Positions 1 to 32,713 of a DNA stretch of 32,713 nucleotides are shown here, one piece after another. The stretch lies in the NCBI GenBank assembly GCA_905234925.1, contig CAJOJJ010000024.1:1-32713 (forward strand), written 5' to 3'. How positions within the stretch are numbered: position 1 is the stretch's first letter; the number at the start of each line of letters is the position of its first letter. Source of the DNA: an uncultured Endomicrobiia bacterium (GTDB lineage Bacteria; Elusimicrobiota; Endomicrobiia; Endomicrobiales; Endomicrobiaceae). Both the position numbers and the translations under genes were made by a program. The notes beneath the pieces were generated by a model. The model made no database searches, had not been told where the DNA came from, and was given only the letters and a program-made list of their open reading frames with translations.

Positions 1-8
1 GAAATGCT

Positions 9-656
9 ATGAAAAACTCAAAATTTTTACGAAGTAAAAATTTGCTGAAAAGCTTAGAAGCTGAAGAGCTGAAAAGTTTGAACGACGAAAGACAAGAAAA
101 GAAGGACAACGGTAACATAGATTCCGTGTCAGAACGTTACCGTTCGCACGGAATGACAGGCGGAACAGAGAGATGCCCGACAAAGACACACGCGCAACAT
201 CTCGGGCATGACGGGCAGGGTGGTTTCACATTGGTGGAGTTGGTAATCACAATCGCAATTGTTATTATACTTTCGGTAATTTCCGTGCCGATTTATCAAG
301 GCTATACGAGAAAAGCTAAAATGGCTGAGGGATACGCATTATTGGGAACAATACTTTCTGCACAGAAAGCATATTACAGTGAATACGGTAATTTTTTGGG
401 AGAAGAAGCTTATCACGAAGAAGGAACTCCGGGAAATTGGTTAACTTATGACCCTATACTTGGAATAGATGCAAGAGGAAATAAATATTGTACGGCATTT
501 TATCCTGCAGGAAATTATGGTCAAGGAATAACATATTTTTCTGCAGGAGTATTGTTGGTTGATGAATTAAGAGAAAACGGAAATGTTAAATTAAAATTGC
601 AGTACAATATAACAACCGGAGCGAAATTTGTTGAAGTCAATAGAGAAAACGGATAA
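9..656 (+). CDS. Type IV pilin-like protein with a 72-residue leader that contains repeat DNA
   Basis: Major-pilin/pseudopilin-like protein of 215 residues, expected to be cleaved by prepilin peptidase and assembled into a pilus or secretion pseudopilus. The class III signal is clear: Gly72 followed by FTLVELVITIAIV, with Glu at +5 of the mature protein, then a hydrophobic helix and a small globular domain. The mature part closely matches the pilin at 28776 (shared EGYALLG-ILSAQKAYYS and GVDARGNKY-like blocks). That paralogue has a 7-residue leader (MKNKLKG). Here the leader is 72 residues, and bases 21-221 are recognisable intergenic repeat modules read in frame. Only 8 bp lie upstream in the window, so the promoter and RBS cannot be judged. 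An internal in-frame ATG at 153 has no RBS, so I keep the first ATG, which preserves the MKN start of the paralogue. Confidence 0.85.
   Translation: MKNSKFLRSKNLLKSLEAEELKSLNDERQEKKDNGNIDSVSERYRSHGMTGGTERCPTKTHAQHLGHDGQGGFTLVELVITIAIVIILSVISVPIYQGYTRKAKMAEGYALLGTILSAQKAYYSEYGNFLGEEAYHEEGTPGNWLTYDPILGIDARGNKYCTAFYPAGNYGQGITYFSAGVLLVDELRENGNVKLKLQYNITTGAKFVEVNRENG
21..221 (-). repeat. Composite repeat (R8, R7 and two R3-type palindromes) inside the pilin coding sequence
   Basis: Read on the minus strand, the modules come in the same order as in the intergenic spacers. There are two GTCAT-led palindromes (arms ATGCCCGA at about 172-179 and TCGGGCAT near 202-209; arms ATTCCGTG at 121-128 and CACGGAAT at 147-154). 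Next come TTCAGCT tandems (44-85), then a perfect 10-bp hairpin with loop GAA (21-30/34-43). In the plus-strand pilin frame the whole block is open. It lies between the conserved MKN start and the Gly-Phe cleavage site. Confidence 0.8.
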
Positions 657-710
657 AATTCTTTTTAAAATTTAACATAAAGGAATATAACATAGCGGTA
701 TTCCTGAAAA

Positions 711-745
711 ACCTGACAGAAATCAAATTCTGTCGGGTTTTTTTA
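711..745 (+). terminator. Rho-independent terminator after the pilin gene
   Basis: Stem 711-721 pairs with 728-738 (11 bp including one G-U), with a 6-nt loop and a T-run at 738-744. It ends the pilin transcript before the metallo-hydrolase gene. Confidence 0.85.
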
Positions 746-755
746 TATCTTTTCT

Positions 756-784
756 TTGAAAATATTACATAAATTTTATATAAT
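756..784 (+). promoter_or_regulatory. Sigma-70-type promoter for the metallo-hydrolase gene
   Basis: TTGAAA at 756-761, 17-bp spacer, TATAAT at 779-784. It lies just after the pilin terminator and 32 bp before the ATG, which is preceded by GGAGGG at 808-813. Confidence 0.75.
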
Positions 785-816
785 ATGCTGATGCCAAATT
801 TAGTTTTGGAGGGAAT

Positions 817-1638
817 ATGAATAAAATTTTTTCAATAATTGCATTATTATTTTTCGGTTCTTGTTTATTTGCAGCAGACATTGTAAATATGAAGCTCGGT
901 GATTTTGATGTAACTGCAATAACGATACAATATATGAATCACAAGGACAGTCTTTTCCGCTATTACGGAGAGAAAGATATCAAAGATCTGTTAAAACAAA
1001 ACGGTGCTACAGCTTCGGCAATAAATGTTTTTTATTTAAACACGGGTGACCATAAAATATTATTTGATACCGGAATAGATGCCGGAATTTTGTTAAAAAA
1101 ATTAAAAAGTATCAAAGTTAATCCCGAAGATATAGACATAATTTGCATAACTCATATGCATTTTGACCATATTGCAGGTTTGGTAAATAATGCTCAAAAA
1201 ACTTTCCCTAATGCCGATATTTATATATCGGAAGAAGAAATGATGGTTAACGGCAATTCTCAAATTATTCCGATTTGTTCCGACAAAATAAAAAGTTTTC
1301 CGCAGAATGAAAATATATTACCTTATATAAAGTCCGTTCCTGCATTTGGACATACTCTAGGGCATACGATGTTTGAAGTAACAAGCAAAGGTAAAACCAT
1401 GTTGGTGTGGGGAGATGTTATTCATGCTCCCATACAATTTCAAGATCCAAATATATATTTAACTTATGATACGGATTTTGAGAAAGCATTATCGGTAAGA
1501 AAATATCTTTTGGGAAAATATGCCGATACAGGCAAATACATTGCCGGAGCTCATTTGTTAAACTGCGGTTTGGGGCAGATTCAGGGCGCAAAAACAGGTT
1601 ATAAGTTTGTTCCGTATCAATTTTTCCAAGAGAAGTAA
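817..1638 (+). CDS. Exported metallo-beta-lactamase-fold hydrolase
   Basis: Zn-dependent hydrolase of the MBL superfamily, 273 residues. Residues 1-20 form a signal peptide (MNKIFS, then a hydrophobic core ending SCLFAA), so it probably acts in the periplasm; Cys16 sits close to the cleavage region, but a clean lipobox is not evident. The metal ligands are visible: H113-x-H115-x-D117-H118, H179, D200 and H246. The layout, with LNTGDHKILFDTG before the HxHxDH motif, resembles AHL-lactonase/glyoxalase-like members. Substrate cannot be assigned from sequence. It has its own promoter and a strong RBS (GGAGGG), and sits alone between the pilin gene and the tRNAs. Confidence 0.85.
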   Translation: MNKIFSIIALLFFGSCLFAADIVNMKLGDFDVTAITIQYMNHKDSLFRYYGEKDIKDLLKQNGATASAINVFYLNTGDHKILFDTGIDAGILLKKLKSIKVNPEDIDIICITHMHFDHIAGLVNNAQKTFPNADIYISEEEMMVNGNSQIIPICSDKIKSFPQNENILPYIKSVPAFGHTLGHTMFEVTSKGKTMLVWGDVIHAPIQFQDPNIYLTYDTDFEKALSVRKYLLGKYADTGKYIAGAHLLNCGLGQIQGAKTGYKFVPYQFFQEK

Positions 1639-1663
1639 TTAAGAAAGGTTACCTATTTTTTTC

Positions 1664-1692
1664 TTGACAGAAGAATATTTTTTTGTTAAAAT
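1664..1692 (+). promoter_or_regulatory. Promoter of the tRNA-Lys/tRNA-Glu unit
   Basis: TTGACA at 1664-1669, 17-bp spacer, TAAAAT at 1687-1692; the tRNA-Lys 5' end is 36 bp downstream. Confidence 0.75.
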
Positions 1693-1728
1693 TATCGCCG
1701 TTGTTAATTTGAAAACTTTATAACGGAC

Positions 1729-1801
1729 GGGCCCGTAGCTCAGTTGGTAGAGCACTTCACTTTTAATGAAGCTGTCACGCGTTCAAGTCGCGTCGGGCTC
1801 A
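1729..1801 (+). tRNA. tRNA-Lys (anticodon UUU)
   Basis: A 73-nt cloverleaf. The acceptor arm GGGCCCG pairs with CGGGCTC (one G-U), the D arm has GCTC/GAGC, anticodon stem CTTCA/TGAAG encloses loop CTTTTAA, and T stem ACGCG/CGCGT encloses TTCAAGT. Discriminator A; CCA is not encoded. Co-transcribed with tRNA-Glu 9 bp downstream. Confidence 0.97.
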
Positions 1802-1810
1802 CTTTTTTAA

Positions 1811-1882
1811 GCTCCCATCGTCTAGGGGTTAGGACACATGATTTTCAATCATGCAGCAGGAGTTCAATTCTCCTTGGGAGCG
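1811..1882 (+). tRNA. tRNA-Glu (anticodon UUC)
   Basis: Acceptor GCTCCCA pairs with TGGGAGC, anticodon stem CATGA/TCATG encloses loop TTTTCAA, discriminator G, no encoded CCA. Second gene of the tRNA unit, followed by a terminator. Confidence 0.97.
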
Positions 1883-1910
1883 CTTTAAAAAAACAGCAGT
1901 TTAAAATATA

Positions 1911-1952
1911 AAATCGGCAGAGGTTAATAAACCTTTGCCGATTTTCTTTGTT
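1911..1952 (+). terminator. Terminator between tRNA-Glu and the convergent surface-protein gene, probably bidirectional
   Basis: A 15-bp stem (1911-1925/1930-1944, one G-U) with a 4-nt loop and T-rich tail. On the minus strand the stem is also followed by a T-rich stretch, so it can serve the convergent gene ending at 1975. Confidence 0.8.
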
Positions 1953-1974
1953 TTGATAATTAATATTTCTAAAA

Positions 1975-2562
1975 TTAGAAACCGAAATTGAATATTATAA
2001 ATACAGGCAGGAAATTAGGTTTGTTCTCTATTACATTAATAAGACCTACCTGAACACCGTTCATTGTTTCTGTCCAGTTAACAACACCTAACTGCAAACC
2101 TTTGAAATCTTTTGAATAGTTAATAATACCGATCTGTGCTCCTTTTCCGGAACCTTTGATAACATCTAAAAGACCAAATTGAAGTCCGATTAAATCTTCG
2201 CTTGTCCAGTTAATACAGCCATACTGCTCACCTTTGAAATTATCTGCCACATTTACCAAACCATCCTGAATACCTATTCCGTTTTCGGTTACATTTACAA
2301 GCCCGAACTGAACGCCTGTTTCTTCTTTAGTGCTGTTTATCAAGCCGATTTGAACACCCTGTAATTTGTCGGTTTGGGTATAAATTATTCCAAGCTGAAG
2401 TCCGTCAACTGCTTTTGTTTGTGTCCCGAAACCGAGTTCAAAACCGCCGGTATAATCTCCGTTAGGAACGCAAATCTTGTCCCACAAAGATAACTTGAAA
2501 ACTTGTGCCTGAGCACTTGCTGTACCCATCAAAACTGCTGCACCTAATACAACTTTCTTCAT
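1975..2562 (-). CDS. GxQxGxxN-repeat surface protein (LA_2272-like), intact copy
   Basis: Secreted protein of 195 residues. It has a signal peptide (MKKVVLGAAV...ASAQAQ) followed by about eight units of roughly 16-24 residues built on G-x-Q-x-G-x-(I/V/L)-N, such as GVQIGLIN, GVQFGLVN and GLQLGVVN. This pattern is that of the family first named in Leptospira (LA_2272 surface repeat proteins). It ends in aromatic/hydrophobic IIFNFGF, as many outer-membrane proteins do, which suggests a beta-rich envelope location; this is inference. Function unknown. The start ATG overlaps the stop of the small upstream gene (ATGA), with GGAG in front, so translation is probably coupled. It is a diverged tandem duplicate of the gene at 2763-3343. 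Confidence 0.8.
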   Translation of the reverse strand: MKKVVLGAAVLMGTASAQAQVFKLSLWDKICVPNGDYTGGFELGFGTQTKAVDGLQLGIIYTQTDKLQGVQIGLINSTKEETGVQFGLVNVTENGIGIQDGLVNVADNFKGEQYGCINWTSEDLIGLQFGLLDVIKGSGKGAQIGIINYSKDFKGLQLGVVNWTETMNGVQVGLINVIENKPNFLPVFIIFNFGF

Positions 2563-2753
2563 TTACTTTCTCCTTTAAAACTAACATCGGAAAATCCTTC
2601 TCCGAAATAAACTTTATCTGCTTTTACAATAGACCAAGAAGTTTTTATTCCATCGAAAGATTTTCCGATAAATTTTATTACATCAACTAAAATTCCTGAT
2701 ATAATAAGTCCGGTAATAAAACCTACAATTACGGTTACTGCAATATTCTTCAT
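2559..2753 (-). CDS. Small membrane protein between the two surface-protein copies
   Basis: 64 residues with one N-terminal hydrophobic segment (about residues 5-26, Gly/Ile-rich) and a short polar tail; no recognised domain. It begins 10 bp after the stop of the upstream copy and overlaps the next start by 4 nt (ATGA), so it is read as part of the engB operon. No clear Shine-Dalgarno sequence precedes it, which suggests it depends on coupling. Possibly real because of the tight packing, but its short length leaves doubt. Confidence 0.55.
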   Translation of the reverse strand: MKNIAVTVIVGFITGLIISGILVDVIKFIGKSFDGIKTSWSIVKADKVYFGEGFSDVSFKGESK

Positions 2754-2762
2754 TTCTAAAAA

Positions 2763-3343
2763 TTAGAAACCGAAGTTAAATATTATAAATGCAGGCAAGA
2801 AGTGAGGTGCATTTTTGATAACGTTAACAAGACCTACCTGAACTCCGCCGTTCATATTGTTTGCCCAGTTAACAAAACCTAACTGAAGACCTTTTGCAGT
2901 ATCGGCATAGTTTACAAAACCCCACTGTAAACCCGTAATATCTTCTGCATAGTTAACAAAACCGAGCTGTGCACCTGTTGCAGTACCTCTGATAACGTTT
3001 ACAAAACCAAATTGTACTCCGGTTAAATCACCCCTTGTCCAGTTAACAAGACCCCACTGTACACCTTTAAAATCCTGTGCCAAATTTACAAGACCCAACT
3101 GAACACCTGTTCCGTCTTCAGTATCTTTTACCAAACCCCACTGTACACCTTGTAATTTGTCAGTCTGAGAATAAATTATTCCAAGCTGAACACCGTCAAC
3201 TGCTCTTGTCTTGGTTCCTATTGCAAGTTCAACACCGCCGGTATAATCTCCGTTAGGAACGCAAATCTTGTCCCACAAAGATAACTTGAAAACTTGTGCC
3301 TGAGCACTTGCTGTACCCATCAAAACTGCTGCACTTTTTTCAT
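2763..3343 (-). pseudogene. GxQxGxxN-repeat surface protein, second copy, signal peptide out of frame by one base
   Basis: The mature part (186 codons, same repeat type and same NFGF end) is open and well conserved with the copy at 1975. The proper start is the ATG at 3343-3341, six bases after a good GGAGG. From there translation reads MKKVQQF and stops. Relative to the other copy, ten bases are missing after ATGAARAAA. Codons TTG (3323) or ATG (3320) could start the long frame but have no RBS and lose the charged N-terminus. A seventh A in the A6 run (T6 at 3335-3340 on the plus strand) would give MKKSAAVLMGTASAQAQ, a normal signal peptide. It is therefore either a pseudogene or a gene switched or rescued by slippage. 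It sits directly downstream of engB. Confidence 0.65.
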
Positions 3344-3355
3344 TTACTGCCTCCG

Positions 3356-3943
3356 TTATTTTATTAACAGGTTACCGATATCGTTTATAAGCGTACCGAA
3401 CCCCGTTTGTTTTTTGGCACTTACGCAGTATACATCCTGTTCTGCCGTATTACACACTTCACAAATTTTACATTTTAATTCTTCTAAATTCAAGTTTTTT
3501 ACCTTGTCGGTTTTGTTCGCTATAATTTTGAAAGGAATTTTTAGCTCTCTTACCCAGTCCATCATCATAAAGTCCAGCTCTGTCGGACCGACGAAAGAAT
3601 CTATCAAAATATATATCATCTTTAAAGTTTTTCTGGATGTGATATAAGTTTCTATCATTTCTTTCCAAACTTTTTTTTCTTCATCCGTTACCCTTGCAAA
3701 ACCGTACCCCGGTAAATCCACTATCCATCTTCCTCGTGCGGGGGTAAAAACGTTTATTGCTCTTGTTCGTCCCGGTGTTTTGGATGTACGTGCAAGATTT
3801 TTTGTTTTACATATTGAATTTATTACGGAACTTTTTCCGACATTAGACCTGCCGACGAAAGCTACCTCCGCTATGCTCTGCGGAAGCAGTTTTGCATTAG
3901 TTTCCGAAATAAAAAAAGTTGATGTTGATAAATTTATCGCCAT
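3356..3943 (-). CDS. engB: Ribosome biogenesis GTPase EngB (YsxC/YihA)
   Basis: Small GTPase of 195 residues, the usual family length, needed for late assembly of the 50S ribosomal subunit. The G motifs are present in order: G1 GRSNVGKSS (31-39), G2 in TPGRT (56-60), G3 DLPGYG (76-81), G4 NKTD (143-146) and G5 SAKK (175-178). First gene of a minus-strand group; the frameshifted surface-protein gene follows 12 bp later, an unusual partner for a housekeeping GTPase. The upstream spacer (3944-4254) is repeat-rich, and I could not place a promoter with confidence. Confidence 0.95.
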   Translation of the reverse strand: MAINLSTSTFFISETNAKLLPQSIAEVAFVGRSNVGKSSVINSICKTKNLARTSKTPGRTRAINVFTPARGRWIVDLPGYGFARVTDEEKKVWKEMIETYITSRKTLKMIYILIDSFVGPTELDFMMMDWVRELKIPFKIIANKTDKVKNLNLEELKCKICEVCNTAEQDVYCVSAKKQTGFGTLINDIGNLLIK

Positions 3944-4254
3944 TTTATAACTACAATTAGAAATTATTTATTAGCTTATAGCTTAAAGCTTACAGCTTAC
4001 AGCTTATAGTTTTCGGTATTTTAGTTGAATAGTTGAACAGTTATTTAGATTATAAGCTTATTAGGTTATCAGGTTATTAGTTTGTTTTATAGTTTTACAG
4101 TTTATTAGTTTTTTGCTTTCATCTTTTATAACCTTATAAACTCATAATCTCTCTTTATAACTTATAAGCTTATAACCTTATCACCTCATAACCTCATAAC
4201 CTGCCATTCTCCTATCCCTCTATACATCCATATTTCCAAATTGCTTCGCACTTT
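3944..4254. repeat. Spacer filled with R1 AT-rich arrays and TTACAGCTTA-type tandems
   Basis: No gene seen. Contains tandem AGCTTATAGCTTA/AGCTTACAGCTTA units near 3972-4007, then AGGTTATCAGGTTAT near 4051-4075. A mirror-image arm of ATAACCT/CTCATAACCT units follows at about 4130-4202. The two arms can form a long A/T hairpin. A CGAAG-loop remnant (AAGTGCGAAGCAATTT, minus strand) lies right after the Bax1-like stop codon. Confidence 0.75.
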
Positions 4255-4971
4255 TTATCTTCTTGCTTTTCCCAAAAGTCTCAAAATTTCCAAATACAGC
4301 CAAACGATTGTTACCATTAAAGCAAATGCCCCGTACCATTCCATATATTTCGGGGAACCGTAAGCAACGCCTCTCTGTATCATATCAAAATCTATTATCA
4401 AATTTAAAGAAGCGATTATTACTACAAAAACACTGAACGCAATTCCTATTCCGGAAGAAGAATGTATAAAAGGTATTCCTGCAACGCCGAAAAAAGTCAA
4501 TAACATTTCAACAACATATAATAAACAAATAGCCAACGTCGATACACCAACAATAGCATAGAATTTGTTCGTTGCTTTTATCTTTCCTGCTTTAAATGCA
4601 GCCAACATACAGAACAAAACGCATATTGTTAAAGCAATAGCATTAAAAGCTATGCCCGGATAATCTTTTTCAAAAAACAATGTTAATACGCCGAGAACAA
4701 GGCCTTCGCCGAAAGCATAAAAAGGAGATAAAAACGGAACTGCCGTCTTTTTAAAAACTATTACCAGTGATAAAATAAATGTAACAAGAATTATCGGCAT
4801 AAATAAGGGCATTGTTTGTGCCGGATGCGTCCAGCCGATATATGCACCTGCTGCAAGTATCAGCCACAATATAAGGCTTTTGTTTATTACACCGTTTACG
4901 GTCATAACTTCCTGTCCGAATTCTACACTGCCTGTACTTCTGAATGCTTTGTCGTTTAATACCGGATTCAT
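4255..4971 (-). CDS. Bax inhibitor-1/YccA-family membrane protein
   Basis: 238 residues with about seven hydrophobic helices from residue 34 onward. The N-terminal cytoplasmic segment MNPVLNDKAF is characteristic of the bacterial YccA/Bax-inhibitor subgroup (COG4760-like). The last helices carry the acidic FDMIQRG segment, corresponding to the conserved Asp region of the TMBIM fold (ion/pH-sensing channel in BsYetJ). The precise role in bacteria is unclear. The start is supported by AGAGGAA upstream. Its 5' region is an R9 element ending just before the start codon, so the mRNA leader is probably structured. Confidence 0.85.
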   Translation of the reverse strand: MNPVLNDKAFRSTGSVEFGQEVMTVNGVINKSLILWLILAAGAYIGWTHPAQTMPLFMPIILVTFILSLVIVFKKTAVPFLSPFYAFGEGLVLGVLTLFFEKDYPGIAFNAIALTICVLFCMLAAFKAGKIKATNKFYAIVGVSTLAICLLYVVEMLLTFFGVAGIPFIHSSSGIGIAFSVFVVIIASLNLIIDFDMIQRGVAYGSPKYMEWYGAFALMVTIVWLYLEILRLLGKARR

Positions 4972-4981
4972 AATGAGTTCC

Positions 4982-5142
4982 TCTTTTATAACGATTTGCG
5001 ATTTCTAATTGCGACTTTATATTTGGCTCGCTTATGTGCCAATCGCTTATGCTTTTATTTCAGCACACCGCACTCACCAAATATTTCGTCTCATTGACGA
5101 ACTTGCAAATCTAAAGTTGTAAAAATCACTTCGTGATTTTTT
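4982..5142 (-). repeat. R9 branched element, copy A (upstream of the Bax1-like gene)
   Basis: On the minus strand, P1 is GATTTGC/GCAAATC (plus positions 5105-5111 and 4993-4999). P2 is TTCGTC-AATGA-GACGAA. P3 is ATATTTGGT with GCCAAATAT (5076-5084 and 5019-5027). P4 is GTGTGCT/GGCACAT. A CGAAG-loop hairpin (5121-5142) precedes it. It is followed by CGTTATAA, the Shine-Dalgarno sequence and the ATG at 4971. Confidence 0.8.
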
Positions 5143-5239
5143 ATTTTTTATCAGAAATTTTTGCAAAGCAAAAATTTACATAAATTGCTAATTTCTAATT
5201 TTCGTTGTCGTTTCGTCGTTTATTATACATTGTACATTG
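5143..5239 (-). repeat. CGAAG-type hairpin and R2 palindrome overlapping the end of the Nudix gene
   Basis: Hairpin AAATTTTTGCAAAGCAAAAATTT near 5155-5177 (described by arms AAATTTTTGC/GCAAAAATTT). It is followed by CTAATTTC-type filler and an R2 fragment (TTATACATTGTACATTGAT, 5221-5239) that contains the Nudix stop codon. Confidence 0.65.
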
Positions 5240-5681
5240 ATAAAAACTGCTTCGCACTTTTTATCATCTCTTTCTGTTTTTCGTATTTTAAAGCGGACAA
5301 CGCTTCTTCAAATGTCATCCATTTTATTTTTTCTATTTCTTCGTCGGTAAATATCTTTTCCGTATCACGGTTATTTTGTACCACACATAAATAATACACG
5401 GATGTTTTGTTTACAATTCTTCCTTTCGTTTCGGGAAGAGTTCCTTTTATTTTATAGGTATCGGCAAATCTGAAATTTTTATCAATGTCCTGTTCTTTTA
5501 TTTTTATTCCGGTCTCTTCAAAAATTTCCCTTACTGCCGCTTCGGTTTCAGTTTCGCCTTTTTCAATATGCCCTTTAGGAAAGCCCCACTCTCCGTTTCT
5601 TTTTGAATAAACCAAAAGAAATCTTATTTCATTAAGAAGCTTCTTGTAAAGAACGGCTCCTGCCGATATTTCTTTATCCAT
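5223..5681 (-). CDS. Nudix hydrolase (Ap4A hydrolase/MutT-like)
   Basis: Hydrolyses a nucleoside diphosphate linked to another moiety. The Nudix box is complete: G37-x5-E43-x7-R51-E52-I-x-E55-E56-x-G58-I. The N-terminal SAGAVLYK and the EWGFPKGH strand are typical of the bis(5'-nucleosyl)-tetraphosphatase type, but substrate is not certain. Length of 152 residues is normal. The last residues (about KSAKQFLSMYNV) are encoded by repeat DNA: a CGAAG-loop hairpin and an R2 unit that supplies the stop. An extended -10 (TGATATAAT) lies only 8 nt before the ATG with no Shine-Dalgarno sequence, so the mRNA is probably leaderless. Divergent from the M23 gene. Confidence 0.88.
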   Translation of the reverse strand: MDKEISAGAVLYKKLLNEIRFLLVYSKRNGEWGFPKGHIEKGETETEAAVREIFEETGIKIKEQDIDKNFRFADTYKIKGTLPETKGRIVNKTSVYYLCVVQNNRDTEKIFTDEEIEKIKWMTFEEALSALKYEKQKEMIKSAKQFLSMYNV

Positions 5682-5686
5682 AATGC

Positions 5687-5698
5687 GGTATTATATCA
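5687..5698 (-). promoter_or_regulatory. Extended -10 of the Nudix gene (leaderless start)
   Basis: On the minus strand TGA-TATAAT (TATAAT at 5695-5690), 8 nt from the ATG at 5681. No convincing -35. A start site at the usual distance would fall at or next to the A of ATG. Confidence 0.55.
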
Positions 5699-5746
5699 AA
5701 TTCTTACAAAAAATTAAATAAAAAAATTAAAAAGCATAAAAAAAGG

Positions 5747-5775
5747 TTGAAACATAAATTATTTTATGGTATAAT
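5747..5775 (+). promoter_or_regulatory. Promoter of the M23 peptidase gene
   Basis: TTGAAA at 5747-5752, 17-bp spacer, TATAAT at 5770-5775 with extended TGG. The ATG is 12 nt downstream, so the leader would be only a few nucleotides, and no Shine-Dalgarno sequence is visible. Confidence 0.75.
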
Positions 5776-5787
5776 TTCAAAGCTTAT

Positions 5788-6726
5788 ATGAAAAAATTAA
5801 AAGACCTATTAAAAGAACTTAAAAGAAAAGTTACAATAGTTTTTATTCATCACGGAAATATGAAACCGTTCAAGGTTAATTTTTCGTTATCGGTTCTTGT
5901 TTTGTTGTTTTTCTGTTGGACGGGGCTTACCTTGTGGGCCGGCTTTATATCGGGCAAACATATAGACTATGTCACCATAAAAGCAGACAACAAAATAATG
6001 AAAATGAGAATGCTTTTCTTTGCCGACCAGATAAAAAAATCAAAAGAAATTTTATCACAGGTAAAACAGAACGATGATCATATTCGTTCGCTTCTTGCAA
6101 TGGATTCGAAAAGAATAATAATTGAAAACGGATTCGGGTTAGGTTCCGGCGGGCCTACCCCTGTTGAGTCCAGTGCTTTATCTATGATACTTTCCGGAAA
6201 AATGAACGATATCGATTATCAAAGTATTGCCAATCAGTCTTTTGAACTTTTGGAAGAGTACAAAGCTTCAATGAAAAGTTATTCCGAAGTAATAAATCAT
6301 ATTTCAAAACAGAGAGAATTATTCAGATACACGCCGTCGATATGGCCGGCAAAAGGTATTATTTCTTCTCCTTACGGAGTAAGAGTTCACCCCATATTTA
6401 ATCATAAATTTTTCCACCCTGCTATAGATATTGCGAATAAAAAAGGCACTCCCATAGTAGCAACTGCCGACGGAGTAGTAGTATTTTCAGGATGGCAGTC
6501 GGGATACGGTAACGTTATTGCTATAGAACACGGACATAAGTACAGAACCGTTTATGCCCACCTTTCCAAATCGATTGTAAAACGCGGCGATTTTGTTGTT
6601 AAGGGGCAGGAAATTGCTAAAATGGGAAGTACAGGGCGTTCTACCGGTCCGCATGTTCATTACGAACTGCAGATTAACAAAAAGCCTATTAACCCGATGA
6701 AATATTTAAACAGCTACCTGGACTAA
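5788..6726 (+). CDS. Membrane-anchored M23 (LytM-type) peptidoglycan endopeptidase
   Basis: 312 residues: basic cytoplasmic N-terminus, one transmembrane helix (about 33-54), a periplasmic helical linker, then a C-terminal M23 domain (about 190-305). In the M23 core the HPAIDIA segment supplies the first Zn ligands (His and Asp; most relatives have HxGxDI, here Ala replaces Gly), and GPHVHYEL supplies the HxH pair. The enzyme is expected to cut peptide cross-links in the cell wall. The bactofilin gene follows; M23-bactofilin pairing is an established cell-shape module (for example Csd1/CcmA in Helicobacter). The start is the first ATG after a strong promoter. Confidence 0.9.
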   Translation: MKKLKDLLKELKRKVTIVFIHHGNMKPFKVNFSLSVLVLLFFCWTGLTLWAGFISGKHIDYVTIKADNKIMKMRMLFFADQIKKSKEILSQVKQNDDHIRSLLAMDSKRIIIENGFGLGSGGPTPVESSALSMILSGKMNDIDYQSIANQSFELLEEYKASMKSYSEVINHISKQRELFRYTPSIWPAKGIISSPYGVRVHPIFNHKFFHPAIDIANKKGTPIVATADGVVVFSGWQSGYGNVIAIEHGHKYRTVYAHLSKSIVKRGDFVVKGQEIAKMGSTGRSTGPHVHYELQINKKPINPMKYLNSYLD

Positions 6727-6860
6727 AAATTGCTGAAGCAATTTTTAGTAATGTACAATGTATAATGTACAATGTACAATAAACGGCGAGCGACAATTTG
6801 CAATTAGTAATTAGCAATTAATGTAAATTTTTGCGAAGCAAAAATCTAAATATAAAAACA
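6727..6860 (+). repeat. Spacer modules after the M23 gene: CGAAG-type hairpins and R2 palindromes
   Basis: Starts 1 bp after the M23 stop with the hairpin AAAATTGCTGAAGCAATTTT, followed by R2 units at 6751-6783 (ATGTACAATGTA repeated). TAATTAGCAATTA filler and a second hairpin with arms AAATTTTTGC and GCAAAAAT (6825-6846) follow. No gene seen. Confidence 0.7.
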
Positions 6861-7018
6861 CAACAAATCGCGAAGCGATTTCCAAGACCGCAGATTTTGA
6901 GATGAGCCGAAGTATTTGGCGAGTGCGGTGTGCTGAAATAAAAGCGAAGCGATTGGCACATAAGCGAGCCAAATACAATGGCGTAGTCCAAAATGTGCGG
7001 TCGTTATAAGGAACTACT
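6861..7018 (+). repeat. R9 branched element, copy B (upstream of bactofilin)
   Basis: P1 is GACCGCA (6886-6892) with TGCGGTC (6996-7002), extended by ATTTTG/CAAAAT after one mismatch. P3 is GTATTTGGC (6912-6920) with GCCAAATAC (6968-6976). P4 is GTGTGCT/GGCACAT (6928-6934/6955-6961). P1 and the outer P3 pair differ from the other copies but stay complementary. A CGAAG-loop hairpin precedes (6864-6881). The P2 hairpin is not evident in this copy. The ATG at 7019 is 16 nt after P1, with AAGGA between. Confidence 0.85.
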
Positions 7019-7381
7019 ATGAAAAATAAAAAACTAGAAGCTATCCAAACATGGATAGGAACGGATACCGTTTTTACGGGCGATATTTCAATGGCTAAAG
7101 GTATCAGAATAGACGGCAAACTTGTAGGGAATATTAAGGAATCCGAAAGTGTTGTAATAGGCGAATCCGCCGAGATTGAAGGAAATATCAACACCAAATA
7201 TATTGTAATTTCAGGAAAAATTAAAGGCAATATCAATGCAAACGACGGTATAGAGCTTTTGAGTACTGCAAAAGTTGAAGGAGATTTGTATACCAATATT
7301 CTTTATATAAACGAAGGTGCAATATTCAGAGGGCAAAGTACCATGCCTGTTGCCGAAACCGAACAGACGCAGGAAAAATAA
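7019..7381 (+). CDS. Bactofilin (polymer-forming cytoskeletal protein)
   Basis: 120-residue bactofilin (DUF583/PF04519 type): a right-handed beta-helix core with short hydrophobic-glycine repeats, here GDISMAKGIRIDGKLVGNI, then EIEGNINTKYIVISGKIKGN and KVEGDLYTNILYINEGA. Flanked by short flexible tails. Bactofilins polymerise without nucleotide and localise cell-wall enzymes. The upstream neighbour is an M23 peptidase with one membrane helix, so both probably act together in cell shape. The leader is R9 copy B, with AAGGA before the ATG. Confidence 0.9.
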   Translation: MKNKKLEAIQTWIGTDTVFTGDISMAKGIRIDGKLVGNIKESESVVIGESAEIEGNINTKYIVISGKIKGNINANDGIELLSTAKVEGDLYTNILYINEGAIFRGQSTMPVAETEQTQEK

Positions 7382-7425
7382 AAAAATATATGATGTTTGT
7401 TTATAGATAAAAGGGGCTGTATATC

Positions 7426-8094
7426 ATGATGGATTTTTTGAGAAAACATAAAGTAAAAATTTTTTTAATAACCATATTAGGCTTTCTTGCAGGTATGTTT
7501 GTGGGGTTCGGCAGTTATATGTTTGGTAAAAAATTGGATATTAATACTATAGCTGTCGTCGGAAAAACAAAAATTCCGTATAAACTTTATTACAGCCTTT
7601 ATAATAATTCTCTTGATTTATTAAGAAAGTCCGGTTTGGAGATTACGGAATATTTGAGGACGCAAACTCAAAATGATATCGTCAGAGGTTTAGTGCAGGA
7701 CGAAATAATATGGCAGCAGACAAAAAAATACGGTATAACTGTTTCCGATGCCGAGCTTGCATCAGATATTCAGAAATATCCTTTGTTTTTAAATGAACAG
7801 GGACAGTTTGATGTCCGCTATTATTACAGATTCTTAAATAATTTAAGGCTTTCTCCTAAAGAATATGAAACTTTCAGAAGAAAACAAATTGCTTCAAATA
7901 AATTAAAAATTCTTATTGCGTCGGCGGCATCCGTAAGTGACGGCGAGCTTGAAGAGATGAAAAAAGAAATGCCGGATTTGAACAGGGAATACGCATTGCA
8001 GTTGAAAGCAAATGAAATTTTAAATGATTGGTTTGAAGGTATTAAAAAGAATATGAATATTGAGATTAATTTGCAGAATTCGACAGCCGAATAA
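7426..8094 (+). CDS. SurA/PpiD N-terminal-domain membrane protein lacking a rotamase domain
   Basis: 222 residues: short basic N-terminus, one transmembrane helix (about 12-34), then a periplasmic domain of the SurA_N/PpiD chaperone type (helical, with the DEIIWQQTKKYGITVSDAEL block). The parvulin PPIase domain of full SurA/PpiD is absent. Likely an inner-membrane-anchored periplasmic chaperone; clients unknown. Start at 7426 or 7429 (ATGATG), preceded by AAAGGGG. It lies 44 bp after bactofilin, so possibly in the same transcript as the envelope genes. Downstream is the tRNA-Asn promoter. Confidence 0.75.
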   Translation: MMDFLRKHKVKIFLITILGFLAGMFVGFGSYMFGKKLDINTIAVVGKTKIPYKLYYSLYNNSLDLLRKSGLEITEYLRTQTQNDIVRGLVQDEIIWQQTKKYGITVSDAELASDIQKYPLFLNEQGQFDVRYYYRFLNNLRLSPKEYETFRRKQIASNKLKILIASAASVSDGELEEMKKEMPDLNREYALQLKANEILNDWFEGIKKNMNIEINLQNSTAE

Positions 8095-8114
8095 AATTTT
8101 AAGCAATTTTTTTC

Positions 8115-8143
8115 TTGATTTTTATTTTAAAATACTGTAAAAT
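8115..8143 (+). promoter_or_regulatory. Promoter of tRNA-Asn
   Basis: TTGATT at 8115-8120, 17-bp spacer, TAAAAT at 8138-8143; the tRNA begins 22 bp further on. Confidence 0.65.
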
Positions 8144-8165
8144 ATTAGACCTTAAAGTAATTGAT

Positions 8166-8237
8166 TCCGACATAGCTCAATGGTAGAGCATCCCGCTGTT
8201 AACGGGAGGGTTGTAGGTTCGAGTCCTACTGTCGGAG
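8166..8237 (+). tRNA. tRNA-Asn (anticodon GUU)
   Basis: 72-nt cloverleaf: acceptor TCCGACA/TGTCGGA, anticodon stem TCCCG/CGGGA with loop CTGTTAA, T arm with GGTTCGAGTCC, discriminator G. No encoded CCA; a T7 run follows at once and may end transcription. Confidence 0.97.
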
Positions 8238-8246
8238 TTTTTTTAT

Positions 8247-8282
8247 CGTCATTGCGAGGAGCATAGCGACGAAGCAATCTTG
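8247..8282 (+). repeat. R4 palindromic repeat
   Basis: CGTCATTGCGAGG...CGACGAAGCAATCT; its ends pair as ATTGC/GCAAT. Further copies lie at 16818-16853 and, diverged, at 19775-19807. From general knowledge, this sequence type recurs in many unrelated bacterial genomes. Confidence 0.75.
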
Positions 8283-8307
8283 TCGTTGATGCAAAAAAGA
8301 AATCATG

Positions 8308-8499
8308 TTCTCGTTTGCTTGATAGCTCAGTTTTCTTGTTTTCGCAAACACGAAAACCATTCGCTTGAAATTTTTACGGCACGGGCTACAACTTGCAAAA
8401 TTCGCACTACCAATAGGAAAGCGAATTTTTCTTCAAACAAATCGCCCTAAGAATCTATTCTACTGATTCTTACCTTAAAATTTCTTCGCTCATAGACGG
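8308..8499 (+). repeat. R10 structured element, copy 1
   Basis: Shares TTCTCGTTTGCT (8308-8319), CCATTCGCT (8357-8365) and TTCGCTCATAGACGG (8485-8499) with copy 2 at 26513-26683. Between the last two blocks are nested inverted repeats: outer GAAATTTT/AAAATTTC (8367-8374/8477-8484), then AAAATTCGC/GCGAATTTT and TAAGAATC/GATTCTTA. A further hairpin GTTTTCG/CGAAAAC lies before CCATTCGCT. No gene seen. Confidence 0.7.
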
Positions 8500-8540
8500 T
8501 TAACGGTTTGCTCAAACAAAAAACTTCGCTTTATCTAGTC

Positions 8541-8735
8541 TGTCATTCCCGAAATTGTTGTTCTTTGTAGTTTTGCCGTTGTTGTTTGTCGTGGTCGTTG
8601 CTGACCATCTGAGCTTCCGACCATCCGACCTTCCGGTTGTTGTTGTCGGGAATCTATAGTATAAAAATACCTTAAACTTTTCAGCTGCTCAGCGTATCAG
8701 CTAAAAAATGCAAAGCATTTTTTAAGGAACATAAA
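8541..8735 (+). repeat. R3, R7 and R8 modules leading into the maf start codon
   Basis: R3 begins with TGTCATTCCCGA (8541-8552) and closes with TCGGGAATCTATAGT then ATAAAAATACC (to 8671); its interior is expanded with CCGACCATC-like units. R7 TTCAGCT tandems follow (about 8678-8702). Then comes the R8 hairpin AAAAAATGC/GCATTTTTT (8703-8711/8715-8723) with AAGGA directly after it, and the ATG at 8736. Confidence 0.75.
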
Positions 8736-9293
8736 ATGAAAATAATATTAGCATCTGCATCTCCTCGAAGAATAGAGCTTTTAAAAAAGTGGGGATTGAA
8801 ATTTTTAATATCTCCCGGCAGTATTGATGAACATACAAAATTAAAAAGACCTTCATCAATTGTAAAATATTTATCGTATCAAAAAGCGAAATTCATAAAA
8901 GAAAAAAATCCCGGAAGTGTTGTTATCGGTTCCGATACCATTGTTGTGCTTAACGGAGAAATTCTCGGTAAACCTAAAAATAAAAAAGATTCCGAAAGAA
9001 TAATAAGAGAACTCAACGGAAGTGTTCACAAAGTTTATACGGGAGTATCGATATTAAGCGATAATAAGGAGATTGTATTTTACGATGTTGCAAAAGTGAA
9101 AATGCAGCAACTTCCCGACGAAAAATTAAAAAAACTTTTCGGTAAACATATGGATAAAGCCGGTTCTTATGCAGTACAGGACAAAGATGACTGCTTTGTA
9201 AAAAAAATATACGGCGACTATTATACCGTTGTCGGTTTACCGTATATAAGATTAAAACAAGAATTAAAAAAATTTAAAATTAATTTAAAATGA
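8736..9293 (+). CDS. maf: Maf-family nucleotide pyrophosphatase
   Basis: 185 residues, normal for the family, which removes non-canonical or surplus nucleoside triphosphates (dTTP/UTP/CTP-type substrates in characterised members) and is linked to septum arrest. Visible motifs: LASASPRR near the N-terminus (5-12, phosphate binding), GSDTIV, the GKPK loop, HKVYTG, AGSYAVQ and GDYYTVVGLP. Translation starts at an ATG right after an R8 hairpin and AAGGA. The gene ends in a strong terminator shared with the convergent H1-like gene. Confidence 0.93.
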   Translation: MKIILASASPRRIELLKKWGLKFLISPGSIDEHTKLKRPSSIVKYLSYQKAKFIKEKNPGSVVIGSDTIVVLNGEILGKPKNKKDSERIIRELNGSVHKVYTGVSILSDNKEIVFYDVAKVKMQQLPDEKLKKLFGKHMDKAGSYAVQDKDDCFVKKIYGDYYTVVGLPYIRLKQELKKFKINLK

Positions 9294-9310
9294 ATACAAT
9301 AAATAAAAAA

Positions 9311-9346
9311 GAACCGACTTGCGTTAACAAGTCGGCTCTTTTTTTT
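9311..9346. terminator. Bidirectional terminator between maf and the H1-like gene
   Basis: Stem CCGACTTG/CAAGTCGG (9314-9321/9328-9335) with T8 downstream on the plus strand and a T-run on the minus strand as well. Confidence 0.88.
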
Positions 9347-9354
9347 ATATCAAC

Positions 9355-9741
9355 TTATTTTCTTTTTGCTTTCTTAGCAGCTTTTTTTGCACAGCCTTTC
9401 TTTGCACATGCTTTTTTAGCAGCTTTTTTAACAACAGCTTTCTTTACGGCTTTTTTAACTGCTTTTTTAGCAACTTTTTTTACAGCTTTTTTAGCAGCTT
9501 TTTTAGCTTTTCTTTTTGTTCCGCCTCTGGACATTTTTGCTCTGGAGATATCTCCGTTCTTGTCTAAGAAATAGAGGTATCCGGATTCTTTTTCAATTCC
9601 TGCTTTAGCAACTTTCGTTGTTTTTCCGCCTTTCTTTCCTGCTCTTGCCATTACTGATCTGGAAACATCACCGTTTTTGTCGATGAAATAAAGATAACCT
9701 TCTTCTCTTTTTACGCCTAATTTAGCAACTTTTTCTGCCAT
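9355..9741 (-). CDS. Lysine/alanine-rich histone H1-like protein with two YLYF-DKNGD repeats
   Basis: 128 residues in two parts. Residues 1-74 hold two copies of a unit of about 36 residues: K-V-A-K-x-G-(V/I)-x-(R/K)-E-x-GYLYF-(I/L)-DKNGD-(V/I)-SR. Residues about 75-128 are a KKA/AKK tail with three Cys, of the H1/Hc1 C-terminal type. The tail probably binds DNA or RNA nonspecifically and compacts the nucleoid; the role of the YLYF units is unknown to me. A perfect AGGAGG precedes the ATG, which suggests strong expression. The HTH gene at 9803 lies just upstream on the same strand. Confidence 0.75.
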   Translation of the reverse strand: MAEKVAKLGVKREEGYLYFIDKNGDVSRSVMARAGKKGGKTTKVAKAGIEKESGYLYFLDKNGDISRAKMSRGGTKRKAKKAAKKAVKKVAKKAVKKAVKKAVVKKAAKKACAKKGCAKKAAKKAKRK

Positions 9742-9802
9742 TTTAAAGCCTCCTGAATGAGTTTTTAACTTCCCAAAATTTTTATATATAAAATATATAA
9801 TT

Positions 9803-10021
9803 TTATTTTGTTGCAGGTTCTTTTTTAGTTATAACTTTATCTTTCAGCCAGCTGTCAACAACATCTTTTGAAAATCTGTACTGTTTTCCTATTTTTGAAG
9901 CAGGAATTTTTTTCTGTCTTATCAGATTATATATTGTGGATTTACCTATTCCCAAATACTCTGCCAACTCTTTAATATCCATGATTTGTTTATCGTTTTT
10001 GTTTTCCGTTATTTTTTCCAT
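9803..10021 (-). CDS. Excisionase-type helix-turn-helix DNA-binding protein
   Basis: 72 residues with one MerR-like/excisionase-family winged HTH: DIKELAEYLGIGKSTIYNLI as recognition unit, then IPASKIGKQYRFSKDVVDSWL. Such proteins bind DNA as small regulators; the excisionase name reflects homology, and no integrase or att site is seen here. It is preceded by a near-consensus promoter (10063-10091) and followed 61 bp later by the H1-like gene on the same strand, so the two may be expressed together. Confidence 0.82.
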   Translation of the reverse strand: MEKITENKNDKQIMDIKELAEYLGIGKSTIYNLIRQKKIPASKIGKQYRFSKDVVDSWLKDKVITKKEPATK

Positions 10022-10062
10022 TTGTTATCACTCGTTGTTTTTATTTCTTAATTACAGGCATT

Positions 10063-10091
10063 ATTTTACATTATTTATTTTTATTTGTCAA
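10063..10091 (-). promoter_or_regulatory. Strong promoter for the HTH gene
   Basis: On the minus strand TTGACA (10091-10086), 17-bp spacer, TAAAAT (10068-10063); leader about 35 nt. The spacer up to 10273 is very AT-rich with no gene. Confidence 0.7.
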
Positions 10092-10208
10092 TAGTTATTA
10101 TTCATTTTATTTTGTTGCTTAATTTTTTGTTTTTTTATTTTTTATCGTTTTTTCTTACTTGATTTTATTATTTGTTATTAAGTTTTATTAATTTGAAATT
10201 TATAAACA

Positions 10209-10238
10209 TTGGACAAATTTTTATGTAATATGTATAAT
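10209..10238 (+). promoter_or_regulatory. Promoter of the amidohydrolase gene
   Basis: TTGGAC at 10209-10214, 18-bp spacer, TATAAT at 10233-10238, 35 bp before the ATG at 10274. Confidence 0.6.
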
Positions 10239-10273
10239 ATCACAAAATAAAAGTAATTAATAATAGGTAATTT

Positions 10274-11065
10274 ATGATAATAGATTTTCATACTCACGTT
10301 TGGCCTGATAAGGCTGCAGAAAAGGCAAAAGAATATTTGGAAAAATCTTTTCGCAGACCGATGACTGCAGTTCCGACGGTAGATAATGCAATTGCCGTTA
10401 TGGATAAAAACGAAATTGATAAAAGCGTTATTGCTTCGGTTGCATCCCGCCCTAACCAAGTAGATCATATAAATAATTGGCTGTTTTCTGTTCCGTCGGA
10501 CAGGTTTATTAAGTTTGCGTCGCTGCATCCTTTCTATGACAAGTGGTCTTATGAGTTGGACAGAATCAAAGACAATGCTTCAGGAATAAAATTTCAGCCG
10601 GAATTTCAAATGTTTTTTATCGATGACGAAAGAGTTTTTCCCATGTACGAAAAAATTCAAAAATTGCAAATTCCTCTTTTGTTCCACTGCGGGTATGAAC
10701 TTTCTCTTACGGGGCTTGTTCAGGCAGGTCCTAAACAAATGAAAAATGTTAAAAAGCATTTTCCCGAAATAAAATTTGTTGCCGCACATATGGGCGGTTT
10801 TAAAATGTGGGATACGATAGAAAAAGAAATTGTCGGCGACAATTATTTTTATATGGACACCTCGTCGTCCGTAACTTTTATGCCTAAGGAACAGGTTTAC
10901 AGGTTTTTTAACAAACATGATAAAAATAAAATTTTGTTCGGTACGGATTTTCCGGTAGGTAATCAGGAAAAAGAATTGAAGTTTTTAAGAAGTCTTGATA
11001 TAGAAAAAGATTTTTTGGAAAAAATTCTGCACGGTAACGCCGAAAAACTGCTCGGCAATTTTTAG
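10274..11065 (+). CDS. Amidohydrolase-2-family TIM-barrel hydrolase
   Basis: 263 residues, family PF04909-like. Metal-site features: DFHTHVWP at the N-terminus (HxH), FHCGYE in strand 5, AAHMGG in strand 6, and FGTDFPVG with the catalytic Asp in strand 8, followed by the typical C-terminal ILHGNAEKLLG. Members hydrolyse or decarboxylate small cyclic or aromatic acids; the substrate cannot be told here. Own promoter, weak RBS (TAGGT). The frameshifted nuclease gene follows 39 bp downstream. Confidence 0.85.
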   Translation: MIIDFHTHVWPDKAAEKAKEYLEKSFRRPMTAVPTVDNAIAVMDKNEIDKSVIASVASRPNQVDHINNWLFSVPSDRFIKFASLHPFYDKWSYELDRIKDNASGIKFQPEFQMFFIDDERVFPMYEKIQKLQIPLLFHCGYELSLTGLVQAGPKQMKNVKKHFPEIKFVAAHMGGFKMWDTIEKEIVGDNYFYMDTSSSVTFMPKEQVYRFFNKHDKNKILFGTDFPVGNQEKELKFLRSLDIEKDFLEKILHGNAEKLLGNF

Positions 11066-11104
11066 ATTGTAAAAAAAATATTAATATTGTAAAATAAACA
11101 AGCT

Positions 11105-11976
11105 ATGAAACTTCCAAAAATAAAAAGATTCCCTTTTACGGATATTTTAGGCTGGTCGGTATCAAGGTTTGATACTTTCAGTAATTGTCAAAGACAATAT
11201 TTTTATAACTATTATCCTCGATATGACAGAGAAGTTCCTGCGGAGAAAATACAGAAATTAAAAGCTTTAACTTCTTATGCTCTCGAGGTCGGAAATATTG
11301 TTCATGATTCCATAAGAGATTTGCTTTTAAGATTACAAAAGTCTTCCAAGCCGATAAGCAAACCGAACTTTATGAAATATGTCCGCAATATGACGGAGAA
11401 ATATTGCGGCAGTAAAACTTTCTGTGAAGTTTATTATAAGCAGAAAGATAAAATTACCGTCGATGAAGTTTTTTGTCAGGCGGAAAAAATACTGGATAAC
11501 TTTTTAAAAAGTGACAGACTGAAATAGATAATTGGGTTATTGAACCGGAAGGGTTCGGCGAGACGAGAATTAACGATTATAAAGCATACTGTAAGGTGGA
11601 TTTTTTAATTCCCGTAAACGACAAAATTTATATTCTTGATTGGAAGACCGGCAAACAGGATTTAACTAAGCATACTAAGCAGCTGGTAGGATATTCTCTG
11701 TGGGCAAGTTATCATTTCGGTGTAGATTCTTCCGCAATTATACCGACGGTGGTTTATTTGAATCCGGCTTATTTTGAACAGCAGATAAATGTTACAAATG
11801 ATATGCTTATGAACTTTCAAAAGCAGGTTGAAGACGAAACGAAAGTTATGTACGATTATTTGAAAAGTATAGAGCATAATGTTCCTAAAGAAAAAGATTG
11901 TTTTGCAAAGACGGATAAAGAAATTTTTTGCAAGTATTGCAACTTCAGAGAACTTTGCCAAAACGACAGGTTATGA
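11105..11976 (+). pseudogene. Fe-S PD-(D/E)XK nuclease (RecB/Cas4-like), broken by a frameshift near 11515-11527
   Basis: The two halves are in different frames. 11105-11527 encodes the N-terminus with SVSRFDTFSNCQRQYFYNYY, typical of RecB-like nucleases, ending at TAG 11525. The second half is open from 11515 to 11976 and carries the catalytic VDFL...ILDWKTGK and the C-terminal Cys motif CKYCNFRELC. With the N-terminal Cys these could hold a 4Fe-4S cluster. Restoring one base between about 11515 and 11524 would give a protein of about 290 residues. Without repair the catalytic core is lost, unless the second half is translated alone. The last codons (NDRL and stop) come from R1 repeat sequence. 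No cas genes are nearby, so a repair or recombination role is more likely than CRISPR adaptation. Confidence 0.7.
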
Positions 11977-12120
11977 GCTTATAAGCTTATAAGTTATAAA
12001 GACAGGTTATAAGATTATGAGTTTATAAGGTTATAAAAGATAAGAGCAAAAAACTAATAAACTAATAAACTATAAACAAACTAATAACCTGATAACCTAA
12101 TAACCTAAATAACTGTTCAG
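11961..12120 (+). repeat. R1 AT-rich array between the nuclease and recA
   Basis: Begins AACGACAGGTTATGAGCTT, overlapping the nuclease stop codon. It continues with TTATAAGGTTAT units, turns over at ACTAATAAACTATAAAC, and ends in AATAACCTGATAACCTAATAACCT. The left and right arms are mutually inverted. The same order occurs at 17507-17584 and 32274-32408. Confidence 0.8.
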
Positions 12121-12185
12121 CTGAAATATGTAACAAAAGAATATATGTAAATATACAAATTAAATTTAAGTAATAGGAGAAATGT

Positions 12186-13256
12186 ATGTCCAATGCAGAA
12201 AAGATGAAAGCCTTAAATCTTGCTCTTTCTCAAATTGAAAAAGATTTCGGTAAAGAAGCCGTTATGAGACTGGGCGACACAAACCATGAAGATGTTGAAG
12301 CTATCCCTACGGGGGCTTTACCGTTAGATATCGCAATCGGTATTGGCGGAATTCCCAGAGGAAGAATAATAGAAATATACGGTCCCGAATCTTCGGGTAA
12401 ATCCACGCTTGCAATGTGCATTGCCGCACAGGCACAGAAACAGGGCGGAATTGTGGCATATATCGATGCAGAACATGCTATGGACCCGGAATATGCTTTA
12501 AAGCTTGGCGTCGATATCGACAATATGCTTATTTCTCAGCCGGATTCCGGCGAGCAGGCACTGGAAATTGCGGATAAACTTGTCCGTTCCGGTGCGGTAG
12601 ATTTGATAGTTGTGGATTCCGTTGCGGCACTCGTTCCCAGAGCGGAAATTGAAGGTGAAATGGGCGATGCTTTCGTCGGTGTTCAGGCAAGATTAATGAG
12701 TCAGGGCTTAAGAAAGCTTACCCCTACGGTATCAAAATCCAAAGCTTCAATTATTTTTATTAACCAGTTAAGGCAGAAAATCGGCGTTATGTGGGGCAAC
12801 CCCGAAACTACTCCGGGCGGACTGGCACTTAAATTCTATTCTTCCGTACGTCTTGATATAAGAAGAATTGAATCTATTAAGAAAGGTGACGAAATTTTGG
12901 GCAACAGAGTAAGGGTAAAAGTTGTTAAAAATAAAGTTGCCGCACCTTTCAGACAGGCTGAATTTGATATAGTTTTCGGGCAGGGAATTGATAAAACAGG
13001 TTATCTTATAGATATAGCGGTTAACGACGGAATTATAGAAAAAGCGGGTTCTTTCTACACATATAAAGATGAAAGATTCCAAGGAAAAGATAAGTTTAAA
13101 GATTTTCTGGCAAACAATGCCGAACTTGCTTATGAACTGGAAAATCTTATCAGAGAAAAGCACGGTTTGAAAGCTCTTGAAGTTCCTGCAGAACCGAAAG
13201 AAGAAACTAAAGAAGAAAAGCCCGTCGAGAAAAAAGAGAAGAAAGCAAAAAAATAA
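12186..13256 (+). CDS. recA: RecA recombinase
   Basis: 356 residues, normal length. Catalyses ATP-dependent strand exchange and triggers LexA-type cleavage. Walker [10 protein letters not shown] (66-74), the [12 protein letters not shown] Walker B strand, loop L2 with the [20 protein letters not shown] signature, and a charged Lys/Glu C-terminal tail are all present. GGAG precedes the ATG by a few bases. The rsmA start lies 2 bp after the stop, so the two are probably coupled. I saw no clear LexA box in the upstream repeat-rich spacer. Confidence 0.98.
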
Positions 13257-13258
13257 AA

Positions 13259-14023
13259 ATGAGACAGCCGCACGGACAGAATTTTTTAATCGACAAAAAT
13301 ATTGCACGTAGAATCGTCGAAAGTGCAGCCGTTTCCAAACAGGACCTTGTTATAGAGATAGGCCCCGGGAAGGCTGCACTTACCGACATTTTAAAAGATT
13401 TAACTGATAATTTAATTGCAGTGGATATTGATTCGCATTTAGCGGCAGACCTTGAAATAAAATATAAAGATAATAAAAATATTACCGTCGTAAACAGAGA
13501 TTTCTTAAAATATGAGCTTCCCGATAAACCGTTTAAAATTGCAGCAAATCTTCCGTATAACGTCGGTACTGCCATAGTACAGAAATTTTTGACGAACAAA
13601 AATTTCGTTTCCGGTGTAATAATGCTTCAGAAAGATGTTATTGCCCGTTTGTTAAGTAAAGAAGGAACAAAAGATTACGGATACATTTCTTTGTTCAGAC
13701 AGTATTATGCCGACGGGGAATTTTTGTTTGATGTTCCGCCGGGCTGTTTCTCTCCTAAACCGCAGGTAATGTCCGCTGTGGCAAGTTTTAAAAATAAATT
13801 TCCTCAAGAACCGAATACAAATTTGTTTCCTTTAATAAAGCACTGCTTTTCCATGAGAAGAAAAACCATATTAAATTGTTTATCAACATTCCTTAAAATC
13901 GATAAAATTCAAACAACCGAAATTTTAAATAATTGCGGTATAGACATAATGCTTAGACCTGATAGATTGACACTTGAACAGTATAAAATTTTATCATCAA
14001 AAATAGTTGCTGTTTTAGATTAA
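13259..14023 (+). CDS. rsmA: 16S rRNA (adenine-1518/1519) dimethyltransferase RsmA/KsgA
   Basis: 254 residues. Dimethylates two adjacent adenines in the 3' terminal hairpin of 16S rRNA. Motifs: GQNFL at 6-10, the SAM-binding EIGPGKAALT (about 33-42), the acidic VDID loop, and catalytic NLPYN (97-101, motif IV). The C-terminal helical domain is shorter than in E. coli but in the family range. Starts 2 bp after recA, presumably in the same operon. Confidence 0.95.
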   Translation: MRQPHGQNFLIDKNIARRIVESAAVSKQDLVIEIGPGKAALTDILKDLTDNLIAVDIDSHLAADLEIKYKDNKNITVVNRDFLKYELPDKPFKIAANLPYNVGTAIVQKFLTNKNFVSGVIMLQKDVIARLLSKEGTKDYGYISLFRQYYADGEFLFDVPPGCFSPKPQVMSAVASFKNKFPQEPNTNLFPLIKHCFSMRRKTILNCLSTFLKIDKIQTTEILNNCGIDIMLRPDRLTLEQYKILSSKIVAVLD

Positions 14024-14027
14024 AATT

Positions 14028-14036
14028 TGATATAAT
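14028..14036 (+). promoter_or_regulatory. Extended -10 of hpt (leaderless start)
   Basis: TGA-TATAAT with TATAAT at 14031-14036, 8 nt before the ATG at 14045; only a weak -35 candidate (TTGCTG at 14007-14012). Same arrangement as at the Nudix gene. Confidence 0.5.
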
Positions 14037-14044
14037 AAACGGCA

Positions 14045-14551
14045 ATGAAAATAAAACCTTTCATTTCCAAAGAAACTATCGAGAAAAAAGTTTCTAAAAT
14101 AGCGGCAAAAATAAATAAAGATTACAAAGGCAAAAAGCTCTTTGTTGTCTCAATACTTACGGGAAGTGTTATTTTTTGCAGTGATATTGTAAGGAAATTG
14201 AAAACCGATTTTGAGTTGGATTTTATAAGAGTATCTTCTTATAACGGACAAAAGTCGTCGGGGCAGATAAAATTTATTGCAGATACTGCTGTTGATATGA
14301 AAGGTAAAGATATTTTAATAATTGAAGATATTTGCGATACCGGCAGGACTCTTGCATATATAAAAGACTTGTTTATCAAAAGAAAAGCAAACAGCGTTAA
14401 AATTTGTGTTCTTATAAACAGAAAATCAAAGAAAGTTAAAACCGTCAACATAGATTATGCGGGTTTTGATATAGAAAAAGAGTTTATCGTAGGTTACGGT
14501 CTTGACTTCAACGGAAAATACAGAGGTTTGCCGTACATTGGCGTAATGTAA
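14045..14551 (+). CDS. hpt: Hypoxanthine phosphoribosyltransferase
   Basis: 168 residues. Purine salvage: transfers ribose-5-phosphate from PRPP to hypoxanthine/guanine. Motifs: LTGSVIF loop (39-44), the PRPP-binding IIEDICDTGRTL (92-103), and the C-terminal FIVGYGLDFNGKYRGLPYIGV, which is diagnostic for Hpt. No Shine-Dalgarno sequence; an extended -10 immediately upstream suggests a leaderless mRNA separate from recA-rsmA. The order hpt then ftsH is also conserved in Firmicutes. Confidence 0.95.
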   Translation: MKIKPFISKETIEKKVSKIAAKINKDYKGKKLFVVSILTGSVIFCSDIVRKLKTDFELDFIRVSSYNGQKSSGQIKFIADTAVDMKGKDILIIEDICDTGRTLAYIKDLFIKRKANSVKICVLINRKSKKVKTVNIDYAGFDIEKEFIVGYGLDFNGKYRGLPYIGVM

Positions 14552-14794
14552 CTCCTAATGTAATGTACAATGTATAATGTATAATGTACAGCGTACAATG
14601 TATAATAATGAACGACGAAAACCGCGTAGCGGTGTCATCCCCGAATGTGACATTTATGTCATCTCGAACGAGCTTTAGCCGGGAGATATCTGCCGTTTGT
14701 CTGTTTATCGGGGATTTATGGTATAAAAATACCGAAAACTTTCAGCTCTTCAGCTTTTCAGCTAAAAATTGCAAAGCAATTTTTGAGGTAAATT
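14552..14794 (+). repeat. Composite spacer between hpt and ftsH: R2, nested R3/R5, R7, R8
   Basis: R2 palindromes at about 14562-14607. CGCGTAGCG then an R3 with arms ATCCCCGA/TCGGGGAT; inside that R3 sits an R5 (TGTCATCTCGAAC...GGGAGATATC, about 14657-14691), so one palindrome is nested in another. Then ATAAAAATACC, R7 TTCAGCT tandems (14741-14762), R8 hairpin AAAAATTGC/GCAATTTTT (14764-14784), and GAGG before the ATG at 14795. Confidence 0.8.
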
Positions 14795-16747
14795 ATGAAT
14801 ATGAAAAATATGAAAAAAAATGATTCGTGGGGTTTTTTGTTTTGGATTCTTTTATTTGTTACTTTGCTTGTTTTTATGCAGAATGCAGGAAAGAAATCCA
14901 ATATAGAGGAACTTCCTTATTCTTCTTTTAAACAAAATATCAAAGAAGGCAAAATTATTAATGCCGTTATCGGCGACGGAATGATTGAGGGTGAATTTAC
15001 CACAAAAGATAATGAAGTAAGAAAATTCAAAACCATTCCTCTTAACGATCCTAAACTTGTTGAAGATATGGAAGCAAACAAAGTTCAAAAGTTTTCCGGT
15101 AAGCTGCATAACGGATGGATAGGACCTTTGATTTTCAGCTGGGGACCGATAATACTTTTAATAATTTTTTGGATATGGATGATGAACGGCTTCGGTGCCG
15201 GCGGGAAAGCTATGAGCTTCGGCAAAAGTATCGCCCGCATGGCAGGCAAAAATAAAAAGCCCATAACATTTAAAGATGTTGCAGGCTGCGGAGAAGCTAA
15301 AGAAGAACTGCAGGAAATAATAGAATTTTTAAAAAATCCCGCAAAATTCCAAAAGCTCGGCGGTAAAATACCTAAAGGTGTTTTGTTGTCAGGCGCTCCC
15401 GGAACAGGCAAAACATTGATGGCGAAAGCCGTTGCAGGCGAAGCAGGTGTACCGTTTTTCTCGTCAAGCGGTTCCGAATTTGTGGAAATGTTCGTCGGCG
15501 TGGGTGCATCAAGAGTAAGAGATTTGTTTATGCAGGGCAGAAAAAATGCTCCGTGTCTGCTCTTTATAGACGAGATTGATGCCGTCGGCAGGCACAGAGG
15601 TGCAGGTTTGGGCGGCGGACATGACGAAAGAGAACAGACTTTAAATCAGCTTCTTGTCGAGATGGATGGTTTTGATACGAAAGAGGGCGTTATAATAATT
15701 GCTGCAACCAACAGACCCGACGTTTTAGACCCGGCTCTTTTAAGACCGGGAAGATTTGACAGGCAGGTTGTAGTTCCTCCGCCGGATTTAAACGACAGAG
15801 AGGAAATTTTAAAAGTTCATGTAAGAAATATAAAGGTAGCTCCGGAAGTTGATTTGAAAGTTTTAGCGAGAAGAACTCCCGGTTTCGTCGGTGCGGATTT
15901 GGCAAACCTTGCAAATGAAGCGGCTCTTCTTGCCGCAAGGAAAAATCAAACCGATGTAAATATGAAAAATTTTGAGGAAGCTATAGACAGGATTATTGCA
16001 GGGCCTCAGAGAAAATCAAGAATAATATCGGATAAAGAAAGAAGCATTATTGCATACCACGAGGCAGGACACACGATAGTTGCCAAAGTTATCCCGAATA
16101 TGGACCCAGTTCATAAAGTAACCATCATTTCCAGCGGCAGAGCTTTAGGATACACTTTACAGGTTCCTTTGGAAGATAAATTTTTAACTTCAAGAACGGA
16201 AATTGAGGGCAGGCTTGCCATTCTTATGGGCGGGCGTGTTGCCGAAGAATTGGTATTTAATGAAATAACTACGGGAGCATCAAACGATATTGCAAGAGCC
16301 ACGCAGATTGCCACAAGGATGGTTACGGAATTCGGTATGAGCGATAAGATTGGTGCGTTGGCGCTGGGCAAAGAAAATGAGGAAGTTTTCCTAGGGATGG
16401 ATATTTCGAAAAGTCCTAAACATTCCGATAAAACGGCTCAAATTATTGACGAGGAAATAAAATCTCTTGTTGAAAATGCCAAAAACAGAGCAAGAAAAAT
16501 TTTGGAAGAAAACAGAGATAAGCTTGAATATCTTGTACAAATGTTGATAGAAAGAGAAACTTTAACCGGCGATCAGATTGATACTATAATGAAAGGGGAA
16601 AAGCTTGAGCCTCGCGAAATTGATAAAAGTGAAGAGAAAGTTGAAATAAAAGCTGAAGAAAAAAACGAGCAGAATCAGACAGAAGAAAAAGTTGAACCTA
16701 AACAGGAAGAAACAAAGGCTCCTGTCCAAGAAGATTTGTTTAAATGA
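14795..16747 (+). CDS. ftsH: ATP-dependent zinc metalloprotease FtsH
   Basis: 650 residues. Membrane-anchored hexameric AAA+ protease that degrades misfolded membrane proteins and regulators. Two N-terminal transmembrane helices (about 11-29 and 110-130) flank a short periplasmic domain. AAA module: Walker A GAPGTGKT (200-207), Walker B LLFIDEID (255-262), SRH with [18 protein letters not shown]. The Zn site HEAGH is at 422-426. The Lys/Glu-rich C-terminal tail is disordered-looking. GAGG sits 6 nt before the ATG, directly after an R8 hairpin. In-frame ATGs at codons 3 and 6 are alternatives. Confidence 0.97.
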
Positions 16748-16931
16748 TAACGACAGGTGAAGAGGTGAAAGGGTGAAGAGCTTAAGGGTTTAAATGACAA
16801 AAATACAACAACAGTGTCGTCATTGCGAGGAGCCATAGGCGACGAAGCAATCTTGCCGTTAAGCTAAATAATAACAAAAAGTTTTCAGCTTATTAGCTAA
16901 AAAATGTAAGGCATTTTTTAAGGAATACAAA
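16748..16931 (+). repeat. Composite spacer between ftsH and folE: R4, R7 and R8
   Basis: Starts AACGACAGGTGAAGAGGTG (an R1/R7-like lead-in at the ftsH stop). R4 is at 16818-16853, TTTCAGCTTATTAGCT lies at 16882-16897, and R8 hairpin AAAAAATGT/GCATTTTTT at 16899-16919 (U-G closing pair). AAGGA follows and the ATG is at 16932. No gene seen. Confidence 0.75.
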
Positions 16932-17501
16932 ATGAAACAATATGATAAAAATAAAGTGAAAAAAGCAGTAGCATTAATGCTTGAAGGTTTCGGAGAAGAC
17001 CTCAATAGGGAAGGAATAAAAAGAACTCCGGAACGCGTAGCTGAATTTTATGAAGAAATGTTATCGGGATATAATGTTGATATAGAAAACATTATACCTG
17101 TTCACTACGAAACCGAAGAACATGAAGAAATAGTTATAGTAAAAGATATTCCCATATATTCCATGTGCGAGCATCATTTGCTGCCGTTCTACGGGAAAGT
17201 GCATATTGCTTATTTGCCGAAGAAAGACAGAATTGCAGGAATATCAAAGCTCGTCAGAGTTGTGGAAGCGTTTTCGCACAGGCTGCAGCTGCAGGAAAGA
17301 TTGTCCAAGCAGATTGTAGATACTTTAATGAAAACCATTCAGCCTAACGGAGCTATGGTTGTTATTGAAGCCGAGCATTTATGTATGACAATGAGAGGCG
17401 TAAAAAAGCCCGGTTCAAAAGTAATAACTTCCGCAATGCGCGGAATATTTTTAAAAGATGCAAGAACGAGAGCTGAGGCATTATCGTTACTGAAACAGTA
17501 A
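16932..17501 (+). CDS. folE: GTP cyclohydrolase I
   Basis: 189 residues, standard size. First step of tetrahydrofolate synthesis: GTP to 7,8-dihydroneopterin triphosphate. Zn ligands Cys79 and His82 in CEHH (79-82) and Cys151 in EHLCMTMRG are present, as is the GISKLVRVVEAFSHRLQLQERL signature. folP follows 87 bp downstream, so the two probably serve the same pathway. Start chosen from R8 hairpin, AAGGA and ATG spacing. Confidence 0.97.
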   Translation: MKQYDKNKVKKAVALMLEGFGEDLNREGIKRTPERVAEFYEEMLSGYNVDIENIIPVHYETEEHEEIVIVKDIPIYSMCEHHLLPFYGKVHIAYLPKKDRIAGISKLVRVVEAFSHRLQLQERLSKQIVDTLMKTIQPNGAMVVIEAEHLCMTMRGVKKPGSKVITSAMRGIFLKDARTRAEALSLLKQ

Positions 17502-17588
17502 ACATAGGTTATGAGCTTATAAGGTTATAAAAGATAAAAGCAAAGAACTAATAACCTGATAACCTGATAACCTAATAACCTAAATAAA
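17502..17588 (+). repeat. R1 AT-rich array between folE and folP
   Basis: AGGTTATGAGCTTATAAGG, then a CAAAGAACTAATAACC turn, then ATAACCTGATAACCT units up to CCTAAATAAAATG. This shortest copy shows the two-armed plan most clearly. Confidence 0.8.
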
Positions 17589-18815
17589 ATGAACATTAGA
17601 AAACTACAGATTAATACTTTTAACGATGCTCTGAAGATGATTGAGAAAACTCAGTGTGATGAATATGTTTATACCAAGCTTGCAAAAAAAATAATACAAA
17701 GTTCTTTTATAATAGAAAATATTGATAACAGAGCAGCGAATATTTTAAAACAGGATGCGTTGTCGTGCGGATGTGATGTTGCCGTCAGCAAAGATATTTC
17801 CTTGTTTAAAAAAGGTCTTTCGACAGTAATCTTGTGTGCAAACAAATATCAGGCAGAAAAACTTGCCGAAAAAATAAAAGAACAGCCTTTCGGACTGAGA
17901 GAAATATCGAAGAAAATTTTTGAAATATCAAAAGAAGAAAAAGAAAGAAGAATAGTCTGTGCAAATAAAAAAATAATTTTAAAAGATACCCCGCTTGTTA
18001 TGGGAATAGTAAATCTTTCGGAAGACTCTTTTTTCGGTAACGGGATATCCGATGAAAAACAGGCTGTTGAAGCTGCTCTTGATATGCAGAATCAGGGTGC
18101 TGATATTATAGATATAGGTGCGGAATCTACAAGACCCGGTTCAAAACCGGTAAATGTTAAGGATGAAATTTTAAAAATAAAAAAATTTTTGAAAATTGCA
18201 CATAAAAAAATAAAAGTGCCGATATCTGTGGATACTTACAAGCCGGAAGCTGCGGAAGCTGCATTAAGCGAAGGTGCGGATATTATAAATGATATTTATG
18301 CGTTAAGATATGAATGTACAATAAACGACAAAGACAGAAAGAAAATGAAAAAGAGTATGGCAAAGGTTGTTGCCAAGCATAAAGCAGCGGTTGCTTTGAT
18401 GCATATGATAAAAACACCTTTGACTATGCAGAAAAATATAAAGTATAATAATGTAATATCGGACATTATTGATTTTTTGCAAATTCAGACGGAATATGCG
18501 GTTGAAGCCGGAATAAACAAAAATTCAATAATTATTGATCCGGGAATCGGTTTCGGAAAAACTGTTGATAACAATTTGGAGATAATAAAGAGACTTTTTG
18601 AATTTAAATCTTTAAATTATCCTTTGCTTGTCGGGTTGTCAAACAAAAGTTTTCTTGCAAAGATAATAAAAGATGAAAAACCCGAAGAGAGAGTTTCCGC
18701 AAACATAACGGCAAATGTTTTAGCCGCATTAAACGGTGCAGATATCTTGAGGGTTCATAATGTTAAAGAAATAAAACGGGCATTGCAAACCGTTAATGCC
18801 GTAAGAAAAATATAG
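17589..18815 (+). CDS. folP: Dihydropteroate synthase with N-terminal extension
   Basis: 408 residues; the catalytic TIM barrel begins near residue 130. Joins para-aminobenzoate to hydroxymethyl-dihydropterin diphosphate. Motifs: MGIVNLSEDSF (138-148, in place of MGILNVTPDSF), DIGAESTRPGS, SVDTYKP, NDIYA, LMHM, IIDPGIGFGKT, GLSNKSFL and the C-terminal RVHNV. The first 130 residues are an extra domain found in some bacterial and archaeal DHPS; its function is unknown to me. An insert rich in Lys follows the NDI motif. No strong Shine-Dalgarno sequence upstream. cdaA follows after 10 bp. Confidence 0.92.
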   Translation: MNIRKLQINTFNDALKMIEKTQCDEYVYTKLAKKIIQSSFIIENIDNRAANILKQDALSCGCDVAVSKDISLFKKGLSTVILCANKYQAEKLAEKIKEQPFGLREISKKIFEISKEEKERRIVCANKKIILKDTPLVMGIVNLSEDSFFGNGISDEKQAVEAALDMQNQGADIIDIGAESTRPGSKPVNVKDEILKIKKFLKIAHKKIKVPISVDTYKPEAAEAALSEGADIINDIYALRYECTINDKDRKKMKKSMAKVVAKHKAAVALMHMIKTPLTMQKNIKYNNVISDIIDFLQIQTEYAVEAGINKNSIIIDPGIGFGKTVDNNLEIIKRLFEFKSLNYPLLVGLSNKSFLAKIIKDEKPEERVSANITANVLAALNGADILRVHNVKEIKRALQTVNAVRKI

Positions 18816-18825
18816 AGGCATAAAG

Positions 18826-19596
18826 ATGGAGTTTATTTATCACATTTGGTCAACATATGTAGTAAATATTTTGGATATTTTGGTAGTTTCGTTTATTTTC
18901 TACAAATGTTTGGTGGCTATAAAAGGCACCAGAACTATTCAGATTGTTATCGGCTTGATAGCTCTTTTTGCCATTACGATTATTGCAAAAGATGTAATTC
19001 ATTTAAGAGCATTGTCTTGGTTAATGAATAAATTTTGGCTTGCTGCCGTTATCATATTGTCCGTAGTTTTTCAGTCGGAAATAAGATATGCTCTTGCAAA
19101 GCTCGGAAGTAAAATTGCATTTAATGAAACCGATATCAAAACGAATTTTCTCGGAGAAATTTCCGAAGCGGCAATAGAAATGAGTAAATCCAGAACAGGT
19201 GCATTGATAGTTATAGAAAAAAGTTTCGGCTTGAAAAATTATACCGATACGGGAATTATGCTTGATGCAAAAATCAGTCATGAACTTCTTCTTTCGATAT
19301 TCAATACGAAATCTCCTATTCATGACGGTGCCGTTATTATAAAAAATGAAAGACTTCATTCCGCAGGATGTGTTCTGCCCATAAGTACGGAACTGGAGGT
19401 TAAACATTTGGGTACCAGACACAGAGCAGCGATAGGTATATCGTCATTAACGGATGCTCTCGTGGTGGTTGTATCCGAGGAGACCGGAAGAATATCGATT
19501 TGCAAAGGGGGAGAAATAGAAGTTGTTTCCAGAGAAAAATTATTAAAAACTTTGTCGGATAATTATAAACAAAGGCATGTAAACAATGAGCAATAA
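18826..19596 (+). CDS. cdaA: Diadenylate cyclase CdaA (c-di-AMP synthase)
   Basis: 256 residues. Membrane enzyme that condenses two ATP into cyclic di-AMP, a signal controlling potassium and cell-wall homeostasis. Three N-terminal transmembrane helices (about 12-30, 36-53, 68-85) are followed by a DAC domain with the catalytic DGA (167-169) and GTRHRAA (196-202). Starts 10 bp after folP, so likely co-transcribed. In many bacteria cdaA is followed by its regulator cdaR and glmM; here only a 38-codon CdaR-like stump follows, overlapping by 11 nt. Confidence 0.95.
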   Translation: MEFIYHIWSTYVVNILDILVVSFIFYKCLVAIKGTRTIQIVIGLIALFAITIIAKDVIHLRALSWLMNKFWLAAVIILSVVFQSEIRYALAKLGSKIAFNETDIKTNFLGEISEAAIEMSKSRTGALIVIEKSFGLKNYTDTGIMLDAKISHELLLSIFNTKSPIHDGAVIIKNERLHSAGCVLPISTELEVKHLGTRHRAAIGISSLTDALVVVVSEETGRISICKGGEIEVVSREKLLKTLSDNYKQRHVNNEQ

Positions 19597-19702
19597 AAAA
19601 ATAAATTTTAAAAAGATTAAAAAGAATATTTTAAGGAACTGGGAACTTAAACTAATTTCATTTTTTCTGGCGTTGATTTTTTGGACATACGTGATATTAT
19701 AA
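19586..19702 (+). CDS. 38-residue CdaR-like stump (N-terminal membrane anchor only)
   Basis: ATG at 19586 overlaps the cdaA end by 11 nt. The product is Lys-rich at first, then has one membrane helix with LKLISFFLALIFWTYV, the pattern that starts CdaR/YbbR proteins. It stops at 19700-19702 before any YbbR domain. The stop is followed immediately by a CGAAG-type hairpin and R2/R4/R3 repeats. Either the rest of cdaR was lost at a repeat boundary, or this is a deliberate micro-regulator keeping only the CdaA-contacting helix. Confidence 0.55.
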   Translation: MSNKKINFKKIKKNILRNWELKLISFFLALIFWTYVIL

Positions 19703-19871
19703 AAATTACTGAAGCAATTTTTACAAATGTACAATGTATAATGTATAATGTACAATAAACGACAACAACAAGGTCGTCATTGCGAGGGCTTTAGCTCGTG
19801 GCAATTCGGTGTCGTTACAGCACGCAGTGCTGTCATTCCCGAAAGTCGTAGTCGGGAATCTGTAGTATAAC
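19703..19871 (+). repeat. Composite spacer after the cdaR stump: CGAAG-type hairpin, R2, R4-like, R3
   Basis: Hairpin around 19703-19722 (ACTGAAGC loop), R2 palindromes 19727-19757, diverged R4 (CGTCATTGCGAGGGC, 19775-19807), and GCACGCAGTGC hairpin (19820-19830). R3 then has arms ATTCCCGA/TCGGGAAT (19831-19871). No further YbbR coding sequence was recognised in any frame. Confidence 0.75.
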
Positions 19872-20044
19872 AAAAATTTACGAAGTAAATTTTTACAAAT
19901 TTAGATTTACAGATTCGTTAGTGAGACGAAATATTTGTCGACCGCGGTGTGCTGAAAAGAAAGCGTAAGTGATTGGCACATAAGGAAGACAAATATAAAG
20001 TCGTAACCGAAAATTGTAAATCGTTATATAATGGGGAGAAATTG
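19872..20044 (+). repeat. R9 branched element, copy C (upstream of the phosphorylase)
   Basis: Hairpin AAAATTTAC-GAA-GTAAATTTT (19873-19893) precedes. P1 is GATTTACA/TGTAAATC (19904-19911/20015-20022). P2 is TTCGTT-AGTGA-GACGAA. P3 is ATATTTGTC/GACAAATAT (19931-19939/19988-19996). P4 is GTGTGCT/GGCACAT. In P1 the G-C pair of copy D is replaced by A-T, and in P3 G-C pairs are re-arranged but kept paired. Followed by CGTTATA, GGGGAG and the ATG. Confidence 0.85.
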
Positions 20045-22657
20045 ATGATTAACGAAAAAGAGCTGTTTAATGAAAATCAGGAAGTGTTTTCGGCCGTAAA
20101 AGCAAAACCGTTTGTTGTTACACCGTCTTTGACTGAACCGTTAAAAGATTTAAAAGAAATTTCTGAAAATATGTGGTGGTGCTGGAACAGCGACGCCGTA
20201 GAACTTTTCAGAAGATTGGACAGGCATATTTGGGAAGAGTCTTATCATAATCCCAAAGCAATGCTCGGTCTTGTAAAACAGGAAACGTTGGAAGAACTTT
20301 CTCAAGATACAAGTTTCTTGTCCCATATGAAAATGGTTAAAGATGAACTTGATAAATATATGTCCATGCCGGCATGGTTTGAAAGAACTTTCCCGGAACA
20401 CAAGGATAAAAAAATAGCTTACTTTTCAACGGAATTTGCAATACATGAAAGTTTGCCGATATATTCCGGCGGTTTGGGAGTTTTGTCGGGAGACCATTTA
20501 AAATCCGCCAGTGATATGGGGCTTCCTTTGGTCGGTATCGGACTTTTATACAGAAACGGATATTTTAAACAGCATTTAAGTATCGACGGTTGGCAGATAG
20601 AAGAATACAAAACAAATCATTTCTACAGTATGCCTTTGGAGCTTTTAACCGATGAAAAAGGCGAACCGTTATCAATAAATATAACTCTTCCTCAGAATAA
20701 AACAGTTTTTGCCAGAATTTGGAAAGTAAAAGTGGGAAGAGTTTCGTTGTATCTTCTTGATACGGACTTTGAAAAAAATTCTCCCGAAGACAGAGTTATT
20801 ACCGGAGAACTTTACGGCGGCGACAAAGAAATGAGAATTAAACAGGAAAAACTTCTCGGTGTAGGCGGTATGAGAGTGTTGGAACTTTTAAATATCGAGC
20901 CGTCGGTAATTCATATAAATGAAGGACATTCGGCATTTTTGCTTCTTGAGAAAATAAGAATTTTAATGAAAAAAGGTTTGTCTTTCAGCGAAGCACAGAA
21001 AGTTGTTAAAGCAAACTGTGTATTTACTACACATACTCCCGTTCCTGCAGGAAACGAAGTGTTCTCATCTTCTCTTGTAACAACGTACTTTGAAAGTATG
21101 TATAAAGAGTTAGGTTTGACGAAAGAAGAATTTTTGGCTCTCGGCAAAGATAAAGATATCAAATCCGAAAGTCTTGATAAAGATTTCTCGATGACGATAC
21201 TTGCACTTAAAGCCTGCGGTAAAGCAAACGGCGTTTCAAGGCTGCATGCAACGGTGTCAAGACAGATGTGGCAGAATGTTTGGCCTGATGTTCCCAGAAA
21301 AGAAATTCCCATTACGCATATTACTAACGGTATTCATACAAATACTTGGATATCGTATGAGTTTGCGGGACTTTTCCAAAGATATTTGGGCAGTGCATGG
21401 ATAGATGAACCGGAAGATCAAACTTTGTGGCAGCAGGTTGCCGATATTCCGGATGCGGAACTTTGGAGAAGCCATGAAAGAAGAAAAGAAAGATTGGTAT
21501 CTTTTGCAAGAAACAGATTGAGAGCGCAGTTTGAAAGAAGAGGTTTGTCTAAACATATGATTTCTTTTGCCGACGAGGTTTTGGACCCGGAAGCATTGAC
21601 TATAGGTTTTGCAAGAAGATTTGCAACTTATAAGAGAGGAAATTTGATTTTCAGAAATCTTGATAAAATTAAAAAGATTTTTTTGAATAAAGATAAACCT
21701 GTTCAGATAATTATTGCAGGTAAAGCTCACCCGAAAGACGACAGAGGTAAAGAAATTATAAAGAGCATAGTGTCTCTCACTTCTGATCCCGAATTAAGGC
21801 ATAAAGTAGTTTTTCTTGAAGATTACGATATGAACGTTGCGCATTATTTGGTGCAGGGTGTAGATATTTGGTTGAACAATCCTTTAAGACCCGAAGAAGC
21901 TTCCGGTACCAGCGGAATGAAAGCGGCGGTTAACGGTGCGATAAATTTCAGCGTTCTTGACGGATGGTGGTGTGAGGGGTACAACGGAGAAAACGGCTGG
22001 GTAATAGGCTCTATCGATAAATATGATGATTTGGAATATCAAAATGAAATGGAATCAAGATCCATTTACGAAATACTTGAAAAAGAAATAGTTCCGTTGT
22101 TCTATGACAGAGGTCAGGACAATCTGCCCAGAGGCTGGATAAGCAAAATGAAAACCTGTATGCAGACTGTAGGACCTATGTTTAACACAAACAGAATGAT
22201 TGAAGATTATACCAGAAAATTCTATATTCCGTCGATGGAACAGACCGAGAAAATGAAAGAAAATAATTTTGAGCTTGCCAGAAAAAAAACGGTTTGGCAG
22301 AACAATATTGAGAGAAACTGGTCTAAAGTTTCCGTAATAAGTGCTGAGGATAATATCGGCAATAAAAATATAAAAATCGGCGAGAAAATAAAAATAACCG
22401 CAAAAGTTAATTTGGCAGGAATCAATCCCGAAGATGTTTTCGTTCAGGTCTTCGGCGGATATTTGGCGGCAAATAATGTTTTAAAAGATGAGCGCTTCGA
22501 AAATATGAAGATGGTTTCAAAAGAAGCCGACGGTACATATATTTATGAACTTGAAACGGGAACCAAAATGGTCGGACACTGCGGTTATACAATAAGAATT
22601 GTTCCTCAATATTTGGATAAAGTTGAGTATCTTCCCGGAATAATAAAATGGTTTTAA
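20045..22657 (+). CDS. glgP: Alpha-glucan (glycogen/maltodextrin) phosphorylase
   Basis: 870 residues. Releases glucose-1-phosphate from alpha-1,4-glucans with PLP. The N-terminal region with LKEISENMWWCWN is the DUF3417-type domain of the alpha-glucan-family phosphorylases. Then SGGLGVLSGDHLKSASDMGLP and, in the C-terminal third (about 21892-21960), RPEEASGTSGMKAAVNGA with the PLP lysine. I choose the ATG at 20045, after GGGGAG. An upstream in-frame ATG at 19973 lies inside R9 copy C and would add 24 residues of repeat-derived sequence. The HAD phosphatase gene overlaps its end by 10 nt. Confidence 0.93.
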   Translation: MINEKELFNENQEVFSAVKAKPFVVTPSLTEPLKDLKEISENMWWCWNSDAVELFRRLDRHIWEESYHNPKAMLGLVKQETLEELSQDTSFLSHMKMVKDELDKYMSMPAWFERTFPEHKDKKIAYFSTEFAIHESLPIYSGGLGVLSGDHLKSASDMGLPLVGIGLLYRNGYFKQHLSIDGWQIEEYKTNHFYSMPLELLTDEKGEPLSINITLPQNKTVFARIWKVKVGRVSLYLLDTDFEKNSPEDRVITGELYGGDKEMRIKQEKLLGVGGMRVLELLNIEPSVIHINEGHSAFLLLEKIRILMKKGLSFSEAQKVVKANCVFTTHTPVPAGNEVFSSSLVTTYFESMYKELGLTKEEFLALGKDKDIKSESLDKDFSMTILALKACGKANGVSRLHATVSRQMWQNVWPDVPRKEIPITHITNGIHTNTWISYEFAGLFQRYLGSAWIDEPEDQTLWQQVADIPDAELWRSHERRKERLVSFARNRLRAQFERRGLSKHMISFADEVLDPEALTIGFARRFATYKRGNLIFRNLDKIKKIFLNKDKPVQIIIAGKAHPKDDRGKEIIKSIVSLTSDPELRHKVVFLEDYDMNVAHYLVQGVDIWLNNPLRPEEASGTSGMKAAVNGAINFSVLDGWWCEGYNGENGWVIGSIDKYDDLEYQNEMESRSIYEILEKEIVPLFYDRGQDNLPRGWISKMKTCMQTVGPMFNTNRMIEDYTRKFYIPSMEQTEKMKENNFELARKKTVWQNNIERNWSKVSVISAEDNIGNKNIKIGEKIKITAKVNLAGINPEDVFVQVFGGYLAANNVLKDERFENMKMVSKEADGTYIYELETGTKMVGHCGYTIRIVPQYLDKVEYLPGIIKWF

Positions 22658-23307
22658 ACGATGATATAAAACTTGTTATATTTGACCTTGACGGAACGTT
22701 GGTGGATTCCAAATATGATTTGGCGGATTCCGTAAATTTTGTAAGACAGAAACATAATCTTAGTCCGTTGCCCGTAGATAAGGTAGCTTCTTATCTGGGC
22801 AGCGGAATAACGGCTCTTGTAAAGGCGGTTTTGCCGGAATTAAAAAACAATAATTTTGATTCGGCGGTAAAAATGTTCAAAGATAATTATGTTGAACATT
22901 TAACCGATAAAACTTTACCTTATGACGGTGTTAAAGAAATGTTGTCTGCCGTTCCTCAACAGAAAGTTTTGCTCTCCAATAAAGATGAAAAATTTTCAAA
23001 ACAAATATTGAGAACGCTCGCCTTATCAAACTTTTTTACCGAAATTTACGGTGGAGATTCTTTTAAAGAGAAAAAGCCCAGTCCTGTGCCTGTATACGAA
23101 ATAATGAAGAAGTTTTCTTTAAATAAAGAAAGTATCGTTATGGTCGGCGATGGAACAAATGATGTTATGGTCGGCAAAAATGCCGGTATCAAAACGATAG
23201 GTGTTTTGTACGGATATTCTTCCAAAGAGCAGATGAAAGAGCTTGCCCCCGACTACACCGCCGAAACCCCGTTTGTCATTGCGGACATGATCCGCAATCT
23301 GTGTTAA
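22648..23307 (+). CDS. HAD-superfamily phosphatase (phosphoglycolate phosphatase-like)
   Basis: 219 residues. HAD motif I DLDGTLVDS (Asp13 nucleophile, Asp15), cap domain of the small helical C1 type, motif II LLSNKD, motif III Lys in KKPSP, motif IV GDGTNDV. Most like Gph/PgpB-type phosphoglycolate phosphatases, but substrate in this fold is often different. Overlaps the phosphorylase stop by 10 nt, so translation is probably coupled, and a link to sugar phosphate metabolism is plausible. Confidence 0.85.
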   Translation: MVLNDDIKLVIFDLDGTLVDSKYDLADSVNFVRQKHNLSPLPVDKVASYLGSGITALVKAVLPELKNNNFDSAVKMFKDNYVEHLTDKTLPYDGVKEMLSAVPQQKVLLSNKDEKFSKQILRTLALSNFFTEIYGGDSFKEKKPSPVPVYEIMKKFSLNKESIVMVGDGTNDVMVGKNAGIKTIGVLYGYSSKEQMKELAPDYTAETPFVIADMIRNLC

Positions 23308-23454
23308 AGTTCATTTACATTGCTTTTTCGTCTGTCATTCCCGAGTGTCTCTGTCGGGAATCTATAGTATAAAAATACCGAAAACTTATCAGCTGCTCAG
23401 CTGTCTCAGCTTATCAGCTAAAAAATCGCATAGCGATTTTTTAAGGAGTTAAAA
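23308..23454 (+). repeat. Composite spacer: R3, R7, R8 before the TIGR03546-like gene
   Basis: R3 in minimal form: GTCATTCCCGA...TCGGGAATCTATAGT with an 8-bp stem and short loop, then ATAAAAATACC (23332-23379). R7 tandems lie at 23385-23419, and R8 hairpin AAAAAATCGC/GCGATTTTTT at 23420-23442. AAGGAG follows and the ATG is at 23455. Confidence 0.8.
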
Positions 23455-23964
23455 ATGTTTTTCCTAAAAACTTTAAAACAAATTGTTGTAATGTTTCAGA
23501 CGGATATCTCTCCGGATCAAATTGCGTGGGGTGCAGCGCTCGGCTGCATTTTGGGGCTTGTTCCCAACATGATGATGAAGATAGTTTTATTCATAGTAAT
23601 TATGCTTTTCAGAGTAAATATTACAGCAGCGCTTCTTTCATGTGCGTTGTATGCAATATTAAGTTTTGCATTGGATCCTTTATTTGATGTTATCGGTTTT
23701 TATGTTTTGAATATAGGTATACTCAATTCTTTTTATACTTGGCTTTATAATCTGCCCGTAGTTCCTTTTACTCATTTTAATAATTCCGTCGTAATGGGCA
23801 GTTTGATTTTCGGTTTGATAATGTTTGTTCCCAACGGAATTTTGGCCAAGAAAGTTTTGGTTTATTACAGAACGCATTTAAGAGATAAAGTTTCCAAATG
23901 GAAAGTGGTTAAAATATTAAGTGTTGCAATAAATACTACCAAAGTAGTAAATCTTGTTAAATAG
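23455..23964 (+). CDS. TIGR03546-like (DUF2062-related) membrane protein
   Basis: 169 residues with about three to four hydrophobic helices. It opens with a conserved-looking FQTDISPDQIAWGAALGCILGLVPN stretch (given here only as the Pro/Gly-rich segment near residues 16-38). It resembles the family annotated TIGR03546, whose genes are commonly next to TIGR03545, as here. Function unknown. Strong AAGGAG Shine-Dalgarno directly behind an R8 hairpin. The partner gene begins 15 bp downstream. Confidence 0.75.
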   Translation: MFFLKTLKQIVVMFQTDISPDQIAWGAALGCILGLVPNMMMKIVLFIVIMLFRVNITAALLSCALYAILSFALDPLFDVIGFYVLNIGILNSFYTWLYNLPVVPFTHFNNSVVMGSLIFGLIMFVPNGILAKKVLVYYRTHLRDKVSKWKVVKILSVAINTTKVVNLVK

Positions 23965-23979
23965 GCGGGTATAAAAAAT

Positions 23980-25781
23980 ATGAAAATGATAAGATGGAGT
24001 TTTGTTTCGGTAACGGCGGTAATAGTTGCTTTGATTGTAATATTTAATATTTTCTTTCTCGACAAAATTTTAAAAAATATAATTATTTCTTCGGCGCAGA
24101 TGGTAACGGGTGCAAAAGTAGAGATAGATTATTTAAAAACAAGCCTGAAAAGATGTTCCATAACAATTAACGGTTTAAGGTGTGCCGATAAAAACGATTA
24201 CTTTAAAAATTTTATTGATATCAAGAGAATAGCCTTTGATGTCCGTTTTTCGCCGCTTTTAAGAAAGAAAGTTGTTATTGATGAAATGAGCGTTGAGGGG
24301 ATAAAATTAAACACCGACAGAAAAACTTCCGGACAGCTTCCGCCGAAACAGGAAAAGAAATATAAAAATCAGGAAAAGAAAGACGGCAAGCTTACGAAAC
24401 TTTTTAATTCTGCAAAAGAAAAGTCCGTTAATGAATTTAACAATCTTCCGTCGGTTGAGGCATTTAATACCATTCAGGAACAAATTAAGAATTTTGACGT
24501 AAATAAACTTGTTGAAGATACGGGGCTTACTTCCGTAAAACAGGCGGAAGCTCTTTCTGCGGAACTTCAGAACAAATATAAGAACTATCAGGAGCAAATT
24601 AAAAATAATAATTATCAGGAAAAAATAGACAGAGCAAAAGTTCTTGTTGACGATATTTCCAAAACAAATTTCAGTTCTTTTAATTTGTCGGCACTGTCGG
24701 ATACCGCTAAAAAAGTCAGTGAACTTAAAACGATAAAAACGGAATTCGATACAATGTTGACGGATCTTAATAATATTAAGAAAGATGTTTCATCCGCAGT
24801 GGACGTTTCGAAACAGTTAAAAGATTCCATTTCCGCCGACGTAAACAATATATCGCAGAAAATATCTTTGCCGAACCTTAATACAAAAAATATTTCGCAG
24901 ATGATTTTCGGTAAGAAATGGGTAGAAAAGGTTGAAAAAGTTATTTACTACATATCGCTTGTAAAACAGTATATGCCGGAAAAATCTGCCGATGAAAAAG
25001 AGGTAAAACCTGTTAAACAGAGAGACTTGGGAAGAGATGTTATATTCAAACAGAAGTTATATCCATCACTGCTTATTTCCAAAATAAGCGTATCGGGGAA
25101 CACCTCTAAAGGAGAAGAATCGGCAGGAATAGATTTTTCGGGTTTAATAAAGAATATTTCTTCTTCTCCCGGTATGATATTAACGGAAACAACAGTACGC
25201 AAATGCTTGTAGTTTCGGGAACTTTTGACCACAGAAAATATAATTATGAAGATAACTTAACTTTAGCGTTTGACGGTTTGCAGGGAAGCGTTTTAAATAT
25301 CGAACCTAATGATTATTTGCCGTTGGTTGATACAGCCAAAATTAATTTGGCAGGGATTTTCAGCTTAAGCAACAAAAGTTTCCTCTGTAATGCAGATGTT
25401 TATTTCAATAATATACAGAAAAAGAATTTATCCGATATTTCCGGCAATTTAAAATATTTGGCTGAAGTTACAAACACAATAAAGAATTTTAAGGTTAATC
25501 TTAAAGCTCAGGATAAAGACGGAGAAAATTTGGATATATCAATATCTTCCGATATAGATAAGAAACTTTCCGAAGCAATATCAAAGATGTTCTCGTCAAA
25601 AGTAAATGAAGCTAAAGCTAAAATTCAAAGTAAAGTTAACGAAATGGCGCAGGCTAAAGTGAAAGAAGTTGAAAAGTCTTTACAGTCGCAGAAAAATGAG
25701 CTGTTGAAAAATATTAATCTTGAAACATCGTCAATAGAAGATATCAGTAAACAGATTACAAATGCAATTAAAAACCGCTAA
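23980..25781 (+). pseudogene. TIGR03545-like AsmA-type envelope protein split by a frameshift near 25150-25180
   Basis: Two open frames together make one protein of about 600 residues. The first, 23980-25212, has an N-terminal transmembrane helix, an AsmA-like beta region (VEIDYLKTSL...NGLRC, then VVIDEMSVEGIKL) and a long helical/coiled-coil middle. The second frame is open before 25173 and continues to 25781 with SGTFDHRKYNYEDNLTLAFDG, beta-rich segments and a C-terminal coiled coil. Joining GLIKNISSSPG in frame one to NGNNSTQMLVVSGTFDH in the other needs one extra base. No heptameric slip site is evident. So either a recent inactivation or a sequence error; its TIGR03546 partner is intact. 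Confidence 0.75.
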
Positions 25782-25991
25782 TGGCGATTTTAGCTGAGAA
25801 GCTGAGAATGGCAGGTTATGAGCTTATAAGGTTATCAGGTTATTAGTTTTTGTAGTTTGTTGTTAAACTTATAATCTTATAACCTAATAACCTAAAATGT
25901 TGTCATCTCGAACCGAGCGTAGTGAGTGTGAGAGATCTCGCCGTTGCCGTTCACCGCGTAGCGGTGTCATCCTGAACTTGATTCAGGATCC
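25782..25991 (+). repeat. Composite spacer: R7, R1, R5, R6
   Basis: TTAGCTGAGAAGCTGAG (inverted R7, 25790-25806), then the R1 two-armed array 25812-25894. R5 is GTCATCTCGAAC...GAGAGATCT (25902-25938). ACCGCGTAGCGGT forms a perfect small hairpin (25953-25965), and R6 is GTCATCCTGAAC...ATTCAGGATCC (25966-25991) with an ATCCTGAA/TTCAGGAT stem. R5 and R6 types are, from general knowledge, widespread in unrelated bacterial genomes. Confidence 0.78.
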
Positions 25992-26006
25992 ACGTTAAAT
26001 TATATA
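25978..26006 (+). promoter_or_regulatory. Possible promoter of the YqeY gene, -35 inside an R6 repeat
   Basis: TTGATT at 25978-25983 (within the R6 loop), 17-bp spacer, TATATA at 26001-26006, 24 bp before the ATG with GGAG between. Confidence 0.4.
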
Positions 26007-26029
26007 AAATACAAAAAAGGAGAATAGAA

Positions 26030-26458
26030 ATGGGAATGATTGAAAAATTAAAAGAAGATATGAAAACATATATGAAAGCTAAAGATATGGTAAGCCTTAA
26101 CACCGTCAGAGGAATACTTAACGAAATAAACGTAAGAGACTTAAAAGGCATTAAAATAACCGAAGATGAAATAATAAAAGTTTTAAGAAGCGAAGCAAAA
26201 AAAAGAAAAGAATCAATTGAAACTTTTCAGAAAGCCGGAAGAACGGATTTAACCGAAAAAGAAGAAAAAGAGTTGAAAATAATTGAGGGCTATCTGCCTG
26301 CGGAAATTTCCGATGAAGAGTTGACTGCCAAACTTAAAGAAGTTGTTGCTTCCTGCGAAGATAAAAGTTTCGGAACTGTTATGAAAGCATCGATTGCCGC
26401 ACTTAAAGGTGCCGCCGACGGCAAGCGAATCTCCTCTATTTTAAAACAAATTCTTTGA
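26030..26458 (+). CDS. GatB/YqeY domain protein
   Basis: 142 residues, the usual size of free-standing YqeY proteins, which share a helical domain with the tRNA-binding tail of GatB. Visible landmarks: the helical N-terminal LKEDMKTYMKAKD...LNTVRGILNEI, then EEKELKIIEGYLPAEISDEEL and the C-terminal FGTVMKASIAALKGAADGKRISSIL. Proposed to aid tRNA-dependent amidation or tRNA binding; not settled. GGAG lies 7 nt before the ATG; an in-frame ATG two codons later is an alternative. Confidence 0.9.
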   Translation: MGMIEKLKEDMKTYMKAKDMVSLNTVRGILNEINVRDLKGIKITEDEIIKVLRSEAKKRKESIETFQKAGRTDLTEKEEKELKIIEGYLPAEISDEELTAKLKEVVASCEDKSFGTVMKASIAALKGAADGKRISSILKQIL

Positions 26459-26495
26459 TTTTTGAAGAATATTTTACTTTTTTTCGTGCCGGCAG

Positions 26496-26718
26496 AGCAA
26501 AAAGGAAATATATTCTCGTTTGCTCAATCGCCATTCGCTCCAATTTTTGAGACCAACGCTTAACTAGCTTTCCCTAACAACCTAAGGAAAACGGGAAAGC
26601 GTCGAACAAAAAGCGAGCCCTGCGGGAAAAAACTTTAGCCGTTAATCAGTTTTTTGTCTCAAAAATTGTTCGCTCATAGACGGCTACAGGCTGCACTCGA
26701 ACATATTTCCTTTTTGCT
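26496..26718 (+). repeat. R10 structured element, copy 2, bounded by 16-bp perfect inverted repeats
   Basis: Ends AGCAAAAAGGAAATAT (26496-26511) and its exact reverse complement (26703-26718). Inside, TTCTCGTTTGCT (26513-26524), CCATTCGCT (26531-26539) and TTCGCTCATAGACGG (26669-26683) match copy 1. A 13-bp perfect inverted repeat CAATTTTTGAGAC/GTCTCAAAAATTG (26541-26553/26656-26668) encloses GCTTTCCC/GGGAAAGC and AAAAACT/AGTTTTT hairpins. No open frame of note; resembles a miniature inverted-repeat element or structured RNA. Confidence 0.75.
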
Positions 26719-26745
26719 GTTTACCGTTAAGCTAAATAATAACAA

Positions 26746-26909
26746 AAAGTGCGAAGCACTTTTTACAACTTTAGATTTGCAAGTTCGTCAGTGAGACGAA
26801 ATATTTGGCGACTGCGGTGTGCTGAAAAGAAAGCGTAAGCGGTTGGCACATAAGGGAGTCAAATATAAAGTCGTAACTAGAAATTGCAAATCGTTATAAG
26901 AGCAACAAT
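26746..26909 (+). repeat. R9 branched element, copy D (upstream of rlmI)
   Basis: Hairpin AAAAAGTGC-GAA-GCACTTTTT precedes. P1 is GATTTGCAA/TTGCAAATC (26774-26782/26884-26892). P2 is TTCGTC-AGTGA-GACGAA (26784-26800). P3 is ATATTTGGC/GTCAAATAT (26801-26809/26858-26866, one G-U). P4 is GTGTGCT/GGCACAT (26817-26823/26845-26851). Then CGTTATAAGAGCAACAAT and the ATG at 26910; no strong Shine-Dalgarno in this copy. Confidence 0.85.
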
Positions 26910-28079
26910 ATGAAAAATATAATACTAAAAAAATCTGAAGAAAAAAGAGTAAAGTCCGGTCATCAGTGGATATTTTCCAACGAAATTAAAGATATTCTCG
27001 GCAAGCCTCAATCCGGCGAGATTGTGGAATGTTATGATTCTTCAAACAATTTTATCGGTATAGGTTTTTATAATTCTCATTCCTTAATAGCATTCAGACT
27101 GATATCACAAAAAAATGAAATAGTCGATGTAAAATTTTGGCAAAATAAAATTGCAAAGGCTTACGAATTCAGAAAAATTTTATATCCCGCACAAAACTCT
27201 TTTAGAGCCTTTTACGGCGAAAGCGACGGAATAAGCGGATTTATTCTTGATAAATATGAAGATTACTGCGTTGCGCAGTTTATTTCCGCAGGGGCAGATA
27301 AAAATAAACATGATATTTTGGAAGCAGTCCAAAATGTTATTGAACCTAAAGGAATTATGGTTCGTAACGATTCTGCTTTAAGAAAACTTGAAGAACTTCC
27401 GCAGGAAAACGAAGTATATTCCGGCGAAATTCCCGACGATATTATAATAACGGAAAACGATATAAAATATTATGTTAATATTAAATCCGGTCAGAAAACA
27501 GGTTTCTTCTTTGACCAAAGAGATAACAGAAAATTACTTCAAAAATACTGTAAAGATAAAAAAGTTTTGGATTGTTTTACGCATACGGGTTCTTTCGGTC
27601 TTAATGCTTTAAAAGCAGGTGCAAAGGAAGTAACTTTTGTGGATTCTTCTAGACCGTCGCTTGAAATAGCATCGAAAAATTATGAGTTAAACGGTTACAA
27701 AAATTTTAACGGTATAGTTGCCGATGCTCAGGAATATATTTGTTCCAAAGAGGCTGCCGGAGAAAATTTTGAAGTGGTAAATATTGATCCTCCCGGACTT
27801 ATAAAAAGTAAAAAAGATTTTTTTGCAGGATACAAACATTATGCCAAGCTTAACGAACAGGCTGTAAGATTATTAAAAAACGGTGGGATATTTGCGACAA
27901 GTTCATGTTCGCACCATTTATCGCCGAGTGATTTTGTAAAGATGATTAGAGAGGCTTGTTCAAGAGCCGGGAAAACGGGAGTGTTTTTGGAACTTTCCAC
28001 GCAGGCGAAGGATCACCCTATTCTTATATCCATGCCTGAAACACAGTATTTGAAATTCGCCATATTGCGAATTTTTTAA
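26910..28079 (+). CDS. rlmI: RlmI-like 23S rRNA (cytosine-C5) methyltransferase
   Basis: 389 residues, matching the RlmI (YccW) family: N-terminal PUA domain (KSGHQWIFSNEI, about 1-75), central linker with GESDGISGFILDKY and SGQKTGFFFDQRDNR, then a Rossmann methyltransferase domain with VLDCFTHTGSFGL (SAM motif I), NIDPPG (motif IV) and SSCSHH carrying the catalytic Cys (motif VI). In E. coli it modifies C1962 of 23S rRNA; the exact target here is inferred. The leader is R9 copy D. Confidence 0.9.
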   Translation: MKNIILKKSEEKRVKSGHQWIFSNEIKDILGKPQSGEIVECYDSSNNFIGIGFYNSHSLIAFRLISQKNEIVDVKFWQNKIAKAYEFRKILYPAQNSFRAFYGESDGISGFILDKYEDYCVAQFISAGADKNKHDILEAVQNVIEPKGIMVRNDSALRKLEELPQENEVYSGEIPDDIIITENDIKYYVNIKSGQKTGFFFDQRDNRKLLQKYCKDKKVLDCFTHTGSFGLNALKAGAKEVTFVDSSRPSLEIASKNYELNGYKNFNGIVADAQEYICSKEAAGENFEVVNIDPPGLIKSKKDFFAGYKHYAKLNEQAVRLLKNGGIFATSSCSHHLSPSDFVKMIREACSRAGKTGVFLELSTQAKDHPILISMPETQYLKFAILRIF

Positions 28080-28175
28080 TTCTTTTTGTTTTATTTCATA
28101 TTGCCGTCTCTTCTGTCATTCCCGCAGAGCCGTTGGGCGGGAATCTATGTTCTAAAAATACCTTAATTTCTAATT
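28080..28175 (+). repeat. R3 repeat overlapping the 3' end of the XRE gene
   Basis: GTCATTCCCGC...GCGGGAATCTATGTT and CTAAAAATACC (28113-28161), followed by TTAATTTCTAATTGTTGTT filler that also encodes the last residues and stop of the minus-strand XRE gene. The arms differ from other copies by a matched A/T to C/G change. Confidence 0.75.
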
Positions 28176-28510
28176 GTTGTTGCTGTTTTAACTTTCATTT
28201 CCAAGTTTTCTTTTTCCAATTTCATAATCTGTTTTTCAATTTTCAACAATCTTATTTCATGGTCTTTTATCTGCAACTGCATATCTTTAGTTGCTGAATC
28301 TTTTTCCGTAATATCATTTATCTCACTGATTGGAACATCCAAAGCTTTTGCTATCTTTTCTATCGTCGAAAGTTTTGGAATTCTTCTGCTGGTCAACCAA
28401 ACGGACAATGTTTGTCTGCGAATCCCAAGTTTATCTGCCAATTCCGCTTGGCTCATATTTTTTAAATACAATAAATTCCTTATTTTAGCGCCGATATTTC
28501 TATTGGACAT
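28163..28510 (-). CDS. XRE-family transcriptional regulator with C-terminal coiled coil
   Basis: 115 residues. N-terminal lambda-repressor/Cro HTH (about 6-61): IRNLLYLKNMSQAELADKLG, then RRQTLSVWLTSRRIPKLSTIEKIAKALDVP. Residues about 72-105 form a predicted coiled coil (heptads of I/L/M), suggesting dimerisation. The last few residues and the stop lie in repeat-derived sequence. GGAG precedes the ATG. It is divergent from the pilin gene, and its start lies 12 bp from the -35 box of the pilin promoter, so it is a natural candidate regulator of that gene (inference). Confidence 0.88.
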   Translation of the reverse strand: MSNRNIGAKIRNLLYLKNMSQAELADKLGIRRQTLSVWLTSRRIPKLSTIEKIAKALDVPISEINDITEKDSATKDMQLQIKDHEIRLLKIEKQIMKLEKENLEMKVKTATTIRN

Positions 28511-28522
28511 TAAATTTTCTCC

Positions 28523-28551
28523 TTGACAAAAAGCAACGGATATTTTATAAT
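28523..28551 (+). promoter_or_regulatory. Consensus promoter of the pilin gene at 28776
   Basis: TTGACA at 28523-28528, exactly 17 bp, TATAAT at 28546-28551. It is the best match to sigma-70 consensus I found in the window. Start site would be about 28558, giving a 5' leader of about 218 nt. Confidence 0.85.
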
Positions 28552-28625
28552 ATTGTAAGACAAATTTCTTATTTTGACCGCTATAAACATTACATAATAA
28601 TAAAAATAAAGTTAAAAATTACTTT

Positions 28626-28736
28626 TAGGCCGAGCGAGCTGACAACATAGCAAAAGCTCGAAAGACAAACTAAAAAATTTTTTCGGTTTTGTTAAGAAGA
28701 TAAATAACTTACATAGCATTTTTATCTCTCGGCTTA
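28626..28736 (+). ncRNA. Candidate structured leader RNA of the pilin gene (four-way junction)
   Basis: P1 TAGGCCGAG/CTCGGCTTA (28626-28634/28728-28736, one G-U) encloses three stems. P2 is CGAGCT/AGCTCG (28635-28640/28655-28660). P3 is ACAAAC...GTTTTGT with an inner AAAAA/TTTTT helix (about 28664-28693). P4 is AGATAAA with TTTATCT (28698-28704/28721-28727). The loops of P2 and P4 both contain ACATAGCA. It does not look like the c-di-GMP-I (GEMM) consensus. Lies between a consensus promoter and the RBS; function not known. Confidence 0.55.
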
Positions 28737-28775
28737 TTATAGCAAAAAAATATTTTAAATAAAAGGAGAAAATTT

Positions 28776-29213
28776 ATGAAAAACAAATTAAAAGGTTTTA
28801 CATTAGTAGAGTTGGTTATCACAATTGCAATTGTAATTATTTTGTCGGTAATTTCTGTACCAATATACAGGGGATATGTTGATAAGGCAAAATATGCTGA
28901 GGGTTATGCATTATTAGGTGTAATACTTTCTGCACAAAAAGCATACTATTCGCAGTATGGGAATTTCCTTAGCAGGTTTCAAAGTGATGTAAAAAGCTAT
29001 TCGTGTTTTGAAGGAGTTTTGGGTGTTGATGCCAGAGGTAATAAATATTTTACTTATTTCCGTACAGCAGCTAATGAAACTTTTTCAGAAGCACTTACTT
29101 TCTTTAATGCTGCGGTGTATAAGCCACAAGAATTAGTTAATGATAAAACATTATTGACATTATATTATAATATAACCGAAGGTGCTACTATAGTTGAAAA
29201 TAACCACTTTTAG
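28776..29213 (+). CDS. Type IV pilin-like protein (short-leader copy)
   Basis: 145 residues. Leader MKNKLKG, cleavage before Phe8 of FTLVELVITIAIV, Glu at +5 of the mature form, hydrophobic helix, then GYALLGVILSAQKAYYSQYGNF and a small C-terminal domain with a single Cys (in YSCFEGVLGVDARGNKY). Closely related to the gene at 9-656. Expected role: pilus or pseudopilus subunit. AAAGGAG sits 7 nt before the ATG; a consensus promoter and structured leader precede, and a terminator follows, so it is a single-gene unit with its own control. Confidence 0.92.
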   Translation: MKNKLKGFTLVELVITIAIVIILSVISVPIYRGYVDKAKYAEGYALLGVILSAQKAYYSQYGNFLSRFQSDVKSYSCFEGVLGVDARGNKYFTYFRTAANETFSEALTFFNAAVYKPQELVNDKTLLTLYYNITEGATIVENNHF

Positions 29214-29248
29214 ATTTAATTTGTTTTGTAAAGTTATTCCGAATAAAG

Positions 29249-29285
29249 AACGAGCAAAAGAAAAGATATTTTGCTCGTTTTTTCT
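29249..29285 (+). terminator. Rho-independent terminator of the pilin gene
   Basis: Stem AACGAGCAAAA/TTTTGCTCGTT (29249-29259/29269-29279) with T-run 29278-29283. Confidence 0.9.
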
Positions 29286-29392
29286 TTGCATTTTCTTTTA
29301 TATTATTATAAAATATAAAACGGTAGTGTACAATGTATAATAAACGACAAAAAATTGTGTTGCGGTTTTACCGCTAAGACAAGGAGTATTAT
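29286..29392 (+). repeat. Spacer before purM with an R2 fragment
   Basis: GTGTACAATGTATAATAAACGAC (R2 fragment near 29326-29347), then TTGCGGTTTTACCGC and AAGGAG before the ATG at 29393. No gene seen. Confidence 0.6.
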
Positions 29393-30358
29393 ATGGCAAT
29401 TACTTATCGTAAATCCGGTGTCAATATCGATGCCGGAAATGACTTGGTTAAAAGACTTAAAAAGAAACTTCCGAAAGTAGGCGGTTTCGGCGGAGCATTT
29501 CCTATAGACGGAACAAAATATAATTTGGTCAGTTCTACCGACGGAGTAGGAACAAAATTAAAGATAGCTTTTCTCGTAAATAAGCACGATACCGTCGGAA
29601 TAGACTTGGTTGCAATGAATGTCAATGATATTATCTGCGTCGGTGCAAAACCTCTTTTCTTCTTGGACTATTTTGCATGCGGTAAGCTTAATGTTGCTTT
29701 AACCGAAAAAGTTATCGGCGGAATTATTGCAGGCTGTAAGCAGGCGGATTCACAGCTTATCGGCGGAGAAACTGCGGAAATGCCGAGCTTCTATAAAGGC
29801 GAAGATTACGATTTGGCAGGTTTTGCCGTCGGTATTATAGAAAAAGGAAAAGAAATAACGGGTAAAGATATTAAAGAGGGAGATGTTATAATAGGTTTGC
29901 CGTCCAGCGGACCTCACTCTAACGGATATTCTCTTATAAGAAAAGTTTTTTCAGAAAAAGAATTGAAAAAATATTCAAAACAGCTTCTTGCTCCGACAAA
30001 AATTTATGTGAAAGAAGTTCTTGCCGCACTTAAGAAATTCAATAACGGCAAAAATAAAAAAATAATCGGTATTGCACATATTACGGGCGGAAGTTTCTAT
30101 GACAAAATCGGCAGAATCCTTCCCGAAAGTGCCCATGTAATAATCGATAAAAAATCTTGGAAAGTTCCGGAAATATTTAAGATTATTCAGAAAAAGGGAA
30201 ATGTTCCCGAGCAGGATATATACAGAACTTTAAATATGGGTATCGGTATGGCAATATTTGTCCGTTCCCAATATGCAAAAGAAATAAACAAATTTTTTAA
30301 AGGTTCCAAGATTATAGGATACGTAAAAAAAGGCAGTAAAGGAGTTGAATTGGTATGA
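29393..30358 (+). CDS. purM: Phosphoribosylformylglycinamidine cyclo-ligase (AIR synthetase)
   Basis: 321 residues. Fifth step of de novo purine synthesis: FGAM plus ATP to AIR. Recognisable: YRKSGVNIDAGNDLV at the N-terminus, STDGVGTKLKIA (ATP/phosphate binding), DYFACGKL, IGGETAEMPSFY, GLPSSGPHSNGYSLIRK, and AHITGGSFYDKIGRILP. The stop overlaps the purN start (ATGA), typical of a purine operon purM-purN-purB. Confidence 0.96.
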   Translation: MAITYRKSGVNIDAGNDLVKRLKKKLPKVGGFGGAFPIDGTKYNLVSSTDGVGTKLKIAFLVNKHDTVGIDLVAMNVNDIICVGAKPLFFLDYFACGKLNVALTEKVIGGIIAGCKQADSQLIGGETAEMPSFYKGEDYDLAGFAVGIIEKGKEITGKDIKEGDVIIGLPSSGPHSNGYSLIRKVFSEKELKKYSKQLLAPTKIYVKEVLAALKKFNNGKNKKIIGIAHITGGSFYDKIGRILPESAHVIIDKKSWKVPEIFKIIQKKGNVPEQDIYRTLNMGIGMAIFVRSQYAKEINKFFKGSKIIGYVKKGSKGVELV

Positions 30359-30960
30359 TAAAAAAATTAGCTGTTTTAATATCCGGAAACGGATCTAATT
30401 TGCAGGCAATTATAAACTCAATAAAAGACGGAATACTTAAAGGTGTTGCCGAGATTGTAATAGTGATATCAAGCAATCCTAATGCTTACGGATTGGAAAG
30501 AGCCAAAAAAGCAGGTTTGAAAGCCGTTGCGTTGGATTATAACGGTATGCCTCAGGAGCAATACGACGAAAAAGTATATAAGCTTATAAAGGATTCCGGT
30601 GCAGATTTGATATGTTTGGCAGGTTATTTAAGAAAAGTTTCACACAAGATTATTGAAGAATATAAATCAAAAATATTAAATATTCATCCTGCACTTCTGC
30701 CTAAATACGGCGGTAAAGGAATGTACGGACATCATGTTCATGAGGCTGTAGTAAAAGCTAAAGAAAAAAAATCCGGAGCAACCGTTCATTTAGTCGATGA
30801 CGATTACGATACCGGCTATATAATAATGCAGAAAGAAGTTTTCTTGAACGAAAATGAAAGCCATGAGGATGTTGCAAAGAAAGTTCTTACTGTAGAACAT
30901 GAAATTTTTCCGCAGGCTATAAAGAAAATTGTTGAAAATGAACAGAAAAATAATAAATAA
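30355..30960 (+). CDS. purN: Phosphoribosylglycinamide formyltransferase
   Basis: 201 residues. Transfers formyl from 10-formyl-tetrahydrofolate to GAR. Motifs: LISGNGSNLQAII (phosphate loop), AGYLRKVS, catalytic Asn/His in NIHPALLPKYGGKGMYG and the Asp in DDDYDTGYII. Starts on the last base group of purM (ATGA overlap), so translation is coupled. Ties with the folE/folP genes through the folate cofactor. Confidence 0.96.
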   Translation: MIKKLAVLISGNGSNLQAIINSIKDGILKGVAEIVIVISSNPNAYGLERAKKAGLKAVALDYNGMPQEQYDEKVYKLIKDSGADLICLAGYLRKVSHKIIEEYKSKILNIHPALLPKYGGKGMYGHHVHEAVVKAKEKKSGATVHLVDDDYDTGYIIMQKEVFLNENESHEDVAKKVLTVEHEIFPQAIKKIVENEQKNNK

Positions 30961-30973
30961 GGATAATTAAAAA

Positions 30974-32269
30974 ATGATACCAAGATATGCAAAGCCGGAA
31001 ATGGAAGCAATTTGGACCGACGAAAACAGATTTAAAATAATGCTGGAAGTGGAAATTTTAGCGTCGGAAGCAATGGCAAAGTTGGGAGTAGTTCCGAAAG
31101 CTGCAATTGAAAAAGTTCGCAAAAAAGCTAAAATAAATAAGGACAGAATCAACGAAATAGAAAAGACCGTTAAACACGATGTTATTGCATTTTTGACGAG
31201 TGTTGTTGAGACTGTAGGGCCGGAAGCAAGATTTTTGCATATGGGTATGACATCATCGGATGTTTTGGATACTTCGCTTGCCGTTCAGATGAGGCAGGCT
31301 TGTCTGCTGCTTATAAAAGAAACAAAAGAGTTAATGAAAATAACAAAGAAACTGGCTTTCAAATATAAGTTTACACCAACGATGGGCAGAAGCCACGGAG
31401 TTCATGCAGAGCCTACTACTTTTGGGTTAAAAGTTGCCAATTGGTACAGTGAATTATCACGTTCATTGGACAGATTAAACTATGCTATTGATACCGTCAG
31501 CTACGGAGCAATTTCCGGTGCGGTAGGAACGTTTGCACATTTAAGCCCGAAAGTTGAAGAGTACGTCTGCAAAAAATTAAATTTAAAACCTGAACCTGTT
31601 TCCACGCAGATTGTTCCGCGTGACAGACACTCCATATTTTTATCAACTATTGCACATGTCGGTGCAAACCTTGAAAGAATAGCCGTTGAAATAAGACATT
31701 TGCAGAGGACCGAAGTTGCTGAAGCTGAGGAGCCGTTTACTAAAGGACAGAAAGGTTCTTCCGCTATGCCTCACAAAAGAAATCCGATAATATCGGAAAA
31801 TGTCTGCGGTTTTGCAAGGCTGTTAAGAGGATATGCTGTTACCGCTATGGAAAATATTGCGTTATGGCATGAGAGGGATATCAGCCATTCATCGACGGAA
31901 AGAATAATGCTTCCCGACGCAACGATGGGGCTGTTTTATATTTTAAAAAGAATGCAGGGGTTGTTAAGCGGCTTAAACGTTTATCCCGAAAATATGAAAA
32001 AGAATTTGAACAAGACACAGGACGTTATCTGTTCGGGAACTATGCTTTTGACTTTAGTGGATAAAGGTTTGACGAGAGAGCAGGGATATGCAATTATGCA
32101 GAGATTGGCATTTTCTGCAAGAGAAAAGAATGTAAGTCTTGAAGAAGTTGCATTAAAAGATGAAGAAATAAGAAAATATATGAACGAGAAAGAAATCAGA
32201 AGAGACTGCGACATTGCTCCGCACTTCAAAAACGTAGATTTTATATTTAAAAGAGTTTTTAAAAAATAA
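30974..32269 (+). CDS. purB: Adenylosuccinate lyase
   Basis: 431 residues. Cleaves SAICAR and adenylosuccinate, releasing fumarate, in purine synthesis. N-terminal MIPRYAKPEMEAIWTDENRF is typical of bacterial PurB. HDVIAFL and MGMTSSDVLDT carry active-site residues, and the fumarase/aspartase signature GSSAMPHKRNPI contains the catalytic Ser loop. Starts 13 bp after purN with AAGGA upstream. Third gene of the purine operon. Confidence 0.97.
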   Translation: MIPRYAKPEMEAIWTDENRFKIMLEVEILASEAMAKLGVVPKAAIEKVRKKAKINKDRINEIEKTVKHDVIAFLTSVVETVGPEARFLHMGMTSSDVLDTSLAVQMRQACLLLIKETKELMKITKKLAFKYKFTPTMGRSHGVHAEPTTFGLKVANWYSELSRSLDRLNYAIDTVSYGAISGAVGTFAHLSPKVEEYVCKKLNLKPEPVSTQIVPRDRHSIFLSTIAHVGANLERIAVEIRHLQRTEVAEAEEPFTKGQKGSSAMPHKRNPIISENVCGFARLLRGYAVTAMENIALWHERDISHSSTERIMLPDATMGLFYILKRMQGLLSGLNVYPENMKKNLNKTQDVICSGTMLLTLVDKGLTREQGYAIMQRLAFSAREKNVSLEEVALKDEEIRKYMNEKEIRRDCDIAPHFKNVDFIFKRVFKK

Positions 32270-32457
32270 TAACGACAGGTTATGAGCTTAAAAGGTTATA
32301 AGCTTATAAGATTATAAATTTAACGACAAACTGCCAAAAACTAATAAACTATAAAACTATAAAACTATAAAACAAACTAATAACCTGATAACCTAATAAC
32401 CTAAATAACTTTTCAGCTCTTCAGCTTTTCAGCTGTTCAGCTAAATAAAGAGGAAAA
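32270..32457 (+). repeat. R1 array and R7 tandems after purB
   Basis: Begins AACGACAGGTTATGAGCTT (shared with 11964-11982), runs through ACTATAAAACTATAAAAC tandems and ATAACCTGATAACCT units. R7 TTCAGCTCTTCAGCT tandems follow (about 32410-32441), then AGAGGA and the ATG at 32458. Confidence 0.8.
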
Positions 32458-32713
32458 ATGAACAATTTTAAGTATTACCTAAATTCAGACGGAAAGTTTG
32501 TAATTGAAAACTATAACCTTGCTCCTACATTTGCAAGTTTCTTTCCCGGCATTTCCGGTGTGAAAGGTATTCCCATGTGGGCATATTATGTAAACAGAGC
32601 GCAAGGCATTTCCACGTTCGGTATAAAAAACAAAAATTATGCCATAATGGAATTTTATCCTGCAAATGTCAGCTACAGCCTTGTAAATACGTTCGGGTTC
32701 AGAACGTTTTTGA
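32458..32713 (+). CDS. N-terminal fragment of a cellobiose-phosphorylase-like protein
   Basis: Open from ATG 32458 to the window end (85 codons, no stop), preceded by AGAGGA. The sequence (YYLNSDGKFVIENYNLAP, FFPGISGVKGIPMWAYYVNR, then ISTFGIKNKNYAIMEFYPAN) looks like the start of large GH94-like/cellobiose phosphorylase-type proteins. These open with an FVIENY..A..FSSFLPGIAG-like segment. Assignment is from memory of family appearance and rests on the N-terminus only. It would fit with the alpha-glucan phosphorylase as a second sugar-phosphorylase function. Confidence 0.5.
   Translation, partial: MNNFKYYLNSDGKFVIENYNLAPTFASFFPGISGVKGIPMWAYYVNRAQGISTFGIKNKNYAIMEFYPANVSYSLVNTFGFRTFL

Follow-up and report, generated by a model that had tools for sequence, protein, structure and literature searches.

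Four copies of a structured repeat, each ending shortly before the start codon of a gene, raise the question of whether a 32,713-nucleotide stretch of DNA from an uncultured Endomicrobiia bacterium (the whole stretch analysed, referred to here as the window) carries RNA devices in its 5' untranslated regions or copies of a mobile palindrome. The sequence-only reading of the window had allowed for both, as selection on an RNA fold or on a mobile cruciform. The mobile palindrome is supported by dispersed copies, presence and absence at equivalent sites, replacement of one subfamily by another and ladders of partial copies, whereas a general RNA device is opposed by antisense copies and the lack of a G-U bias. 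The best explanation, with a probability of roughly 0.6, is a non-autonomous mobile palindrome of the ERIC or MITE kind that lands and is replaced at gene edges, with mobility as the probable cause of the observed pattern. The assembly holding the window comprises 1.37 Mb and is 85.9% complete, and the closest named relatives of the rlmI gene in the window belong to Candidatus Ruminimicrobiellum MAGs from ruminants (Endomicrobia, Elusimicrobiota).

All four copies lie where they had initially been placed, copy A on the minus strand and copies B, C and D on the plus strand (Table 1). GCGGTGTGCTGAA and TTGGCACATAAG are indeed invariant in these copies, and each has the CGTTATA tail, with an ATG 11-17 nt beyond it. 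The genes that follow are also those originally named, and they are unrelated to one another; Pfam classes them as BaxI-like, bactofilin, DUF3417/phosphorylase and, for the fourth, an RlmI-type protein combining PUA and methyltransferase. The leader hairpin seen in copy B (AAATCGCGAAGCGATTT) is common to most copies found at start codons. To the left of copy D, at 26500-26720 of the window, there is a separate long inverted repeat, AGCAAAAAGGAAATAT..ATATTTCCTTTTTGCT, which occupies much of the intergenic space from the YqeY gene to copy D.

Table 1. Copies of the repeat in the window, with their leader hairpins and adjoining genes (CM R1, covariance model R1).
Feature	Position	Strand	Basis or remark
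Copy A rod hairpin including CGTTATA tail	4987..5114	-	CM R1 108.3 bits, E 2.3e-25
Copy A small leader hairpin, GAA-type loop, left of rod	5121..5141	-	Sequence
Copy A gene, BaxI-like	4255-4971	-	ATG 16 nt past rod; Pfam BaxI_1
Copy B rod hairpin, GACCGCA/TGCGGTC subfamily	6883..7008	+	CM R1 149.4 bits, E 3.3e-36 (copy B is in the seed of R1)
Copy B small leader hairpin, AAATCGCGAAGCGATTT	6865..6882	+	Sequence
Copy B gene, bactofilin	ATG at 7019		Pfam Bactofilin
Copy C rod hairpin, GATTTAC/GTAAATC subfamily	19901..20028	+	CM R1 97.0 bits, E 2.1e-22
Copy C small leader hairpin, AAATTTACGAAGTAAATTT	19874..19892	+	Sequence
Copy C gene, DUF3417/phosphorylase	ATG at 20045		Pfam
Copy D rod hairpin, GATTTGCAA/TTGCAAATC subfamily	26771..26898	+	CM R1 109.1 bits, E 1.3e-25
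Copy D small leader hairpin, AAAGTGCGAAGCACTTT	26746..26763	+	Sequence
Copy D gene, rlmI-like methyltransferase	ATG at 26910		G004 ortholog of copy D 97% identical

The complete element, roughly 165 bp long, opens with a small leader hairpin, continues as a rod of about 115-130 nt whose unpaired loops are conserved, and closes with a CGNTATAA-type tail. The rod is single and continuous, running from P1 and P1b through 3 bp, a GA/GTA loop, 3 bp and a GAA/AAA loop to P3, and from there through a GA/GA loop, 2 bp and a GCG/AA loop to P4 and a variable tip. Its unpaired sites are kept (GA opposite GTA, GAA opposite AAA, GCG opposite AA) while the letters of the stems drift. The covariation that had been claimed for these stems extends far beyond chance. 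In a MAFFT alignment of 13 copies, made without fitting to structure, the 36-pair rod is formed by 93.8% of cells, and pairing falls to 24-40% when the partner is slid by 1-3 columns as a control. Both sides have changed in 20 of the 36 pairs, against 9.5 in shuffles, and the covariation score of the rod was reached by none of 500 shuffles. Covariation is also overwhelming in copies at start codons (229 double-change cells versus 75 when shuffled) and in copies at stop codons (467 versus 134) taken separately.

The fold itself differs from the branched plan with a separate P2 that was first drawn. The P2 hairpin (CGTC..GACG) is confined to the GATTTGC subfamily, and its letters are conserved segments of the continuous rod; copy B and other subfamilies lack P2 while the pairs of the rod covary, and the branched fold was therefore rejected. 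A short ORF in the apical region was also rejected, as it is open in some copies only. At L140:1488-1648, the apical half is swapped for unrelated sequence (CGACAGCTGAAAAGGTG..CTCAGCTAATAG) and both outer arms are kept.

R1 detects 73 copies in the genome of the window (G000, Candidatus Ruminimicrobiellum, Endomicrobia) and 61 in G004, one of seven fully examined relatives, which contain 10-69 copies each (69 in G003, 62 in G010, 55 in G006, 37 in G016, 27 in G008 and 10 in G020). A search of 341 genomes from the phylum gave matches in 47, some of them in other orders and families, with E values as low as 1e-11; it was run with stricter filters, and the weaker matches in distant families do not give copy numbers. 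Copies from distant relatives fold as the same rod and keep unpaired GA, GAA, AAA and GCA, and in several the arms are lengthened by further perfect repeats. In one distant family, at L147:3027-3136 and its flanks, the arms of the rod run into perfect inverted repeats (GGGCTTGGAAAGGAATAATATGCGCATTTGGCTG..), producing a very long hairpin.

A negative control of 565 kb from other phyla gave no R1 match at E <=1. Against Rfam (4227 families), the window has matches above the gathering threshold to tRNA only, and nothing relevant was detected at E <=1 in the loci of five genomes. An origin in phage was discarded after no match was found among phage records; two viral contigs match a loose pattern and do not fold as the rod, and are therefore taken as chance. 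The consulted part of a 2024 survey of Endomicrobia genomes mentions insertion sequences and CRISPR and no such repeat (PMC11257099). The repeat family is undescribed in Rfam or the literature searched, and it has detectable relatives in several Elusimicrobiota families. Another dispersed palindrome family (GTCATTCCCGA..TCGGGAATCTATG / GTCATTGCGGACTTGATCCGCAATCTATG / GTCATTGCGAG..GGCAATCC) shares the same intergenic regions, with sites in L013, L038, L050, L065 and L339 and at 19832-19870 of the window.

The position of the element relative to genes is the first indication that the four copies in the window are not representative. Across G000, the 3' (right) end of the element abuts a CDS at 71 of 74 loci. 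Only 26 of these 71 copies are in the sense orientation, 10-47 nt before a start codon; the other 45 are antisense and end -4 to +35 nt from the stop codon of an opposite-strand gene. The statement that the element always ends just before a start codon consequently holds inside the window only and is a property of that sample, as about two-thirds of all copies end at opposite-strand stop codons. A CDS of at least 150 aa is found within 40 nt of the right end at 62 of the 74 loci and of the left end at two, and the corresponding figures in G004 are 41 and 1 of 54. Several intergenic regions with two copies have the left ends face to face and the tails directed toward both flanking genes. What is targeted is the CDS edge, whether start or stop, and not the ribosome-binding region as had been suggested. 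The adjoining genes are unrelated housekeeping genes that do not form a functionally coherent set, with rplL, rpsU, rpsA, tuf, groEL, tatA, aroC and ispH among those that have a copy at the start codon. A promoter within the CGTTATAA tail was considered and set aside, because a Shine-Dalgarno sequence lies too close behind it and copies at stop codons have the tail as well.

Partial copies provide a second line of evidence. Outside the full copies, fragments corresponding to the 5' half of the element were detected 28 times in the G000 loci and 13 times in G004, and all 41 (28/28 and 13/13) are on the same strand as the full copy and to its left. Neither the copies of one ladder nor those of the two species are independent of each other, and counts are therefore given here and no probability. 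The fragments are stacked up to three in a row and often derive from other subfamilies. They end at element positions 22-53, most often at 43-46 (12 of the 28 in G000), where the last helix begins. None extends into the 3' arm, and the cut lies at the hairpin tip or ahead of it. Free 3' halves are uncommon, with two at start codons (L012 and L014) and a third in L020. At L243 of G004, the gene and the new copy are separated by an older 3' arm that has refolded into a small, perfect hairpin, and loss of the 3' arm is therefore not universal. Together, the polarity and the ladders constitute an ordered record of successive insertions, which makes the mechanism testable from sequence.

A comparison of G000 and G004 shows turnover at individual sites. 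Both genomes have a copy at 21 orthologous gene edges, where the adjoining gene DNA is mostly 82-93% identical. At 16 of the 21, the copies belong to clearly different subfamilies, with an element identity of 0.51-0.70 and mostly different arms; at the other five, they are 91-97% identical. Copy A is absent from the BaxI edge in G004, which is occupied by an unrelated palindromic repeat of the dispersed GTCATTCCCGA..TCGGGAATCTATG-type family. Several features by which a MITE is recognised are observed: the palindrome is short and non-coding, its intergenic copies are many and dispersed, and its presence at orthologous sites is polymorphic, as seen in both the absence of copy A and the replacement of subfamilies.

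These observations suggest a mechanism in which new copies would enter at CDS edges with the tail toward the gene, whichever way that gene runs. A new copy would displace the older occupant, with the incoming unit of leader, rod and tail taking the gene-side position, the old 3' arm being lost and the old 5' arm staying behind as debris. The pairing and the loops would be kept because they are needed for propagation, and not mainly for any RNA work of each copy. Propagation would probably depend on a recombination enzyme that recognises the folded plus strand or a cruciform. A structure-specific activity would act on the last helix of the folded strand, at either its base or its tip, and the exchange itself could be the work of a dedicated recombinase or of break repair by copying. 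It is a tentative proposal that this represents a new mode of propagation, in which a folded strand is recognised, entry occurs only at CDS edges in a fixed polarity, the resident is cut at the hairpin tip, its 3' half is replaced and an ordered record of 5' halves is left, and which has lasted in several families of a single phylum with neither a Y1 transposase nor a reverse transcriptase. Counting against the reading as a mobile palindrome, the strict polarity at CDS edges is unusual for a transposon and fits no known target rule. By eye, a AACTTTAT-like direct repeat flanks the T-tract subfamily described below; no clean insertion with a target-site duplication was found, the empty sites not being sharp enough.

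Among the enzyme families searched, the candidates are scarce. The Y1 (HUH) transposase family (PF01797) has one match in G000 and no match in G003, G004, G006, G008, G010 and G016, which carry 27-69 copies each, and reverse transcriptase (PF00078) has no match in G003, G006, G008 and G016. REP/RAYT and retroelement origins were rejected owing to the absence of these enzymes from several carriers. G003 contains only two Phage_integrase (tyrosine recombinase) genes, compared with its 69 copies. In a scan of 29 genomes from the class and order, SbcD (TIGR00619) gave no hit above the cut-off, and it was detected in 13 of 14 control genomes. As it is undetected in any Ruminimicrobiellum genome or in G016, hairpin cutting by SbcCD was rejected as the source of the 5' halves; the same absence would make long palindromes tolerable and is a possible reason why they are tolerated here.

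The scarcity of enzymes has to be weighed together with the possibility that no dedicated enzyme exists. Hairpins could break or stall replication, and repair would then copy another element into the site, relying on homology of the tail next to the gene and joining illegitimately at the opposite end, with template switching inside the palindrome keeping the arms complementary. This would explain the one-sided outcome, with its precise right edge and variable left join at the hairpin tip, and it is consistent with the symmetric counts of G-T and A-C mismatches (see below), with the shrunken older hairpin at L243, the arms of which are now perfectly complementary, and with complete carriers that have neither Y1 nor reverse transcriptase and, in every carrier tested, no detectable SbcD, a nuclease that destroys palindromes. 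However, the common tail is merely about 8-20 nt long, the leader on the left comes as a defined unit, and the internal loops are unpaired in all families although correction between the arms alone would erase them. We regard this account as doubtful.

If the element is a mobile palindrome, the selection that maintains its stems need not act on RNA, and the types of mismatch in the stems offer a way to distinguish the two. A single folded RNA strand should favour G-U. In well-paired columns, the ratio of G-T to A-C was 19:13, 22:24 and 6:11, or about 1:1, in alignments fitted to the covariance model; such alignments lean toward structure, a tendency that should give A-C no advantage over G-T. 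The stems of tRNAs from these loci, a small control of 14 tRNAs, gave 19:2. Equal numbers of G-T and A-C fit either neutral decay after arrival, while the propagating lineages keep their pairing, or pairing of both strands. In addition, the same unpaired letters (GA, GAA, AAA, GTA, GCG/AA) are kept on the same strand in start-type and stop-type copies, and in the stop-codon class the strand with the conserved loops is antisense to the adjoining gene. The original suggestion of a 5'-UTR device, taken as a general function, is not supported on these two points, with 45 of 71 copies antisense after stop codons with the same loops and no excess of G-U over A-C. Strong covariation can evidently arise without selection on RNA, which is a trap for RNA discovery pipelines, and counts of G-U versus A-C can tell the two apart.

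A broader form of the RNA hypothesis is that the element is a cis-acting RNA (a leader RNA, a stability element or a protein-binding site) selected in place, with its range extended to 3' UTRs. The 26 sense copies before start codons, including those of rplL, rpsU, rpsA, tuf and groEL, and the conserved loop letters are in its favour, as are the rplL and rlmI copies, which are 97% identical between G000 and G004 when the 4-fold sites are 68% and 46% identical, respectively. These orthologous copies are nearer to each other than to any paralog, and they are therefore constrained or recently homogenised. This also counts against the mobile-palindrome reading and points to a host function for some copies: the single 5'-UTR copies at rplL and rlmI may be functional, perhaps adopted as leader sequences. 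Nonetheless, a cis-acting RNA is unlikely as an explanation of the family, given that about two-thirds of copies are antisense to the adjoining gene with the same loops on the same strand, that there is no wobble bias, that the BaxI ortholog of G004 is not preceded by copy A, that most edges shared by the two genomes have different subfamilies, and that the genes are unrelated. The features that define a leader RNA or riboswitch, namely a sense position in the 5' UTR, a coherent gene set and RNA-type tolerance of G-U, do not hold for the family as a whole. In the preferred reading of a mobile palindrome, start-type copies in 5' leaders could have a secondary role as UTR structures, and a few of them were apparently kept by the host.

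All 25 copies of the subfamily with a T-tract base (AAAAAACAGC..GCTGTTTTTT) adjoin stop codons and could serve there as terminators, and in other stop-type copies the leader contains a T-rich hairpin. The idea that the whole family consists of terminators or transcription insulators, multiplied by duplication and kept for ending transcription at gene ends, draws on both facts and is very unlikely, since 26 copies are at start codons (the subfamilies without a T-tract base comprise 20 stop and 26 start copies, n = 46), the base of several stop-type subfamilies has no T tract, and neither a 110-nt rod with conserved loops nor a fixed antisense strand is needed for a terminator.

On this evidence, the repeat is filed among the palindromic intergenic repeats and not with riboswitches or other leader RNAs. 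Several known systems share parts of its organisation. The BOX, RUP and SPRITE repeats of pneumococcus are described, in the sections consulted, as structured intergenic repeats, with BOX often supplying the stop codon at gene 3' ends; BOX has a modular architecture, and a fixed gene-facing end or truncated ladders are not reported for it there (PMC3049150). REP sequences, with their RAYT/TnpA-REP partners, are likewise palindromes scattered near genes, and a conserved unpaired portion of them is recognised as single-stranded DNA (PMC3733652, PMC8266576). REPs are 20-40 bp long and have a GTAG or CGTC tag, whereas the Elusimicrobiota element is without such a tag and six of its carriers are without Y1. 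The attC sites of integrons are also imperfect rods recognised by structure, with conserved unpaired bases, and they adjoin gene ends, with the next gene starting shortly past the 3' end of the site. Unlike attC, the Elusimicrobiota element occurs as dispersed single copies beside housekeeping genes, with no cassette array seen and no fit to R'/R'' boxes by eye, and G003 has only its two tyrosine recombinases. Judged by how the element appears to work, ERIC and other palindromic MITEs are closest; ERIC is a 127-bp imperfect palindrome with many intergenic copies, likely a MITE, which has orientation-dependent effects when co-transcribed (PMC3049150, PMC3733652). The likeness to ERIC is one of description (an imperfect palindrome of similar length with many intergenic copies), with no sequence relation found, and the Elusimicrobiota element differs in having its tail toward the CDS edge, one-sided ladders of 5' halves, replacement between subfamilies, and unpaired loops that are conserved in several families of one phylum.
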